Assembly (NCBI RefSeq): GCF_001483755.1 | Contig: NZ_LQBK01000004.1 | Location: 413,889-477,888, forward strand | Length of the DNA stretch: 64,000 nucleotides | Direction of reading: 5' to 3' | Origin: Kocuria rosea subsp. polaris | GTDB taxonomy: Bacteria > Actinomycetota > Actinomycetes > Actinomycetales > Micrococcaceae | Part shown: positions 1 through 64,000 of the stretch, one piece after another | How the letters are laid out: each line of letters starts with the position of its first letter | Position numbering within the stretch: position 1 is the first letter of the stretch | Notes under the pieces: generated by a model | Database searches by the model: none | Told to the model about the DNA's origin: nothing | The model's input: only the letters and a program-made list of their open reading frames with translations | Position numbers and translations under genes: made by a program

Positions 1-57
1 ACGTCTACTCTGAACCTGATCAGATCGACCGATTTCGGTCAGGAAGGAGGGGCTGCT

Positions 58-594
58 GTGGTCAGCATGACGAACGGCGGGGCCGGGACGGGCCCGCTGG
101 ACCCGACGGACCGGAGGATCCTGGCGGCGCTGGACGAGGACCCGCGGATGACCGTGCTGGCCCTGGCGCAGCGCACGGGCCTGGCGCGCGGGACCATCCA
201 GGCCCGGCTCGAGCGCTACCGCGCGAGCCCCGCGCTGCGCCCGCACAGCACCCGGGTGACGCCGGCGGCGCTCGGCTACGGTCTCGCCGCGAGCGTGGCC
301 GTGGAGCTCGACCAGCACCAGCTCGACGAGGCGATCGCCGGTCTGCAGGCGATCTCCCAGGTCATCGAGGTGTTCGCCCCCGCCGGGCAGACGGACCTGC
401 TGTGCCGGGTGGTCGCGAAGGACCCCGAGGACCTCTACCGGGTCTCCGAGGAGATCCGGTTGTGCCCCGGCATCCTGCGGACGTCGACGAGCATGTTCCT
501 GCGCACCGTCATCCCGTACCGGGTGGCGCCGCTGCTCGCGGAGGGCGGGACGCCGGGGAGGGGCGGGGTCAGTTCCGGGCGGCCGCGCCCATGA
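58..594 (+). CDS. Lrp/AsnC-family transcriptional regulator
   Basis: A 178-residue DNA-binding regulator of the Lrp/AsnC (feast/famine) family. Residues about 15-60 form the helix-turn-helix (LDPTDRRILAALDEDPRM, then LAQRTGLARGTIQARLERY). Residues about 75-155 match the RAM ligand-binding domain (VAVELDQHQLDEAIAGL, GQTDLLCRVVAKDPEDLY). Members usually sense an amino acid and bind DNA as dimers to octamers; the effector cannot be read from the sequence. The GTG start at 58 is preferred over the ATG at 67 because AGGAAGGAGG at 41-50 lies seven bases before it. The 3' end overlaps the convergent gene ending at 569 by 26 bp. Confidence 0.9.
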   Translation: MVSMTNGGAGTGPLDPTDRRILAALDEDPRMTVLALAQRTGLARGTIQARLERYRASPALRPHSTRVTPAALGYGLAASVAVELDQHQLDEAIAGLQAISQVIEVFAPAGQTDLLCRVVAKDPEDLYRVSEEIRLCPGILRTSTSMFLRTVIPYRVAPLLAEGGTPGRGGVSSGRPRP

Positions 595-892
595 CCTCGG
601 CCCGCAGCCGGTCCAGGTCCACGTCGTCGCCCTCGTGCAGGCCGTGGGTGCGGACCCACGCGCGGGCGCTGAGCATGATCTCGTCGTAGTACTGGTGGGT
701 CTCGCAGTGGGCGGCCCCGATGCGGGCCTGGGCGCGGGGCTCACAGCTGTCCTCCGTGAAGGAGATGACGGCCACCGGGCTGAGCGCCAGGCCGACCACG
801 CCGTGGACCGCCGTGATGGTGCGGCCGTGGAACGTGTCGCCGGGGGTGAGGTCCCAGGCCCTGGCGGTGGGGTGCTGATGGGTGAGGTCCAT
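569..892 (-). CDS. Conserved-looking hypothetical protein, 107 aa
   Basis: A 107-residue protein that I do not recognise. It has no signal peptide or membrane segment. The middle is beta-like (GDTFHGRTITAVHGVVGLAL, AVISFTED) and is followed by an acidic helical C-terminus (EGDDVDLDRLRAEVMGAA). Two cysteines and several histidines (AHCETHQYYDE) are present, but no clear metal motif. Codon use is like the neighbours, with strong GC at third positions, which supports real coding. The ribosome site before the ATG at 892 is weak. Its stop lies inside the 3' end of the convergent Lrp gene. Confidence 0.6.
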   Translation of the reverse strand: MDLTHQHPTARAWDLTPGDTFHGRTITAVHGVVGLALSPVAVISFTEDSCEPRAQARIGAAHCETHQYYDEIMLSARAWVRTHGLHEGDDVDLDRLRAEVMGAAARN

Positions 893-1039
893 GATCGGCT
901 CTTGAGCTGGAGGGGAGTCCGTCCGGCCGGCGCACAGCGCCGGGGAACGGCCCCGGGAACGGGAGGTGAGGGAGGAAGAGCGGAAGGAGGGGGCGGTCCG
1001 GGGGCCGGCCGGTGTGCGGCCGGCCCCGGCGCCGTCCGG

Positions 1040-1576
1040 TCAGTGACCGAGACCGGTCCAGTGGCTGGTGTCCTGGTACCAGGGGGACCAGGAGTAGCCG
1101 TCGTAGTAGCGGTACTTGACCACGTGGTAGACCTTCTTGTCGTCGTGGTGGTCCAGGTGCTTGTAGTGCCCGCCGCCCCAGGCGCCGCCCCAGTAGTAGT
1201 AGTGGTCGCCGCCGGTGTAGTGGTGGTGGCCGTACTTGCTCACGGCGTAGTAGTGCTGCTTGACCTCCACCTTGTACCCCTTGGGGCACTTCACGTGGAA
1301 CGGGTACTTGACGATCTTCTTCCCGTGGTGCCACGTCCAGGAGGGCTTGTGGGCGTCGACCGAGCAGTGCTTCTGGTGCGGCTTGTGCGACTCCGTCCCG
1401 AGCACCGAGGACTGTGCCGAGTCGGCCGGCGCCGGAGCCGCCTGGGCGGGGGAGCCCAGCAGGGGCAGGGCACCGGCGGCCAGGGTCAGGGAGGCCAGGG
1501 ACAGCACCGCCTTGCGGGCGTAGCGGCGGGCGCCGGCCGGCTGCGGGGCTGCGGACGAGGTGGTTTCGATGGACAT
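1040..1576 (-). CDS. Exported His/Tyr-rich protein, unknown function
   Basis: A 178-residue exported protein. The ATG at 1576 follows an AGGAG box with seven-base spacing; an open extension upstream to 1723 lacks protein-like composition. Residues 1-46 are a signal peptide (basic RRYARK, hydrophobic VLSLASLTLAAGALPLL, cleavage after AQA). The last 118 or so residues hold roughly 19 His and 16 Tyr, including GHHHYTGGDHYYYWGG and YRYYDGY, with Lys and Trp but only two Cys. Such composition fits metal binding or a cell-wall/extracellular matrix role, which is inference. I recognise no family. It lies 181 bp downstream of the response-regulator gene on the same strand and could be its target or part of its transcript. 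Confidence 0.8.
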   Translation of the reverse strand: MSIETTSSAAPQPAGARRYARKAVLSLASLTLAAGALPLLGSPAQAAPAPADSAQSSVLGTESHKPHQKHCSVDAHKPSWTWHHGKKIVKYPFHVKCPKGYKVEVKQHYYAVSKYGHHHYTGGDHYYYWGGAWGGGHYKHLDHHDDKKVYHVVKYRYYDGYSWSPWYQDTSHWTGLGH

Positions 1577-1756
1577 TTCGGGTCTCCTGCGGAAGAGGGA
1601 CTGCGTGGTTGCCGGTGGTTCCTCCCCCGGGGTCCGGCGGGGAACTTCTCGAACCGACAGGACAAGATTCGCAGTCGGGGGCACCGTGCGGCGTCCACCC
1701 GGGAGTTGAACTCCGGCGTACAACCGGGGTGGTACGCGGGAGGCCGGGGGCAGGAC

Positions 1757-2461
1757 TCAGAAGCTGTCCGTGGGCTTGACGAGCCCGCTCTTGAACGCGG
1801 CCGTCACCGCCTGGGCGCGCTCGCTGACGCCCAGCTTCAGGAAGATCCGGTGGACGTGGGTCTTCACGGTCGCCTCGCTGAGGAACAGCCGCCGGGCGAT
1901 CTCCGTGTTGGTCAGGCCGTGGGCGACGGCGACCAGGACCTCGCGCTCCCGCCGGGTGAGCTGCTGCAGCTGCTCCGGCGGCGGGACGGCAGGGTCGGGG
2001 TGCCGGCTGAACTCGGTCAGGAGCCTGCGGGTCACGTCCGGGTCCAGCCAGCCCCCGCCGCGGGCGAGGGAGCGCACGGCGTCCGCCAGGACCTTCGGCG
2101 CGGAGCTCTTGAGGATGAAGCCGGAGGCGCCCGCCCGCAGCGCGGCGTGGACGGCGGCGTCCTCGTCGAACGTCGTCAGCATCAGGACGGTGGCGACGTT
2201 CGGCACCCGGTCCAGGAACGCGTCGGACGTGAGCACCCGGGTGGCGGCCACCCCGTCCGTGCCGGGCATGCGCACGTCCATGACCACCACGTCCGGCTGC
2301 AGGCGGGCCGTCTCCTCGACGGCCGCCGCGCCGTCGGCGGCCTCGCCGACGACGATCAGGTCCGGCTCGGCGGTGAGGAGCATGGCCAGCCCGGAGCGCA
2401 CCATCGCCTCGTCGTCCACCAGGAGCACCCGGACGGGTGCGGGTTCCGTGCCGCGTGTCAT
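1757..2461 (-). CDS. NarL/FixJ-type response regulator
   Basis: A 234-residue two-component response regulator. Residues 10-130 are the receiver domain, with the acidic pair D16-D17, phospho-acceptor D62 (VVVMDVRMPG) and the later LTTFDEDAAVHAALRAGASGF segment. A LuxR-type helix-turn-helix fills about 165-225 (LTRREREVLVAVAHGLTNTEIARRL, ATVKTHVHRI). Its ATG overlaps the stop of the upstream sensor kinase by four bases (ATGA), so the pair is translationally coupled. The stimulus is unknown. The neighbouring exported His/Tyr-rich gene is a plausible target by position only. Confidence 0.93.
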   Translation of the reverse strand: MTRGTEPAPVRVLLVDDEAMVRSGLAMLLTAEPDLIVVGEAADGAAAVEETARLQPDVVVMDVRMPGTDGVAATRVLTSDAFLDRVPNVATVLMLTTFDEDAAVHAALRAGASGFILKSSAPKVLADAVRSLARGGGWLDPDVTRRLLTEFSRHPDPAVPPPEQLQQLTRREREVLVAVAHGLTNTEIARRLFLSEATVKTHVHRIFLKLGVSERAQAVTAAFKSGLVKPTDSF

Positions 2462-3660
2462 CCGGTGGCCTCCCCGCCCGCGGTGGCCGCCGCGGCGCCG
2501 TGCGGGTCGGCGGGGCCGACGGGAAGCCGCGCGGACACCAGGTACCCGCCGTGCGGGTCGGGTCCGGCCGTCGCCTCGCCGCCCACCGCCCGGGCGCGCT
2601 CCGCCATCCCCCGCACCCCGTGCCCGGTCGACAGCCGTGCGGCGAGGCGACCGCGGGCCCCGGCGCCGTCCGTGCGGACGGAGAGCTCGACGTCCCGGGG
2701 GCCCCAGTCGAGGGCCACCCGGACAGGGCGGTCCGGGGCGGCGTGCTTGACGGCGTTGGTCAGGGCCTCCTGCGCGATGCGGTACGCGGCCTCGTCCACG
2801 GCCGGCTCCAGGGCGCAGGGCTCGCCCGCCACGCAGAGCTCCACCTCCCGGCCCGCCGCGCGCAGGTGGTCCAGCAGGCCGTCCAGTCGCTGCAGGCCCA
2901 CCGGCTCCTGCTCTCCCGGAGCCGCCGGCGCCGGGGAGAGCAGGCCCAGCATGCGCCGCAGCTCCGTGACGGCCTGCTCACCGAGCTCGTCGACCTGCCG
3001 CAGCGCCGCCCGGGCCCGGTCCGGGTCGCGCTCCATGACGCGCTCGGCCCCTCCGGCCTGCAGCACCATGAGGCTCACCGCGTGCGCCACGACGTCGTGC
3101 AGCTCCCGGGCGATGCGCTGGCGCTCCTCGGCCTCGGCCCGGGCGGCGGCCAGCCGGGCCACGAGCTCGCGCTGCGCCACGCTCCAGCGGACCCACCGGC
3201 CCACGCCGAAGACGACGAGGTGGGCCACGGTGAGGAACAGGGCCGCGACGAGGAACGAGGCCGCCCGCATCGACGGATCGGGGGTGTCCTGGACGGTGGC
3301 GTGCACGCTGGTGGCGACCGGCAGGAACGCGATCGCCAGGCCGGGGACCGCCCTGCGGTCCGGGCAGTGCGCGGCCACCGCGAAGAGGGCCAGCCAGACG
3401 CAGAAGATGGGGTGGAACCCGAAGCCGAGCAGCGCGACGGCCACGGCGCCCAGCACGACCAGCAGGAGCACGGCCAGGGGCCACCGGCGGCGCCAGAACA
3501 GGGGCAGGTACAGCAGCGCCGCCGAGAGCACGACGAGCCAGGGGGCGACCGCACCGGGCTCCGCCGTGCGGTCCCACGTGATCTGGAGCTCGATGCCCCA
3601 CAGCACCGGCACCGCGACGAGGTCCAGGGCCACGCGCGAGGGGTGTCTCCAGGATCTCAT
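2458..3660 (-). CDS. DesK/NarX-type membrane sensor histidine kinase
   Basis: A 400-residue sensor kinase. Residues about 10-160 contain five or six hydrophobic membrane segments with very short loops and no large extracellular sensor, a layout common in actinobacterial HisKA_3 kinases. The dimerisation/phospho-acceptor helix carries H188 (RIARELHDVVAHAVS). The ATPase domain shows the N box around N302 (EALTNAVKHAA) and the G box GHGVRGMAERARAVGG. It phosphorylates the response regulator encoded immediately downstream, with which it overlaps by four bases. The ATG at 3660 has an AGGGGGG-like ribosome site. The gene starts 12 bases after the unknown gene at 3673-4227, suggesting one operon. 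Confidence 0.93.
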   Translation of the reverse strand: MRSWRHPSRVALDLVAVPVLWGIELQITWDRTAEPGAVAPWLVVLSAALLYLPLFWRRRWPLAVLLLVVLGAVAVALLGFGFHPIFCVWLALFAVAAHCPDRRAVPGLAIAFLPVATSVHATVQDTPDPSMRAASFLVAALFLTVAHLVVFGVGRWVRWSVAQRELVARLAAARAEAEERQRIARELHDVVAHAVSLMVLQAGGAERVMERDPDRARAALRQVDELGEQAVTELRRMLGLLSPAPAAPGEQEPVGLQRLDGLLDHLRAAGREVELCVAGEPCALEPAVDEAAYRIAQEALTNAVKHAAPDRPVRVALDWGPRDVELSVRTDGAGARGRLAARLSTGHGVRGMAERARAVGGEATAGPDPHGGYLVSARLPVGPADPHGAAAATAGGEATG

Positions 3661-3672
3661 CGGCCCCCCTGC

Positions 3673-4227
3673 TCAGCTGCACACGGACCTGCCGAAGACG
3701 GTGCAGATCCACATCCGCTCGACGGGAGGGGCGGGCAGGCGGCAGTCCTCGACGATCGAGTGGCGCCGGATCTCCTCCCACGCCACCACAGGTCGCAGGG
3801 CGTCCTCGGCGCAGTCCGGGACCTCGGCGGGCCGTGCCCCCAGCGCGGTCTCCACGGCCGAGCACAGCTCGGCGCCCGTGGCGAGCCGGCGCTCGGAGCC
3901 CGCGCCGTCCGGGGGGCCCTGCGCGGGGCACCCGGACGGGTGCTCGAGCCGGATGCCCGTCATCTCGGAGTCCGGGTCGTGCAGGACGCCGTGCAGCAGG
4001 ATCCGCGAGATCCTGATCCGCTCGACCTCGTCCGTGCGCCCCGACGCGACGCGGGCGATCAGCACCTCGGGGTCGACGTCCCGTCCCAGCCAGTCCGGCG
4101 GGCCCTGCACCAGCACGTAGTCGCTGTCCACCAGCCGTCCCCACGCCAGGTGCCCCTCGACGGCGTCGGGCGCTCGCGCGTTCTGGACGGACACCAGTGT
4201 CCGGAATTCTGTCTCGAGTGTCGCCAT
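3673..4227 (-). CDS. Unknown protein, possibly a degenerate trypsin-like domain
   Basis: A 184-residue protein from the ATG at 4227; an in-frame ATG at 4284 would add 19 residues of less protein-like sequence. There is no signal peptide. Parts read like an S1 peptidase scaffold: WLGRDVDPEVLIARVASGR followed by RIRISRILLHGVLHDP and IRLEHPS resemble the strand pattern around the trypsin Asp. The expected catalytic motifs (AAHC, DIAL, GDSGGP) are absent, so it would be a non-catalytic relative if related at all. Cysteines cluster near the C-terminus (MWICTVF, SVCS). It is the first gene of a probable operon with the sensor kinase and regulator, so a role in signal input is possible but unproven. 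Confidence 0.5.
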   Translation of the reverse strand: MATLETEFRTLVSVQNARAPDAVEGHLAWGRLVDSDYVLVQGPPDWLGRDVDPEVLIARVASGRTDEVERIRISRILLHGVLHDPDSEMTGIRLEHPSGCPAQGPPDGAGSERRLATGAELCSAVETALGARPAEVPDCAEDALRPVVAWEEIRRHSIVEDCRLPAPPVERMWICTVFGRSVCS

Positions 4228-4441
4228 GCCGAGCCCCCCGCGAGTCGTGCGGCAATTCTCCTCGTCCGCCCACGTCAAGTCCATAGTCGGCGTCCCCGGC
4301 GGGCCGGCCGGTGCGTTCCGCGGCGCCTCCGGGGGTCCCGGAACCCTGGTCTCGCGGGGCCGTGCGCGGTACCGTAAGCAGACTGGCGAATTTGTTGTTT
4401 TTCGTCACCGCTGATCGTCAAGACGGAACGAAGGAGATGCC

Positions 4442-5305
4442 ATGAGCACCAAGGTCGAGAAGACTGTCGTGGTCGACGTGCCGCTGACCACCGTGTACAA
4501 CCAGTGGACCCAGTTCGAGGACTTCCCCCACTTCATGAGCGGCGTGCAGAGCGTGACGCAGCTCGGCGACGACCGCCTCGAGTGGGTTGCCGAGATCGGC
4601 GGCGTCCGCCGGCAGTGGGAGGCGAAGATCGTGGAGCAGGTCCCGGACCGCCGGGTCTCCTGGGCCGCCACCGAGGGCGCCACCAACGCCGGCACCGTGA
4701 TGTTCCACGACGCGGGCAACGGCCGGACCGAGGTGCACCTGGTCCTCGAGTACGAGCCCGAGGGCCTCGTGGAGAAGGTCGGGGACAAGCTCAACGTGGT
4801 CGAGAACCAGGCCGAGGGCGACCTCGAGCGGTTCAAGAAGTTCATCGAGGACGAGGGCTACGCGACCGGCGCCTGGCGGGGCTCCGTCAACGAGGGCGCT
4901 CCCGTCGGCACGCCCGGGGTCGAGCACGCCGCCGCCTCCCGCGGGGACGACGGCAAGGCCGGGGTGTCGGGCAAGGCGGTCGCCGCCGGCGTCGCGGCGG
5001 CCGGCGTCGCGGCCGCCGGGGCGGCCGCCGCGGCGAAGAAGAAGGACTCCGCTCCGGACACGGAGCCGGTCACCCTCGAGTCGACGGCGCCGCCCGCGGC
5101 ACCGGCGGCCCCCGCGGCGCCGGTGACCCCCGCGGCGCCGGTGACCCCCGCGGCGCCGGTGACCCCCGGCGAGACCGTGACCGGGGAGGTCCCCCCGATC
5201 CCCACCGTGGACGAGGCCCTCACCGACGACACCGTCGACGCGGACCTGGACGTGGACCCCACCAGCCGGCGCATCGACGACCGCCCCGCGGGCGGCGCGC
5301 TCTGA
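4442..5305 (+). CDS. SRPBCC (cyclase/dehydrase-like) protein with low-complexity tail
   Basis: A 287-residue protein. Residues 1-145 form a START/SRPBCC-type hydrophobic-pocket domain of the polyketide cyclase/dehydrase (CoxG-like) group, recognisable from VEKTVVVDVPLTTVYNQWTQ, FPHFMSGVQSV and the closing EGDLERFKKFIED helix. The ligand is unknown, and this group is often non-enzymatic. From residue 170 on the chain is low-complexity: an Ala/Gly helix (AAGVAAAGVAAAGAAAAAKKK), then a Pro/Ala/Val/Thr run encoded by three 18-bp DNA repeats, then an acidic Asp-rich end. The tail could be a linker or membrane-proximal region. AAGGAG lies seven bases before the ATG. Confidence 0.85.
   Translation: MSTKVEKTVVVDVPLTTVYNQWTQFEDFPHFMSGVQSVTQLGDDRLEWVAEIGGVRRQWEAKIVEQVPDRRVSWAATEGATNAGTVMFHDAGNGRTEVHLVLEYEPEGLVEKVGDKLNVVENQAEGDLERFKKFIEDEGYATGAWRGSVNEGAPVGTPGVEHAAASRGDDGKAGVSGKAVAAGVAAAGVAAAGAAAAAKKKDSAPDTEPVTLESTAPPAAPAAPAAPVTPAAPVTPAAPVTPGETVTGEVPPIPTVDEALTDDTVDADLDVDPTSRRIDDRPAGGAL
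5117..5170 (+). repeat. Three 18-bp tandem repeats inside the SRPBCC gene
   Basis: The unit GCGCCGGTGACCCCCGCG is repeated three times head to tail (the last copy ends in a variant) and encodes the hexapeptide APVTPA. The period is a multiple of three, so copy-number change would lengthen or shorten the linker without a frameshift. Confidence 0.85.
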
Positions 5306-5310
5306 GCCGA

Positions 5311-5369
5311 CCCCTCCCGTGCACCGGGCCCCCGACCACCGCGGTCGGGGGCCCGGTGCACGGAAGGGG
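5311..5369. terminator. Long bidirectional hairpin between convergent genes
   Basis: A perfect 21-bp inverted repeat (arms 5317-5337 and 5343-5363, five-base loop ACCGC) is extended by a mismatch and five more pairs to 5311-5369. It lies six bases after the stop of the SRPBCC gene and before the 3' end of ilvD, the usual place for a shared terminator. No T-tract follows, as is common for actinobacterial hairpin terminators. Confidence 0.7.
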
Positions 5370-5413
5370 TGCCCGGTGCGGCCGAGCCGCGCCCGGACCG
5401 GGCACGGGGACCG

Positions 5414-5509
5414 CCGGCCGCCGGGACTGCCGGCCGCCGGGACTGCCGGCCGCCGGGACTGCCGGCCGCCGGGACTGCCGGCCGCCGGGACGGCCGGCCG
5501 CCGGGACGG
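5414..5509. repeat. Six 16-bp GC-rich tandem repeats
   Basis: The unit CCGGCCGCCGGGACTG occurs four times without change (5414-5477) and then twice with the last bases changed to ACGG (5478-5509). There are no spacers, so this is not a CRISPR array. Each unit holds a CCGGC...GCCGG inverted motif. It lies between the hairpin and the ilvD stop at 5514, in non-coding DNA. Confidence 0.9.
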
Positions 5510-5513
5510 CCGG

Positions 5514-7205
5514 TCAGCCGGTGACGGCCCCCAGGGACGCCGAGCGCACCAGCTTGACGTACTTGCCCAGCACGCCGCCCTCGTACTGCGGGCGCAGGGG
5601 GGCCCAGCCCTCGCGGCGCCCGGCCAGCTCCTCGGCGTCCACCAGCAGGTCCAGGGAGCGGGCCGCCAGGTCCACCCGGATCCGGTCGCCGTCGCGCAGG
5701 AACGCGATCGGCCCGGCGTCGACGGCCTCCGGCGCGATGTGGCCGATGCACAGGCCCGTGGTGCCGCCCGAGAACCGCCCGTCGGTGAGCAGCAGCACGT
5801 CCTTGCCGAGCCCCGCGCCCTTGATCGCCCCGGTGATGGCCAGCATCTCGCGCATGCCCGGACCGCCCTTGGGGCCCTCGTAGCGGATGACGAGCACGTC
5901 CCCGGCCGTGATCTCGCCGGCCTCGAGGGCGTCCATCGCCGCCTGTTCGCGCTCGAAGACCCGGGCCGGGCCCTCGAAGACCTCGGCGTCGAAGCCGGCG
6001 GACTTCACCACCGCGCCCTCCGGCGCCAGGGAGCCGTGCAGCACCGTGATCCCGCCCGTGCGGTGGATGGGGTTGTCGAGCGTGCGGATCACGTCGCCGT
6101 CCAGGGGGTCGGGGTCCAGGGCGGCCAGGTTCTCGGCCACCGTGCGTCCCGTCACGGTGAGGGCGTCGCCGTGCAGCAGCCCGGCGTCGAGCAGCGCCTT
6201 CATGACCACGGGGATGCCGCCGTGCCGGTCGACGTCGTTCATGACGTAGCGGCCGAAGGGCTTGAGGTCCGCGAGGTGGGGGACGCGGTCCCCGATCCGG
6301 TTGAAGTCCTCCAGGGTGAGCTCCACCTCCGCCTCGTGGGCGATGGCCAGCAGGTGCAGGACGGCGTTGGTGGACCCGCCGAGGGCCATGAGCACGGTGA
6401 CGGCGTTCTCGAAGGCCTCCTTCGTCAATACGTCCCGCGCCGTGATGCCCTGCCGGAGCATCTCGACCACGGCCTCCCCGGAGCGGTGGGCGAACTGGTC
6501 GCGCCGCCGGTCCGCCGAGGGCGGGGCCGCGGAACCCGGCAGGCTCATGCCCAGGGCCTCGGCCACGGAGGCCATGGTGTTGGCCGTGTACATCCCGCCG
6601 CAGGCGCCCTCGCCCGGGCAGATGGACCGCTCGATCCGGTCGAGGTCGGCCCGGCCCATCAGGCCCGCCTTGCACGCGCCCACGGCCTCGAACGCGTCGA
6701 TGAGGGTGACGTCCTTCTCCGTCCCGTCGCTGAGCTTCACCCATCCCGGCGCGATGGTCCCGGCGTAGAGGAACACCGAGGCCAGGTCCAGGCGGGCGGC
6801 GGCCATGAGCATGCCGGGCAGGGACTTGTCGCACCCGGCCAGCAGCACGGACCCGTCGAGGCGCTCCGCCTGCATGACCGTCTCCACGGAGTCCGCGATG
6901 ACCTCCCGCGAGACCAGCGAGAAGTGCATCCCCACGTGGCCCATCGAGATCCCGTCCGAGACCGAGATCGTGCCGAACTGGAGGGGGTAGCCGCCCCCGG
7001 CGTGGACGCCCTCCTTGCAGCCCTGCGCGAGCCGGTCCAGGGAGAGGTTGCACGGGGTGATCTCGTTCCAGGAGCTCGCGATGCCGATCTGCGGCTTCTC
7101 CCAGTCGGCGTCGCCCATGCCCACGGCACGGAGCATGCCGCGGCTGGCGGTCGCGTCGATGCCGTCGGTGACCTGACGGCTGCGGGGCTTCATGTCGGGG
7201 CTCAT
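5514..7205 (-). CDS. ilvD: Dihydroxy-acid dehydratase
   Basis: A 563-residue dihydroxy-acid dehydratase, which removes water from 2,3-dihydroxy-isovalerate and -methylvalerate to give the keto acids that precede valine and isoleucine. The three iron-sulfur cysteines of the IlvD/Edd family are visible: C52 ([10 protein letters not shown]), C125 ([11 protein letters not shown]) and C202 ([14 protein letters not shown]). The C-terminal [19 protein letters not shown] motif is also intact. Length is normal. GGGAGAG precedes the ATG at 7205. It stands alone: no other ilv gene is adjacent, and its 3' end faces the 16-bp repeats. Confidence 0.96.
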
Positions 7206-7405
7206 GCGGTCTCTCCCGGGTCGTCGGTGCGCGGTGGGATGCGCGGGGCAGGGCGTGCCGCGAACCTATCAACGGAACTCGAGGAGCGTCGAGCGATGTC
7301 CACGGCCGGCGCGGAACTTTGTGCCCGCGGGGGAAGACAAGGCGTGCCCGGCCCTCCTAGGGTGGGAGCAGGCAACGATAAGCAACCTGATCGAAGGAGC
7401 CCCAG

Positions 7406-8308
7406 ATGCCCGAGGCGCCCGTCTCCCAGCACGCCCGCGCGATGGCCGACGACGAGGGCGGGATGCCCGAGCAGCAGCAGACGCCCCCGGGCCTGACCGC
7501 CGCCATGGACCCCGTGCCGGACCACGGGGAGGCGTCCTGGGAGGGGCGGGGCCGGCTCGAGGGGCTCAGGGCCCTGATCACCGGCGGGGACTCCGGGATC
7601 GGCCGGGCCGTGGCGATCGCGTTCGCCCGGGAGGGCGCCGACGTCGCGATCAACTACCTCCCCGACGAGCAGGAGGACGCCCAGGACGTGGTGGGCTGGA
7701 TCGAGAAGGCCGGGCGCACGGCGGTCCTGGTCCCCGGTGACGTGCGCGAGGAGCGGAACTGCCAGGAGATCGTGGACCGGGCGGTCGAGGGTCTCGGCGG
7801 GCTCAACGTGGTCGTGAACAACGCGGGCTTCCACTGGGCGCGCGGAGAGGCGGGGCTCCAGGGGCTCGCCACGGAGGACCTGGAGCGGGCCGTGCGCACC
7901 AACCTCTACGGCACCCTGTGGATCAGCCGCGCGGCGCTGCCGCACCTCGGCCGCGGGGACAGCATCATCAACACCACGTCCGTACAGGCCTACGACCCCT
8001 CGGTGTCGATGGTCGACTACGCCGCCACGAAGGCGGCCCTCAACAACGTCACCGCCAACCTCGCCGCCGAGCTCGGCCCCGACGGCATCCGCGTCAACGC
8101 CGTGGCCCCCGGGCCCGTGTGGACCCCGCTGGGGCCGGCCACCAAGGAGCCCGGGGCGGTCGCGAGCATGGGCAAGGAGACGCCCCTGGGGCGGATCGCC
8201 CAGCCCGCCGAGCTGGCCGGCGCCTACGTCTTCCTCGCCAGCCCGGCCGAGGCCAGCTACGTCAGCGGCATCGTCCTCGGCGTCACCGGCGGCATGCCCG
8301 TCTTCTGA
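7406..8308 (+). CDS. SDR-family NAD(P)-dependent oxidoreductase
   Basis: A 300-residue short-chain dehydrogenase of the longer YghA/YdaD-like type, with a 45-residue N-terminal extension. The cofactor motif is LITGGDSGIGRAVAIAF, followed by NNAGF. The catalytic Ser-Tyr-Lys are seen in INTTSVQAYDPSVSMVDYAATKAAL. The substrate is not predictable; relatives are general-stress oxidoreductases acting on aldehydes or ketones. AAGGAG sits six bases before the ATG. A ChaB-like gene follows after 27 bp on the same strand, probably in the same transcript. Confidence 0.92.
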   Translation: MPEAPVSQHARAMADDEGGMPEQQQTPPGLTAAMDPVPDHGEASWEGRGRLEGLRALITGGDSGIGRAVAIAFAREGADVAINYLPDEQEDAQDVVGWIEKAGRTAVLVPGDVREERNCQEIVDRAVEGLGGLNVVVNNAGFHWARGEAGLQGLATEDLERAVRTNLYGTLWISRAALPHLGRGDSIINTTSVQAYDPSVSMVDYAATKAALNNVTANLAAELGPDGIRVNAVAPGPVWTPLGPATKEPGAVASMGKETPLGRIAQPAELAGAYVFLASPAEASYVSGIVLGVTGGMPVF

Positions 8309-8335
8309 GCAACCCCCCCACGGAAGGAGCACCTC

Positions 8336-8758
8336 GTGCCCAAGACCGGCCAGGACGACCACGCCAAGAAGAGCGAGCTGCCCTCCACCCTGCAGCGCTC
8401 GGGGCGGAAGGCGCAGGACACGTTCGCCAAGACCTACGACTCCGCGCTCGAGCAGTACGACGACGAGGAGCGCGCGGCGCGCACGGCCTACAGTGCGCTC
8501 AAGCACACCCACGAGAAGGTCGGCGACCACTGGGAGGGCAAGGAGGAGCCCGGGCCCTCCGACGAGCACGCCGCCGGGGGCCGCGACTCCCGTGCGGAGA
8601 CCGCCGGCGGGGTCGACGCGAACTCCTCCAAGCAGCACCTCTACGAGGTGGCGAAGCGGCTCGGCGTCGAGGGCCGCTCCTACATGACCAAGAAGGAGCT
8701 CGTCGACGCGATCCGGAAGGCCAACGACGCCGCGACGCGCAGGGCTCGGGAGGACTGA
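8336..8758 (+). CDS. ChaB-like protein with C-terminal Rho-N/SAP-like segment
   Basis: A 140-residue, very hydrophilic protein. The N-terminal half (residues 10-65: ELPSTLQRSGRKAQDTFAKTYDSAL, YDDEERAARTAYSALKHTHEK) matches the ChaB fold, named after a putative cation-transport regulator of E. coli whose true role is unclear. Residues 100-130 (HLYEVAKRLGVEG, MTKKELVDAIRKAN) resemble the helix-extended-helix of Rho-N or plasmid-stabilising stress proteins, which bind nucleic acid. The GTG at 8336 has AAGGAG six bases upstream. It follows the SDR gene closely and converges on the TauE-like gene. Confidence 0.85.
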   Translation: MPKTGQDDHAKKSELPSTLQRSGRKAQDTFAKTYDSALEQYDDEERAARTAYSALKHTHEKVGDHWEGKEEPGPSDEHAAGGRDSRAETAGGVDANSSKQHLYEVAKRLGVEGRSYMTKKELVDAIRKANDAATRRARED

Positions 8759-8771
8759 GGAGCGGCCGGGC

Positions 8772-9524
8772 TCAGAGGACGCCCAGCAGCCCGCGCACCA
8801 GCGTGATCGCCCCGCCCAGCCCCGCCAGGACCAGGGCGGTCGTGCGGGCGGTGCTCAGCGGCACGCGGCGGGCAACGACCCCGCCGATCCGCACGCCCAG
8901 CACCACCGTGAGGACCACGCCGGGCGCCACCCACCACGGGGGCATCCCGTCCGTGCCGGCCGCCCCGAGCAGGGTCTTGGTGAGCACCGACAGGGCGCCC
9001 ATCGTCATGAACACCGGCTGCAGGGTCGCGGCGAAGGAGCGCTGCTCCCAGCGGGCCAGCCGGGAGTGGATCACCATGACCGGCCCGGCCACCCCCGCCG
9101 TGGTGTTGAAGAAGCCCCCGATCGCCCCGGCGAGCACCGTGGGCAGCCGCCCCGGCCACTCGGGCAGGCGGGGGAGCCCGAACATGGTGGTCAGCGCCAG
9201 CAGCACCACGCCGCCCACGACGACCTGCAGCCAGGCCGCGGGCAGCTCGCGCACCACGAGCGCCGCCGGCACGGCGCCCACCGCGGCGGCCGGGGCGATG
9301 AGCGCGTAGCGCCGCCAGTCCACGTGGCGCCACACCGAGAGCATGATGAGGAACCCGGAGACGGTCGTCGTCGCGTTGGTCACGAGCACGCCCGTGGCGG
9401 GGCCCAGCAGCAGCGCGAGGGTCGGGGCCACCACCAGGCCGACCCCGGTGCCCGAGACGCGCTGCAGGACCGAGCCCACGAGGATCGCGAGGGCGGCGAC
9501 GACGATGATCTCCACGGGTCCCAT
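8772..9524 (-). CDS. TauE/SafE-family membrane permease
   Basis: A 250-residue integral membrane protein of the TauE/SafE (DUF81) family, which exports sulfite, sulfoacetate or related organic anions. About eight hydrophobic segments are visible. The two family repeats start GSVLQRVSGTGVGLVVAPTL and GGFFNTTAGVAGPVMVIH. The ATG at 9524 was chosen because MGPVEIIVVAALAILVGS starts the first membrane segment directly; the much longer open frame upstream is antisense to the aldehyde dehydrogenase. No sulfur-metabolism gene is adjacent, so the substrate is open. Confidence 0.88.
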   Translation of the reverse strand: MGPVEIIVVAALAILVGSVLQRVSGTGVGLVVAPTLALLLGPATGVLVTNATTTVSGFLIMLSVWRHVDWRRYALIAPAAAVGAVPAALVVRELPAAWLQVVVGGVVLLALTTMFGLPRLPEWPGRLPTVLAGAIGGFFNTTAGVAGPVMVIHSRLARWEQRSFAATLQPVFMTMGALSVLTKTLLGAAGTDGMPPWWVAPGVVLTVVLGVRIGGVVARRVPLSTARTTALVLAGLGGAITLVRGLLGVL

Positions 9525-9647
9525 TCTGCGCCCCCGTCCGCCCGGTCCCGGTGCGCACGCGGCCGGTCGTGGCACTTCCCGGATTCGATAAGTACCCTTG
9601 CTGTTACGCGAGGTCCCTGCGGGACGACGACGACCGAAAGGTGCGCC

Positions 9648-11111
9648 ATGAGCATCACCCGAGACCTGATCATCGACGGGGAGCACGTGCCCGCCCTCAG
9701 CGGCAGGACCGCCGCGGACGTCAACCCCTACACGGGCGAGGTCTTCGCCACCGTCGCCGCGGGCGGGCCCGAGGACGTGACCCGCGCCGTCGACGCCGCC
9801 GCGGCCGCGTCCGAGAAGTGGGCGGGGATGGCCCCCGGCGCCCGCCGGCGGATCTTCCTGCGCGCGGCGGACCTGTTCGAGGAGCGCATCGAGCAGGGCG
9901 CGGACATCATGGCCCGCGAGGTCGGCGGCGTGCGCGGCTGGGCGGAGTTCAACACCCACCTGGCCGCCGACATCCTCCGGGAGGCCGCCGCCGCCACGAC
10001 CATGCCCCAGGGCGAGGTGCTGGCCACCGACCTGCCGGGGGTGCGTTCGATGTCGGTGCGCCAGCCCTACGGGGTGGTCGCCGCGATCTCTCCCTGGAAC
10101 GCCCCCTTCATCCTGGGGATGCGCTCCATCGCGGTGCCCCTGGCCGTGGGCAACACCGTGGTCCTGAAGCCCAGCGAGGACGCGCCGCTGGCCTGCGGCC
10201 TGTTCCTCGCCGACGCCCTGGTCGACGCCGGCCTGCCGGCCGGGGCGCTGAACGTGGTGACCAACGACCGTGCGGATGCCGCGGACGTCGTCTCGGCACT
10301 GATCTCCGACCGGAGGGTGCGGATCGTCAACTTCACCGGGTCCACCGCGGTGGGCCGCACCATCGGCACGCTCGCGGCGCAGCACCTCAAGCCCGCCGTG
10401 CTGGAGCTCGGCGGCAAGAACAGCCTGGTGGTGCTCGAGGACGCCGACCTGGACTACGCGGTGGACGCCGCGGCGTTCGGGGCCTACATGAACGCCGGGC
10501 AGATCTGCATGTCCGTGGACCGGGTGCTCGTGGACCGCTCCGTCGCCGCGGAGTTCACCGAGAGGTTTGCCGAGAAGGTCAAGGACCTGCCCGCGGGGGA
10601 CCCGACCGACCCGGGCACCGTCATCGGTCCCGCCGTCAACGCCCGGGCCGCCGAGCGGCAGTACGGGCTCATCGACGACGCCGTGGCCAAGGGCGCCGTG
10701 GTGCGCGCCGGCGGGCACCGGCTCGAGAACTCGCTGGTGCCCGCGACCGTCCTCACCGAGGTCACCCCGGCGATGGACATCTTCCACGACGAGATCTTCG
10801 GCGCCATCACCACCGTCTTCGAGGTGGACGGCCCGGACGAGGCCGTGGAGTTCGCGAACAACACCAACTACGGCCTCACCGCCGGGGTCATCACCGAGGA
10901 CCTCGGGGCGGGCATGGCCGTGGCGAAACGGCTTCGGACCGGGATCGTGCACGTCAACGACCAGTCCGTCGCCGACGAGCCGCAGGCCCCCTTCGGCGGG
11001 ATCCAGGAGTCCGGGTACGGGAAGTTCGGCGGCCAGGCCGGCGTCGAGTCGTTCAGCGAGCGGCGGTGGATCACCGTTCAGGAGGAGGGCCACGCCCGGT
11101 TCCCGTTCTGA
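9648..11111 (+). CDS. NAD(P)-dependent aldehyde dehydrogenase
   Basis: A 487-residue aldehyde dehydrogenase that oxidises an aldehyde to its acid. Key residues are present: N151 (SPWNAPF), the Rossmann segment FTGSTAVGRTIG, general base E253 (LELGGKN) and nucleophile C287 (NAGQICMS). The overall sequence is most like the salicylaldehyde/vanillin/benzaldehyde-type dehydrogenases, but no aromatic-degradation genes adjoin it, so the substrate is uncertain. GAAAGG lies six bases before the ATG. The recQ gene starts 14 bp after its stop, which could make a two-gene transcript. Confidence 0.93.
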   Translation: MSITRDLIIDGEHVPALSGRTAADVNPYTGEVFATVAAGGPEDVTRAVDAAAAASEKWAGMAPGARRRIFLRAADLFEERIEQGADIMAREVGGVRGWAEFNTHLAADILREAAAATTMPQGEVLATDLPGVRSMSVRQPYGVVAAISPWNAPFILGMRSIAVPLAVGNTVVLKPSEDAPLACGLFLADALVDAGLPAGALNVVTNDRADAADVVSALISDRRVRIVNFTGSTAVGRTIGTLAAQHLKPAVLELGGKNSLVVLEDADLDYAVDAAAFGAYMNAGQICMSVDRVLVDRSVAAEFTERFAEKVKDLPAGDPTDPGTVIGPAVNARAAERQYGLIDDAVAKGAVVRAGGHRLENSLVPATVLTEVTPAMDIFHDEIFGAITTVFEVDGPDEAVEFANNTNYGLTAGVITEDLGAGMAVAKRLRTGIVHVNDQSVADEPQAPFGGIQESGYGKFGGQAGVESFSERRWITVQEEGHARFPF

Positions 11112-11125
11112 GCGGGAGCGCAGCC

Positions 11126-12811
11126 GTGAGCCCGAACCAGCAAACAGCGCAGGTCTCCGCGGAACGGCTCCGGGAGGTCGCCGCGTCCCGCTTCGGCATC
11201 GACGAGTTCCGGGAGGGGCAGCTCGAGGCGATGGCGGCGGCGGCCACCGGCCGGGACGTCCTGGCGGTGATGCCCACCGGCCACGGCAAGTCCGCGATCT
11301 ACCAGGTCCCGGGCGCCGCGCTGCCCGGGACGGCCGTGGTGGTGTCCCCGCTGATCGCCCTCCAGCACGACCAGGTCGAGGCGATCAACGAGGACCTGGG
11401 GGCGGAGGTCGCGTTCGCGCTGAACTCCGCGGTGGGGGCCCGCCGCGAGCGTGCCGCCTGGGCGGCGGTGGAGCGCGGGGACGCGAAGTTCCTCTTCCTC
11501 GCCCCCGAGCAGCTGGCCCGGGAGGAGACGACGCAGCGGCTCGCCGCGCACCCGCCGTCCCTGTTCGTGGTGGACGAGGCGCACTGCATTTCCTCCTGGG
11601 GCCACGACTTCCGCCCCGACTACCTCGTGCTCCGGGAGGCGGCCGAACGGCTGGGCCGCCCGCCCGTCGTGGCCCTCACCGCCACCGCCTCCCCGCACAC
11701 CCGGGCCGAGATCGTCGACCGGCTCGGCCTGCGCGACCCCCTGGTCCTGGTGCACAGCTTCGACCGGCCCAACATCGAGCTGCGGGTCGTGCGCCACCAC
11801 CGCTCCTCCGACAAGCGCCGTGCGGTGCTCGACGAGGTCGCCGGACTCGGGGGCCCCGGGCTGGTCTACGTCGCCACCCGCAAGGAGACCGAGGACTACG
11901 CCGCGGAGCTCACCCGGCGCGGGGTGCGCGCCGAGGCCTACCACGCGGGGCGCCGGAAGTCCGAGCGGGACGAGGTGCACACCCGGTTCCACGACCACGA
12001 GCTCGACGTGGTCGTGGCCACCACCGCCTTCGGGATGGGCATCGACAAGCCGGACGTGCGCTTCGTGGTGCACGCGGACATCCCCGACTCCCTGGACAGC
12101 TACTACCAGGAGATCGGCAGGGCGGGCCGGGACGGGCGGCCCGCCCTGGCCGTGCTGCACTACCGCTCCGAGGACCTGGGGCTGCAGCAGTACTTCGCCG
12201 GGGCCGCCCCCGAGCCGGAGGACCTCGAGAAGGTCTTCCGCGCGGTCCGCCGGCACGGGCCGGTCCGGTCCCGGGAGCTGCGCGAGCACACCGGGCTCGG
12301 CCTGCGCGCCCAGGCCCGGGCCCTGCACCTCCTCGAGCACAGCGGCGGCGTGCTCGCCCGGCGCGAGGGCTGCCGTGCCGTGGACGGCGCCACGCCGAAA
12401 TCCGCCGTCGCCGCCGCGCTCGCGGAGGCCGAGGCCCGGCACCGGATCGACCGGTCCCGGATCGACATGATGCGCGGCTACGCCGAGACGGACGGGTGCC
12501 GGCGGGACTGGCTGCTCAACTACTTCGGCGAGGAGACCGGCGGCTGGTGCGGCAACTGCGACAACTGTGCGGAGACGGGCTCCGCCGCCGAGGCCGAGGA
12601 GCGGGCCGCCGCCACCCCGCACGGGTGGGAGATCCAGACCCCGGTCACCCACCGCGAGTGGGGGCACGGGATCGTCATGGGCGCGGAGCCGGACCGGATC
12701 ATCGTCCTGTTCGATTCGGTCGGCTACAAGGAGCTGTCCCTGCGGCTCGTCGAGGAGCACGAGGGCCTGCTGGAGCGCGGCCCCGAGGAGCGGCGGGAGG
12801 ACGGCGCGTGA
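11126..12811 (+). CDS. recQ: RecQ-family ATP-dependent DNA helicase
   Basis: A 561-residue 3'-5' DNA helicase. Walker A is PTGHGKS at 50-56 (RecQ usually has PTGGGKS), the DEAH box is at 150-153 (FVVDEAHCISSWGHDF) and the SF2 motif VI region reads YYQEIGRAGRDGRPA. A four-Cys zinc-binding segment closes the RecQ core (GCRRDWLLNYFGEE, GGWCGNCDNC). No HRDC domain follows. Instead there is a 60-residue tail with WGHGIVMGAEPDRIIVLFDSV, which looks like a small beta-barrel. The GTG at 11126 is supported by GGGAG seven bases upstream. Confidence 0.94.
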   Translation: MSPNQQTAQVSAERLREVAASRFGIDEFREGQLEAMAAAATGRDVLAVMPTGHGKSAIYQVPGAALPGTAVVVSPLIALQHDQVEAINEDLGAEVAFALNSAVGARRERAAWAAVERGDAKFLFLAPEQLAREETTQRLAAHPPSLFVVDEAHCISSWGHDFRPDYLVLREAAERLGRPPVVALTATASPHTRAEIVDRLGLRDPLVLVHSFDRPNIELRVVRHHRSSDKRRAVLDEVAGLGGPGLVYVATRKETEDYAAELTRRGVRAEAYHAGRRKSERDEVHTRFHDHELDVVVATTAFGMGIDKPDVRFVVHADIPDSLDSYYQEIGRAGRDGRPALAVLHYRSEDLGLQQYFAGAAPEPEDLEKVFRAVRRHGPVRSRELREHTGLGLRAQARALHLLEHSGGVLARREGCRAVDGATPKSAVAAALAEAEARHRIDRSRIDMMRGYAETDGCRRDWLLNYFGEETGGWCGNCDNCAETGSAAEAEERAAATPHGWEIQTPVTHREWGHGIVMGAEPDRIIVLFDSVGYKELSLRLVEEHEGLLERGPEERREDGA

Positions 12812-12832
12812 GCCCCGGGAGGCGCCCGCCGG

Positions 12833-13390
12833 TCAGCGGACGACGTCGTAGACGGCCTTGAGGACGCCGTTGGCGTAGGCCTCGTGCTCGACCAGCTCGA
12901 GCCTGCGGAAGGTGTCGGTGCTGTCGTCGAAGAGGCGGCGGCCCGCGCCGAGCAGCACGGGGAACACCAGGAGGTGGTACCGGTCCACGAGTCCCGCGGC
13001 GACGAGGCCCTGGGCCAGGGTGGCGCTGCCGTGGACCAGGACGGTGCCGTCGACCGTGGCCTTGAGCTGCGCGACCTCGTCGAGGGAGCGCAGCACGGTG
13101 GTGTTGTGCCACTGCGGGTCCTCCAGGGTGGAGGAGACCACGTACTTGGGCATGGCGTTGTACTCCGCGAACTCCTCCATCGAGGGCCACACGGGGGCGA
13201 ACTCGTCGTAGCTGACCCGGCCCATCAGCATCGCCGCCGCCTCCTTCTGCTCCCGGTCCTTGAGCTCATAGGCGGCCTCGTCGTAGGGGACGTGCTGGAA
13301 CGTCCAGCCCGCGTGCGGGTGCGGGCCGCCGCCGGGGGAGTCGACGACGCCGTCGAGGGTGATGAACTCGGTGACGATCAGCTGGCCCAC
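12833..13390 (-). CDS. RibD C-terminal/dihydrofolate-reductase-fold protein
   Basis: A 185-residue single-domain protein of the RibD-C/DHFR superfamily (YyaP-like). The pattern is LIVTEFITLDGVVDSPGG at the N-terminus, MLMGRVSYDEFAPVWPS in the middle and VLVHGSATLAQGLVAAGLVD near the C-terminus, where NADPH binds in relatives. Stand-alone members of this group are probable reductases of unknown substrate and are not needed for riboflavin synthesis. The GTG at 13390 is preceded by AGGAG at seven bases. It converges on recQ with a 21-bp gap. Confidence 0.88.
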   Translation of the reverse strand: MGQLIVTEFITLDGVVDSPGGGPHPHAGWTFQHVPYDEAAYELKDREQKEAAAMLMGRVSYDEFAPVWPSMEEFAEYNAMPKYVVSSTLEDPQWHNTTVLRSLDEVAQLKATVDGTVLVHGSATLAQGLVAAGLVDRYHLLVFPVLLGAGRRLFDDSTDTFRRLELVEHEAYANGVLKAVYDVVR

Positions 13391-13594
13391 GGGGATCTCC
13401 TGCCGGTACGGTCGGTGCTCCTGTCTGCGGTTCCTACTCTGGCGTGGCCGCGCGGCGGTGGAAAGGACTCGGCGCCCCATGACGGGGCCGGCGGCCGGGG
13501 CGTGCCGGTCCCCGGTGCCGCGCTCTTGCGCGGCCGGGGCCGCGGTGGGACCCTCGGCAGGGACGAGGGTTCGGCGAGGGTCCGGGAGGCACCC

Positions 13595-14833
13595 GTGGCG
13601 GCGGAGCAGGCGACCGGGCGGACGGTGGCGCAGGTGCGGACCACGTGCTGCGTGGTGGGCGGAGGCCCGGCCGGGCTGCTGGCCGGGGTGCTGCTCGCGC
13701 GGCAGGGCGTGGACGTGGTCGTGCTGGAGAAGCACGCGGACTTCCTGCGGGACTTCCGCGGCGACACCCTGCACCCCTCCACCCTGGAGGTGATGGCCGA
13801 GCTCGGCTGGCTCGAGGACGTCCTGGCGCTGCCGCACACCCGCGTGGAGCGCGCCACCGTCTCCCTCGGCGGGGAGACGGTCGTGGTCGGCCGCTTCGAC
13901 CGTCTGCCCGTGCGCTGCCCGTTCATCGCGTTCCTGCCGCAGTGGGACTTCCTGGACCTGCTCGCCGAGAAGGGGCAGCTGCTGCCCGGCTTCCGGCTGC
14001 TGCGCTCCACGGCCGCCGACGGCCTGCTCGTCGAGGACGGGCGGTGCACCGGCGTCACGGCGCACGACGACGACGGGACCCCGGTGCAGCTCCGGGCCGA
14101 GCTGGTGCTGGCCGCCGACGGCCGCGACTCCGTGCTGCGGGCCGCCGCCGGCCTGGTCCCGCGGGCCTCGCCGTCCCTGATGGACGTGCTGTGGTTCCGC
14201 GTGCCCCGCAGCGAGGGCCAGGAGCAGCCGCTGTTCAACGCCGGGAACGGTGCGGTGGTCGCCCTGCCGCGCACCGGCTACTGGCAGGCCGCCATGATCG
14301 TGCGGGCCGGTGAGCACGACGCGCTGCGCGCCCAGGGGCTGGAGGCCTTCCGGGACCGGGTGCGCGCGCTCGCCCCCGGGCTGGGGGAGGGGCTCACCGC
14401 GATCGAGGACTGGGAGCAGGTGAAGCTGCTGCGCGTGCGCGTGGACCGGCTGCGCCGCTGGTGGCGGCCCGGGGTGCTGTTCCTCGGCGACGCCGCCCAC
14501 GCGATGTCCCCGGCCGGCGGCGTGGGCATCAACCTGGCGATCCAGGACGCGGTGGCCGCGGCGAACCTCCTCGGCCCGCGCCTGCTGCACGGCGGGGTGC
14601 GGGCTCGGGACCTCGCGCGGGTGCAGCGGCGGCGGGCGTGGCCGGCGCGCGTCACCCAGCTGTTCCAGCTTGTGCTGGCCCGCCGGCTGGTCCCCTCCCG
14701 GCCCGGGCAGGCGCCGCGGCCGCCGGTGCCGCTGGGCGTGGTGCGGGCGCTGCCGTTCCTGCCCCACCTGACCGGACGGGCCATCGGCATCGGCCTCCGG
14801 CCCGAGCACGTCCGTCCGCTGCCCCGCGACTGA
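13595..14833 (+). CDS. FAD-dependent aromatic hydroxylase-like oxidoreductase
   Basis: A 412-residue flavoprotein of the class A flavin monooxygenase (PHBH/UbiH) group. The N-terminal dinucleotide motif is CVVGGGPAGLLAGVLLARQG, followed by the acidic end of strand two (VVVLEKHADF) and RGDTLHPSTLEVM. The second FAD motif VLFLGDAAHAMSPAGGVGINLA is intact. Such enzymes use NAD(P)H and O2 to hydroxylate a phenolic or quinone-type substrate, which is not identifiable here. The GTG at 13595 was chosen because GGGAGG lies five bases before it and the motif follows 25 residues later. The stop is followed by a short hairpin. Confidence 0.88.
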   Translation: MAAEQATGRTVAQVRTTCCVVGGGPAGLLAGVLLARQGVDVVVLEKHADFLRDFRGDTLHPSTLEVMAELGWLEDVLALPHTRVERATVSLGGETVVVGRFDRLPVRCPFIAFLPQWDFLDLLAEKGQLLPGFRLLRSTAADGLLVEDGRCTGVTAHDDDGTPVQLRAELVLAADGRDSVLRAAAGLVPRASPSLMDVLWFRVPRSEGQEQPLFNAGNGAVVALPRTGYWQAAMIVRAGEHDALRAQGLEAFRDRVRALAPGLGEGLTAIEDWEQVKLLRVRVDRLRRWWRPGVLFLGDAAHAMSPAGGVGINLAIQDAVAAANLLGPRLLHGGVRARDLARVQRRRAWPARVTQLFQLVLARRLVPSRPGQAPRPPVPLGVVRALPFLPHLTGRAIGIGLRPEHVRPLPRD

Positions 14834-14837
14834 CGGA

Positions 14838-14858
14838 CCCCGGCCCGTCCGGCCGGGG
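14838..14858. terminator. Hairpin between convergent genes
   Basis: Perfect 8-bp arms CCCCGGCC (14838-14845) and GGCCGGGG (14851-14858) with a five-base loop lie five bases after the FAD-hydroxylase stop and before the 3' end of the large oxidase. No T-tract is present. Confidence 0.5.
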
Positions 14859-14914
14859 CGGCGTGCTCAGGGCCGGTGCTCACCGGGGGGCGGAAGCCCT
14901 GCCGGGAGGATGGA

Positions 14915-17900
14915 TCACCGGTCCTCCCGGTCCTCGACGCGCAGGATGCCCCACATGCCCTGGCCGACCGCCCAACGGAAGGCGCCGCTGCGGTAGGCGT
15001 GGTCCCCGGGGTCCCACCTGGTCTCCGGGGTCATCACCAGGTCCTGGACGAAGCCGGCGCAGATCGCCGTGACCGATCCGGACTCCGGGCTGGAGTTCTT
15101 CTGCTTCCGCACCCACGGCGCGGTGTCCCACGCGAAGTTGTGGGCGGTGAAGGTGTGGTTGCGGGGCTTGTCACCCGCGCACACCAGCCGCCACCAGATC
15201 GGCAGATCGTCGCGGACCTCGATGATCGGGGCCGTGAGGTTGGGCAGCGCCATGGGCCTGTGGTGCGGAGTCAGCGGCGACCGGTAGCTGATCGCCTTCT
15301 GTCCCACGTCGACGGGAGGATCGCTGGGCGAGATGTCCGGCATGGGCAGGTCGACGTCGCCGTTGATGAAGTGGCGCAGCCCGTCCTGCAGGAAGAGCAC
15401 GAGCTCCTGGCCGACGATCTCCCCCTGGCACTTCACGTGCACGTGCGGGCCGACCCACTGCTCCGTGCGCTCGTCGTGGCGGTCGACGGGGACCACGTCG
15501 CGGGGCTCGACGACGACAGCCCCGATCAGGCCGTGGTGCCGGTGGTTGCGGATGTCGGCCATGTCGAAGAGATAGCAGACCTGTCCCGGCCGGGGGCTCT
15601 TCGACTCGTCCGGCTTCCGGTCCGGCTGTGGCGCCAGCAGGTCGTCGACGTACCACCAGTACTCCCGCCAGTTCGGGTCCCTGTGCCCGACCCCATGATC
15701 CGTGCGGTGGACCACGGCTCCGGCCGCGGCCTCGTCGCCGTGGACCACGTGGGCGGTGCCGTCCACGTCGAGGGCGGCCACGGTGCTGTCGTGGTTGAGG
15801 CCCACGTAGGAGCCGTCGTCGCTGACCACGTCGTACAGGAGCAGGCTGGGGTGCAGGGACACGCGGGGGCTCACCGTCCTGCGGTCGGGATAGCCGAGAT
15901 GGTCACGGTGCTCGACCGGCAGGCGCGGCGGGCTCACTTCCGGGCCGAAGTCGGGCAGCTGGGGATCCCGGACGGAGTAGTTCTGTCCCGGAAGATTCTC
16001 CTCGGGCAGCAGCACCTCGTTGATGAGAGTGACCTTGATCCACTCCCCGGGATGGGCGCGCAGGACCAGGGGCTGGCCGGAAGGGTCCACTCCCGCGGCC
16101 CGGAGGTTGCCGGTCTCCCGCCCCTCCCGATCCTTCTCGGGCACGGCGTGCTGGGCCGCTCGGTAGATGAGTCCCCACGGGTCGGTCAGCGCATGGGCGG
16201 CGTATCCGTGCTCGTGGCGCTGGGCGACGACGACGTACTCCCGCACCTCGTCCGCCGACCACTTCCCGTCCGGTCCCCGGTTCGGCCGCCGGCGCCCGAA
16301 CCGGGAAGCCTGCGCGCTGCGGAGCCGTTCCAGGGTTCTTTCGAGCTCCTCCCCGCTGGGTGGCACGACGGGCTGCCTCGGAGCGCTCTCCCCGTGCTCC
16401 TCTGCTCCGTCCGGCTCGGCCCCGGTGACGGGCGGCAGGGGAAGGAGATGGTGGCGGAAGCTGTCGAGAGTGGGGGGCAGGGACCGGATGTGGCCCCAGC
16501 ACCCCAGCCACAGGTCGTCCATGACGGTGAACTGCCACAGGTGGTCGCCGATCCCGTAGGGACTGGCGTCCGCCGGGTCGATGTCCACGGTGAAGGCCTC
16601 GGAGATGCCGATGGTCTGCTGGTTCACCAGTGGCGACCGCCGGTTCTGCCAGTCCTTGCGCCAGCGCATGCCGTTCAGCATGAAGCTGTGCTGCTCCTCG
16701 TGCGACCCCTGCAGGAGCCTGAGGCGCAACCGTTCCCCCGGATAGGTGTAGATCACGGGCGTGTCCGGGTCCCCGCTCGTCTTGGGCGGCACCGGCCAGT
16801 GGGGGGTGCACCCGTCATGGTCCTCGCCGTGCCGCTCGTCCTGTCCGCCGCCCGTTTCCTGCCCGGCCGCGGACATCCACGGATGGTCGAGCGGGCGGGT
16901 GCGGACCCTGGCCTCGTCGAGCGCTCTGTGCTCGGCCTCGGCGTCCGCGAAGACCTGGCGTTCCAGGGCGTCGACATCGGCCGACGAGCGGTTGGAGCTG
17001 AACCACTCGGACGGGTCCTTGCCCCGGTACTCCAGCGGGGCGCAGCGGTAGTTGACGCCCATCACACCGGGGTCGTCGTCGCCGCCGAGCTGGTTCGGCT
17101 CGTTGAGCGGCTCGTCGTCGCGGCCGAGGACCTCCGGTGGCCTGGCCCGGGCGCCCCGCGGGCGGTTCAGGGGTACGAAGTCGCCGAGAGCGAGGCCGGC
17201 CTCACGGAACGACCCTTCGATGCCCGAGTTCCTAGGCCTGCCGTCCCCGTCCGGGCCGCGGGGGACCACGACGGCCTGCGAACCGACCCAGGCCGGGGTC
17301 TTCTGGTCCGGCAGGTACCACCGGGTGCCGTTGGGCTCGGCGACGAGTGCGCCGAACAGGCCCCGCTTCTGCCGGAAGTTGGCGAGCAGGTGGTCGTGGA
17401 AGAAGCACGTCCCGAACTCCTCGTCCACCACCCAGCGGTGCAGGGAGAAGTTGGTTGCCGGATCGCCTCCGTGATCGCGGATCACCTCGGGCGAGCTGGC
17501 CCCCGAGAGGTAGTTCCAGCCGCTGGCGGAGCCGTCCGCTGCGAGGACGTCGAACTTCACGAGGTGCACGTGCAGGCCGCACTCCACCGGGTGCGCGGGA
17601 AGGTCGAAGTGGTCCGGGGGGAAGGACTCCACCGTGTTGTAGAGCCGCAGCTCTACGACGTCGCCGTGGTTGGCCCGCGGGAAGAACGCGTCCACACCGC
17701 TCTCGCCGTCCCCGTCGAGGGGAATCCCCTCCGTGAAGGACACCGGCTCCCCGTCCGGGTCGCCCCGCTCGTCCAGGCGTGCGACCTCGACGTTCCGCAA
17801 CGTGTAGTGGTGGCCCATGGGGTCGTACCAGCCTGCGGAGTTGTAGGTCATCCGGCGGGAACCCATCTCGATGTCGTAGCTGATGACCCTCCTCTCGGGA

Positions 17901-20308
17901 ACCTCCGCCTTGTCGTTCCATCTCCTGGCCATGTCGTCGAGGTCGACGAAGAGGGCGCCCCGCTTCTTCCGCTCCACGCACCCCGGGGCGAAGGCCTTCA
18001 GCTCCTGCGGCGAGTGCTGGGGCATGCGCAGTATGCTGCGGCGCCAGTCCTTGTGGTCGTCCTCAAGGACGGGCGGCGGCGGCGACTTGCGGGGGTACGT
18101 GGCGTCGATGAACCACGGGAAGCCCGGCTGTTCGCGGTCGGAGACCGGAGGCCGGCGTCCTGGCAGCGGCACGAGGGGGGCGCACGGGGTGCCGTCCGGA
18201 TAGGCCAGGTCCCCGGTCACCTCGCGGTCCAGGCTGCGCCACAGCCCCCACATGCCGTGGTGGAAGTGCGGATAGAGGTGGCAGTGCCAGATGATGTCGC
18301 CCACGGCATGCTGGCGGCTGCCGGATCCGTAGAGCGGGTCGATGGTCATGGCGGTCTGAGGCCCGATGGATACGGAGTCCAGCAGCTGGGAACCACGGGG
18401 CTCACCGGGCCTCCACTCGGACGGCTTCGCGGTGTCCTGGGGGACGGCACGCCACTGGTGGACGTGAAGGTGGTAGACGTGGGTCTCCTTGACGCCGGCG
18501 TGGACCAGGCGCACCCGGCAGGGGTCGCCCCGGTAGGCGCGCAGCGTGGGGGTCACGGACTCGCCGAACAGCCAGGCGCTGTGGTGCTGCTCCTCTCCGG
18601 AGACGCGCTCGAGAAAACCCCTCTTGCGCTCCTCGGCGTACGGCTCGAGGTGCGCGACGTCCGGGACGGCGGCACGGTGGTCCTTGGCGACCCAGAACTC
18701 CTCGCCCAGCGTCCTGTCGAGCGTGATCTCGACAGCGGAGTGGTCGATGTCGTCGTCCTCAGCGCGCATCTCGACCCAGGACGTGCCCAGCCGGTGGCGC
18801 TTCCGGAGACGGTAGGGCAGCCGGTTGTGCATGGGTTCCGCCCGGTAGGACAACGGCATCGCCGAGTGGGGAAGCGGGTGCGGGATACCGCTGTGGGTCT
18901 CCGTCTCGTCGTGGAAGAAGACCGTGAACTCGCGGAAGCTGCAGTTGCCGGCGAACTGGTCGGTCCTGTCCTTGTCGTGGTAGAAGTCGACGAAGTTCTC
19001 CTCCCGCCAGGTCCGGCACCGGTTGTCCGGGGAGCAGTGGTGGCGGTGCTCCGCCTCGGGCCCGCCCCAGTGCTCCTTGTGACATGGAGGAGGAGCCGTG
19101 ACGGTCCCTTCCCGAAGCCCGTGCTCCTGCGGCGGCACGACGTCGACATAAAGGCCGTCGCCGTGGTCGGTGTTGTCGAGGCGGCTCCCGGTCTCGGAGT
19201 CGTACCACCGGGCGTGCTCCGGCTCGACGACGAGGGCGGCGAAGAGGCCGTGGTTGTTCGTCCCGCGGTCGGTGCCCCGTACGTCCCCCAGGTCGTTGAT
19301 CGGCCACACGCCCTCGCGAGCGCACGTCCACCGGTAGATCATCCTGTGCCTGTAGGGGACCGTCGTGGGGTCGTTGTCGCCCACGCAGGCACCGTCGCCG
19401 TAACGGACCCCGCTGCCGCTGCTCCCGTCGGGGCGCGTTCCGGCCAGGCCGTCTCCCTGGACGTGCAGCCCGACCTCACGGCCGCGGATGCTGTTCTCGA
19501 AGTGGACCTCCAGCTGTTCACCGCGGCAGGCCCGCAGCACCAGGGGTCGGACCAGAGGGATCGGCCGCAACGGGTTGAACCACGCATAGTCCGGGGCGTC
19601 CTTGCCCCGATGCCAGTTCGCCGGATCATCGTGGTCGTTGCGCAGCAGTCGGGCGATGTCGTCGTCACTCAGCCGGGAGCCGGGACGCTCCAGGCGGTAC
19701 TGCGCCAGCATGGCCGGCCACTCGTCGTTGATCTCCTGCAGCCGGCGCCGGATGCCGGCCTCGGCCGAGTCCAGCTGGGCCGACCAGTCAGCACGCCACT
19801 TCTGCAGCGTGCCGGTGTCGGCGACGAGCCTGGTGATCCGTCCGCCGGTCAGCTCGCGCAGCGCGTGCACCAGTTCGTCGACCGTGGCCCGGTAGTTCTG
19901 CCGGATGGTGAGGTGCTTGGGATGAGGGCGCCGCTCGCGCCGGTCGTGCTCCTCCCGGCCGAACACCTCCTCGTCGCTTCCCCGGTCGTCGAGGAGATAG
20001 CGGACGTCCTCGCCCCCGCTGTCCAAGGGGGTTCCGTCCTCGGTGGACTGCGCCAGGAGCTGTCTCATGCGCAGGTAGCGGGGAATGCCGTCCACCACCG
20101 TCTCCATGAGTTGGGAGTTGCGGTGGATCCTCGGCAGGTACTCGTCGTCCTTGTCCCACTGTTCCTTCGCCCATTTCAGGAGTGGCTCGTACACCCTCAG
20201 CGTGTAGAGCAGGCCGTTGGGATCGTGGTCGCCCTCCACGGAGTAGACGATCGGGAGGGACATGGCGACGACGTCGTAGGTACGGAAAGTGTTGTCGATG
20301 GGTAGCAT
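14915..20308 (-). CDS. Giant multicopper oxidase with permuted copper motifs
   Basis: A 1797-residue protein made of several cupredoxin-like modules. All four canonical multicopper-oxidase motifs are visible, but out of order. Motif III is H610-x-x-H613-x-H615 (HVYHLHVHQW). Motif IV is H675-C676-H677-x3-H681-x4-M686 (HCHLYPHFHHGM). Motif I is H913-x-H915 (GLHVHLV) and motif II is H971-x-H973 (FFHDHLL). Together they give a full type 1 site and a full trinuclear site. Degenerate modules flank this core (residues 250-360, 1185-1275, 1415-1600 and 1690-1797). Residues 1-240 are charged and helical. I see no signal peptide. Size and layout recall MnxG-type Mn(II) oxidases, so oxidation of a metal ion is plausible, but the substrate is unknown. 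GGAGA precedes the ATG; it is the last gene of a four-gene unit. Confidence 0.9.
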   Translation of the reverse strand: MLPIDNTFRTYDVVAMSLPIVYSVEGDHDPNGLLYTLRVYEPLLKWAKEQWDKDDEYLPRIHRNSQLMETVVDGIPRYLRMRQLLAQSTEDGTPLDSGGEDVRYLLDDRGSDEEVFGREEHDRRERRPHPKHLTIRQNYRATVDELVHALRELTGGRITRLVADTGTLQKWRADWSAQLDSAEAGIRRRLQEINDEWPAMLAQYRLERPGSRLSDDDIARLLRNDHDDPANWHRGKDAPDYAWFNPLRPIPLVRPLVLRACRGEQLEVHFENSIRGREVGLHVQGDGLAGTRPDGSSGSGVRYGDGACVGDNDPTTVPYRHRMIYRWTCAREGVWPINDLGDVRGTDRGTNNHGLFAALVVEPEHARWYDSETGSRLDNTDHGDGLYVDVVPPQEHGLREGTVTAPPPCHKEHWGGPEAEHRHHCSPDNRCRTWREENFVDFYHDKDRTDQFAGNCSFREFTVFFHDETETHSGIPHPLPHSAMPLSYRAEPMHNRLPYRLRKRHRLGTSWVEMRAEDDDIDHSAVEITLDRTLGEEFWVAKDHRAAVPDVAHLEPYAEERKRGFLERVSGEEQHHSAWLFGESVTPTLRAYRGDPCRVRLVHAGVKETHVYHLHVHQWRAVPQDTAKPSEWRPGEPRGSQLLDSVSIGPQTAMTIDPLYGSGSRQHAVGDIIWHCHLYPHFHHGMWGLWRSLDREVTGDLAYPDGTPCAPLVPLPGRRPPVSDREQPGFPWFIDATYPRKSPPPPVLEDDHKDWRRSILRMPQHSPQELKAFAPGCVERKKRGALFVDLDDMARRWNDKAEVPERRVISYDIEMGSRRMTYNSAGWYDPMGHHYTLRNVEVARLDERGDPDGEPVSFTEGIPLDGDGESGVDAFFPRANHGDVVELRLYNTVESFPPDHFDLPAHPVECGLHVHLVKFDVLAADGSASGWNYLSGASSPEVIRDHGGDPATNFSLHRWVVDEEFGTCFFHDHLLANFRQKRGLFGALVAEPNGTRWYLPDQKTPAWVGSQAVVVPRGPDGDGRPRNSGIEGSFREAGLALGDFVPLNRPRGARARPPEVLGRDDEPLNEPNQLGGDDDPGVMGVNYRCAPLEYRGKDPSEWFSSNRSSADVDALERQVFADAEAEHRALDEARVRTRPLDHPWMSAAGQETGGGQDERHGEDHDGCTPHWPVPPKTSGDPDTPVIYTYPGERLRLRLLQGSHEEQHSFMLNGMRWRKDWQNRRSPLVNQQTIGISEAFTVDIDPADASPYGIGDHLWQFTVMDDLWLGCWGHIRSLPPTLDSFRHHLLPLPPVTGAEPDGAEEHGESAPRQPVVPPSGEELERTLERLRSAQASRFGRRRPNRGPDGKWSADEVREYVVVAQRHEHGYAAHALTDPWGLIYRAAQHAVPEKDREGRETGNLRAAGVDPSGQPLVLRAHPGEWIKVTLINEVLLPEENLPGQNYSVRDPQLPDFGPEVSPPRLPVEHRDHLGYPDRRTVSPRVSLHPSLLLYDVVSDDGSYVGLNHDSTVAALDVDGTAHVVHGDEAAAGAVVHRTDHGVGHRDPNWREYWWYVDDLLAPQPDRKPDESKSPRPGQVCYLFDMADIRNHRHHGLIGAVVVEPRDVVPVDRHDERTEQWVGPHVHVKCQGEIVGQELVLFLQDGLRHFINGDVDLPMPDISPSDPPVDVGQKAISYRSPLTPHHRPMALPNLTAPIIEVRDDLPIWWRLVCAGDKPRNHTFTAHNFAWDTAPWVRKQKNSSPESGSVTAICAGFVQDLVMTPETRWDPGDHAYRSGAFRWAVGQGMWGILRVEDREDR

Positions 20309-20347
20309 GGCGATCTCCGATGTCGGCCCGTGCGCGGCGGGCGGTTC

Positions 20348-21217
20348 CTACAGCAATGGGATGGCGGGAGCCGCAGCGGCCAGCGCTGTGACGGCACCGA
20401 GGACGACGAGCACGAGCCCGGACGGCCGCACGAGGCGGTGCCCCCAGGGCACGAGGCGTTCGGCGGCCATGACCAGGGCCAGAGCCACCATGACGGGAAG
20501 GGCGGCCGTGCCGACCGCGAAACAGATCAGCATGAGCGCCCAGCAGCAGCCGATGCAGGACAGGGCGTAGGCGCCGCTCAGCGCCACCGTCTCCGTCCCC
20601 GGCGAGCGCCGCCCCTGCCAGTGGGCCAGCACGAAACTGCGAGGGCTGCGGCACCCGCGCAGGCAGAGATCCTTCAGTGGTGTGAACTGATAGACGCCGG
20701 CCAGCACGAGCACCCCCGCCGTCACCCACCGGGGGTCCGCGCCCGGCCAGCTGTGCTCGGCCAGCGCCCGGACGCCGAGGTCCCCGGCGACGACGGCTGT
20801 TCCGACGACCGTCCACGCGCCGACGAACGCCATGGCGCCGAGCACGGTCAGCCGCCACGGGTCGGGCTGCCGGGACACGAGCCGCCGGAGAGTCTGCAGC
20901 AGGGGCAGAGCCGGGGGCAGCATCATGGCGACCACCATCAGTGCCCATCCGCCTATGGCGACCATTCCGCCGACCAGCGCGGGCGGAGGAGTCACGGCTG
21001 TGTTCCCGTGCCGCGCGTGGGGGCTGTCGGCCGCGTGGGAGGCTCCCGCGCTGTCGGCGAGAACATGCTCCGCCCCGTGGCCGACCATGTCATGGACGAG
21101 GAACAGCAGGCCCCAGGACGCCGCCGCCACGACGAGCACGCCCAGTGCCACGAGCTCCCGATCGATGCTGCGGTGGCGGGCAGCTGCGCCAGGAGAGACG
21201 GAGGAGGTGGCAGCCAC
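20348..21217 (-). CDS. DUF2182 integral membrane protein
   Basis: A 289-residue membrane protein matching DUF2182, a family of putative metal-binding membrane proteins. Hallmarks seen: WALMVVAMMLPPALPLL, GVYQFTPLKDLCLRGCRSPR and SCIGCCWALMLICFAVG, with Met and Cys lined along membrane helices. Residues 46-71 form a His-containing loop (HDMVGHGAEH, HARHGN). About six to seven membrane segments are visible. The start is a GTG at 21217, two bases after the DUF1326 stop, so the two are translationally coupled. DUF2182 and DUF1326 are known to co-occur, with no established biochemical role that I know of. Delivery or loading of metal for the downstream oxidase is inference. Confidence 0.88.
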   Translation of the reverse strand: MAATSSVSPGAAARHRSIDRELVALGVLVVAAASWGLLFLVHDMVGHGAEHVLADSAGASHAADSPHARHGNTAVTPPPALVGGMVAIGGWALMVVAMMLPPALPLLQTLRRLVSRQPDPWRLTVLGAMAFVGAWTVVGTAVVAGDLGVRALAEHSWPGADPRWVTAGVLVLAGVYQFTPLKDLCLRGCRSPRSFVLAHWQGRRSPGTETVALSGAYALSCIGCCWALMLICFAVGTAALPVMVALALVMAAERLVPWGHRLVRPSGLVLVVLGAVTALAAAAPAIPLL

Positions 21218-21219
21218 GC

Positions 21220-21969
21220 CTACCGTCCTGCGGTGGTGTCAGCGTCGGCTGCTCCCGCCGCGGCCGGCTGGTCGGCGGAGTGGTCGTAGTGGTCGTAGTG
21301 GAAGGCCCCGCGCATCCCGGACCGGCCGGTGACCTCGAGGTTTCCTCCGGGCAGTGCGCCGACGTTGACGACGAGACGTTCGCCGTCCTGCGCCTCGACC
21401 GGTCCGGAGGCGCTCAGCTCGTAGGAGATGGCGGTGTGCTCGAGGATGAGGGGCTTCTTGTTCCCGCGTTGGGCGTCGAAGATCTTGGGACTCCCCTTGG
21501 CCTCGACGAACGCGGTCCCGGACGCGTCTCCGGAGGGACGGACCGTTACCGTCCAATCACTCTCTTCGGGCGGACTGAGCGAGATGCTCGCACGGCAGTC
21601 ACCCACCACGGTGCCGTTCACCTGGGCGAGATCGCTCAACGGGCCGCCGAAGCGGCCGCTGAAGAGATCGACCAGAGCACGGTACTGCTTGGTCGTGTCC
21701 GCAGAGGTCCTCCCTTCAGCGGGGACGTCGATGTAGAGCATCGTGGTGGTCCTGTTGGTGTCGCGGCGGTTGCCCCCGTGGGTGGCGACGCTCACCACCG
21801 TGCAGCCCCCCACCGGGATGCCGTCCACGACGGCGGTGTCGCCCTCGTCGATCTGCCAGGCGATGAACCCGGTGCAGTGGCCTCCCACCGGGTCGTCGTC
21901 GACCCAGCAGGGGCAGATGACGGTGCAGTCGCAGGCTTCGAGGAACTGGCCAGCCAGTGTGTAGTCCAT
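21220..21969 (-). CDS. DUF1326 Cys-motif protein
   Basis: A 249-residue protein of the DUF1326 family. The N-terminus bears the family's dense cysteine motif ACDCTVICPCWVDDDP followed by GGHCTGFIAW, giving C-x-C-x4-C-x-C and a further Cys, very suited to a soft metal ion. The rest is beta-rich without further Cys apart from VGGCTVV and GDCRASISL. There is no signal peptide. AAGGGAA precedes the ATG at 21969. It is followed after two bases by the DUF2182 gene. Function is unknown; a soluble metal-binding partner of the membrane protein is the natural guess. Confidence 0.87.
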   Translation of the reverse strand: MDYTLAGQFLEACDCTVICPCWVDDDPVGGHCTGFIAWQIDEGDTAVVDGIPVGGCTVVSVATHGGNRRDTNRTTTMLYIDVPAEGRTSADTTKQYRALVDLFSGRFGGPLSDLAQVNGTVVGDCRASISLSPPEESDWTVTVRPSGDASGTAFVEAKGSPKIFDAQRGNKKPLILEHTAISYELSASGPVEAQDGERLVVNVGALPGGNLEVTGRSGMRGAFHYDHYDHSADQPAAAGAADADTTAGR

Positions 21970-21982
21970 GATGTTCCCTTGC

Positions 21983-22007
21983 TGGTGTGGTGTGGTGTGG
22001 CGTGGTG
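21983..22007. repeat. Pentanucleotide tandem repeat between two cistrons
   Basis: Five TGGTG units (the fourth is TGGCG) lie in the 60-bp gap between the stop of the 398-residue gene and the DUF1326 start. Read on the coding strand this is CACCA x5, ending about 14 bases before the DUF1326 start codon. The unit length is not a multiple of three, but the repeat is non-coding. Confidence 0.8.
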
Positions 22008-22029
22008 TGGGGGAGTGGGACAGACCGGC

Positions 22030-23226
22030 TCAGCCGACAATCCTGACGGTGCGGGTGCTCGAACCGCCCGCGGCGGATTCGACGGTGATGACCGGAGGCG
22101 GCGCGTCGACGCCGGACAGCACGCCGACAGGGCCGGACAAGCCGCCGCGGCCGGACACGGTGAGCGTCGGCGGGCTCTGCTGGTCGCTCGAGGCGGCCGC
22201 CACGGTGAGCGTCTGCGTGGCGGCGTCGTAGTCGGCCTGGGTGATCTCCACGGCGTCGACGACGTCGGCGGTCGCAGGCAGGGGGAGGGGATCGGTCAGG
22301 TTGGTCACGGTCACCCGTGCGGGCACGGTGGTCCCGACATCGGCCCGGGCGACGTAGTTGCGGGTCGCCCCACCCTGCATGGAGGTGTCGGAAAGGCCGG
22401 GCGCCGTGATCAGCAACTGCTGGCCCGGGACCGATCGGGCGAACACGTCCACGACTGCGTCGCCCGCGGCGGTGCGGCTGTAGACGGCCCGGGGGACGTC
22501 GGCCCCGTTCACGGTGGCGACCCGTCCCTGGAGGACGAACCGGTCGGTGTAGACCTTGTCCGGGTTCGTGGGGTCGTTCGGGTCCGGCTCACCCCCGGCG
22601 GAAGCGACTCCGGGTCCTTCGACGAGGGCGAAGTTCGTGCCGAGCGGGCTGCCCGTGACGGTGTGCTCCGTGGCTCCGTCCCCGACATGGGTCGCGGGAA
22701 GCACGGGGTCGGCCGTCCACCGCAGGAAGGGGGCGATGGAGGAGTCCAGCGCGCCGGTGAAATCCAGGGGAGTGAGCCCGATGTCCTCGGTGGCGGTCAC
22801 GCGTCCCCGGTCGTCGGTCATCGCCTCGACCGTGCCGTAGGGGTGGGTGAGCGTGTACGTCGTGTCCGGTAAGCCGTCGCGGACCCGGAATCGGACCCTG
22901 CCGAAGACGATCTGCTGACCGTCGGTCACGCCCTCGGTGGTGAACGTCGCCTCGAGTGCAAGGACGACCCGGATCCGGGCCGTGCGGGCTCCGGCACCGG
23001 CCTCGAGCTCCGTCTCGGCCAGCAGGTAGAAGGCTTCTGCGGGGAACGCGCCGACGTCGCGCAGCGGTCCGCTCTCCTCCGGATCGATGACGACCGGCGC
23101 GAAGTCGTCCCCGGGCGCCCAGACCAGTTCGAGTCGGAGTCCTGTGGAATCCTCGTACCAGAACGGAAAACCGGTCCTCGGATCGATAGGACCTACTTCT
23201 GCGAGACGTTCGGTGTGCTGCGGCAT
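22030..23226 (-). CDS. Unrecognised beta-rich protein, first gene of the oxidase operon
   Basis: A 398-residue protein from the ATG at 23226, supported by GGAGG seven bases upstream; an in-frame start at 23259 lacks such a site. It contains no cysteine, no signal peptide and no membrane segment. The N-terminal 60 residues (TGFPFWYEDSTGLRLELVWAP) lead into a region of beta-strand character. Residues from about 270 look like Ig/IPT-type repeats (VPARVTVTNLTDPLPLPATA, TLTVSGRGGLSGPVGVLSG). I do not recognise the family. It is the promoter-proximal gene of the unit ending in the giant multicopper oxidase, so a scaffold or partner protein is possible. Confidence 0.75.
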   Translation of the reverse strand: MPQHTERLAEVGPIDPRTGFPFWYEDSTGLRLELVWAPGDDFAPVVIDPEESGPLRDVGAFPAEAFYLLAETELEAGAGARTARIRVVLALEATFTTEGVTDGQQIVFGRVRFRVRDGLPDTTYTLTHPYGTVEAMTDDRGRVTATEDIGLTPLDFTGALDSSIAPFLRWTADPVLPATHVGDGATEHTVTGSPLGTNFALVEGPGVASAGGEPDPNDPTNPDKVYTDRFVLQGRVATVNGADVPRAVYSRTAAGDAVVDVFARSVPGQQLLITAPGLSDTSMQGGATRNYVARADVGTTVPARVTVTNLTDPLPLPATADVVDAVEITQADYDAATQTLTVAAASSDQQSPPTLTVSGRGGLSGPVGVLSGVDAPPPVITVESAAGGSSTRTVRIVG

Positions 23227-23288
23227 GGCAATCCTCCGGGCCCGAGCGAAAGAATTCACAACAAGCTGATGCGGATTAATGTAGGCGC

Positions 23289-23336
23289 GTCACCGCATGT
23301 GACAGCATGTTTCATAGTCACGAAGGTGTGAACACC
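23289..23336. promoter_or_regulatory. Two inverted repeats in the divergent promoter region
   Basis: The 178-bp gap between the oxidase operon (start 23226, minus) and the glycosylase-like gene (start 23405, plus) is clearly AT-richer than the rest of the window. It holds GTCAC-N5-GTGAC (23289-23303) and GGTGT-GA-ACACC (23325-23336), both perfect. They are positioned to act as operators for the oxidase operon, the divergent gene or both. No matching regulator gene is adjacent. Confidence 0.45.
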
Positions 23337-23404
23337 AGGCGGTAGAAAAAGAATGGAACAGAATTCTGTTTGCCTGTCGGTTTGTTGATGGATGGGATAA
23401 CGAC

Positions 23405-24022
23405 TTGAATTCGGAAAACTCAGCGGAAACTCCGATCACGAGCAAGCGCGCCCGCGTGGACGAGCCCCACGTGGCCCCGCTCAACGCCCTGGTCCGGAGT
23501 TGGCGCAGCGGCGGCAGGTTCGTGCCGTGGGCCGATCCCGACGGCGGCGGCACCGGCGCCCGGGTGCTCGTGCTCATGGAGGCGCCCGGGCCGGCCACCG
23601 TGGCGGCCGGGGAGCGGGGCTTCAGCTCCGAGGACAACCCTGATCCCACCGCCCGGGTCTTCAAGGCGCTGCGGGAGGAGTCCGGGCTGGCCCGCGGCGA
23701 CTACTTGCGCTGGAACGTGGTGCCCTGGGCGCTGCGGGACGCGGACGGGCGGCACCGGCCGCCCAGGGCGGAGGACCTCGTCGAGGCGGAACCGGCCCTG
23801 CGGGAACTGGTCGGCTCGCTGCCGGAGCTGCGCGTCGTCGTGACCTTCGGGGCCCCGGCGCTCACGGGGATGATGCGGCTGCTCACCGTCGAGGATCCGC
23901 CGCGGCTGCTGCCCGTGCTGGGTGTGCCGCACCCCTCGCTGCGCAACGGCCACCGCCGGGTCGAGACGCGGCAGCGGATCCTCGTGGCGCTGCGCACGGC
24001 CGCAGCCGCGGCGCGGAGCTGA
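23405..24022 (+). CDS. Uracil-DNA-glycosylase-superfamily protein
   Basis: A 205-residue protein with the UDG fold. The first active-site loop reads VLMEAPGPATVAAG, close to the GEAPG motif of family 4 enzymes but with Met for Gly. NPDPTARVFKALREESGL, LRWNVVPWALRD and the C-terminal GVPHPSLRN (the HPS loop) complete the pattern. These enzymes excise uracil or damaged bases from DNA, but this actinobacterial subgroup is not characterised as far as I know. The only start far enough upstream is TTG at 23405 (weak GGGA site) or GTG at 23456 (no site), so the exact N-terminus is uncertain. It is divergent from the oxidase operon. Confidence 0.75.
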   Translation: MNSENSAETPITSKRARVDEPHVAPLNALVRSWRSGGRFVPWADPDGGGTGARVLVLMEAPGPATVAAGERGFSSEDNPDPTARVFKALREESGLARGDYLRWNVVPWALRDADGRHRPPRAEDLVEAEPALRELVGSLPELRVVVTFGAPALTGMMRLLTVEDPPRLLPVLGVPHPSLRNGHRRVETRQRILVALRTAAAAARS

Positions 24023-24031
24023 AGCGGGAGC

Positions 24032-24577
24032 TCAGGGCCGCGGGCTGAGCCGGTCGACCGCGGCCAGGAGGTTCTCCAGGATGGTGTGCCGCTGCGCGCT
24101 GCCGTCGGGCAGCAGGCCGATCGACGCGTTCTGGTAGAGCCCGTCGCCCATCTGCTGGACTGCGGTCGCCACCACCGGGTCCCCCACGTCCGCGAGGATC
24201 AGCTCGTACCACGCCTCCTCGAGCCGCTTGAGGGCGGCCCGGGCGTTCTCGTCCCCGGCCTGGACCAGCCGGGAGGCCACGATCAGGGCCCGGTCGAGCC
24301 GGCTGTCCTCGAACAGGGACGTGACGAGGAAGTAGCGGGCGGCCCCGTCCGGCGCCGCCGCCATGGCCTCGAGGTCCAGGCGCATGAGCTCCTCGAGCCG
24401 CTGCAGCGTCGCGTCCACGAGGGCCTGGCGGTGCGGGAAGTGGTAGAGCAGGCCCCCCTTGGACACGCCGGCGGCGGCGGCGACGGCGTCGAGGGTCGCG
24501 GCTCGTTCGCCGTCGTCGAGGACGATCTGCTCGAAGGCGGCCAGGAGCTTGTCCCGGGCCACGGGTGGGCGCGACAT
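24032..24577 (-). CDS. TetR/AcrR-family repressor
   Basis: A 181-residue TetR-type repressor. The helix-turn-helix occupies residues 8-55 (DKLLAAFEQIVLDDGERAATLDAVAAAAGVSKGGLLYHF). The remaining helices form the ligand pocket and dimer face. The ATG at 24577 follows GGAGG; an in-frame codon at 24631 would run into the operator. The divergent MFS exporter gene and the perfect palindrome between them make this almost certainly the local repressor of the pump, induced by a pump substrate. Confidence 0.92.
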   Translation of the reverse strand: MSRPPVARDKLLAAFEQIVLDDGERAATLDAVAAAAGVSKGGLLYHFPHRQALVDATLQRLEELMRLDLEAMAAAPDGAARYFLVTSLFEDSRLDRALIVASRLVQAGDENARAALKRLEEAWYELILADVGDPVVATAVQQMGDGLYQNASIGLLPDGSAQRHTILENLLAAVDRLSPRP

Positions 24578-24630
24578 GTGAGGAAGACCTCCCTGGATCG
24601 GACGTGGTGCCCATTGTGCCAGCTCGTCCA

Positions 24631-24658
24631 TAACTGTACCGTCTAGACGGTACAGTTA
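24631..24658. promoter_or_regulatory. 28-bp perfect palindromic operator
   Basis: Both strands read TAACTGTACCGTCT across the centre at 24644/24645, a perfect 28-bp palindrome with no spacer. It lies between the divergent TetR (start 24577) and MFS (start 24701) genes. Typical TetR-family operators are palindromes of this kind, so it is the probable binding site of the adjacent repressor. Confidence 0.85.
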
Positions 24659-24700
24659 ATGCGGCTGTCCGATCCCGATCCGTTTCCCCGGAGGTGAACC

Positions 24701-26218
24701 ATGACCACTCTGCTGACGCCCCGCCCCACGGCCGGTGCGCGCGAATGGGCCGCGCTCGCGGTCCTGATGATGCCCGTCCTGCTCGTGTCGGTCGACAACA
24801 CGGCCCTGAGCTTCGCGCTGCCCACCATCTCCCAGGCGCTGCACCCCACCGGGGCGCAGCTGCTGTGGATCGTGGACGTCTATCCCCTCGTGCTCGCCGG
24901 CCTGCTCATCCCCATGGGGTCCCTGGGGGACCGGATCGGCCGCCGGCGGCTGCTGCTGATCGGCGGCACGGGCTTCGCCGCCGTCTCCGCGGCGTCGGCC
25001 TTCGCGCCCACCGCCGAACTGCTGGTGGCCGGGCGGGCCGCGATGGGGCTCTTCGGCGCGATGCTGATGCCGGCCACCCTGTCCTTGCTGCGCAACATCT
25101 TCCTGGACCCGGGCCAGCGCCGGATCGCGATCGCGGTGTGGGCCGGCGGCTTCAGCGGCGGCGCCGCGCTCGGGCCGATCGTCGGCGGCTTCCTGCTCAA
25201 CCACTTCTGGTGGGGCTCGGTGTTCCTGATGTCCGTGCCGGTGCTGCTGCCGCTGCTCGTGCTCGGCCCCGTCCTGGTGCCGGAGTCGCGCGACCCCCGG
25301 CCCGGGCCCGTGGACGTCCCCTCCGTGCTGCTCGCCATGCTGGCCATGACCCCGGTGGTGTACGGCGTCAAGGCGGCGACGGCCTCCGGGGAGCTGTTCC
25401 ACGGCCTGCTCAGCGCGGCCTTCGGCGTGCTGGCCGGTGTGCTCTTCGTCCGGCGCCAGGCGGTCCTGGCGCACCCGATGCTCGACCTCGCCCTGTTCCG
25501 GCTCCCGGGCTTCCGGGGCGGGGTGACCGTCAACGTGCTCGGCAACGTGGGGCTCTACGGGTTCCTGTTCATGCTGACCCAGTACCTGCAGCTCGTGGTC
25601 GGCCTGGACCCGATGAGCGCCGGCCTGACCATGGTCCCCGGCCTCGTCCTCACGGTCCTCGCCGGCTTCCTGGCCGTGCGGGCCGTGCAGTGGCTGAGCC
25701 CGCGGACCGTGATCACCGCGGGGATGCTCCTGTCCGCGGCCGGCTTCCTCGTGGTCGCCCTCGCCGATCTCTCCGCGACCGCCGGCGCCGTGGTGGTCCT
25801 CATGGCCTTCTGCCTGGTCGGCACCGGCATCGGGCTCGCCGAGACGCTCTCCAACGACCTGGTGCTCACGGCCGCGCCGCCGCACAAGGCCGGGGCCGCC
25901 TCGGCGATCTCGGAGACCGGCTACGAGGTCGGTGCAGTGCTGGGCACGGCCGTGCTCGGCGGGCTGCTGACCGCGTTCTACCAGCGTCACCTCGATCTGC
26001 CCACGGCGCTGGAGCCCGGCTCCTCCGCAGCGGCGCACGAGACCCTCGGCGGGGCCGTCGAGATCGCGGAGGGTGCGGGGGCGCTCGGTCCCGCCGTGCG
26101 GGAGGCCGCCTTCGCGGCCTTCACTGCGGGCATGCACTGGACGGCGCTGGTCATGACGGCCGTGGTGGTCCTGGCCGCGTTCACGGTCGCCCGCGTGCTG
26201 CGGCCAACCACGCGCTGA
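24701..26218 (+). CDS. DHA2-family (QacA/SmvA-like) multidrug MFS exporter
   Basis: A 505-residue proton antiporter with about 14 membrane segments. Motif A is GSLGDRIGRRRLLLIGG in the loop after segment two. The conserved Asp of the first helix region is seen in LLVSVDNTALSFALPTIS, and ALGPIVGGFLL resembles antiporter motif C. The best relatives by eye are the DHA2 drug exporters (SmvA, QacA), which pump out cationic dyes, biocides and antibiotics. CGGAGG precedes the ATG by six bases. It is controlled by the divergent TetR gene. Confidence 0.93.
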   Translation: MTTLLTPRPTAGAREWAALAVLMMPVLLVSVDNTALSFALPTISQALHPTGAQLLWIVDVYPLVLAGLLIPMGSLGDRIGRRRLLLIGGTGFAAVSAASAFAPTAELLVAGRAAMGLFGAMLMPATLSLLRNIFLDPGQRRIAIAVWAGGFSGGAALGPIVGGFLLNHFWWGSVFLMSVPVLLPLLVLGPVLVPESRDPRPGPVDVPSVLLAMLAMTPVVYGVKAATASGELFHGLLSAAFGVLAGVLFVRRQAVLAHPMLDLALFRLPGFRGGVTVNVLGNVGLYGFLFMLTQYLQLVVGLDPMSAGLTMVPGLVLTVLAGFLAVRAVQWLSPRTVITAGMLLSAAGFLVVALADLSATAGAVVVLMAFCLVGTGIGLAETLSNDLVLTAAPPHKAGAASAISETGYEVGAVLGTAVLGGLLTAFYQRHLDLPTALEPGSSAAAHETLGGAVEIAEGAGALGPAVREAAFAAFTAGMHWTALVMTAVVVLAAFTVARVLRPTTR

Positions 26219-26338
26219 CCTGCCCGCCGCAGGGGCCGGGACGCCGCAGCACGCCGGCGGCGCTCCACGGAGCCCCGGGGCCGTAGGCTCGGCGGCAGGG
26301 GCTGGTCCGGCCCTTCGGGAACGGAAGGAGTGGTCACC

Positions 26339-26863
26339 ATGACGCCGCAGGACCTGTTCGAGGACGCCGCCCGCCGCCCGTCCCAGGTGGCCGAGCACGT
26401 GCTCGAGGACATCTCGCCGGAGGTGCTGAACACCATGCCGGGAGGGACCGCGAACTCCGTGGCCTGGCTGGTGTGGCACGCGGCCCGCCAGCAGGACGCG
26501 CAGGTAGCCCGGCTCGCCGGTGCCGAGGAGGTGTGGACCGCGGAGGGCTGGAGCGGGCGGTTCGGCCTCGACCTCCCCGACTCCTCCATGGGCTTCGGCC
26601 ACGGCCCGGAGGACGTCGCGCGGGTGCGTGTGGCGTCCCCCGACGTGCTGCGGGGCTACCTCGACGCGGTGGTCGAGCGCACCGTGGCCTACGTGCACGG
26701 GCTCACCGACGCCCAGCTCGACGACGTGGTGGACCGGTCCTGGAGCCCGCCCGTCACCCGCGGCGTGCGCCTGGTCAGCACGGTCGACGACGCCGCGCAG
26801 CACCTCGGCCAGGCCGCCTACGTCCGGGGGCTGCTCGACGACGGGTGGTCCGGGCCCTACTGA
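26339..26863 (+). CDS. DinB-superfamily protein (DUF664-like)
   Basis: A 174-residue four-helix-bundle protein of the DinB/DUF664 group, a family that includes mycothiol- and bacillithiol-dependent transferases. The metal-binding histidines of the fold are seen in AWLVWHAARQQDAQ and near the end in DDAAQHLGQAAYVRG. The ATG at 26339 has AAGGAG eight bases before it and is preferred to the GTG at 26330, which would overlap that site. Reaction and substrate are unknown. It stands alone between the MFS gene and a hairpin. Confidence 0.8.
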   Translation: MTPQDLFEDAARRPSQVAEHVLEDISPEVLNTMPGGTANSVAWLVWHAARQQDAQVARLAGAEEVWTAEGWSGRFGLDLPDSSMGFGHGPEDVARVRVASPDVLRGYLDAVVERTVAYVHGLTDAQLDDVVDRSWSPPVTRGVRLVSTVDDAAQHLGQAAYVRGLLDDGWSGPY

Positions 26864-26879
26864 CCGTTCCTCCCGGTGG

Positions 26880-26928
26880 CTCTCGTCCGTGAGGGCCCCG
26901 CGCGGGAGCGCTCCGCCCGGGGCGAGAG
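26880..26928 (+). terminator. Candidate terminator after the DinB gene
   Basis: CTCTCG (26880-26885) pairs with CGAGAG (26923-26928), and directly inside it CCCCG (26896-26900) pairs with CGGGG (26918-26922), leaving a ten-base bulge. GGAGC/GCTCC forms the tip. It follows the DinB stop at 26863 and is trailed by GTTTGCGTTTG, a weak T-rich stretch. The rest of the gap to 27098 is the leader of the peptidase gene, where I see no recognisable riboswitch. Confidence 0.4.
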
Positions 26929-27097
26929 AGTTTGCGTTTGCATAAAGTCGTCGTGTGACAAGGCGCCGATGAGGGGACGGCGGATCCCTCGGTCACGACC
27001 GGTTGTTCACTTAAGCTGATGCCGCGGGGCGACAGCGCCCCGATCATCTGCACGATCTTCTCGTCGCCGTCCGCGACATCCTGGGGGAAACACCGTC

Positions 27098-28948
27098 ATG
27101 CCCCGCGACTCCTCTCGCCGCCCTGCTCCCACCGGTCTGCGCCACCGCGCGTCCTCGCCGGTCACCGCCCTCACCGCGTTCTCGGCCCTCGTGGCCGTCA
27201 GCGTGGCCGTCAGCGCGGGCATCGCACCGGAGGCCGGCGAGGACCGGGGGACCTCGGCCTTCGGCGCCCCGGCGGCCTCCGCGGAGCGGGCGGAGCACTC
27301 GAACAGCCGGTGGAGCCTGCTCGCGGCCGGCCAGGAGCAGGAGGCCCCTCCGGCCCGCCCGGTGCGGGAGGACCGCGCCGTCTCGCCCGTGCGGGACGGC
27401 GGCGAGGGGAAGGGCTCCTGGCGGGCCGGGACCGGGCGCGGTGACGGCGGTCGCGAGTCCGCGTCGACCGTGCGCCCGGGCCGGCAGGCGCCGAAGCTGT
27501 ACCAGGGCGAGCTGCCCGTCAACACGATCATCGCGCCGACCCGGCCCGGCGCCGTGCTGCCCGGCGGGCAGTTCGGCTGGCGGATCGCCCCCGACCGCGG
27601 CGGGCGCGAGTTCCACAACGGCACCGACGTCTCGGCCGCGCCCGGACTGCCGGTCGTCGCCGCCCTCGACGGTGTGGTGACGGCCGTGTTCTGGGACGTC
27701 TGGGGCGGCAACCGGGTGGAGGTCACCCACGCGGACGGGATCAGGACCACCTACAACCACCTCGAGGACGTCCAGGTGCGGACCGGTGACCGGCTCGCCG
27801 CCTCCGAGCAGCTCGGCACGGTCGGTGCCACCGGCGTCCGGGTCACGGGCCCGCACCTGCACTTCGAGACCTGGGTGGACGGCCAGGCGGTCGACCCCCA
27901 GTCCTTCGACTGGGTCGACGGCATGCGCGTCATTCCCGCCTCCCGCAGCAAGTACTCCCTCGAGGTTCCCGTGCCGGACGCGGTCGAGGACCCGGCCGCG
28001 CAGAAGGCCGAGGCCGCCCGGAAGAAGGCCGACGCCGCGAAGAAGGCGGAGGCCGCGAAGAGAGCGCAGGCCGCGCAGAAGTCCGAGGTCGCGAAGAAGC
28101 AGGCGAAGGCCGCCGAGAAGGCGGCCGCGGTCAAGAGGGCCGAGGCGGCGAAGAAGGCCGAGGCGGCCCGGAAGACCGAGGCGGCGAAGAGGGCGGACGC
28201 GGCGAAGCGGGCCGAGGCGGCGAAGAAGCAGGCGGACGCCGCGCAGCGGGCGGAGCACGAGCAGAACGGCACCACCGAGCGGCCGGGGCGGCCGGTGGGG
28301 GACCCGCCGGCACCGGCGGCCCCGGTGGTGTCCGCTCCTTCCGCCGCTCCCGTGGAGGCCGACCCCGTCGTCCCCGCTCCGGCCCCGCCGGCCGGAGTGG
28401 ACCCTGCGCTGCCCCCTGCCGTGCCGGCCCCCGGGCAGCAGCCCGTGCCGGCGCCGGACCGTGAGCCGGTGACGGTCCCCGACCCGGTGACGGTCCCCGA
28501 CCCCGTGTCGGTCCCCGACCCGGAGCCCGAGCTGGAACCGGGAGTCGCGCCACGGGTTCCCGACGCGGTGCGGGACACCGACGGGGACGGGACGCTCGAC
28601 ACGGAGGACCCCGACATCGACAACGACGGCACCCCCAACGAGCTGGACGACGACATCGACGGGGACGGGATCCCCGACGTCGTCGATCCCGACCTGGACG
28701 GGGACGGCCTGCGCAACGAGGAGGATCCGGACCGCGACGGGGACGGGATCCCGAACGACAAGGACGCGGAGCCGGACACCCCGGCGCCCACGGCGGCGGC
28801 CGGCGCCACCGCCGACGCCGGCGAGGCCGCAGACCCGGCCGGACCGGCCGGGGCGGCCGGTCCGGAGGAGGCCGCCGGTGCCGCCGCGGCCGCTCCGGCG
28901 GCCGGGTCCGTGCCGGCGGCCGGTGCGGACGAGGCGGGCGGCCTCTGA
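27098..28948 (+). CDS. Exported M23 (LytM) peptidase with Lys/Ala-rich and TSP3-like regions
   Basis: A 616-residue cell-wall protein. A basic N-terminus and hydrophobic stretch (residues 20-45) export or anchor it. Residues about 155-270 are an M23 zinc peptidase: FGWRIAP, FHNGTDVSA (metal H and D), a third His in VTHADG and the metal HLH of GPHLHFE are all present, so it should cleave peptidoglycan cross-bridges. Residues 293-387 are Lys/Ala-rich repeats (KAEAAKK-type), probably a long helix able to bind anionic polymer. Residues 390-490 are Pro-rich. Residues 492-557 hold Asp-rich thrombospondin type 3-like calcium repeats (DTDGDGTLDTEDPDIDNDG). The last 60 residues are Ala/Pro/Gly-rich. 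GGGGGA precedes the ATG. Confidence 0.88.
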   Translation: MPRDSSRRPAPTGLRHRASSPVTALTAFSALVAVSVAVSAGIAPEAGEDRGTSAFGAPAASAERAEHSNSRWSLLAAGQEQEAPPARPVREDRAVSPVRDGGEGKGSWRAGTGRGDGGRESASTVRPGRQAPKLYQGELPVNTIIAPTRPGAVLPGGQFGWRIAPDRGGREFHNGTDVSAAPGLPVVAALDGVVTAVFWDVWGGNRVEVTHADGIRTTYNHLEDVQVRTGDRLAASEQLGTVGATGVRVTGPHLHFETWVDGQAVDPQSFDWVDGMRVIPASRSKYSLEVPVPDAVEDPAAQKAEAARKKADAAKKAEAAKRAQAAQKSEVAKKQAKAAEKAAAVKRAEAAKKAEAARKTEAAKRADAAKRAEAAKKQADAAQRAEHEQNGTTERPGRPVGDPPAPAAPVVSAPSAAPVEADPVVPAPAPPAGVDPALPPAVPAPGQQPVPAPDREPVTVPDPVTVPDPVSVPDPEPELEPGVAPRVPDAVRDTDGDGTLDTEDPDIDNDGTPNELDDDIDGDGIPDVVDPDLDGDGLRNEEDPDRDGDGIPNDKDAEPDTPAPTAAAGATADAGEAADPAGPAGAAGPEEAAGAAAAAPAAGSVPAAGADEAGGL

Positions 28949-29058
28949 CGCCCGGCCCGGAGTTATGCAGGTGTGACAAGGGCTTTCGCGGCGCCCTGCG
29001 CCGGGCGGACTAGAATCTGCCTCCGGGCCGACACATTCTTCGCGCAGGAGCGGGAGCC

Positions 29059-30486
29059 ATGAGCACCACCGATCACGGTGCGCCGGGCGACGGGACGGCC
29101 AGGGCGCTCCGGGAACTCCGGGACCGCCTCACAGGGGGACTGGTCGAGCCGGGGGACCCCGACTACGACAGGGCCCGCCGGGTCTGGAACGGCCTGGTCG
29201 ACGTCCGCCCCCGGGCTGTCGTGCGAGCCGGCGACGTCGGCGACATCGACCTCGTCCTGGCCGCGGCGCAGCGCACGCGGCTGCCGCTGGCGGTGCGGGG
29301 CGGTGGACACGGGGTGGCGGGCCACGGCACGGTCGAGGGTGGCCTGGTGCTGGACCTGGGGCGGCTGCGGGGCGTCGTCGTCGACCCCGCGAACCAGCTC
29401 GTGAGCGTGGACCCCGGCACCACGGTCGCCGGGCTCGACCGTGCCACGGTCCGGCACGGTCTCGCGGTCCCCGGCGGCCTCGTCGGCGCCGCCGGCGTGG
29501 CCGGACTCACCCTGGGCGGGGGCATGGGCTGGCTGACCCGCAGCAACGGGCTGACGCTCGACAACCTGGACTCCGCCGACGTCGTGACCGCCGCCGGCGA
29601 CCACCTGCACGCCAGCGAGGAGGAGAACGCCGGGCTCTTCTGGGGCCTGCGCGGCGGCGGCGGCAACCTCGGGGTGGCCTCCTCCTTCACCTTCAGGGCC
29701 CGCCGGCTGCCCTCCGCCGTGCTCGCGGGGAACCTCTACTACCGCAGGCCGCACTGGCGGGACGCCCTGAGCGCCTTCGCCGAGTGGTCGCGCGGTCTGC
29801 CGGACGAGATGAACCCGGTGCTCAGCTTCGCGATCCCGCCGCCGGGGGCCGGGATGGGCGACGAGCCGGTGCTGACCGTGGGCTTCTGCTGGGCCTCCGA
29901 GAACCACGCCGCCGGCCTGGACGTCGTCGACGGGCTGCGGGAGGACGCTCCGCCCGACGCCGAGGAGAAGGGGCCGACACCGTGGCTCGCCTGGCAGGGG
30001 GCCAGGGACGGCGCCTTCCCCAGGGGTTCGCACGGCCACTGGCGGAACGTGCCCTTCTCCCGGCTGGACGGTGAGGTCGTCGACGTCCTCGCCGGCCTGG
30101 CCTCCGGGATCACGTGCCGGGGCGCCGGCATCGACGTCCACCACCTCGAGGGCGCGTTCGGGCGGGTGCCGGAGGAGGCCACCGCCTTCCCCAACCGCTC
30201 CGCGCGGTACTGGCTGACGGTCTACGGCGTCCGGCACGACCCCGCCGACGACGAGCTCCTCGCCGGCTTCGTCCAAACGGTGCGGAACGGGATGCAGCCG
30301 TTCGCCGAGCACGGGGAGTACGTCAACCTCATGGGCCCGGACGCCGAGCTCGGGGGCGACCTCCCGGAGGCGGCGCGTTGGGCCTACGGGCGGGAGAAGC
30401 ACCAGCGGCTGGCCGCCCTCAAGGACCGCTACGACCCCGGGAACCTCTTCCGGCACAACCTCAACGTCGAGCCCCACCGGCCCTGA
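29059..30486 (+). CDS. FAD-linked (BBE-like) oxidoreductase
   Basis: A 475-residue PCMH-type flavoprotein. The FAD-binding domain shows LPLAVRGGGHGVAGHG, with the His that is covalently attached to FAD in many relatives, and VGAAGVAGLTLGGGMGWLTR. The second covalent residue (Cys in bicovalent members) is replaced in this stretch, so only single attachment is expected. The C-terminal BBE segment YDPGNLFRHNLNVEP is intact. Such enzymes oxidise alcohols or sugars and reduce O2 to peroxide; the substrate is unknown. A TAGAAT hexamer at 29011-29016 could be its -10 element. CGGGAG precedes the ATG. Confidence 0.88.
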   Translation: MSTTDHGAPGDGTARALRELRDRLTGGLVEPGDPDYDRARRVWNGLVDVRPRAVVRAGDVGDIDLVLAAAQRTRLPLAVRGGGHGVAGHGTVEGGLVLDLGRLRGVVVDPANQLVSVDPGTTVAGLDRATVRHGLAVPGGLVGAAGVAGLTLGGGMGWLTRSNGLTLDNLDSADVVTAAGDHLHASEEENAGLFWGLRGGGGNLGVASSFTFRARRLPSAVLAGNLYYRRPHWRDALSAFAEWSRGLPDEMNPVLSFAIPPPGAGMGDEPVLTVGFCWASENHAAGLDVVDGLREDAPPDAEEKGPTPWLAWQGARDGAFPRGSHGHWRNVPFSRLDGEVVDVLAGLASGITCRGAGIDVHHLEGAFGRVPEEATAFPNRSARYWLTVYGVRHDPADDELLAGFVQTVRNGMQPFAEHGEYVNLMGPDAELGGDLPEAARWAYGREKHQRLAALKDRYDPGNLFRHNLNVEPHRP

Positions 30487-30636
30487 GCGTGCCGCGGCCG
30501 GGACCGCACGGCGCGGGCGCCCGGCGCACCCGCCTCCGTCATCTCCGGGCGATGTCGGCGACCGCCCTTCCCCGGCCGCGGGCGCGGCACTACGGTCGAC
30601 AGTCCAGAGACCCCGCGTTCCCGGGAGGCGCACCGC

Positions 30637-30921
30637 ATGCCGATCTACGAGTACCGCTGCCCGGACTGCGGCGTCTTCGAGAAGCTGCTGGGGATGGGCG
30701 CCGCCGCGCGCGAGCGCACCTGTCCCGGCTGCGGGGCCCCGGCGCGGCGGCTGATGAGCGCGGCCGGGCTCTCCCGGGCCGGCACCCCCGCGGCCCGGCT
30801 GATCGAGCGCACCGAGCGCACCGCCGCCGAGCCCGTCGTCGTCGCCGCACCCCCGCCCGGTGCCCGCGGCGCGGCCCGGACCACCGGCAACCCCCTCCAC
30901 CGCAGACTTCCCCGGCCCTGA
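30637..30921 (+). CDS. FmdB-family zinc-ribbon protein
   Basis: A 94-residue protein. Residues 1-45 are the FmdB zinc ribbon (MPIYEYRCPDCGVFEKL and CPGCGAPARRLMSA), with two CxxC pairs to bind one zinc ion. The rest is Pro/Ala-rich and disordered. FmdB was named as a putative regulator of formamidase. Here it lies 52 bp upstream of a formamidase gene, which fits that association. GGGAGG precedes the ATG at 30637. Confidence 0.9.
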   Translation: MPIYEYRCPDCGVFEKLLGMGAAARERTCPGCGAPARRLMSAAGLSRAGTPAARLIERTERTAAEPVVVAAPPPGARGAARTTGNPLHRRLPRP

Positions 30922-30973
30922 GAGGCGCCCCGACCGAGCACCACTTCGCACACCGCAGCCTAGGAGGCACGTC

Positions 30974-32227
30974 ATGCCGGAGCTCATCTTTCCCCTGGAC
31001 TCGTCCCGGCCGTTCGAGGACCAGCAGCTGGTGGGGCACAACCGGTGGCACCCGGAGATCCCTCCGGTGGCGACCGTGCGACCCGGGGACACGTTCCGGG
31101 TGCACTGCCGGGAGTGGTTCGACGGCGCGATCGTCAACGACGACTCCGCCGAGGACATCCTCAACGCGCCGCTGACCACAGTGCACAAGCTCTCCGGCCC
31201 GTTCGCGGTGGAGGGCGCGAAGCCGGGGGACCTGCTCGTCGTCGACATCCTCGACGTCGGCCCCGTCCCGCAGGAGGACTCCGGCCCGCTGGCCGGGCAG
31301 GGCTGGGGGTACACCGGCGTCTTCGCACGGTCCAACGGCGGGGGCTTCCTCACCGACCGCTTTCCGGACGCCTACAAGGCGATCTGGGACTTCCGCGGCC
31401 AGACGGCCACCTCCCGCCACGTCCCGGAGGTCTCGTTCACCGGCATCGTCCACCCCGGCCTGATGGGCACCGCACCCTCCGCCGAGCTGCTGGCCCGGTG
31501 GAACGCGCGCGAGGGGGCGCTCATCGCCACCGACCCGGACCGGGTCCCGCCCCTGGCGCTGCCGCCCGAGCCCGCGGACGCCCTGCTGGGCGGGGTCCCC
31601 GACGCCGACGTGGAGCGGGTCGCGGCGGAGGCCGCGCGCACCGCCCCGCCCCGGGAGAACGGCGGCAACCAGGACATCAAGAACCTCACCAAGGGCACCC
31701 GGGTCTTCTACCCCGTCTTCGTGGACGGCGCGAACTTCTCCGTGGGGGACCTGCACTTCTCCCAGGGCGACGGCGAGATCACGTTCTGCGGCGCCATCGA
31801 GATGGGCGGGTTCGTCGACTTCCACGTGGACGTCATCAAGGGCGGCATGGAGACCTACGGGGTCTCGGAGAACGCGATCTTCCTGCCGGGCAGGACGGAC
31901 CCGCAGTACAGCGAGTGGATCTCCTTCTCCGGCACCTCGGTGACGCTCGACGGCGAGCAGCGCTACCTCGACTCGCAGCTCTCCTACCAGCGGGCGTGCC
32001 TGCATGCCGTCGACTACCTCACGAAGTTCGGGTACTCCCCGGAGCAGGCCTACCTGCTGCTGGGCGCCGCGCCGATCGAGGGCCGGTTCTCCGGGGTGGT
32101 GGACATCCCCAACTCCTGCGCCACGGTGTACCTGCCCACCGCGATCTTCGACTTCGACATCCGGCCCTCCGCGGCCGGCCCGCACCAGGTGGACCCCGGC
32201 CGGGGCGCGCCGCACGCGGCGGCGTGA
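30974..32227 (+). CDS. fmdA: Formamidase/acetamidase (FmdA family)
   Basis: A 417-residue amidase of the FmdA/AmdA family that hydrolyses formamide or acetamide to ammonia and the acid. Family segments seen are LRV-type beta structure near the N-terminus, FTGIVHPGLMGTAPS, GGNQDIKNLTKGT, DLHFSQGDGEITFCGAIEMGG and GAAPIEGRFSGVVDIPNSCATV. Length is typical. The ATG at 30974 has AGGAGG six bases upstream, while the frame is open further upstream only through the overlapping fmdB-like gene. It likely shares a transcript with the zinc-ribbon gene. Nitrogen scavenging would suit a strain that also degrades purines. Confidence 0.93.
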   Translation: MPELIFPLDSSRPFEDQQLVGHNRWHPEIPPVATVRPGDTFRVHCREWFDGAIVNDDSAEDILNAPLTTVHKLSGPFAVEGAKPGDLLVVDILDVGPVPQEDSGPLAGQGWGYTGVFARSNGGGFLTDRFPDAYKAIWDFRGQTATSRHVPEVSFTGIVHPGLMGTAPSAELLARWNAREGALIATDPDRVPPLALPPEPADALLGGVPDADVERVAAEAARTAPPRENGGNQDIKNLTKGTRVFYPVFVDGANFSVGDLHFSQGDGEITFCGAIEMGGFVDFHVDVIKGGMETYGVSENAIFLPGRTDPQYSEWISFSGTSVTLDGEQRYLDSQLSYQRACLHAVDYLTKFGYSPEQAYLLLGAAPIEGRFSGVVDIPNSCATVYLPTAIFDFDIRPSAAGPHQVDPGRGAPHAAA

Positions 32228-32229
32228 GC

Positions 32230-33183
32230 TCAGGCGGCCCCGAGCGCGAGGTACAGCTCGACCACGGCGGTGGCCACGTCCTGGCCGCACGCCGCGGTGG
32301 GGTAGCCGGAGCCCAGCACGGCGATGTGGTGGGCCGTCCCGCCCGTGGCGGCCCGCCCCACGCTGTGGGTGTCCCACTGCCCGCCGGCGTCCGGGAGCCA
32401 CCCGTTCTTGACGAGGGAGTCCGTGGTGGCCGCCCCGCCCGCGCGGGGGCCGCCCACGCCCCACGTCTGGGACGGATGGCTGGGCCGCATCTGCTCCCGC
32501 AGCCAGGCGAGGTCCTCCTCGGGCAGCCAGTCCGCGCCGTGGACCACCGTGCCCAGCACGGCCAGCTGGTCGGAGGCCGTGGTCATGTTGTGGCCCCAGC
32601 CGCCCGAGGACCGGGTCGAGCTGACGCCCATGAGGTCGTAGGTCTCGTTGAGCTCGGCCTCCATGGCGGAGACCGTGGGGCCGAGCGCGCCGTAGAGGGC
32701 GGAGGTGGACTCGTTGCCGCTCTCGTGGACGCTGTTGCGGATCAGCTCCCGCTGCTGCGCGGTGAGCCGGCCGTCCCGCTCCGCGGCCAGGCGCATGGTG
32801 GTCAGGGCCAGCGGGACCTTCGAGAGGCTCGCCTCCATGCCGGACAGATCGGGGCGGTGGGCGAGGACCGTGCGGCCGTCCGGGTCCTGCACCAGCAGGC
32901 CGATCTCCGCGCCCACGGCCCCGCTCAGCCCGTCCAGGGCGGCGGTGAGGGCGCGCCGGTCGTCCTCCGCCGAGGGCCCGTTCGCCACGGCGAACGATCC
33001 GGCGCCCGCCGGGCCGCAGGAGGCGGGGACGGTCACCGAGGTGGTCCCGGGGACCTCGCCGCCCGGGGCGGCGGGGAGCGCGGCGGCGGGGACCGGGGCG
33101 CAGAGGCCCAGGAGCAGTGCGGCGGTCCCCAGGGTGCGGGCGGTCCTGCGGGGCACGGGATGGGATCGGGTCATGCCCTCCAT
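32230..33183 (-). CDS. Exported serine hydrolase, class A beta-lactamase fold
   Basis: A 317-residue exported protein with a signal peptide (TARTLGTAALLLGLCAPVPAAA). The active-site tetrad reads EASLSKVPLA (SxxK). The SDN-loop region is SGNESTSALYGALG, and the KTG triad is represented by KNGWLPD. This matches the actinobacterial serine-hydrolase relatives of class A beta-lactamases, whose substrate is generally unknown and need not be a beta-lactam. The start could be the ATG at 33183 or 33174; neither has an ideal ribosome site. It converges on fmdA with a two-base gap, and its start lies next to the hydrolase gene ending at 33227. Confidence 0.82.
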   Translation of the reverse strand: MEGMTRSHPVPRRTARTLGTAALLLGLCAPVPAAALPAAPGGEVPGTTSVTVPASCGPAGAGSFAVANGPSAEDDRRALTAALDGLSGAVGAEIGLLVQDPDGRTVLAHRPDLSGMEASLSKVPLALTTMRLAAERDGRLTAQQRELIRNSVHESGNESTSALYGALGPTVSAMEAELNETYDLMGVSSTRSSGGWGHNMTTASDQLAVLGTVVHGADWLPEEDLAWLREQMRPSHPSQTWGVGGPRAGGAATTDSLVKNGWLPDAGGQWDTHSVGRAATGGTAHHIAVLGSGYPTAACGQDVATAVVELYLALGAA

Positions 33184-33226
33184 GCTCTCGCACGGAGGCG
33201 ATTCTGCCGATCCGCCCGGCTCCGCC

Positions 33227-33760
33227 TCACGCAATGAGACCCCGGTCCGTCCAGGACGTCGGCAGGTGCCCTCCGGAGCGGAGCAGCACGAGTTCGGCCG
33301 AGGGCAGCTGCTCGGCGAGACAGTGCGCGTGGGCGGAGGGCACGACGTCGTCGTCCTCGGCGTGGACCAGGACGATCTCGAGGTCCGCGAGCGTCCGGCC
33401 CACGGTGGGGGGCAGGGCGAAGCCGCGCTCGTTCCAGTCCGGGTGCTGCGGGCACCAGCACGGGGCCGCCACGGTCACGACGCGCTGCAGCAGCGTGGGG
33501 ATCCGGTTGCACAGGAAGCGCAGGGCCTCGGACCCGCCGAGGGAGTGGCCCACGATCACCCAGGGCTCGTCCGGGATGGCGCGGACGGCCCGGCCGATCG
33601 CCTCCTGCCACAGCTCCGGATCGGGATTCTCCGGGCTCGGGAGGTCGGGGGCGACGAGGTCCGCGTCCGGCCACTGCCGCCGCACGGCCTCGAGCACCGG
33701 GTTTCCACCGGGGCCGGGCTGGAGTCCGGCCCCGTGCAGGAAGAGGATGCGCTGGACCAT
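33227..33760 (-). CDS. RBBP9/YdeN-type alpha/beta hydrolase
   Basis: A 177-residue small alpha/beta hydrolase. ILFLHGAGLQPGPGG begins the fold, the nucleophile elbow is IVGHSLGGSEALRFL, the acid is probably in VHAEDDDVVPSAHAH and the His is in LRSGGHLPTSW. Family members are serine hydrolases with poorly defined substrates. GAGGTGA precedes the ATG at 33760. It may be co-transcribed with the downstream serine-hydrolase gene, whose start lies 44 bp after its stop. Confidence 0.87.
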   Translation of the reverse strand: MVQRILFLHGAGLQPGPGGNPVLEAVRRQWPDADLVAPDLPSPENPDPELWQEAIGRAVRAIPDEPWVIVGHSLGGSEALRFLCNRIPTLLQRVVTVAAPCWCPQHPDWNERGFALPPTVGRTLADLEIVLVHAEDDDVVPSAHAHCLAEQLPSAELVLLRSGGHLPTSWTDRGLIA

Positions 33761-33834
33761 GGGTCACCTCGGGGGACGGGGGAGGTGACGGCGGATGCCG
33801 CCTCCACCAGCGTCCTCGCCGCCGCGGCGGGGTG

Positions 33835-34482
33835 TCAAGAGCGCCGGACGGCCCCCGCCCCCGGGTCCACGAGGTCCAGGCCCGGTCCCTCGAGCCGGTC
33901 GAGCGCCGCCGTCCGTCCGGTCAGCAGCAGGAGCAGGGCTTCCATGGTCCCGCGGACCTCGGGGCCGCTGCCCGCGCGCCAGTCGACGTCGGTCGCGGTG
34001 AGCGTCACCCCGCGCAGCCGCCGGCGGGCCCGGAACAGGAAGGAGATCGACCACACCCGGTCGGCGGCCGTGCGGGCGGCCTCCGGGGGCATGGCGTGGT
34101 GCCGCCCCAGGGGCAGGGCGATGTCCTGGGTGTGGACCAGGACGTCGAGGAGCGGATCCCGCACCCCCGTGCCCGGGGGACGGCGCCTCGACCCGTCCAG
34201 GCGGCGGTAGTCCGCGACGATCTCCTCGACCGGCCGGCGGCCGCGGCGCCGGGCGTCCAGGAACACCGCGCGGTCGTAGTTCCCCCGGCCGCGCCACAGG
34301 GCGACGGCGAGATCGGCCACCCCGAACTGCGGCGAGGAGATGACGTGGGCCGCCACGTCCCGCACGGCCCATCCCGGGCACAGGGTGGGGTGGTCCCACT
34401 CCTCGGGACCGAGCGTCCCGAGGAGGTCGGCGAGCGCGGACCGCTCCCGGTGGACGGCGTCCCAGATGGCGGTGCGGTCCAT
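33835..34482 (-). CDS. Maleylpyruvate-isomerase-like (mycothiol-dependent) DinB protein
   Basis: A 215-residue protein of the TIGR03083 / mycothiol-dependent maleylpyruvate isomerase group (DinB fold). Hallmarks are HPTLCPGWAVRDVAAHV near the N-terminus and the later DVLVHTQDIALPLGR, giving the three metal histidines. Mycothiol is the thiol of actinobacteria, which fits the inferred lineage. The exact reaction is unknown. GGGAG precedes the ATG at 34482. It diverges from a MarR gene with a palindrome in between, so it is the likely target of that regulator. Confidence 0.85.
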   Translation of the reverse strand: MDRTAIWDAVHRERSALADLLGTLGPEEWDHPTLCPGWAVRDVAAHVISSPQFGVADLAVALWRGRGNYDRAVFLDARRRGRRPVEEIVADYRRLDGSRRRPPGTGVRDPLLDVLVHTQDIALPLGRHHAMPPEAARTAADRVWSISFLFRARRRLRGVTLTATDVDWRAGSGPEVRGTMEALLLLLTGRTAALDRLEGPGLDLVDPGAGAVRRS

Positions 34483-34500
34483 GGTAGTCTCCCCACAATG

Positions 34501-34515
34501 GTCAGGTTTACTGAC
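34501..34515. promoter_or_regulatory. Candidate MarR operator
   Basis: GTCAG-GTTTA-CTGAC is a perfect inverted repeat with a five-base spacer, located between the divergent DinB-type gene (start 34482) and the MarR gene (start near 34558). Position and form suit a MarR-family dimer. Confidence 0.6.
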
Positions 34516-34557
34516 TTAATTCTCCGGCGGGATCCGCCACGGTGTCAAGGGGTGGGA

Positions 34558-35001
34558 GTGCGCGAGGACGAGGGGACGAACACGGGGCTGCTGCTGTACT
34601 GCCCGTACCGGGCCATGGAGATCCGGGTGGTGGAGGCCCTGCATGCCGCCGGCTTCGCGGACCTCTCCTACGCGCAGGCGCGGATCTTCCAGCGGATCGG
34701 CCCCGACGGCACCCGCACGGTGCAGCTCGCGGAGCAGGCCCGCGTCACCAAGCAGACGGCCAGCCTGCTGGTGCAGGCCCTGGAGGAGGAGGGGTACGTG
34801 GAGCGGCAGCCCGATCCCGCCGACGCCCGGGCCCGGCTCGTGACCATCGCCGAGCGCGGCCGGGCCGCCCAGGCGGTCGCGGCGGGCGTGGTCGCCGAGG
34901 TGGAGGAGCAGTGGCGGCGCCGGCTCGGGTCCCGCCGCTATGCCGCGCTGCGGCGGGCGCTCGCCGAGCTGCACGAGGAGGGGCCCGCCCCGACCGCCTG
35001 A
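34558..35001 (+). CDS. MarR-family transcriptional regulator
   Basis: A 147-residue winged-helix regulator. Residues 20-50 form the first helices (YCPYRAMEIRVVEALHAAG). The recognition helix region is VQLAEQARVTKQTASLLVQALE, and the wing is VERQPDPADARARLVTIAERG. The start is taken as GTG 34558 (AAGGGG upstream); GTG 34552 and ATG 34498 are in frame, but the latter would place the palindrome inside the gene. It probably controls itself and the divergent DinB-type gene. The inducer is unknown. Confidence 0.88.
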   Translation: MREDEGTNTGLLLYCPYRAMEIRVVEALHAAGFADLSYAQARIFQRIGPDGTRTVQLAEQARVTKQTASLLVQALEEEGYVERQPDPADARARLVTIAERGRAAQAVAAGVVAEVEEQWRRRLGSRRYAALRRALAELHEEGPAPTA

Positions 35002-35012
35002 CCTGCGGAGCA

Positions 35013-35042
35013 CGGCCGGCCGCACGCTTCGGTGGCCGGCCG
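35013..35042 (+). terminator. Candidate terminator after the MarR gene
   Basis: CGGCCGGCC (35013-35021) pairs perfectly with GGCCGGCCG (35034-35042) across a 12-base loop, 12 bases after the MarR stop. No T-tract follows. Confidence 0.45.
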
Positions 35043-35115
35043 GGCGCGCGGGGGCCCGGGCCTGCCGCGGCGGTCGCCCGGTGGCGGGCCGCCGCCGGCA
35101 CGCCACAATGGGAGC

Positions 35116-36135
35116 ATGACCGACACCGCCGCCGCCCCGGAGCAGCCCCGGACCTGCCGCGCCTACTGGACCGTGGAGCCCGGCCGGGGGGAGCTGCGCA
35201 CCGCGGAGCTGCCCGCCCCGGGGCCGGAGGACGTGCTGGTGCGGGCGCTGCGCTCCGGGATCAGCCGCGGCACCGAGTCGCTGGTCCACCGCGGTCTGGT
35301 CCCGGCGCGGGTGCACGAGCGGATGCGCGCCCCGTTCCAGGAGGGGGACTTCCCGGGCCCGGTGAAGTACGGCTACCTGTCCGTGGGCGTCGTGGAGCAG
35401 GGGCCGGAGGACCTGGTGGGCCGGCGGGTCTTCGGCCTGCACCCGCACCAGGACCGCTACGTGCTCCCGGCCTCCGCCGTGACCCCCGTGCCCGACGACG
35501 TGCCCTCCGACCGCGCCGTGCTCGCCGGCTCCGTGGAGACGGCCGTCAACGCCCTCTGGGAGGCCGCGCCCCGCCTCGGGGACCGCGTGGCCGTGGTCGG
35601 CGCCGGGATGATCGGCGCGTGCACGGCCGCGCTGCTGGCCCGCTTCCCGCTCGCCCGGCTGCAGCTCGTGGACCCGCAGCCGTCCCGCGGGGAGCTCGCG
35701 GCACGGCTCGGCGTGGAGCACGTGCTGCCGGAGGACGCCGCGGGGGAGTGCGACGTCGTGGTGCACGCCTCCTCCACCGCCGCCGGCCTGGCGCGGGGGC
35801 TCGAGCTGCTCGGCGACGAGGGCGAGCTGATCGAGCTGTCCTGGTACGGCGACGAGGACCCGGCCGTCCCGCTCGGCGCGGACTTCCACGCCCGGCGGCT
35901 GCAGATCCGCGCCAGCCAGGTGGGCGCCGTCGCCCCCGCGCGCCGGGCCCGCCGCACGACCGCCGACCGGCTCGCCACCGCGCTGGACGCGCTGCGGGAC
36001 CCTCGCTTCGACGCCCTGCTCTCCGGGAGCTCCGCCTTCGTGGAGCTGCCGGCCACCATGGCGCGGCTCGCCGCCGGAGCCCCGGACGTGCTGTGCCACG
36101 TGGTGGACTACGACCGACCCGCCCCGCCGACTTGA
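35116..36135 (+). CDS. Zinc-type MDR alcohol-dehydrogenase-like protein
   Basis: A 339-residue medium-chain dehydrogenase/reductase homologue. The N-terminal GroES-like domain includes ALRSGISRGTESLVHRG and GRRVFGLHPHQDRYVLP. The nucleotide-binding domain has VAVVGAGMIGACTAALLARF followed by LQLVDPQPSR. The catalytic-zinc Cys/His pattern and the four-Cys structural zinc site of true alcohol dehydrogenases are missing, so it may reduce or isomerise rather than act as a classical zinc ADH. It leads a run with PTPS-like, glycosyltransferase and methyltransferase genes. The start at 35116 has only GGGAG close by. Confidence 0.87.
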   Translation: MTDTAAAPEQPRTCRAYWTVEPGRGELRTAELPAPGPEDVLVRALRSGISRGTESLVHRGLVPARVHERMRAPFQEGDFPGPVKYGYLSVGVVEQGPEDLVGRRVFGLHPHQDRYVLPASAVTPVPDDVPSDRAVLAGSVETAVNALWEAAPRLGDRVAVVGAGMIGACTAALLARFPLARLQLVDPQPSRGELAARLGVEHVLPEDAAGECDVVVHASSTAAGLARGLELLGDEGELIELSWYGDEDPAVPLGADFHARRLQIRASQVGAVAPARRARRTTADRLATALDALRDPRFDALLSGSSAFVELPATMARLAAGAPDVLCHVVDYDRPAPPT

Positions 36136-36143
36136 GGAGCCCC

Positions 36144-36563
36144 GTGTTCACCCTGACCGTCCGAGACCACATGATGATCGCCCACAGCCTGCCGGACCCC
36201 TTCTTCGGCCCCGCCCAGAACCTGCACGGGGCCACCTACGAGGTGGAGGCCACCTGGTCCCGGCCGGTCCTCGACGAGCACGGGGTGGTCATGGACATCG
36301 GCCTGGCCGGCGACCTGCTCACGGGCGTGCTCGACGGGCTGCGCTACCGCAACCTCGACGAGCACCCGGACCTCGCGGGCCGGCTGACCACCACCGAGGT
36401 GCTCGCCCAGTACGTGGCCGAGCGGCTCGCGGCGGGCGCGGCGTCCGTCGAGGGGCTCGAGCGGCTGGCCGTGACCCTGCGGGAGAACCCCGACGCCTGG
36501 GCCTCCTACACCCTCGAGCTGCCCGTGCTGAGCGAGCGCGGCGGGCCCGTCCCGGCCCGGTGA
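36144..36563 (+). CDS. Divergent 6-pyruvoyl-tetrahydropterin-synthase-like protein
   Basis: A 139-residue T-fold protein of the PTPS/QueD family. The family marks are RDHMMIAHSL (zinc His H14), NLHGATYEVEATW and VVMDIGLAG. In true QueD/PTPS the second motif is HGH with a Cys four residues before it. Here it is H28-G-A30 with Ala at position 24, so one zinc ligand and the catalytic Cys are replaced. It may therefore catalyse a different reaction or bind a pterin-like compound. The GTG at 36144 follows GAGGAG. The stop overlaps the glycosyltransferase start by four bases. Confidence 0.85.
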   Translation: MFTLTVRDHMMIAHSLPDPFFGPAQNLHGATYEVEATWSRPVLDEHGVVMDIGLAGDLLTGVLDGLRYRNLDEHPDLAGRLTTTEVLAQYVAERLAAGAASVEGLERLAVTLRENPDAWASYTLELPVLSERGGPVPAR

Positions 36564-37813
36564 GCACGGTGCGGGCGGGCCTCGACGTGGTGGTGCCCGA
36601 CGACGGCGGACGGCCCACCGGGGGATCGCTCTACGACCGCCGGCTCGTGGCGGCACTGGGCGCCCTGGGCCGCCCGGCCCGCCTCGTGCCGGTCGCGGGG
36701 GACTGGCCCGCCCCGGACGGCGCCGCCCGGTCGCGGCTGCGGCGGGCCCTGGGCGGCCCGTCCCCCGGGCGGGCGGTCGTCCTCGACGGCCTCGTGGGGT
36801 GCGCCGCCCCGGAGACGGTCGAGGACGCCGTGCGCTCCGGCGTGCCCGTGCACCTGCTCGTGCACCTCCCCCTGCCCGCCGAGACGGGGCTGGACCCCGC
36901 GGCCGCCGCGGAGCTCGCCCGGCGGGAGGCCGCCGCCCTCGCCGCGGCCACCGGGGTGCTGGTGCCCAGTGCCTGGGCGGCCCGGGACCTCGGCCGCCGC
37001 TACGGCGCCGCAGGCGTCGCCGTGGCGGAGCCGGGGGCCGAGCGCGGACCGGTGGCCGCGGGATCCTCCCCGCCGCGACTGCTCTGCCTCGCGTCCCTGA
37101 CCCCGCGCAAGAACCAGCGCCTCCTGCTGCGGGCCCTCGCGCCGCTGGCCGGCCTCGACTGGACCCTCGACCTCGTGGGCCCGGAGGGCGACCCCCGCCA
37201 CGTCCACGAGCTGGACGCCGCGGCCCGGCAGCTCCCCGACCCGGGACGCGTGCGCCGCCACGGTCCCCTCCGGGGTGCCGCGCTGGCCCGGCAGTGGGCG
37301 CGCACGGACCTGCTGCTGCTGCCCTCCACGGCCGAGACCTACGGCATGGTCGTCACCGAGGCGCTCGCCCACGGCGTGCCCGCGGTGGTCGCGGCCGGCA
37401 CCGGCGCGGTCGAGGCCCTCGACGGCGCGCCGCCGCACCGGCCCGCCGGCGGCGCCGGGCCCACCACCGCGCCCGCCGCCGGGGCCCGGGCCGGCGCCGC
37501 CCTCGACCCCGCCGACCCGTCCGCCTGGACCGAGGTGCTGCGGGACTGGCTGACCGACCCCGCCCTGCGCAGGCAGTGGCGGGCCGCGGCGCTGGCCCGC
37601 CGCGAGCGCCTGCGCCGCTGGGAGGACACCGCCCGCGACGTCCTCGCCGCGATCGCCCGGCCGCCCGATCCGTCGGAGCCCCCGGGCACGACACCGGCGA
37701 CGAGCACGCCGCCGCCGATGACCACCACTGCCGATGACCACGTCAGCACCGCCGCCACCGGCTGCGACGCCGACCACGACACCACCACCGAGCGCACCAG
37801 GAGACCGAGATGA
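36560..37813 (+). CDS. GT4-like glycosyltransferase
   Basis: A 417-residue GT-B fold glycosyltransferase. The donor-binding half shows LLCLASLTPRKNQRLLLRALAPL and the EX7E-type motif region STAETYGMVVTEALAHGVPAV. The acceptor half begins VRAGLDVVVPDDGGRPTGGSLYDRRLV. The last 50 residues are Thr/Pro/Asp-rich and probably disordered. Donor sugar and acceptor are unknown. The GTG start overlaps the preceding stop (GTGA), and its own stop overlaps the methyltransferase start (ATGA), so the three genes are translationally coupled. Confidence 0.88.
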   Translation: MSTVRAGLDVVVPDDGGRPTGGSLYDRRLVAALGALGRPARLVPVAGDWPAPDGAARSRLRRALGGPSPGRAVVLDGLVGCAAPETVEDAVRSGVPVHLLVHLPLPAETGLDPAAAAELARREAAALAAATGVLVPSAWAARDLGRRYGAAGVAVAEPGAERGPVAAGSSPPRLLCLASLTPRKNQRLLLRALAPLAGLDWTLDLVGPEGDPRHVHELDAAARQLPDPGRVRRHGPLRGAALARQWARTDLLLLPSTAETYGMVVTEALAHGVPAVVAAGTGAVEALDGAPPHRPAGGAGPTTAPAAGARAGAALDPADPSAWTEVLRDWLTDPALRRQWRAAALARRERLRRWEDTARDVLAAIARPPDPSEPPGTTPATSTPPPMTTTADDHVSTAATGCDADHDTTTERTRRPR

Positions 37814-38676
37814 CGAACCACTCCGCCCCCGACCGTCCCGTCGCCGGCGACTGGCTGGCCCTGCGCGAGCCCGCCGACGCCGCCGCCCGCGAGGACTCGC
37901 TGCCCCTGATCGCCCGGCTCGTCCGGCACTGGGAGGAGCGCCCGCCGTCCGGCACCGACACCGCCCCGGGCACGGAGCCCGTCGTCGTCGTGGACCTCGG
38001 CGCCGGGACGGGCGCGAACCGGGCCTGGCTGGCCCGGCACCTGCCCGGTCCCCAGCGCTGGATCCTGCTCGACCACGACCGCGGGCTGCTCGAGCAGGCC
38101 GTGGCCGCCGCCCGGGCCGAGGGGACCGACGTCGTGCCCGTCCTCGCCGGGGTCGAGGAGCTCGGCCGGGTCCTCGCGGAGCACCCGGCGGACCGCCGGC
38201 TGGTCACGTGCTCCGCGCTGCTCGACCTGCTCACCCGGGAGCAGATCCGGGAGCTGGCCCGCGTGCTGGCCGCGGAGGGCGTCCCGGCGCTCCTCGCCCT
38301 GACCGTCGACGGCGAGGTCCTGCTCGACCCCCCGCACCACCTGGACCCCTCGGTGCTGGGCGCCTTCGAGGACCACCAGCACCGCGGTGAGCTCGCCGGC
38401 ACCGACGCCGTGCGGCTGGCCGCGGAGGCCCTGCAGGAGCACGGGATGGCCGTGGACGTGACGCCCACGCCCTGGTGGATCTCCGACCAGGCGTGGGCCC
38501 GGCCCCTCCTGGAGCGGTTCCTCGCCGACCGGGCGGACGCCGCCGTGGAGCACCGCCCGGACCTCACGGCCGAGGCCCACGCCTGGCTGCGGACCCGCCT
38601 GGTGGACTGCGCCCGCGGCCGGCTGCGGGCCACGGTGGGGCACGCGGACGTGCTCGGCCTGCCGCCCGTCAGCTGA
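37810..38676 (+). CDS. Class I SAM-dependent methyltransferase
   Basis: A 288-residue methyltransferase. Motif I is VVVVDLGAGTGANRAWLARHL and the acidic end of strand two is RWILLDHDRGLLEQA. Residues 125-165 carry the strand-four region (DRRLVTCSALLDLLTREQIREL). The acceptor is unknown, but tight coupling to the glycosyltransferase suggests both act on one product. Its 3' end overlaps the convergent CDP-alcohol phosphotransferase by eight bases. Confidence 0.87.
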   Translation: MTNHSAPDRPVAGDWLALREPADAAAREDSLPLIARLVRHWEERPPSGTDTAPGTEPVVVVDLGAGTGANRAWLARHLPGPQRWILLDHDRGLLEQAVAAARAEGTDVVPVLAGVEELGRVLAEHPADRRLVTCSALLDLLTREQIRELARVLAAEGVPALLALTVDGEVLLDPPHHLDPSVLGAFEDHQHRGELAGTDAVRLAAEALQEHGMAVDVTPTPWWISDQAWARPLLERFLADRADAAVEHRPDLTAEAHAWLRTRLVDCARGRLRATVGHADVLGLPPVS

Positions 38677-39436
38677 GCCCGCGCCCCGACCGCTCCAGCC
38701 ACCGGACGTCCCGGCCGAAGGACACCAGCAGCAGGACCAGCGCGACGGCGACGGCGGTGACGGCCAGCGGCAGCGGGATGAGCGGGACCAGCGCCCCGAG
38801 CAGGACCCCGCCCTGGATCCCCGCCACGACCCGCCGGTACGAGGAGAAGGGCAGCCCGCGGCGCCACGCGGGACGCACCCGCAGGCCGAGCAGGAACAGG
38901 TAGCGCATGGCGCCGATCAGCACCACCCACCCGGCCCCGGGCAGCCCGAGCCGGGCGGCGACGGCCACGGAGAGGACGAGCAGCAGCGCGGCGTCGACCT
39001 CCTGGTCGAGCCGCGCGCCGGCGTGCGTGGCGGTGCCGGTGCGGCGGGCGACCCACCCGTCGACGCCGTCGAGCAGCCAGGCGGGCAGCGCGACGGCGAA
39101 CACGGCCCAGCACCAGGCCTCGGCGGGGCGGCCCGCGTCCTGGCCCAGCACGGGCGCCAGGCCCACGGGCAGCAGTGCGGCGGCCAGCGCGACGAGCACC
39201 GAGCGGCCCACGGTGACCCGGTCGGCGGGGCCGTAGGGCTCACCGCGGCGGCGCACGGTGCTGCGCACCACCGCGCCGAGCACGCCGAGACCCAGCGCCC
39301 CCGAGGCCAGCAGCACGGGGAGCTCCGCGTCCGACAGCACGGGGAGCACCGCGAGCGCGCCGCCCAGCACCAGGAACGCCAGCACACCGTCCCGGCGCGC
39401 CGAGGGGCGGGAACCGGTGGATCGGGCCAGGGCCAT
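38669..39436 (-). CDS. CDP-alcohol phosphatidyltransferase-family membrane protein
   Basis: A 255-residue membrane enzyme with about six to seven hydrophobic segments. The family motif is clear: LLDGVDGWVARRTGTATHAG followed by ARLDQEVDAAL, which provides the metal-binding Asp residues. Such enzymes join a CDP-activated lipid or polyol phosphate to an alcohol acceptor. The ATG at 39436 is preferred because GGAAGG lies seven bases upstream; the in-frame ATG at 39466 has no such site. It is convergent with the methyltransferase and divergent from the UPF0104 gene. Confidence 0.88.
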   Translation of the reverse strand: MALARSTGSRPSARRDGVLAFLVLGGALAVLPVLSDAELPVLLASGALGLGVLGAVVRSTVRRRGEPYGPADRVTVGRSVLVALAAALLPVGLAPVLGQDAGRPAEAWCWAVFAVALPAWLLDGVDGWVARRTGTATHAGARLDQEVDAALLLVLSVAVAARLGLPGAGWVVLIGAMRYLFLLGLRVRPAWRRGLPFSSYRRVVAGIQGGVLLGALVPLIPLPLAVTAVAVALVLLLVSFGRDVRWLERSGRGLS

Positions 39437-39517
39437 GCGGTCGCCTTCCGCGTCGGGGGTCTTCATCGTGGGCGGGCCCGGCCCGCCGCGTCAATCCGGG
39501 CGACGACGGGCGGTGGC

Positions 39518-39523
39518 TAGACT
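39518..39523 (+). promoter_or_regulatory. Likely -10 element of a leaderless promoter
   Basis: TAGACT ends seven bases before the ATG at 39530, so transcription would start at or next to the start codon. No Shine-Dalgarno sequence precedes that ATG, which fits a leaderless mRNA, common in actinobacteria. Confidence 0.45.
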
Positions 39524-39529
39524 GCGCCC

Positions 39530-40462
39530 ATGCCCGCCGAGACCCCGCCAGCCCCCACCCGGCGGCGGCCCGTTCTCCGTGCGCTGCTCGCCACCGGCCA
39601 GGCGGCGGCCGGGCTCCTGCTGCTCGCCCTGCTGTTCCGCGCCCTGGGCACGGACGCGGTGCGCAGCGCCGTCGGGATCCTGACTCCCGCCACGGTGCTG
39701 CTCGCCCTGGGGGCCGGACTCCTGGCCACGGCGGCCCAGGCCCAGCGCTGGCGGCTCGTGGCCCGCAGCCGGGGCATGCCGATCGGCACCCGGGAGGCGC
39801 TGGGCGAGTGCCTGGCGTCCGGGCTGGTGAACCTGCTGCTGCCCGGCGGCGTGACCGGGGACGCGGTGCGGGTGCTCCGCCGCCGCCGGCGCGGCGACAG
39901 CTGGCCCGGGGCCGGCGGGTCCGTGCTGGGCGAGCGGCTGGCCGGGACGTCCGTGCTCCTCGCGGCGGGCACCGTGCCCGCCCTGGCGGTCGGCGGCTGG
40001 CTCGCCGCGGCCCTCGGCCTCGGGGCGCTCGGCCTCGGGGCGGTCGCCTGGCGCTCGACGAGCGGTGCCCCGGCGCGCGACCGGGCGGGGGTGTGGGCGC
40101 TGTCCGTGCTCGCCTGGGCCTGCTACCAGGGGCTGTTCCTGCTGGCCGCCGTGCGCACCGCCCCGCAGGAGTCCCTGGCGAACCTGTGGGGGACCTCCGT
40201 GCTGGGCCTCGCGGGAATGTCCGTGCCCGTCGGGGTGGGCGGCTGGGGCCCGCGGGAGGGGATCACCACCCTGGCCGCCATGGCCCACGGACTGCCCGCC
40301 GAGACCGGCTTCGCGATCTCGATCGGCTACGGACTGCTCGCCCTGATCTCCGCGCTGCCGGGGGCTCTCGTGCTGCTCCGGTGGCTGGGCGCGGGATCTC
40401 CGCGTCCCCGCCGGGAGTCGCAGAGGGCCGCGAGCGCACGCCCGGACCGCGGCGCAGACTGA
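39530..40462 (+). CDS. UPF0104/AglD-type (LPG synthase TM-like) membrane protein
   Basis: A 310-residue polytopic membrane protein of the UPF0104 / lysylphosphatidylglycerol-synthase transmembrane family, with about eight membrane segments. The conserved patch is LASGLVNLLLPGGVTGDAVRVLRRRR, and later segments hold VPVGVGGWGPREGITTLAA. Members are linked to glycolipid transfer or flipping, but the stand-alone family lacks a firm reaction. It sits beside the CDP-alcohol phosphotransferase and near the glycosyltransferase set, consistent with a shared lipid or glycolipid product. Translation is probably leaderless. Confidence 0.85.
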   Translation: MPAETPPAPTRRRPVLRALLATGQAAAGLLLLALLFRALGTDAVRSAVGILTPATVLLALGAGLLATAAQAQRWRLVARSRGMPIGTREALGECLASGLVNLLLPGGVTGDAVRVLRRRRRGDSWPGAGGSVLGERLAGTSVLLAAGTVPALAVGGWLAAALGLGALGLGAVAWRSTSGAPARDRAGVWALSVLAWACYQGLFLLAAVRTAPQESLANLWGTSVLGLAGMSVPVGVGGWGPREGITTLAAMAHGLPAETGFAISIGYGLLALISALPGALVLLRWLGAGSPRPRRESQRAASARPDRGAD

Positions 40463-40519
40463 CCGTGGCGCGCCCCGCCGCGTGTCATGGGCGTCCGCAC
40501 GACGTCACAACTCGACGCA

Positions 40520-40571
40520 TTTGCATCATCCCCACCGTGTCATGCCATGAACTTGCGTTAACTGATGCAAA
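40520..40571. promoter_or_regulatory. Spaced inverted repeat upstream of the coiled-coil gene
   Basis: TTTGCATCA (40520-40528) and TGATGCAAA (40563-40571) are perfect 9-bp inverted copies 34 bases apart, in the 165-bp AT-enriched region before the ATG at 40628. They could bind a dimeric regulator or form a leader stem. CGTGTCATG also occurs twice in this stretch (near 40481 and 40536). Confidence 0.35.
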
Positions 40572-40627
40572 CTCCAGGTGGGGTCCACCCGTGGGGGGCG
40601 GACCGATCGACTCTGGGGGGACCAGAC

Positions 40628-42973
40628 ATGTCATTTTTCCGTGGATCCACGCTGTCTTCGAGGGGCCAGAGCACGCAGGGCACCCGCCGTGTCGTCGCGG
40701 CACTGGCCGTCTCCACCGTCTTCGGGGGACTCGCCGTGGCAGTGCCGGCGCACGCCGCACCGCCGGCCGGGACGGGCGGTGTCTGCAACGGCGTCGTCAA
40801 CCAGTTGTCGCACCGGGGAACGGTGCAGCAGAACCTGCTGAAGGCGGCCGCGAAGCAGAACGCCGAGCAGATCGCCGCGCTGCAGGCCGAGCGCGCCGCG
40901 CTGGTGACGACCTCCGAGGAGCTCGTGGCGGAGATCGCGGCGGGGGAGCAGGCTCTCACGGCCCTCGACGCCGAGGAGGCACAGGTCGCCGCCGACATCA
41001 CGGCGGCCGAGGACGAGATCGCTGGACTGACCGCGGAGCTGACCACCACCGCCGCCGCGGTGTCGGAGGCCGAGGAGGCTCTGGCGGCCCTGGAGACCCA
41101 GCGGGCCGCTCTGCAGGACGAGCTGACTCCGCTCCAGGAACAGCTGGCCACTGCCGAGCGGAACCTCGCCGACCTCGAGGGCCGGGCCGAGGGCGCCACC
41201 GCCGACGCCACCGCCGTGCAGGAGCGGATCGACGCCGCCGAGGCCGAGCTGGCTGCTCTGGAGGCGACCGCCGCGGAGACCGCCGACGCCGTGGCCGCCC
41301 AGCACGAGCGGATCGACGCCGCGGGGACCGAGCTGGCTGCTCTGGAGGCGACCGCCGCGGAGGCGGCGCACGCCGTGACCGCGGCGGGCACCGCCGTCAC
41401 CGACGCCGAGGCGGAGCTGCAGCGCCTCCGGGACGGCGGCCAGGCCGCGCAGGAACAGCTCGACGCCGCGCAGGACGAGCTCACCGGAGCCGAAGCGGTC
41501 CTCGCCGACACGCAGCGCAAGGCGGACAGCGCGGCCGGCGCCCTGGCCGAGCAGCAGGAGGAGATCACCCGAGCCCAAACCGACCTGGCCGCACTGCAGG
41601 CCACCGCGGACACCGCCGCCGAGGCCGTGACCGCCCAGCAGGAGCAGATCGCCCGGGCCGAGGCCGAGCTGGCCGTCCTCGGGGCCACCGCGAAGGCCGC
41701 CGCGGACGCCGCCGCCGCGAACGATGCGAAGATCGCCGTCGCCGCCGCCGGGATCGCCGTGCTCGAGGAGCAGCTCGGCGAGAAGCGCGCGGCGATCGAG
41801 GCCGCCGAGGCCGAGCTCGTGAAGGCCCAGGACGAGCTGCGGACGGAGCAGGAGCGGAAGACGTTCCTGGAGCAGGAGATCGCCCGCCTGGAGGCCGTCA
41901 AGGGCGAGGGCCAGACGAAGAAGGAGCGGGAGGCGCAGATCGCCCAGCACAAGGCGGAGCTCACGACCGTCACCGCGCAGATCACCGATACCACCGCACT
42001 GATCTCCGGCCTGCAGGGCGACCTGGGCGGGCTGCAGCAGCAGGTGACCGTCCTGAACGAGCAGCTCGCCGCGCAGCAGCAGGAGAGCGCCGCGCTGCAG
42101 CAGCAGGCGGCCCCCCTGCAGGAGTCGCTGGCAGCTGCCGACGCGGCGGTCGCCACCAGGACCGGCGAGATCGCCGACCTCCAGGACCGGCTCCCGGCGC
42201 TGCGGACCGCGGCGCTCGAGGCGCAGTCGGCGGCCTCGGCGGCGCAGGACGCGCTGACCGCGCTGCAGGAGGGCCTGCCGGCGCTGGAGGCCGCGGTCAG
42301 CACGGCCGAGAACGCCGTCGCCGCGCAGGAGCAGAAAGTCGCCGACCTGAAGGCTGTGCTGCCGGGGCTCGTGGACGGGGTGGAGACCGCCCAGCGGGAG
42401 ATCGACGACCAGGAGTCCGAGCTCGCCGATCTGCGGACCGAGCTCGCGGACGCCGAGACGGCGCACCGGAGCGCCACCGCCGCCGTCGCGGAGCAGCAGG
42501 CGGAGCTCGACGCGCTCCGGGAGGAGCTGACGGGTCTGCAGGACGCCGCGCACGAGGCCGACCGGACGGTCGCCGCGAAGCAGGACGAGATCGCCGCGCT
42601 CTCCGCCGAGATGGACGCCGTCCTCGCGGAGCTGAAGGACCTGAACGCGCAGATCACGGCGAAGGAGCAGGAGATCCTCGGCACCCAGACCCGCGTCGCT
42701 CCTCTGCTGGCCGAACTCACCGAGGTCGACGACGCCGTCAGCACCACGGAGACGCGGCTGAGCACGCTGCAGGAGCAGGTGATGACGCTCGACGGCCGGC
42801 TGACGGACGCGCAGGATGCGCTGCGCGGCCTGGAAGCGGCCAAGAAGCAGAACAAGGACGCGATCCGGGCCCAGACGGCTGTCGTGCAGGGTCTCCAGGC
42901 GCAGCTCGGGGAGGTGCAGCAGCAGATCACGGCCATCGACGGCACCATCGCCCTCGGCGGCTGCCTCGCCTGA
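40628..42973 (+). CDS. Secreted 781-residue coiled-coil protein
   Basis: A signal peptide (RRVVAALAVSTVFGGLAVAVPAHA) is followed by about 720 residues of almost unbroken heptad-type, Ala/Glu/Gln/Leu-rich sequence: a very long coiled-coil rod. There are exactly two cysteines in the whole protein, C53 just after the signal peptide (GGVCNGVV) and C779 in the last four residues (GGCLA). The rod has internal 28-residue repeats (ERIDAAEAELAALEATAAE). There is no peptidase, wall-anchor or membrane domain. The function is unknown; a cell-surface spacer or an adaptor for wall hydrolases is possible. The ATG at 40628 follows a GGGGGGA box. It precedes a peptidoglycan amidase gene. Confidence 0.85.
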   Translation: MSFFRGSTLSSRGQSTQGTRRVVAALAVSTVFGGLAVAVPAHAAPPAGTGGVCNGVVNQLSHRGTVQQNLLKAAAKQNAEQIAALQAERAALVTTSEELVAEIAAGEQALTALDAEEAQVAADITAAEDEIAGLTAELTTTAAAVSEAEEALAALETQRAALQDELTPLQEQLATAERNLADLEGRAEGATADATAVQERIDAAEAELAALEATAAETADAVAAQHERIDAAGTELAALEATAAEAAHAVTAAGTAVTDAEAELQRLRDGGQAAQEQLDAAQDELTGAEAVLADTQRKADSAAGALAEQQEEITRAQTDLAALQATADTAAEAVTAQQEQIARAEAELAVLGATAKAAADAAAANDAKIAVAAAGIAVLEEQLGEKRAAIEAAEAELVKAQDELRTEQERKTFLEQEIARLEAVKGEGQTKKEREAQIAQHKAELTTVTAQITDTTALISGLQGDLGGLQQQVTVLNEQLAAQQQESAALQQQAAPLQESLAAADAAVATRTGEIADLQDRLPALRTAALEAQSAASAAQDALTALQEGLPALEAAVSTAENAVAAQEQKVADLKAVLPGLVDGVETAQREIDDQESELADLRTELADAETAHRSATAAVAEQQAELDALREELTGLQDAAHEADRTVAAKQDEIAALSAEMDAVLAELKDLNAQITAKEQEILGTQTRVAPLLAELTEVDDAVSTTETRLSTLQEQVMTLDGRLTDAQDALRGLEAAKKQNKDAIRAQTAVVQGLQAQLGEVQQQITAIDGTIALGGCLA
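41222..41389 (+). repeat. Two 84-bp tandem copies inside the coiled-coil gene
   Basis: The segment from 41222 is repeated from 41306; the first 57 or so bases of each copy are nearly identical and the rest has drifted. The period of 84 bp equals 28 codons, or four heptads, so the rod appears to have grown by duplication. Confidence 0.75.
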
Positions 42974-42982
42974 TTCCGGGTG

Positions 42983-43024
42983 CCGGTGACGTCCTCACGC
43001 CGGCCCACGGGAGGGCGTCACCGG
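42983..43024 (+). terminator. Hairpin after the coiled-coil gene
   Basis: CCGGTGACG (42983-42991) pairs with CGTCACCGG (43016-43024). Inside it CCTC (42993-42996) pairs with GAGG (43011-43014), giving a 14-step stem with one T-G pair. It begins nine bases after the stop. No T-tract follows. Confidence 0.6.
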
Positions 43025-43081
43025 AGCGGAGCACTGGTCACACGATGGCCAGTAACCGGGAAGGATTGTGCCGGCCCACCG

Positions 43082-43140
43082 CCCGGGACAGACTGTCCCA
43101 CGGGCAGGGGCGCGGTCCTCGGAAGGGGACCGAGGGCGCG
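43082..43140 (+). promoter_or_regulatory. Structured leader of the amidase gene
   Basis: GGGACA-GAC-TGTCCC (43085-43099) and CCTCGG/CCGAGG (43117-43122 and 43130-43135, flanked by CGCG on both sides) form two successive hairpins upstream of the amidase ATG at 43183. They match no riboswitch that I recognise and could equally be part of the upstream terminator region. Confidence 0.35.
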
Positions 43141-43182
43141 GCCGGCCCCGTCCGCAGCGACCGGTCACTCCAGGGGGAACCC

Positions 43183-44670
43183 ATGCGTCGTCTTCTGAGA
43201 AGCATCGTGCACGCCGTCGTCGCGGGACTGGTGCTCTCGCTGGCCGTGCTGTGGTCCGGGCCGGCGCAGGCTCGCACCGTCCCGGAGACCCTGGCCGAGG
43301 CCGAACCGGTCCGGGCCGGGGAGGTGACCACGGACTTCACCATCGACCACGTCGGCGTCCTGTGGGACGTCCCGGCCGGTCGGGAGCACGCCGCGGAGGC
43401 ACCCGGCGCCGAGCCGCACGGTGCGGTGCGGCTGCGCCACGACGGCCGGTGGGGACAGTGGATCCCGCTGATGGAGGACGGCGTCACGAGCAAGGGGCAG
43501 TGGGCCAGCGGCCTGGTCCCCGCCGGCGACGCCGAGGCCTACCAGGTGCGCGGCATCCCCGCAGATGCCGTCGCCCCGCGCGCGGTGGCCATGAACACCA
43601 CCGACGGGCCCCGGACCACCGTGGGGCGGGTCCCGGGCGGGGCCGCGCAGGCTCTCAACAGCAGCCAGTGCCGCTCCCGCGCCGACTGGGGTGCCGACGA
43701 GTCCCTGCGCCACGACGCCGCCGGCCAGGAGCTCTGGGCGCCGCAGTTCTACGACGCCCAGGTGACGACCGTCCACCACACCGCGACCGCCAACGACGAC
43801 CCCGACCCGGCCGCCACGGTGCGCGCCATCTACCGCTACCACGCGGTCGATCAGGGCTTCGGCGACATCGGCTACCAGTACCTGATCGACGAGTTCGGGA
43901 TCGTCTACGAGGGCCGGTGGTCGGGCACGGCCAGTACCTCGTGCGGGGCCGCGGGCGGGACCGGAGCCGACTTCGCCCACGAGGACGGCACCGACCGGAT
44001 GGTGACCGGCGCCCACGTCGGCGGCTGGAACTCCGGGAACCTCGGGGTGGCGCTGCTCGGGGAGTTCACCGGCCACCGCAGGTTCGGGGCCGACCCGGAA
44101 CCGGCGGCCGTGTCCTCCCTGGAGGAGCTGCTCGCCGAGCTGGCCGTGCGCCACGACCTCGAACCGGCCGCCACGGTCACCTACACGAACCCGGTCAACG
44201 GGACGCAGCGGACTGTGCCGGTCATCGGCGGGCACCGCGACTACGAGGCCACCGAGTGCCCGGGCGAGCGCCTCTACGCCCAGCTGCCCACCGTCCGCCT
44301 GCACGTGGCGGACCGGATGGCCGGCGCCGCCGACGACCCGCCCCGTGTCGCGCTCACCGCTCCCGCCGACGGCGCGACGGTGAGCGGGACGGTGCCGGTG
44401 ACCGCCGAGGCCGTCGACGACGTGGCGGTCGCCCAGGTCGCCTTCGCCGTGGACGGCCGGGTCCTGGGCACCGACACCGACGGCACGGACGGGTGGACGG
44501 CGTCCTGGGACACCACCACGGTCGCCGACGGCAGTCGCACGCTCTCGGCGACCGCCACGGACTCGGCCGGGCAGACCTCGACCGACCTGGCCGAGGTCAC
44601 GGTCGGCAACGGTCCCGGCGAGGAGAAGGGGAGGGGGACCCCGCCCGTCCGCCCTCCCCGCGCGGGGTGA
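43183..44670 (+). CDS. Exported N-acetylmuramoyl-L-alanine amidase with Ig-like domain
   Basis: A 495-residue exported peptidoglycan amidase (Amidase_2/PGRP fold) that cleaves the bond between muramic acid and the stem peptide. A signal peptide occupies residues 1-30 (ending GPAQA). Residues about 160-365 are the zinc amidase: SRADWGADES, VHHTATAN (zinc His, about residue 200), GDIGYQYLIDEFG and GGHRDYEATECPG with the second His and the Cys (about 349). Residues 385-480 are an Ig-like domain (PADGATVSGTVPVTAEAVDD). The N-terminal 150 residues are a beta-rich region typical of the actinobacterial enzymes. It follows the coiled-coil gene on the same strand. Confidence 0.92.
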   Translation: MRRLLRSIVHAVVAGLVLSLAVLWSGPAQARTVPETLAEAEPVRAGEVTTDFTIDHVGVLWDVPAGREHAAEAPGAEPHGAVRLRHDGRWGQWIPLMEDGVTSKGQWASGLVPAGDAEAYQVRGIPADAVAPRAVAMNTTDGPRTTVGRVPGGAAQALNSSQCRSRADWGADESLRHDAAGQELWAPQFYDAQVTTVHHTATANDDPDPAATVRAIYRYHAVDQGFGDIGYQYLIDEFGIVYEGRWSGTASTSCGAAGGTGADFAHEDGTDRMVTGAHVGGWNSGNLGVALLGEFTGHRRFGADPEPAAVSSLEELLAELAVRHDLEPAATVTYTNPVNGTQRTVPVIGGHRDYEATECPGERLYAQLPTVRLHVADRMAGAADDPPRVALTAPADGATVSGTVPVTAEAVDDVAVAQVAFAVDGRVLGTDTDGTDGWTASWDTTTVADGSRTLSATATDSAGQTSTDLAEVTVGNGPGEEKGRGTPPVRPPRAG

Positions 44671-44727
44671 GCCGGCCGCGCGCTCCCGGGAGGGCCACGG
44701 CGCTGTGGTCGCGGCTTCCGGGGACGG

Positions 44728-45522
44728 TCAGGCGGCGAGCACCCGGAGGAGGTCGGCGGCGACGCTGACGGCGATCACCGCCGGCGCCTTGCCCGGGATG
44801 CCGGGGAGCCCGATGGGGCAGGTGATGCGCTCGAGCGCGGCGTCGCCGTGCCCCTCCTCCCGCAGCCGCACCCGGAACCGGGACCACTTGGCCGAGGAAC
44901 CGATCAGCCCCACGGAGCCGAGGTCGTCCCGGCGCAGCGCGGCGTCGCAGAGCACGAAGTCCTCCGCGTGGTCGTGGCTCATGATCAGCACGTGCGCCCC
45001 GGTCGGCAGCGCGGCGAGCACGTTCTCCGGGACGGGGCTGTGGTGGACGTGGACCTGCGCTGTCCCGTCGGTGACGTCGGCCAGCCGGGCAGGATCCAGC
45101 TGCCCCTCCCGGCTGTCCACCAGGTGCAGGTGCAGGGGCAGCCGGGAGAGCACCCGGGCGAGCTCGTGGCCCACGTGCCCCACGCCGAACACGGCGACGG
45201 ACGGCCGGGCGCGCTGGGGCTCGAGCAGGACGCCGACCACGCCCCCGCAGCACTGCCTCCCGTGCTCCACGGCGGCGTGCTCGTTGAGCGAGAAGGTCAT
45301 CGTCTCCGGGACGCTCGCCCCGGACGCCAGCATCGCCCGTGCCCGCTCCACGACGGTCGCCTCGAGGTTGCCGCCGCCCACGGTGTCCCACGAGGCCGTC
45401 TCGGCCACGACCATCTTGGCCCCTGCCTCCCGGGGGGCGTGCCCGCGCACCTCCGTGACGGTGGCGAGCACCCCCGGCGCGCCCGCCGCGCGCAGGTGCT
45501 GCAGCGCGTCCAGCCAGTCCAC
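44728..45522 (-). CDS. xdhC: XdhC molybdenum-cofactor insertion chaperone
   Basis: A 264-residue XdhC-family protein, which binds molybdenum cofactor, favours its sulfuration and inserts it into xanthine dehydrogenase. The N-terminal CoxI/XdhC domain has MVVAETASWDTVGGGNLEA and HGRQCCGGVVGVLLEP. The C-terminal NAD-type fold has VAVFGVGHVGHELARVLS and GLIGSSAKWSRFRVRL. The start is GTG at 45522, one base after the xdhB stop. It is the last gene of xdhA-xdhB-xdhC. Confidence 0.93.
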   Translation of the reverse strand: MDWLDALQHLRAAGAPGVLATVTEVRGHAPREAGAKMVVAETASWDTVGGGNLEATVVERARAMLASGASVPETMTFSLNEHAAVEHGRQCCGGVVGVLLEPQRARPSVAVFGVGHVGHELARVLSRLPLHLHLVDSREGQLDPARLADVTDGTAQVHVHHSPVPENVLAALPTGAHVLIMSHDHAEDFVLCDAALRRDDLGSVGLIGSSAKWSRFRVRLREEGHGDAALERITCPIGLPGIPGKAPAVIAVSVAADLLRVLAA

Positions 45523-45523
45523 G

Positions 45524-47905
45524 TCAGTGCGCCGCCGAGGTGGCCGGTGCCGGAGCCTGCTCCGTGTCGGCGGCCAGGACCCGGCGCCCCTCCTGGAGCG
45601 CCCAGAACACCGCCTCCGGGGTGGCCGGGCTGGCGAGCTCGACGCTCCGGCGGCCGGGGCCGAAGGCGCCCGCCGCCTCCCGCAGCGCCTCGCGCACGCT
45701 GAAGGCCAGCATGAGGGGCGGTTCCCCCACGGCCTTGGACCCGTAGACGACGCCGCTCTCGGTGGCCTGCTCGAAGAGGTGCACGTTGAACTCCTCGGGC
45801 ATCTCCGAGAAGCTCGGCAGCTTGTAGGTGCTCGCCGCCTGCGTGGCCAGCCGCCCTCGGTGCGGGCCGTCGGAGACGTCCCAGCGCAGCTCCTCGAGCG
45901 TCAGCCAGCCGGCCCCCTGCACGAAGCCGCCCTCGATCTGCCCGACGTCGATCAGCGGGGAGAGGCTGTCGCCGACGTCGTGGATGATGTCGGTGCGCAG
46001 CAACCGGTAGGCGCCGGTGAACCCGTCGACTTCCACCTCGGAGACGGAGGCGCCGTAGGAGAAGTACTTGAACGGCTCGCCCTGCATCCGGGCGCCGTCC
46101 CAGTGCAGCCCCTCGGTCCGGTAGTACCCGGCGGCCCACAACGAGATCCGCTGGAAGTAGGCGTCGTGGGCGAGCTCGGCGAAGGACATCTGCCGGTCGT
46201 GGAAGCCGATCCCGGTCACCGTGCCGTCGACGAACCGGACGTCGTCGGGGTGGATGTCGAACTTGCGGGCGGCGACCTCTGCCAGTCGGTCGCGGATCTG
46301 CTCGCAGGCGTTCTTCACGGCCCCGCCGTTGAGGTCCGCCCCGGAGCTGGCGGCCGTGGCGGAGGTGTTGGGCACCTTGTCCGTGCGGGTGGGCGCGAGC
46401 CGGACGGTCTCCAGGGGCACGCCCAGGGCCGTGGCCGCGACTTGGCGCATCTTGGTGTGCAGCCCCTGCCCCATCTCGGTGCCGCCGTGGTTGATGAGAA
46501 CGGACCCGTCCTTGTAGACGTGCACGAGGGCGCCGGCCTGGTTGAAGGCCGTGAGGTTGAACGAGATGCCGAACTTCACCGGGGTAACCGCCAGCGCCCG
46601 CTTGGTGTCGGGATGGGCGGCGTTGAAGGCCGCGATCTCCTCACGGCGGCGCTCGACCTCGGCCCGGTCGAGCAGCTGCGTCCAGATGGTGCGCAGCCGC
46701 TCGGCGTGCCGGACGGGCTGGCCGTAGGGCGTGGTCTGGCCGGGGACGTAGAGGTTGCGGTGGCGCAGCTCCGTGGGGTCCACCCCGAGCAGCGGGGCGC
46801 AGCGGCCCATGACCTCCTCGATCACCAGCATGCCCTGGGGCCCGCCGAAGCCGCGGAACGCGGTCTGGGAGGTCTTGTGGGTCCGCGCGATCCGGCCGTG
46901 GACCTGCACGTGCGGGATCCAGTAGGCGTTGTCGATGTGGCACAGCGTGCGCTGCAGCACGGGCTCGGAGAGGTCCAGGCTCCACCCGCCGTCGCTGGTG
47001 ACGGTGGCCTCGAGGGCCTGCAGGCGACCGCTCTCGTCGAAGCCGGCCTCCCACCGGGCGTGGTAGGGGTGGCGCTTGCCGGACAGGGTGATGTCCTGGG
47101 TGCGGTTGAGCCGCACCCGGACCGGCCGCCCGGTGAGCACGGACCCGAGGGCGGCAACGGCGGCGTAGCCGTGCGGCTGCATCTCCTTGCCGCCGAACCC
47201 GCCGCCCATCCGCAGGCACTGCACGGTGACCTCGTGGCTGTGCAGGCCGAGGACGTGGGCGACGATCTCCTGGGTCTCGGTGGGGTGCTGGGTGCTGCAG
47301 TGCACCAGGACCTGCTCGCCCTCGTCGACGTAGGCGAAGGAGGCGTGGGTCTCGAGGTAGAAGTGCTCCTGGCCGCCGAACTCGAACTCACCGCTGAAGC
47401 GGTGGGCCGCGGTGGCCAGCGCGGTGCTGGTGTCCCCGCGGCTGACGGTGGGCTGAGCGCCCTGGAAGCTGCCGGCCTCGATCGCCTCGGCCACGGTGAC
47501 CAGCGACGGCAGCGGCTCGTAGTCGACCTCGACGGCTGCGGCGCCCAGGCGGGCGGCCTCCTGGGTCTCGCCCAGCACCCAGCACACCGCGTGCCCGTGG
47601 AACATGACCTCGGTGGGGAACAGCGGCTCGTCGTGCTTGGTGCCGGCGTCGTTGACCCCGGGCACGTCCGCCGCGGTGAGGACCCGGACCACGCCGGGGA
47701 CCGTCAGGGCCGGGGCCGTGCGCAGGTCCTGCACGAGGGCGTGGGCGTGCGCGGCCTGCACCGGCCAGGCGTGCAGCACGTCCTGGTGGCGCACGATCAG
47801 GTCGTCGGTGTACAGGGCCGTGCCCGTGACGTGCAGGGCGGCGTTCTCGTGCGCGACGGGCACGCCCACCACGGGATTGACGGGGCGGTCGGCGAGGGAC
47901 GTCAT
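45524..47905 (-). CDS. xdhB: Xanthine dehydrogenase, molybdopterin-binding subunit
   Basis: A 793-residue large subunit carrying the molybdenum cofactor, which hydroxylates hypoxanthine to xanthine and xanthine to urate. Marks: GGGFGGKEMQPHGYA, QTAFRGFGGPQGMLVIEEVM, GGTEMGQGLHTKMRQVAATA, and the catalytic Glu in SKAVGEPPLMLAFSVREAL. The separate two-subunit layout (XdhA with XdhB) is the usual bacterial form. Its ATG overlaps the xdhA stop by four bases. Confidence 0.95.
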   Translation of the reverse strand: MTSLADRPVNPVVGVPVAHENAALHVTGTALYTDDLIVRHQDVLHAWPVQAAHAHALVQDLRTAPALTVPGVVRVLTAADVPGVNDAGTKHDEPLFPTEVMFHGHAVCWVLGETQEAARLGAAAVEVDYEPLPSLVTVAEAIEAGSFQGAQPTVSRGDTSTALATAAHRFSGEFEFGGQEHFYLETHASFAYVDEGEQVLVHCSTQHPTETQEIVAHVLGLHSHEVTVQCLRMGGGFGGKEMQPHGYAAVAALGSVLTGRPVRVRLNRTQDITLSGKRHPYHARWEAGFDESGRLQALEATVTSDGGWSLDLSEPVLQRTLCHIDNAYWIPHVQVHGRIARTHKTSQTAFRGFGGPQGMLVIEEVMGRCAPLLGVDPTELRHRNLYVPGQTTPYGQPVRHAERLRTIWTQLLDRAEVERRREEIAAFNAAHPDTKRALAVTPVKFGISFNLTAFNQAGALVHVYKDGSVLINHGGTEMGQGLHTKMRQVAATALGVPLETVRLAPTRTDKVPNTSATAASSGADLNGGAVKNACEQIRDRLAEVAARKFDIHPDDVRFVDGTVTGIGFHDRQMSFAELAHDAYFQRISLWAAGYYRTEGLHWDGARMQGEPFKYFSYGASVSEVEVDGFTGAYRLLRTDIIHDVGDSLSPLIDVGQIEGGFVQGAGWLTLEELRWDVSDGPHRGRLATQAASTYKLPSFSEMPEEFNVHLFEQATESGVVYGSKAVGEPPLMLAFSVREALREAAGAFGPGRRSVELASPATPEAVFWALQEGRRVLAADTEQAPAPATSAAH

Positions 47906-49425
47906 CGGGACACCTCCATGTCGGGGGCGAGCGCGTTCTGCGCCCAGAACTTGAGCAGGGCCTGCTCGAGCATGGCCGAGCGGTAGCGGGCGCTGGCTCG
48001 GTGGTCGTCGATCGGCGTGCCCTCCCCGGCCAGCGCGGCCGCCGCAGCGAGGACCGTGTCACGGTTCCACGGCGCACCGCTGAGGATGCGTTCCGGGGCA
48101 TGCGCGCGGATCGGGGTGGCCGCCACCCCGCCCAGTCCGATCCGCGCGGAGGTGACCGTGCCGGCCTCCACGTGCACGGCGATGCCGACGGCCACGCTCG
48201 AGATGTCGTCGAAGCGCCGCTTGGCGATCTTGTGGAACGCGCTGTACCGGGCCGGTGGCAGCGGGATCCGCACGGCGCGGATGATCTCCCCGGGGCGGCG
48301 GACGCTCTGCCGGTACCCGGTGTAGTACTCGTCCAGGGGGACCTCGCGCTCGCCCCCGGCGGAGGCCAGCACCACGGACGCGCCCAGAGCCAGCAGCGCC
48401 GGGGCGGAGTCCCCGATGGGCGAGCCGGTTCCGAGGTTGCCGCCGAACGTCGCGGCGTTGCGGATCAGGCGGGAGGCGAACTGGGGGAAGACCTGGTCCA
48501 GCAGCGGCACCCGCCCGGCGAGGCCGCGCTCGACCTCGGACAGACTCAGGGCCGCCCCGATCTCGACACGCTCCTGCCCCACCTCGAGCGTGCGCAGCTG
48601 CTCGAGCCGGTCCACCGCCAGGGTCAGCGGCGGACGGGCGTGCTGGATGTTGACGCCCACGCCCGCGTCCGTGGAACCAGCGACCAGCTGGGCGTCCGGG
48701 GTGTCCTCCAGGTGCTCGAAGAGCTCCTCCATGGAACCGGGACGGACGAACTGTGCGCCCCCGGCCGCCACCCGGGTGAGCGGGGCCGGCTGCGCGGGCC
48801 GGTCCTGGCGCCGCAGCAGCGGGTCGGCCTCGGCAGGGGTGCCCAGCGCGTAGGCGGCGTCGCGGATGGGGCGGTAGCCGGTGCAGCGGCAGAGATTGCC
48901 GCTGAGGGCGTGCAGGTCGAAACCGTTGGGCCCGCACTCGTGGTCGGCCGCGTGCTCCTCGCCGACGACCTCGGTGCCGGTCTGGGCCCCGCCGGCCGCC
49001 TCGGTGGCCGCGCCGGGGGCCTCGCGCTCGGGACGGTAGTACTCGGCGGCCATGGAGCAGACGAAGCCGGGGGTGCAGTACCCGCACTGGGAGCCTCCCC
49101 GGAATGCCATCTCCTGCTGGACGGGGTGCAGCGCCGCCGGCGTGCCGGTGCCGCCCGCGGTGCCGAGGCCCTCTGCGGTGACGACCTCTTGACCGTCGAA
49201 GGCGGCGGCGGGGGGCAGGCAGGCGTTGACGGAGGTCCACCGGCTGCGTCCCTCGCCGTCCGGCCGGGCCACCAGCACCGCGCAGGCACCGCACTCGCCC
49301 TCGGCGCAGCCCTCCTTGGCGCCGGTCAGGCCCTCGCCCCGCAACCAGTCCAGCAGCCGGGTGTGCGGGCCGACCTCGGCACCGTCCCGGGCCCGACCGT
49401 TGACCGTCACTCGGATGTCGCTCAT
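47902..49425 (-). CDS. xdhA: Xanthine dehydrogenase, iron-sulfur/FAD subunit
   Basis: A 507-residue small subunit. Residues 1-170 hold two 2Fe-2S clusters: the plant-type CAEGECGACAVL and the helical GNLCRCTGYRPI with its upstream GYCTPGF pair. Residues 215-500 are the FAD domain (AGSTDAGVGVN, GGNLGTGSPIGDSAPALLAL) that passes electrons to NAD+. The 50-residue linker between the clusters is longer than usual and Ala/Glu-rich. The ATG at 49425 has GAGGAG nine bases upstream. It is the first gene of the xdh operon and diverges from the nucleoside deaminase gene across 395 bp. Confidence 0.95.
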   Translation of the reverse strand: MSDIRVTVNGRARDGAEVGPHTRLLDWLRGEGLTGAKEGCAEGECGACAVLVARPDGEGRSRWTSVNACLPPAAAFDGQEVVTAEGLGTAGGTGTPAALHPVQQEMAFRGGSQCGYCTPGFVCSMAAEYYRPEREAPGAATEAAGGAQTGTEVVGEEHAADHECGPNGFDLHALSGNLCRCTGYRPIRDAAYALGTPAEADPLLRRQDRPAQPAPLTRVAAGGAQFVRPGSMEELFEHLEDTPDAQLVAGSTDAGVGVNIQHARPPLTLAVDRLEQLRTLEVGQERVEIGAALSLSEVERGLAGRVPLLDQVFPQFASRLIRNAATFGGNLGTGSPIGDSAPALLALGASVVLASAGGEREVPLDEYYTGYRQSVRRPGEIIRAVRIPLPPARYSAFHKIAKRRFDDISSVAVGIAVHVEAGTVTSARIGLGGVAATPIRAHAPERILSGAPWNRDTVLAAAAALAGEGTPIDDHRASARYRSAMLEQALLKFWAQNALAPDMEVSR

Positions 49426-49820
49426 ACCTGCTGCTCCTCGGTGCATGCCACTGGCCGCGACCTGGAGTCAGGTGGTTCCCCGGGGGTACTGGGAGCTCTC
49501 TGGCGGCGGACCAGCGCGATTCGTCGTTGCTCGCCCGGTAGATAGTCCGCTCGAGGACCCGCCGTAGGCTGAGTCACACCATAACCACGCCGTGACGGGG
49601 CCGCAAGAGAACGGTCGCCACCACCGGGTCAGGGTGGATCTGGAAGAATTCTTCCACAATGTGTTGTAGGTCACGTGGATCTCCTCTAGGTTGGCCTCAG
49701 CCAAAGGCGGGCCCCGATCGACCGGGGCTATCTACCGGGCATGATCTGACAGCCGGGCGGGCCTGCCGACGGACAAGCCGTTTCTCGGGTTCCCCCACGA
49801 TCCGTGAGGACCTGAGCATC
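49426..49820. promoter_or_regulatory. Divergent regulatory region of xdhA and the deaminase gene
   Basis: This 395-bp stretch has no gene that I can support. At its centre lies the perfect 16-bp palindrome TGGAAGAATTCTTCCA (49641-49656), similar in form to the TGGAAA-TTTCCA operators of IclR-family regulators such as IclR and AllR of E. coli. The surrounding sequence is AT-richer than the genes. A shared operator controlling both transcription units is the simplest reading. Confidence 0.6.
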
Positions 49821-50318
49821 ATGTCGACCATCCACGAAACCACTCCGCGCACCCAGGTCCACCTGGAACGTGCCGTCGAGCTCGCGGCGGAGAACGCCGC
49901 CGGCGACGGCGGGCCGTTCGGCGCCGTCGTCGTGACCGCGGACGGGCGGGAGTTCCCCGCCGTCAACCGCGTGACGGCGGACCACGACCCCACGGCGCAC
50001 GCGGAGGTCATGGCCATCCGCAGCGCCTGCCGCGAGCTGGGGACCTTCGACCTCAGCGGCGCCGTGCTCTACACCAGCTGCGAACCGTGCCCGCTGTGCC
50101 TCTCGGCCTCGCTGTGGGCCCGGCTGGACGCGGTGTACTTCGCCGCCGACCGGCACGACGCCGCGGCCGGCGGATTCGACGACGCCGAGTTCTACGAGTT
50201 CTTCGCCCGGAGCGCGCAGGAGCGGGACCGGGCCCTTCCGGTCCGCCACGTCGCCCTCGCCACGCGCACGGAACCGTTCGAGGCCTGGGCCGGCAACGCC
50301 CAGCGCACCGCGTACTGA
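49821..50318 (+). CDS. Nucleoside/guanine deaminase (CDA fold)
   Basis: A 165-residue zinc deaminase of the cytidine-deaminase-like fold. The zinc His and catalytic Glu are in PTAHAEVMAIRSAC, and the zinc cysteines are in SCEPCPLCLSAS. GGPFGAVVV is the substrate-loop motif. The closest type by eye is guanine deaminase GuaD of Bacillus, whose product xanthine is the substrate of the divergent xanthine dehydrogenase, so that role is favoured over tRNA adenosine deaminase. The ATG at 49821 has only a distant GAGGA. The purine permease follows 157 bp downstream. Confidence 0.87.
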   Translation: MSTIHETTPRTQVHLERAVELAAENAAGDGGPFGAVVVTADGREFPAVNRVTADHDPTAHAEVMAIRSACRELGTFDLSGAVLYTSCEPCPLCLSASLWARLDAVYFAADRHDAAAGGFDDAEFYEFFARSAQERDRALPVRHVALATRTEPFEAWAGNAQRTAY

Positions 50319-50475
50319 TCCGAGCACCCCGCCGCCCCGGTCGGCTCCTACCGGGACCACCAGATCTGGACACTTCACGGGAGACCCGCCGGCAACGGAC
50401 GGCCCGGGAAAAACAGAGGATCGCCGGACCTTGCGTAGCAGAGCCGACGCCTGCGCGCTGAAGGAGGCTCCTTCC

Positions 50476-52098
50476 ATGTCATCGACCACACCTGACCGTC
50501 CGACCGACGCCCGCGCGGCGGACGCCCGCACGACCCCGGCCCGCACGAGCCGCCGTGGGCGCCCGGCGCCCGCGCCCGGACCGGAGGACGAGCGGCTGCC
50601 GCTAGGACGCACCACCGCCTACGGCTTCCAGCACGTCCTCACCATGTACGGCGCCATCGTGGCCGTCCCCCTCATCATCGGGCAGGCCGCCGGACTCTCC
50701 GGCGAGGAGATCGCCCTCCTCATCAGCTCCTGCCTGCTCATGGGCGGGGTCGCCACCGTCCTGCAGAGCTTCGGGGCGCCCTTCTTCGGCTCCAGGCTGC
50801 CGCTCGTGCAGGGGGTGTCCTTCGCCGGGGTCGCCCCCATGCTCGCGATCCTGGCCGGGGGCAACGACCTGACCACCATCTTCGGGGCCGTGCTCGTCTC
50901 CTCGGTGGTGGGCTTCCTGCTCGCCGGCGCGTTCTCCCGCGTCCTGCGGCTGTTCCCACCCGTGGTCACCGGAACGGTGATCACGGTCATCGGCATCTCC
51001 CTGCTGCCGGTCGCGATCTCCTGGGCCGCCGGCGCCGGGGACGGAGGCGCCGCCGACCCCCGCAGCCTCGCGCTCGCGGGGATCACCCTGCTCATCGTGC
51101 TGGTGCTGTCCAAGGTGGGCGTCGGAATGATCTCCCGCCTGTCCATCCTGCTCTCCTTCGTCCTCGGCACGGTGATCGCCCACGCGATGGGGATGGTGGA
51201 CTTCTCCGGTGTGGGCGAGGGGGGCATCGTCACCTTCCCGACGCCCCTGGCCTTCGGACCCCCGACCTTCGAGGTCGCCTCGATCATCTCGATGCTCATC
51301 GTGGTGCTCGTGACGATGACCGAGACCACGGCGGACATCCTCGCGGTGGGCGAGATCACGGGGGCCAAGGTCGACTCGAAGCGCGTGGCCAACGGCCTGC
51401 GGGCGGACATGCTCTCCTCCGCGGGGGCGCCGCTGCTCAACTCGTTCACCCAGACGGCCTTCGCCGCCAACGTGGGCCTCGTCGCGGTGACGGGCGTCCG
51501 CAGCCGCTTCGTGGTCACGGCCGCCGGCGTCATCATGGTGGGGCTGGGGCTGTTCCCCGTCATCGGCGAGGTCGTCGCGGCCATTCCCACCCCGGTGCTG
51601 GGCGGTGCGTCGATCGTGCTCTTCGGCACGGTGGCCTCGTCCGGGGTCCGCACGCTGGCCAAGGTGAACTTCAACAACTCGATGAACCTCGTCATCGTGG
51701 CGGTCGCCTTCGCCTTCGGCCTCATCCCCGTGGCCGCACCACAGTTCTACGCCGGATTCCCGTCCTGGACCCAGACCATCCTCGGTTCGGGGATCAGCGC
51801 CGCGGCGCTCGTGGCCATCGCCCTCAACCTGCTGTTCAACCAGCTGACCGCCGGCAACTCCCGGCACCAATCCGTCATGGCGGCGGCTCCGGTGCGGGTC
51901 GTCCGGGCGGACACCCTGGCGCACCTGCGGGAGGGCGACCGGATCCAGGGCGGTGCCGTGGTGGACAGCGACGGAGCCGAGGTGGCGGTCGTGGCGGAGC
52001 ACCACTTCGACGACGTCCGGAGGATGATCGACGACGGGGAGATCACGCACACGGGGCAGATCCGGACGGTCCTCGCCGCCAAGGACGCGACGGCCTGA
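50476..52098 (+). CDS. NCS2-family purine/uracil permease
   Basis: A 540-residue NCS2 (NAT) transporter with about 14 membrane segments, importing a nucleobase with protons. GFQHVLTMYGAIVAVPLIIG is the conserved first helix. The family signature region is FTQTAFAANVGLVAVTGVRSR; the first signature residue, normally Gln, Glu or Pro, is Ala here. The N-terminal 55 residues are hydrophilic and Thr/Arg-rich, and a soluble C-terminal tail of about 85 residues is present. AAGGAGG lies eight bases before the ATG. Neighbours point to xanthine, urate or another purine as the substrate. Confidence 0.9.
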   Translation: MSSTTPDRPTDARAADARTTPARTSRRGRPAPAPGPEDERLPLGRTTAYGFQHVLTMYGAIVAVPLIIGQAAGLSGEEIALLISSCLLMGGVATVLQSFGAPFFGSRLPLVQGVSFAGVAPMLAILAGGNDLTTIFGAVLVSSVVGFLLAGAFSRVLRLFPPVVTGTVITVIGISLLPVAISWAAGAGDGGAADPRSLALAGITLLIVLVLSKVGVGMISRLSILLSFVLGTVIAHAMGMVDFSGVGEGGIVTFPTPLAFGPPTFEVASIISMLIVVLVTMTETTADILAVGEITGAKVDSKRVANGLRADMLSSAGAPLLNSFTQTAFAANVGLVAVTGVRSRFVVTAAGVIMVGLGLFPVIGEVVAAIPTPVLGGASIVLFGTVASSGVRTLAKVNFNNSMNLVIVAVAFAFGLIPVAAPQFYAGFPSWTQTILGSGISAAALVAIALNLLFNQLTAGNSRHQSVMAAAPVRVVRADTLAHLREGDRIQGGAVVDSDGAEVAVVAEHHFDDVRRMIDDGEITHTGQIRTVLAAKDATA

Positions 52099-52131
52099 GC
52101 GCCCGCACCCCACCTGCGAGGCCTCGACCAG

Positions 52132-52184
52132 GGGCGTTCCCCGCCTCCGCCCGGCACACCGCCGGGCGGAGGCGGGGAACGCCC
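52132..52184. terminator. Perfect 24-bp hairpin between convergent genes
   Basis: Arms 52132-52155 and 52161-52184 are perfect inverted copies with the five-base loop ACACC. The hairpin lies 33 bases after the permease stop, facing the convergent 8-oxoguanine deaminase gene. It has no T-tract and resembles the hairpin at 5311-5369. Confidence 0.75.
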
Positions 52185-52286
52185 TGCGACGGTGTCCGGG
52201 CCGGCCCGATCAGCTTGCTGCCACCGGGCCGCGGCGCCCCGCCCGGGCCCGGTCCGCGAGCGCCGCGCCCGGCGGGGCCGGGAGCT

Positions 52287-53672
52287 TCAGGCGTTCACCA
52301 GGCGGCGGGCCGCCGCGGAGTGCTCGGCGGTGAGCGCCTCCACGTCCAGACCGGCGATCGCACCGTCCTCCACGAGCCAGCGCCCGCCCACCATCACCCG
52401 GTCCGCGCGCTCCGCGCCGCACAGCAGCAGCGCGGAGAGCGGGTCGTGGGCGCCGGAGAAGCGCAGCCCGTCCAGCCGGAACATCGCGAGGTCCGCCTGG
52501 GCGCCCGAGCGCAGCACACCGAGGTCCGGGCGCCCGAGCAGGCGCGCGGAGCCGCGCGTCGCCCAGCCGAGGGCCCGCTCCGGGGTCACGGCCTCCGCCC
52601 CGTAGCGCAGCCGCTGCACGTACAGGGCCTGCCGGACCTCCTGCACCAGGTTGGAGGCGTCGTTGGAGGCGGACCCGTCCACCCCGAGCCCCACGGGGAC
52701 TCCCGCCTCCTCGAGCTCCACGGCCCGGCAGATCCCGGAGGCCAGGCGCATGTTGGACGTGGGGCAGTGGGCCACGCCCACCCCGGCCGCGCCCAGGCGG
52801 ACCACCTCGGCGTCGTCGAAGTGGATGCCGTGGGCCAGCCACGTCCGGTCGGTGAGCCAGCCCGTGGACTCGAGGTGGTCGACCGTCCGCAGCCCGAAGC
52901 GCTCCCGGCAGAAGTCCTCCTCGTCGATGGTCTCGGCGAGGTGGGTGTGCAGCCGCACGTCCAGCTCGCCGGCCAGCACGGCGGTGTCCCGCATGATCTC
53001 CCGCGTCACCGAGAACGGGGAGCACGGGGCCAGGGCGATCTGGGTCCGGGCGCCGTCGCCGCGCTCGTGGTAGGTCCCCACCAGGCGTGCGCTGTCGGCG
53101 AGGATCGTCCCCGCCTCCTGCACCGTCTGCTGCGGGGGCAGCCCGCCGTCGCGCTCGCCCAGGCTCATGGACCCCCGGGAGAGGACCGCCCGCATGCCGA
53201 GGCTCCGGGCGGCCTCGACCTGCACGTCGATCGAGTGCTCCATGCCGCCGGGGAACAGGTAGTGGTGGTCGGCCGCCGTGGTGCAGCCCGAGAGCAGCAG
53301 CTCCGCCATCGCCACCGTGGTCGCGAGCTGCAGGTCGCGGGGGCGCAGGCGGGCCCACACCGGGTAGAGGTCCCGCAGCCACGGGAACAGGGGGACGCTG
53401 ACCACTGGCGCCCAGGCGCGCGTGAGCGTCTGGTAGAAGTGGTGGTGCGTGTTGATCAGCCCGGGCACCACCACGTGCTCCCGGGCGTCGAGGACCGCGC
53501 ACGGAACGCTCGGGGCTCCGCCGGCCTGGACCAGCTCCACCACGGTGCCGGAGGCGGTGTCCACCACGACACCGCCGGCCGTGTCCGCGGAGGCGTCCTC
53601 GCCGGTGTACAGGGCCAGGGGCTCGCGCAGCCACAGCCGGTGGGAGCCGGGGTTCGAGGTGTGGGGACGCAC
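52287..53672 (-). CDS. 8-oxoguanine deaminase (amidohydrolase superfamily)
   Basis: A 461-residue metal-dependent deaminase. Metal ligands are visible in GLINTHHHFYQTL, HTHLAETIDEEDFC and WLAHGIHF, with the later Asp in GLGVDGSASNDASNL, a signature of 8-oxoguanine deaminases. The reaction converts 8-oxoguanine to urate and ammonia, so it feeds oxidised guanine directly into the urate pathway. Hydroxyatrazine- or guanine-type deaminase is a less likely reading. The GTG at 53672 has GGAGAA upstream. It lies downstream of allantoinase on the same strand but behind a hairpin and its own 200-bp leader. Confidence 0.88.
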   Translation of the reverse strand: MRPHTSNPGSHRLWLREPLALYTGEDASADTAGGVVVDTASGTVVELVQAGGAPSVPCAVLDAREHVVVPGLINTHHHFYQTLTRAWAPVVSVPLFPWLRDLYPVWARLRPRDLQLATTVAMAELLLSGCTTAADHHYLFPGGMEHSIDVQVEAARSLGMRAVLSRGSMSLGERDGGLPPQQTVQEAGTILADSARLVGTYHERGDGARTQIALAPCSPFSVTREIMRDTAVLAGELDVRLHTHLAETIDEEDFCRERFGLRTVDHLESTGWLTDRTWLAHGIHFDDAEVVRLGAAGVGVAHCPTSNMRLASGICRAVELEEAGVPVGLGVDGSASNDASNLVQEVRQALYVQRLRYGAEAVTPERALGWATRGSARLLGRPDLGVLRSGAQADLAMFRLDGLRFSGAHDPLSALLLCGAERADRVMVGGRWLVEDGAIAGLDVEALTAEHSAAARRLVNA

Positions 53673-53840
53673 AGGGTTCTCCGATCGGTCGCAGGACTCG
53701 TCACCGGCGCCGTGCGCCTCGTGTGCTCCGAGGGCGGCACTCGGCGCCGCCAGCTCAGTGAGGTCCTGTCTGCTGATCCAGGAGACCGCTCCCGCGGTCC
53801 CGGTGACCGTAGCACCGGCGGATGTTCGCTCTCAACCGTC

Positions 53841-53861
53841 CGGGCCCCGACGACGGGCCCG
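53841..53861 (-). terminator. Candidate terminator after allantoinase
   Basis: CGGGCCC (53841-53847) pairs with GGGCCCG (53855-53861), 12 bases beyond the allantoinase stop on the minus strand. The remaining 170 bp before the deaminase start show nothing else that I can name. Confidence 0.4.
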
Positions 53862-53873
53862 TCCGCCGTCCGG

Positions 53874-55610
53874 TCAGTTCTCCCCGCGCCGGAGGAGTCG
53901 GCCGTGCGGTGTCTCGAAGTCCACGGCGGTGCCCCGCACGAAGGTCCTGCGCACTCTTCCGGACAGCGCCTTGCCCTGGTACGGGGTGATGGGGTTCTTG
54001 TGGTGCAGCTTCCCGGCGTCCACGACGAAGGCGTCGTCGGGTGCGAAGACCACCAGATCGGCGTCATAGCCCAGGGACAGCCTGCCCTTGGAGCGGAGGC
54101 CGGCCCGCTGGGCGGGCCTCGTCGACATCCACTCCACCACGCGGCCCAGGTCTACTCCGCGGCGACGGGCCTCGGTCCAGATCAGGGACAGACCCAGCTG
54201 CAAGGAGGAGACCCCGCCCCAGGCCACCCCGAAGTCGCCGTTGTCGAGGTCCTTCAGGTCCAGGGTCGAGGGGGAGTGGTCGGAGACGATGAAGTCGATG
54301 GTGCCGTCGATCAGACCCTCCCACAGCAGCTCGCGGTTGCCGACCTCCCGCACCGGCGGGCAGCACTTGAAGGCGGTGGCGCCGTTGGGCACCTCCTCGG
54401 CGAGCAGGGTGAGGTAGTGCGGGCAGGTCTCCACCGTGATGTCCAGGCCGTCCCTCTTCGCGGTGGCGAGCATGGGCAGGGCGTCCGAGGAGGACAGGTG
54501 CAGGATGTGGGAGCGGGCGCCGGTCCAGCGGGTGCGCTCGATGACCTCGGCGATGGCCAGGTTCTCGGCGCCGCGCGGGCGGGACCTGAGGAAGTTCTCG
54601 TACACGTCCCCCTCGGGCCGCGGGGCACGGTCGATGGCCCGGGAGTCCTCGGCGTGCACGATCATCAGCGAGTCGAACGTCTTGATCTCGGCGAGGTCCT
54701 CCTCCATCTCGTCGGCCTCGAGGTGGGGGAACTCGTCCACCCCGGAGTGCAGCAGGAAGCACTTGAAGCCGAAGACGCCGTCGTCGTGCAGCTCGCGCAG
54801 GTCGGGCTTGTTGCCGGGGATGGCCCCGCCCCAGAAGCCGACGTCCACGAAGACGTTGTTCTGGGCGAAGAGCCGCTTGTACTCGAGGGCCGGCACGTTG
54901 ACCGTCGCCGGGACGGAGTTGAGCGGCATGTCCAGGACCGTGGTGACGCCCCCGGCGGCGGCGGCGCGGGTCGCGGAGGCGAACCCCTCCCACTCGGTGC
55001 GGCCGGGCTCGTTGATGTGCACGTGGGTGTCCACCAGGCCGGGCAGCAGGTGCTCGTCCTCGGCCAGTTCCACGACCTCGCGGCCCGCCAGGCCGGCGCC
55101 GAGGGGTTCGATGGCCACGATCCTGCCGTTGCGCACGCCGACCTCGCGCGGGGCGAAGTGGTCGCCGCAGGAGACGTTCCGGCCGCGCACCACGAGGTCG
55201 AACTCGCGGTGGTCCCCCGCGAAGGCGCCGTCGTCGTCCGCCCCCAGGTGGGGGTCGTCGGCGGCATCAGCGGGGATCCCGTGCTCCCGCTGGTAGTCGG
55301 CGATCAGCCGGCGGACGCGCTCGGGGTCGTTGACGTCGTGGCTCACGTCCAGCTTGTGCGCCTGCTCGGCCTCGTAGGCGCTCCGGGCGGAGGCGGGCTT
55401 GGTGGCCGCGCGGGCGGAGTCCTCCCGGGCGATCGCCGCGGGGTCCTCGCTCAGCTGCTGCGCACGCCCGGCGGCGTCAGCGGTGCCGTCCGCGCCCCGG
55501 CCGGGCTCCGCGGGCGGTTGCCGCGGGTCCGGCCGGTGCCCCTGCTCGTCGCTCTGCTGCCCGCCCCGGCCGGGGGTCTCCGGCTGCTGCGGCGTCTTCT
55601 TCTCCGTCAT
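53874..55610 (-). CDS. allB: Allantoinase with a long N-terminal extension
   Basis: A 578-residue cyclic amidohydrolase that opens allantoin to allantoate. The catalytic core starts near residue 136. Metal His pair H196/H198 (DTHVHINEPG), carboxylated Lys K283 (VFGFKCFLLH), later His in MIVHAEDS and ILHLSSSD, and the Asp of IVSDHSPS are all present. Normal allantoinases have about 450 residues. The first 135 here are hydrophilic, with a disordered Gln/Pro/Gly part and a charged helix (DPERVRRLIADYQREHG). The ATG at 55610 is backed by AGGAGGAG, so the extension is probably real. Confidence 0.92.
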   Translation of the reverse strand: MTEKKTPQQPETPGRGGQQSDEQGHRPDPRQPPAEPGRGADGTADAAGRAQQLSEDPAAIAREDSARAATKPASARSAYEAEQAHKLDVSHDVNDPERVRRLIADYQREHGIPADAADDPHLGADDDGAFAGDHREFDLVVRGRNVSCGDHFAPREVGVRNGRIVAIEPLGAGLAGREVVELAEDEHLLPGLVDTHVHINEPGRTEWEGFASATRAAAAGGVTTVLDMPLNSVPATVNVPALEYKRLFAQNNVFVDVGFWGGAIPGNKPDLRELHDDGVFGFKCFLLHSGVDEFPHLEADEMEEDLAEIKTFDSLMIVHAEDSRAIDRAPRPEGDVYENFLRSRPRGAENLAIAEVIERTRWTGARSHILHLSSSDALPMLATAKRDGLDITVETCPHYLTLLAEEVPNGATAFKCCPPVREVGNRELLWEGLIDGTIDFIVSDHSPSTLDLKDLDNGDFGVAWGGVSSLQLGLSLIWTEARRRGVDLGRVVEWMSTRPAQRAGLRSKGRLSLGYDADLVVFAPDDAFVVDAGKLHHKNPITPYQGKALSGRVRRTFVRGTAVDFETPHGRLLRRGEN

Positions 55611-55657
55611 GTCGGAGCTCCTCCTCGTCATCGGCGTCCGCACCGGCCGCCGGGTCG

Positions 55658-56824
55658 TCAGTTGGGTCGGGTCCCGGTGAGCAGGCCGGGGAGATCGCGG
55701 GCGAGGCGGGCGCCCACCTGCTCGAGCAGCCTGCCGGCCTCGCGCATGCTGACCCGCGGGTCCGGTTCGAGCTCGGCCAGGGCATAGGTGCGCACGAAAC
55801 CCGCGGCCCGGCGGGTCTCCTCGTCCAGGGTGGTGCGGCCGCACACGGCCACCACCGGCACGCCGGCGGCGTGCGCCGTGGCGGCGACCCCCATGGGGGT
55901 CTTCCCGCCGAGCGACTGCTCGTCGAGGCTGCCCTCCCCGGTGACCACGAGGTCGGTGCCCGCCATCCGGTCGGCGAGGCCCACGAACTCCAGGACCACG
56001 TCGATGCCCGGGCGGCGCCGGGCCCCGAGGACGGCGAGGGCCGCGTAGCCCACGCCGCCGGCGGCCCCGGCGCCGGGCGACGCGGCCGCGGCCAGGGCGG
56101 CCGGGCCCAGGGCGTCCGCCAGCCGGTCCCGGAAGACCGTCAGCGCGGCGTCGAGGGATGCCACGAGCTCCGGGCCGGCGCCCTTCTGCGGGCCGAACAC
56201 GGCGGCCGCGCCGTTGGCCCCCGTGAGCGGGTTGTCCACGTCCGCGGCCAGGACGAACCGTGCGTCCCGCACCCGGGGGTCCAGTCCGGCGAGGTCCACC
56301 CGGGCCAGCCGGGCGAGCTCGGCGCCTCCACGGCCCAGCTCGGCGCCCTCGTCGTCCAGCAGGCGCGCGCCGAGGCCCTGGAGCAGCCCGGCACCGCCGT
56401 CGGTGCAGGCGCTGCCGCCCACTCCCAGGACGATCCGGGTGGCTCCGGCGTCGAGGGCGGCGCGGATCAGCTCACCGGTGCCGCGGCTGGTGGCGCCCCC
56501 GGCGTCGAGCACGGGATCGCCGTGCTCGTCCACCGGGAGGGCGGCCAGTCCCGAGGCCAGGGCCATCTCCACCACCGCGGTCCGGTCCAGCAGGGCGAAC
56601 CCTGCCTCGACGGGGTCCCCGACGGGACCGGTCACGGTGGCGGAGCAGGCGGTGAACCCGGCGCCGACGGCGGCGTCGAGGGTGCCCTCGCCGCCGTCGG
56701 CCACCGGGACGGCCACGACCGCGGCGGACGGCTCCACGGACCGGATCCCCGCTGCGAGGTGCTCCACCACGTCGGTGGCTTCCAGCGAGCCCTTGAACTT
56801 GTCCGGGGCGACGACGATGCGCAC
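55658..56824 (-). CDS. glxK: Glycerate kinase (GlxK/GarK family)
   Basis: A 388-residue glycerate kinase that phosphorylates D-glycerate, usually at C2 in this family, and so passes purine-derived carbon to glycolysis. Family motifs are VAPDKFKGSLEATDV at the N-terminus, VPVADGGEGTLDA, LGVGGSACTDGGAGLLQGLG and VVTGEGSLDEQSLGGKTPMGV. Length is typical. The GTG at 56824 has AGGAGG upstream. It lies 31 bp after gcl and 47 bp before allB in one run of genes. Confidence 0.94.
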   Translation of the reverse strand: MRIVVAPDKFKGSLEATDVVEHLAAGIRSVEPSAAVVAVPVADGGEGTLDAAVGAGFTACSATVTGPVGDPVEAGFALLDRTAVVEMALASGLAALPVDEHGDPVLDAGGATSRGTGELIRAALDAGATRIVLGVGGSACTDGGAGLLQGLGARLLDDEGAELGRGGAELARLARVDLAGLDPRVRDARFVLAADVDNPLTGANGAAAVFGPQKGAGPELVASLDAALTVFRDRLADALGPAALAAAASPGAGAAGGVGYAALAVLGARRRPGIDVVLEFVGLADRMAGTDLVVTGEGSLDEQSLGGKTPMGVAATAHAAGVPVVAVCGRTTLDEETRRAAGFVRTYALAELEPDPRVSMREAGRLLEQVGARLARDLPGLLTGTRPN

Positions 56825-56855
56825 GGTCGTTCCTCCTGTTGTGTGCGGACGGGGA

Positions 56856-58631
<1,776 letters not shown>

Positions 58632-58695
58632 GATGAACTCCTTGGAAGCAGGACCCGGGATCGGGTCGGGAAGCGGTGGGGCGGGGTGGGGCAGG

Positions 58696-59580
58696 TCAGC
58701 GGCCGGAGCGGCCGGAGAGCTCCTCGACGAGCTTGAACAGACCCGAGTGGTCGAGTCCGCCGTCGCCCTTGTTGACGGTGGCGGCCACGAGCTGGGCGAC
58801 GATGGCGCCGAGCGGCACGGCCACGCCGGCCTCGCGGGCGGCGGAGGTCACGATGCCCATGTCCTTGTGGTGCAGCTGCAGCCGGAAGCCCGGGTCGAAG
58901 TTGCGGTCCAGCATCTTCTGGCCCTTCTGGTCCAGGACCTTGGACCCGGCCAGGCCGCCGCCGAGGACCTTCAGCGCGGCGTCCGTGTCCACGCCGTAGG
59001 CCTCGAGGAAGACGACGGCCTCCGCGAGCAGCTGGATGTTGCCGGCCACGATCAGCTGGTTGGCGGCCTTGACGGTCTGCCCGGAGCCGGCGGGGCCCAC
59101 GTGCACGATGGTCCTGCCGACGGCCTCGAGCACCGGGCGGGCGGCCTCGAAGTCCGCGGCCTCGCCGCCGACCATGATCGAGAGCACGGCGTCGACGGCG
59201 CCCTGCTCGCCGCCGGACACCGGGGCGTCCAGCGGGCGCAGGCCGTGCTCGACGGCCTCCCGGGACAGGCGGGCGGCGACGTCCGGGCGGATGGAGCTCG
59301 CGTCGATCCAGACGGTGCCCTTCGGGGCGTGGGCGAAGACGCCGTCCTCGCCGGTCACGACGCCCTCGACGTCCGGGGAGTCCGGGACCATCGTGATCAC
59401 GACGTCGGCGTTCGCCACCGACTCGGCCACGCTGGACGCGCCCTGGCCGCCGGCCTCGACGAGCTGGTCGATCTTGTCCTGCGAGCGGTTGTAGCCGACG
59501 ACGTCGTAGCCGGCCTTGACGAGGTTCTTGGCCATGGGCAGGCCCATGATGCCGAGTCCGATGACGGTGACGTTGGTCAT
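58696..59580 (-). CDS. glxR: Tartronate semialdehyde reductase
   Basis: A 294-residue beta-hydroxyacid dehydrogenase that reduces tartronate semialdehyde to D-glycerate with NAD(P)H. Visible: [17 protein letters not shown] (cofactor), [12 protein letters not shown] (substrate) and the catalytic Lys in [10 protein letters not shown]. The ATG at 59580 starts at the Rossmann strand and has GTGAGGA upstream; the open frame to 59595 adds only five residues. It lies between hyi and gcl. Confidence 0.95.
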
Positions 59581-59655
59581 GGTGGGAGTCCTCACTGTGG
59601 GGCCCGTGCGGTGCGGGCGACGGGCGGTGGTGGCAGGAGCGGGGGAGGAGGGGCG

Positions 59656-60462
59656 TCAGGCGCCGGCGCGGGCGGCGGACCACGCCGAGGTCCAGGCGAA
59701 GGGGTCCTGCTGCGACGCCTTGTACTCGAGGCCCACCCAGCCGGTGTAGCCGAGCTCCCGGCTGCGCTCGACCCACTGCTGGAGCGGGAGCTCGCCGGTG
59801 CCGGGCTCGTTGCGGCCGGGGGCGTCGGCGATCTGGATGTGGCCGAAGTCCGCGGCGTGCTTCTCGATGACCGCGGCGACGTCGTCGCCGTTGACCGACA
59901 GGTGGTAGAAGTCGGCGAGCAGCCTGATGTTGTCCGCGCCGGCCTGCTGGACCTTCGCGATGACGTCGAGGGCGTCCTGGGCGGTCTTCAGGGGGTAGGC
60001 CTCGGTGCCGGAGACGGGTTCCAGCAGCACGGTCCCGCCGATCCGGGCCACGCCCTCCGCGGCGGCCACGAGGTTGCGCACCGCCAGCTCGTCCTGGGCC
60101 TCCGGGGAGTGCTCGGGCCGGCGGTTGCCGTAGAGGGCGTTGAAGGCCCTGCACCCGGTGCGCTCGCCGATCGCGGCGACCACGGCCACGTTGTCCTTGA
60201 ACTCGTCGCAGCGGCCCTTCCAGGACACGAGTCCCCGGTCCCCGCCCGGCATGTCGCCGGCGTTGAAGTTCAGCCCGCTCAGCTGCACCCCCGCGTCCCG
60301 GATCGCGCCCACGAAGGCGTCGACGTCGCGGTCCGCGGGCACGGACTCGGCGAAGGGCCACCAGAACTCGACCGCGTCGAAGCCGGCGGCCTTCGCCGCA
60401 GCCGGCCGCTCGAGCAGGGGCAGGTCGGTGAGAAGGATGGAGCAGTTCACGGTGTAGGACAT
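59656..60462 (-). CDS. hyi: Hydroxypyruvate isomerase
   Basis: A 268-residue TIM-barrel isomerase that interconverts hydroxypyruvate and tartronate semialdehyde. It matches the Hyi/OtnI branch of the xylose-isomerase-like family: VEFWWPFAES, SGLNFNAGDMPGGDRG, LLEPVSGTEAYPL, ADFYHLSVNGDD and the metal/catalytic Glu segment WVGLEYKAS. AGGAGG precedes the ATG at 60462. It is the first gene of the hyi-glxR-gcl-glxK-allB run, transcribed from the 232-bp region upstream. Confidence 0.94.
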   Translation of the reverse strand: MSYTVNCSILLTDLPLLERPAAAKAAGFDAVEFWWPFAESVPADRDVDAFVGAIRDAGVQLSGLNFNAGDMPGGDRGLVSWKGRCDEFKDNVAVVAAIGERTGCRAFNALYGNRRPEHSPEAQDELAVRNLVAAAEGVARIGGTVLLEPVSGTEAYPLKTAQDALDVIAKVQQAGADNIRLLADFYHLSVNGDDVAAVIEKHAADFGHIQIADAPGRNEPGTGELPLQQWVERSRELGYTGWVGLEYKASQQDPFAWTSAWSAARAGA

Positions 60463-60496
60463 CGGGATCCTCCTGGTTCGGACGGGACCACCACAG

Positions 60497-60599
60497 ATTT
60501 CGAGATGTGGAAGTCAACTTCTGTCTTGTGAAACAGCGTACGGTTCCCTGTGACGCAGGTCAATCCCTGTTTGGAATAAGTATTTCGTGATGTGGAAAT
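60497..60599. promoter_or_regulatory. Two 18-bp direct repeats upstream of hyi
   Basis: ATTTCGAGATGTGGAAGT (60497-60514) and ATTTCGTGATGTGGAAAT (60582-60599) match at 16 of 18 bases, 85 bp apart. The second is itself an inverted repeat (ATTTC-N8-GAAAT). The first runs into TGGAAGTCAACTTC, which shares the TGGAAG-N4-CTTC pattern with the palindrome at 49641. They lie in an AT-rich 232-bp gap between ureidoglycine aminohydrolase and hyi and look like operator sites for a purine/glyoxylate regulator. Confidence 0.6.
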
Positions 60600-60694
60600 C
60601 GAGACGCGTGGTCCGATGGCATGGAAGAACCCCGTGCCGCCGCGGTGGCAGGGCGGCACGGGGTCCGGTCGGTGGGGACGGGATCGCCGTCCGG

Positions 60695-61516
60695 TCAGCG
60701 CAGCTTCATCTGCCGGTTGACGTCCTTGTAGAGGAGGTACCGGAAGCGGCCGGGCCCGCCCGCGTAGCAGGCCTGGGGGCAGAACGCCCGCAGCCACATG
60801 AAGTCGCCTGCCTCCACCTCGACCCAGTCCTGGTTGAGCCGGTAGACGGCCTTGCCCTCGAGGACGTAGAGCCCGTGCTCCATGACGTGGGTCTCGGCGA
60901 AGGGGATCACCGCGCCCGGCTCAAAGGTCACGATCGTCACGTGCATGTCGTACCGGACGTCGTCCGGGTCCACGAAGCGGGTGGTCGCCCACTTGCCGTC
61001 GGTCCCCGGCATGGCCGTCGGCTCGACCTCCTGCTCGTTGGTGACGAACGGCTCCGGCACCTCGATGCCCTGCACGTACTCGTAGGCCTTGCGGATCCAG
61101 TGCAGACGGGCGGGCTCGCCGCCGCGGTTGCGCACGGTCCACTCGCACTCCGGCGGGAGGAACGCGTAGCCGCCGGGGGAGAGCTCGTGCTCCTCCCCGT
61201 CGACGGTCAGGACGAGCGCACCCTCCATGAGGAAGAGCACGCCCTCCACGCCGGACTCCGTCTCGGGCCGGTCGCTGCCGCCGCCGGGGCCGACCTCCAC
61301 GATGTACTGCGAGAAGGTCTCCGCGAAGCCGGACAGGGGCCGCGCGAGCACCCAGACCCGGGTGTCCTCCCAGAACGGGAGCCGGCTGGTCACGATGTCC
61401 CGCATGGTCCCGCGCGGGATCACCGCGTAGGCCTCCGTGAACATCGCCCGGTCCGTGAGCAGCTGGGTCTGGTCGGGGTGGCCGCCGTGCGGCGCGTGGT
61501 AGGTGGTCTCGGTCAT
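60695..61516 (-). CDS. allE: (S)-ureidoglycine aminohydrolase
   Basis: A 273-residue bicupin that releases ammonia from (S)-ureidoglycine to give (S)-ureidoglycolate in allantoin breakdown. The C-terminal cupin carries the manganese ligands in FAETHVMEHGLYVLEGKAVY and the Gln in FCPQACYAG. The N-terminal cupin has GVEGVLFLMEGALVLTVDG. Its presence implies the allantoate amidohydrolase route rather than allantoicase, although that gene is not in this window. The ATG overlaps the stop of the upstream DUF6986 gene by four bases. Confidence 0.93.
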   Translation of the reverse strand: MTETTYHAPHGGHPDQTQLLTDRAMFTEAYAVIPRGTMRDIVTSRLPFWEDTRVWVLARPLSGFAETFSQYIVEVGPGGGSDRPETESGVEGVLFLMEGALVLTVDGEEHELSPGGYAFLPPECEWTVRNRGGEPARLHWIRKAYEYVQGIEVPEPFVTNEQEVEPTAMPGTDGKWATTRFVDPDDVRYDMHVTIVTFEPGAVIPFAETHVMEHGLYVLEGKAVYRLNQDWVEVEAGDFMWLRAFCPQACYAGGPGRFRYLLYKDVNRQMKLR

Positions 61517-62859
61517 CTGAAGTCGCCTCCGGTGGTCGATGCGGCCGGTGCCGCGGCCTTGGGATGGGCCAGGGAGAAGAGCTCGTGCTCGCCGATGCCG
61601 GCGCTCTGCTCGAGCTCCTCCCCGGAGATCGCGCCGCACAGCACGCCGCGGTGGACGAAGCGGGCCAGGGCGCGAGCCGTGGCGGGCTCGTCCATGATCT
61701 CCGACTCGATGCCGTGCACGTAGTTCTTCAACCGCAGCGCCGCCGGGGGGAAGCCCTCGCGGTAGAAGAAGTACGTGGCGAGGTAGCGGGTGGGCAGCTG
61801 GTGCGCGTGCAGGTCCCAGCCCTGGTAGTAGCCCCGCTCCAGGGAGCGGCGCACCAGGCGGGCGTGCAGCCGCCAGGCGGCCAGCTTCTGCTGCTCGTTC
61901 CCGGTGGGCAGGATGTTCGTGGAGCCGTCGGAGAGCCGCACCCCGGTGCCGGCCACGGCGACCTGCATGACGGCCTTGGCGTGGTCGGCGGCCGGGTGCT
62001 CCATGGACTGGTACTGAGCGGCGATCTGCAGGGAGTCGGAGTAGTCGTAGGTCCCGTAGTGCAGGGCCTCGACCCGTCCGTCCGTCCGGTGGAGCATCGC
62101 CGGGATGGGGCAGGCGCCGTCGGCTCCCAGGATCATCGGGGCGGTCTCCATCTGCACCTCGAAGCGCAGCCGCCCGGCGGGCAGACCGAGTCCCGCCTCG
62201 AGCTGTTCGCAGGCCTCGACCATGACGTCGACCTGCTCCGGGGTGCTCACCTTGGGCAGGGTGAGCACGAGGCCGCGGGGGAGGCCGTCCTCGCTGTGCC
62301 CGGCCTCCCGCAGTCCGCCCTCGTGCACCAGGGTGGTGACGAACAGGTCGAGCGTGCGCAGCCCGCGGTCCCGGGTGGCGGCCTCGAAGCACTTGAAACG
62401 GATCCCGATGTACGGCGGCGCGGTGCCCTCCCGGACGGCCAGGGCCACGGTGTGCGCCGCGCGCACGACCCACTCGTCCTCCTCCTCGTCCCCGCGGTCG
62501 CCGAAGCCGTCCTCGAAGTCCAGACGGACGTCCTCGATGGGCTCGGTGGCGAGCTTGTGCTCGACCGCTCGGACCACCCGGTCGACCAGGCCGGGGTCGG
62601 CACCCTCGGGAGCGACCTGCGCCGCGAGGGAGGCCGCCCCGAGCCCGGCCACGGCCTCGGCGGCGCGCTCTCCCCACTGCCGGGCGGTCGCCGGGGTGAA
62701 GCTGTCGGCGGGGAGGTAGACGGTGTGCACCGGCTGGCGTGTCCCCGGGTCCCCCGGATAGGACCGCCGGAGCAGCTCGTCGGTGCCGGCCAGCCGCTCG
62801 GCGGCGCGCTGCCGGAAGGCCGTGCCCAGCGTCCCGGCGCCCTGGACGTCGGCGCTCAC
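61513..62859 (-). CDS. DUF6986 / HpcH-HpaI-aldolase-like protein in the purine cluster
   Basis: A 448-residue predicted TIM-barrel protein related to the CitE/HpcH aldolases and malate synthase. Seen are VRLDFEDGFGDRGDEEEDE (the metal-binding acidic stretch), LVLTLPKVSTPEQVDVMVEA, RLRFEVQMETAPMILG and GTYDYSDSLQIAAQ. I know it as a conserved neighbour of malate synthase in actinobacterial purine clusters, without an assigned reaction. Its GTG overlaps the malate synthase stop and its own stop overlaps allE, so the three are translationally coupled. It could act on glyoxylate or a condensation product of it. Confidence 0.85.
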   Translation of the reverse strand: MSADVQGAGTLGTAFRQRAAERLAGTDELLRRSYPGDPGTRQPVHTVYLPADSFTPATARQWGERAAEAVAGLGAASLAAQVAPEGADPGLVDRVVRAVEHKLATEPIEDVRLDFEDGFGDRGDEEEDEWVVRAAHTVALAVREGTAPPYIGIRFKCFEAATRDRGLRTLDLFVTTLVHEGGLREAGHSEDGLPRGLVLTLPKVSTPEQVDVMVEACEQLEAGLGLPAGRLRFEVQMETAPMILGADGACPIPAMLHRTDGRVEALHYGTYDYSDSLQIAAQYQSMEHPAADHAKAVMQVAVAGTGVRLSDGSTNILPTGNEQQKLAAWRLHARLVRRSLERGYYQGWDLHAHQLPTRYLATYFFYREGFPPAALRLKNYVHGIESEIMDEPATARALARFVHRGVLCGAISGEELEQSAGIGEHELFSLAHPKAAAPAASTTGGDFR

Positions 62860-64000
62860 TTCGTGGCCACCCGGTCGCGGTCGGACTGCTCGAGCAGCTC
62901 GTAGGCGGGCAGGGTGAGGAAGTCGACGTAGTCCTCGCCCAGCACCAGGTCGGCGATCAGGGCGGCCGCGGGCTCGAAGTGCGCCTCGTAGGACTCCTGG
63001 TCGACCTCGCCGCGAAGAACCTCCTTCTGCCGCTGGAGCTCCTCGGCGACGAGCTCACGGGTCGCGGTGTTGCCGGTGTCCTCGTAGACCACGCCGTTGC
63101 GGATCTGCTGCCAGATCTGCGAGCGGGAGATCTCGGCGGTGGCTGCGTCCTCCATGAGGTTGTGGATGGCCACGGCTCCGTTGCCGGACAGCCACACCGC
63201 GGTGTAGCGGATCGCCACGTAGAGGTTGGCCGCGAGCTCCTGCTGGGTGCTCACCCGCCCGGCGCTGGCGACATCGAGCAGCTGCTCGGCGCTCACCTGC
63301 ACGTCCTCGCGCAGCCGGTCCACCTGGTTGGGTCGCTCGCCGAGGACCCGGTCGAAGACCTCCCGGCACGTCGGGACGAGGTCGGGGTGGGCCACCCAGG
63401 ACCCGTCGAAGCCGTCCTCGGCCTCGCGGGTCTTGTCCGCGCGCACCTTGGCGAACGCGGCCTCGGTGGCCTCCTGGTCCCGGCGGTTCGGGATGACGGC
63501 GGCCATGCCGCCCATCGCGAAGGCGCCGCGGCGGTGGCAGGTCCGCACGAGCAGCTCGGTGTAGGCGCGCATCAGCGGGGCGGTCATGGTGATGGTGGAG
63601 CGGTCCGCCAGGACGAACTTCTCACCGGCGTCCCGGAAGTACTTGATGATGCTGAACAGGTAGTCCCAGCGCCCTGCGTTGAGCCCGGAGGCGTGCTCGC
63701 GCAGCTCCCAGAGGATCTCTTCCATCTGGAAGGCCGCGGGGATCGTCTCGATGAGCACGGTCGCCCGGATCGTGCCATGCTCGATGCCCAGGTGCTCCTC
63801 GGCGAACGTGAACATGTCGTTCCACAGCCGGGCCTCGAGGTGGGACTCCAGCTTCGGCAGGTAGTAGTACGGTCCGTGCCCGTTGGCCAGCAGGAGCTTC
63901 GCGGTGTGGAAGAAGTGCAGGCCGAAGTCCACGAGCGCGCCGGAGGCCGGCTGCCCGTCCACGGTGACGTTGTGCTCGGGCAGGTGCCAGCCGCGGGGCC
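62856..64000 (-). CDS. aceB: Malate synthase A (5' end beyond the window)
   Basis: The C-terminal 380 or so residues of malate synthase (normally about 530-540), which condenses glyoxylate with acetyl-CoA to malate. The visible part begins PRGWHLPEHNV, then LVDFGLHFFHTAKLLL, YYYLPKLESHLEARLW and IEHGTIRATVLIETIPAAFQ, all typical of the A isoform. The C-terminal domain has SRSQIWQQIRNGVVYEDTG. The reading frame stays open to the window edge, so the start is missing. In this place it drains purine-derived glyoxylate into the citric acid cycle. It overlaps the DUF6986 start by four bases. Confidence 0.95.
   Translation of the reverse strand, partial: PRGWHLPEHNVTVDGQPASGALVDFGLHFFHTAKLLLANGHGPYYYLPKLESHLEARLWNDMFTFAEEHLGIEHGTIRATVLIETIPAAFQMEEILWELREHASGLNAGRWDYLFSIIKYFRDAGEKFVLADRSTITMTAPLMRAYTELLVRTCHRRGAFAMGGMAAVIPNRRDQEATEAAFAKVRADKTREAEDGFDGSWVAHPDLVPTCREVFDRVLGERPNQVDRLREDVQVSAEQLLDVASAGRVSTQQELAANLYVAIRYTAVWLSGNGAVAIHNLMEDAATAEISRSQIWQQIRNGVVYEDTGNTATRELVAEELQRQKEVLRGEVDQESYEAHFEPAAALIADLVLGEDYVDFLTLPAYELLEQSDRDRVATK

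Follow-up and report, generated by a model that had tools for sequence, protein, structure and literature searches.

The window, a 64,000-nucleotide stretch of the genome of Kocuria rosea subsp. polaris, carries a gene for a giant oxidase that belongs to a distinct clade within the MnxG-like six-domain multicopper oxidases; the clade, a helical insert in domain 1 and a gene cassette upstream are what is new. Our best explanation, with a probability of about 0.55, is that the protein is an MnxG-like metal oxidase, most likely of Mn(II), that is synthesized in the cytosol and receives its copper through the cassette encoded beside it. The features concerned are listed below.

14915–20308, minus strand: MnxG-like six-domain multicopper oxidase, 1797 aa (ORF, Pfam, MnxG alignment and tree)
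17390–17398, minus strand: H971-D-H973 of domain 3, trinuclear ligands by alignment
17564–17572, minus strand: H913-x-H915 of domain 3, trinuclear ligands by alignment
18251–18286, minus strand: H675-C676-H677...H681....M686 of domain 2, type 1 and trinuclear ligands by alignment
18464–18481, minus strand: H610 (type 1) and H613 and H615 (trinuclear) of domain 2, by alignment
19592–20197, minus strand: helical insert in domain 1, residues 38–239 (MnxG alignment and model)
20348–21217, minus strand: relative of the membrane copper chaperone PpoB2 (DUF2182; Pfam PF09948, 7.4e-50)
21220–21969, minus strand: DUF1326 protein (Pfam PF07040, 2.9e-24)
22030–23226, minus strand: conserved third partner protein (start placed by alignment, inside the longest ORF, which starts at 23259)

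The oxidase gene (G000:C4:428806-434196 in its assembly) runs from ATG to stop with no internal stop codon. A preliminary description of this DNA had listed a full set of multicopper-oxidase ligands, and every residue that it named has the claimed letter: all 12 (H610, H613, H615, H675, C676, H677, H681, M686, H913, H915, H971, and H973) were identical in the 31 sequences of an alignment composed of the window protein and 30 full-length homologues from 35 loci, with L019, L031, L034, L039, and L040 left out as partial or frame-broken. The great size and the degenerate cupredoxin modules on both flanks, also claimed there, proved real. Two Pfam domains scored over their cut-offs, Cu-oxidase_2, which is usually C-terminal, at residues 586–688, and Cu-oxidase_3, which is usually N-terminal, at residues 957–992. 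The possibility of a frameshift that had merged two separate genes is disfavored, because the 30 full-length homologues are single ORFs with the same layout in three phyla. The oxidase is a real, intact, and well-conserved protein.

The motif order III-IV-I-II, in which the preliminary description saw a novelty, is present, and the order of the Pfam domains is inverted. However, most of the novelty is removed because MnxG of Bacillus (PDB 9bxa) has the same motif order in the alignment; the tentative suggestion of an unusual site order in MnxG was right, and the available parts of two reports agree with it (PMC3600357; PMC3039467). In the first of these, every bacterial six-domain oxidase analyzed has its trinuclear site in domains 2 and 3, and the homologues listed span 1217–2681 aa; in the second, the Bacillus mnxG primers match HCHL (region D) and then, downstream, HQQH (region B), which is the same order. 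Thus, the site order and the giant size are already in print. A permutation new to this protein is ruled out, since MnxG shares the order.

Three odd-even cupredoxin pairs (1-2, 3-4, and 5-6) are visible as sequence repeats. The odd domains end with GLFAALVVEP (354–363), GLFGALVAEP (983–992), and GLIGAVVVEP (1593–1602), and the even domains with GMWGLWR (685–691), GCWGHIR (1269–1275), and GMWGILR (1784–1790). The copper ligands are placed at the even-odd junction 2|3, and the one complete type 1 set is in domain 2. Judged from its sequence, the protein would thus belong to the MnxG-like six-domain oxidases, in which the trinuclear ligands are split between domains 2 and 3 and one type 1 site lies in domain 2, and not to the laccases, which have the canonical order and two to three cupredoxin domains. 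Ceruloplasmin and hephaestin likewise have six cupredoxin domains, but the account of ceruloplasmin in the available part of PMC3600357 places its trinuclear site at 6|1 and gives it three type 1 sites. The familiar motif order arises because that site joins domains 1 and 6, and no permutation is needed here because the active cluster of the three odd-even pairs lies at 2|3 rather than 6|1. If a laccase had undergone a true circular permutation, or if two genes had merged, the inverted linear order of the two Pfam domains would be explained, but we consider either event most improbable in view of the visible repeats, the 30 single ORFs, and the identical order in MnxG and in the six-domain oxidases described in part in PMC3600357.

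The sole sequence match in the PDB was 9bxa_A (E 1.7e-122), whose library title is "Structure of Mnx H340A complex from Bacillus sp. PL-12"; no publication on this entry was among the matches listed, and the word MnxG was absent among the matches listed for MnxG with actinobacterial names. The similarity spans residues 9–1792, with gaps, and hence most of the length. The ligand motifs are nearly identical and follow in the same order (query/MnxG: HVYHLHVHQW/HVFHYHVHQW, GLHVHLVKFD/GFHIHFVKFD, and FFHDHLLAN/FFHDHLFAN), and in the HCH region HCHLYPHFHHGM aligns with HCHLYPAFGIGM, in which the A at MnxG 340 is the mutated His. The N-terminus is also homologous and lacks a signal peptide in both proteins, whereas MnxG has 1227 aa compared with 1797 aa here and no counterpart of the helical insert. 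The NCBIfam model of the MnxG equivalog (NF041487, 1894 positions) shares the giant size and recognizable similarity, but the score was far below its cut-off (175 bits versus 3100; E 1.2e-51). Among 13 genomes (the window's own and relatives), only the window's genome matched this model, below the cut-off, a search that says little because none of 14 control genomes matched.

Two structure models were compared with known folds, one of residues 1–1110 and one of residues 598–1797, in which the cut at 598 damages domain 2. The top Foldseek match of both was 9bxa (5.9e-33 and 4.7e-58, respectively). In VIA-align, 9bxa was first for residues 1–1110 (Z 24.1, rmsd 3.7, 575 aligned) and tenth for residues 598–1797 (Z 21.2, 720 aligned), where a snake-venom factor V-like chain (Z 23.3) and ceruloplasmin (Z 22.5) ranked above it, although 9bxa had more aligned residues and a higher identity than the other rows shown. 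Residues 807–1796 aligned with ceruloplasmin (2j5w) from its residue 1 (Z 22.5, rmsd 4.5, 553 aligned; the repeats permit other registers), which agrees with the account of the motif order as 2|3 versus 6|1. The ten-residue blocks that hold the ligands have a pLDDT of 33–58, and on the geometry of a copper cluster the models are evidence neither for nor against. From the one-to-one alignment with MnxG, we infer that the four motifs form one cluster.

A protein scan of genome contigs yielded the 35 loci, which are distributed in Actinomycetota, Pseudomonadota, Cyanobacteriota, and Gemmatimonadota; from Gemmatimonadota there is a single MAG, with two of its contigs (L034 and L040). The carriers include Sphingomonas, Novosphingobium, cyanobacteria, Actinoplanes, Actinomycetospora, and Kineosporia. 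A tree was built from 48 rows and 572 columns by a quick method with SH-aLRT as the only support; some distant rows drew warnings about long branches and composition. In it, the window protein and 27 loci formed a single 28-row branch (SH-aLRT 100). This clade, an oxidase of Priestia, and six further rows made up a 35-row group with a support of 95. The gene is rare: within the genus, only the window's own genome matched (1 of 27); among 99 genomes (its own and relatives) there was one further match, a distant homologue in G077; and in a sample of the phylum, 10 of 396 genomes matched, including its own, the other nine being distant. In the phylum of locus L020, 3 of 398 genomes matched, one of them that of L020 itself. 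As for a phage origin, no viral contig matched, by patterns that reach close relatives only, and there was no PHROG match.

The first feature that sets the clade apart is the insert. Residues 9–45 align with MnxG 3–39, and the alignment resumes at residue 240 of the query and 40 of MnxG. In the model, strands at 8–21 and 28–37 precede helices at 38–90, 103–107, 112–124, 130–154, 165–195, 197–207, 215–222, and 229–237; the ten-residue blocks of 31–240 have a pLDDT of 72–95, except for 51–58 in the blocks at 91–100 and 111–130. Because the strands and the MnxG match stand before them, the helices interrupt domain 1 as an insert. The preliminary description, which gave a 240-residue helical N-terminus, needs correction in this respect. 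Between query residues 45 and 241, the window protein has 195 residues and the 28 clade rows have 148–243, compared with 3–40 in the aligned rows outside the clade (L037, L042, and L043). All 28 rows share L58, H62, L150, N224, and D225. A sequence search of the insert against the PDB gave nothing usable (best E-value 0.14).

The protein has no signal peptide, as the preliminary description had noticed. The frame is open for just 13 codons before the ATG (1810 versus 1797 codons) and the PpoB2 gene ends 39 nt upstream, so that no signal peptide can have been missed. Mean hydropathy over 19 residues peaks at 1.02, too low for a membrane helix. Given the absence of both a signal peptide and a membrane-helix stretch, the oxidase likely folds in the cytosol; its export by another route is possible. 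A cytosolic multicopper oxidase is unusual, which counts against our best explanation. The members of the 35-row group with an unbroken N-terminus start, as the window protein does, near a conserved GDHDPNG (L049 is frame-broken there), whereas several members outside the group (L087, L054, L097, and others) have, by eye, Sec-, Tat- or membrane-helix-like N-termini. L087 and L088 are both long relatives that belong to the same phylum as L020 and branch elsewhere in the tree; their N-termini are signal-like.

The second feature is the cassette, which the preliminary description missed along with the nature of the insert, although it was sound on the order, size, flanking modules, and lack of a signal peptide. 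The protein next to the oxidase matched PF09948 with 169.9 bits (cut-off 28.7); AMMLPxAL, CxxxC, and CxGCC are conserved in an alignment of 15 PpoB2 sequences, and several hydrophobic stretches are long enough for membrane helices. The DUF1326 proteins, also aligned as 15 sequences, conserve CDCxxxCPCW and a later HC, and had no sequence relative in the PDB at E-values up to 1. In the third partner, the N-terminal ∼240 aa are conserved and some homologues add a PKD/Ig-like domain; Pfam PKD was found in three of five copies scanned but not in the window copy, and the alignment matches the PDB chiefly through the PKD part. The names DUF1326 and DUF2182 did not occur in the open-licence PMC library.

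When the single window proteins were used as phmmer queries, by which diverged partners can be missed, PpoB2 was found at 27 of the 35 loci, DUF1326 at 26, and the third partner at 20. Within the 28-row clade, window included, PpoB2 lies upstream in 27 rows, DUF1326 in 26, and the third partner in 20. Eight loci are without PpoB2. Four of them (L019, L031, L040, and L043) are at or near contig edges and, like L015, uninformative on partners off the contig; in the other four (L023, L037, L039, and L042), it is absent despite 4.6 to 10 kb of upstream sequence. The whole cassette is absent in L023 (4.6 kb upstream), which keeps the insert, and in the frame-broken L039 (8.9 kb upstream). None of 20 loci of distant MnxG-like genes had PpoB2 or DUF1326, a set that includes the near-duplicate or duplicate pairs L051/L052 and L053/L094, the almost flankless L092, and others near contig ends. 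The DUF1326 and PpoB2 genes overlap by 4 nt in 13 of the 25 loci measured, and the gap between PpoB2 and the oxidase is ≤ 71 nt in 23 of 25 (155 nt in L011 and 316 nt in L026), with the start codons of homologues chosen by script and some of them wrong (e.g., PpoB2 of L011). In plasmids, 43 records had partial matches to PpoB2. Separately, one distant MnxG-like gene without PpoB2 or DUF1326 has a match to the third partner ∼3.5 kb away (L097, 14174–14999; E 7.3e-10).

A comparable arrangement is the PpoB1-PpoB2 operon of Marinomonas mediterranea, in which a copper-transfer protein is encoded beside its copper oxidase. According to the available part of the report, PpoB2 is involved in copper transfer to tyrosinase PpoB1 and does not serve the laccase PpoA, and DUF1326 is unmentioned there (PMC2855505). 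A role for PpoB2 with a multicopper oxidase is an extrapolation for this reason. The partners also differ from those of MnxG, which works with MnxE and MnxF and whose activity is described, in the part of the source available, as needing two accessory proteins without known homologues (PMC5622069). No MnxE or MnxF was recognized among the genes upstream of the oxidase, and a search of the whole of the window's own genome with two small Priestia proteins, whose assignment as MnxE/MnxF is by position only, gave no match and had no positive control.

The scheme of electron transfer that follows is established multicopper-oxidase chemistry. The type 1 copper of domain 2 would take electrons singly from the substrate and pass them via C676/H675/H677 to the trinuclear cluster between domains 2 and 3, where O2 would be reduced to water in the presumed turnover. 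The oxidase is synthesized without a signal peptide; it may receive its copper from the PpoB2-type protein of the membrane and from the DUF1326 protein, which is rich in Cys, and the clade-specific insert may be the docking site, as their co-occurrence suggests. The co-occurrence of insert and cassette is not independent evidence of contact, because both mark the same clade.

By relation to MnxG, our best guess for the substrate is Mn(II). The same fold might act physiologically on Cu(I), Fe(II), or an organic compound with no role for Mn, a reading to which we give clearly less, although still considerable, weight. Other multicopper oxidases with such ligand sets oxidize these substrates, the partners are relatives of copper-handling proteins, and some distant MnxG-like genes adjoin genes for copper resistance or heavy-metal efflux. 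On the other hand, the only sequence relative in the PDB is a Mn oxidase, and His and Glu residues outside the four-copper set (H575, H576, H1203, E1204, E1205, and H1207) also occur in the Priestia relative. It is also conceivable, but improbable, that turnover has been lost and that the protein is a structural or metal-binding component inside the cell or associated with spores. Many cassette carriers (Actinoplanes, Actinomycetospora, and Kineosporia) are sporulating actinomycetes, and the HCH segment is missing from one relative outside the clade, a copy on a Pseudonocardia plasmid; for Bacillus, the available part of PMC5622069 states that it is spores that oxidize Mn. The 12 invariant ligands argue against such a loss, as do carriers such as Sphingomonas, Novosphingobium, cyanobacteria, and the Gemmatimonadota MAG.

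H1203, E1204, E1205, and H1207 of domain 4, and H1486, H1589, H1591, and H1592 of domain 5, are conserved in all 34 aligned sequences, which include Priestia, or in 33 of them. They lie at junction 4|5, the counterpart of the active junction 2|3, and may form a further metal site. A wider reading, doubtful as a whole, would be that the third partner, DUF1326, PpoB2, and the giant oxidase form a cassette spread horizontally over four phyla, in which a membrane chaperone docks on the helical bundle of a cytosolic metal oxidase and supplies its copper in place of MnxE/MnxF, with the 4|5 cluster as a second metal site, e.g., for the substrate. Among the sequence relatives of this oxidase, MnxG alone has a solved structure, and a related clade with other, recognizable partners would be a second, perhaps easier system for the copper loading and the substrate of giant oxidases. 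For DUF1326 and the third partner, the cassette would also suggest a role that can be tested.

Some of the relatives lie on plasmids. A Priestia megaterium plasmid (L050, 3183–7510) carries an apparent Bacillus-type mnx operon, in which small genes, identified by position only, precede the oxidase. In Pseudonocardia plasmids (L051 and also L052), an MnxG-like gene keeps HLHFH and HPH, and in an alignment of 34 rows this copy is without H675, C676, H677, M686, and H973; the protein is probably inactive, because the HCH segment with the type 1 Cys is lost. In a Rubrobacter marinus plasmid (L053, 4786–10854), an MnxG-like gene has a second gene directly behind it whose matches lie in C-terminal parts of the window protein; the pair looks like a single protein that has been divided.
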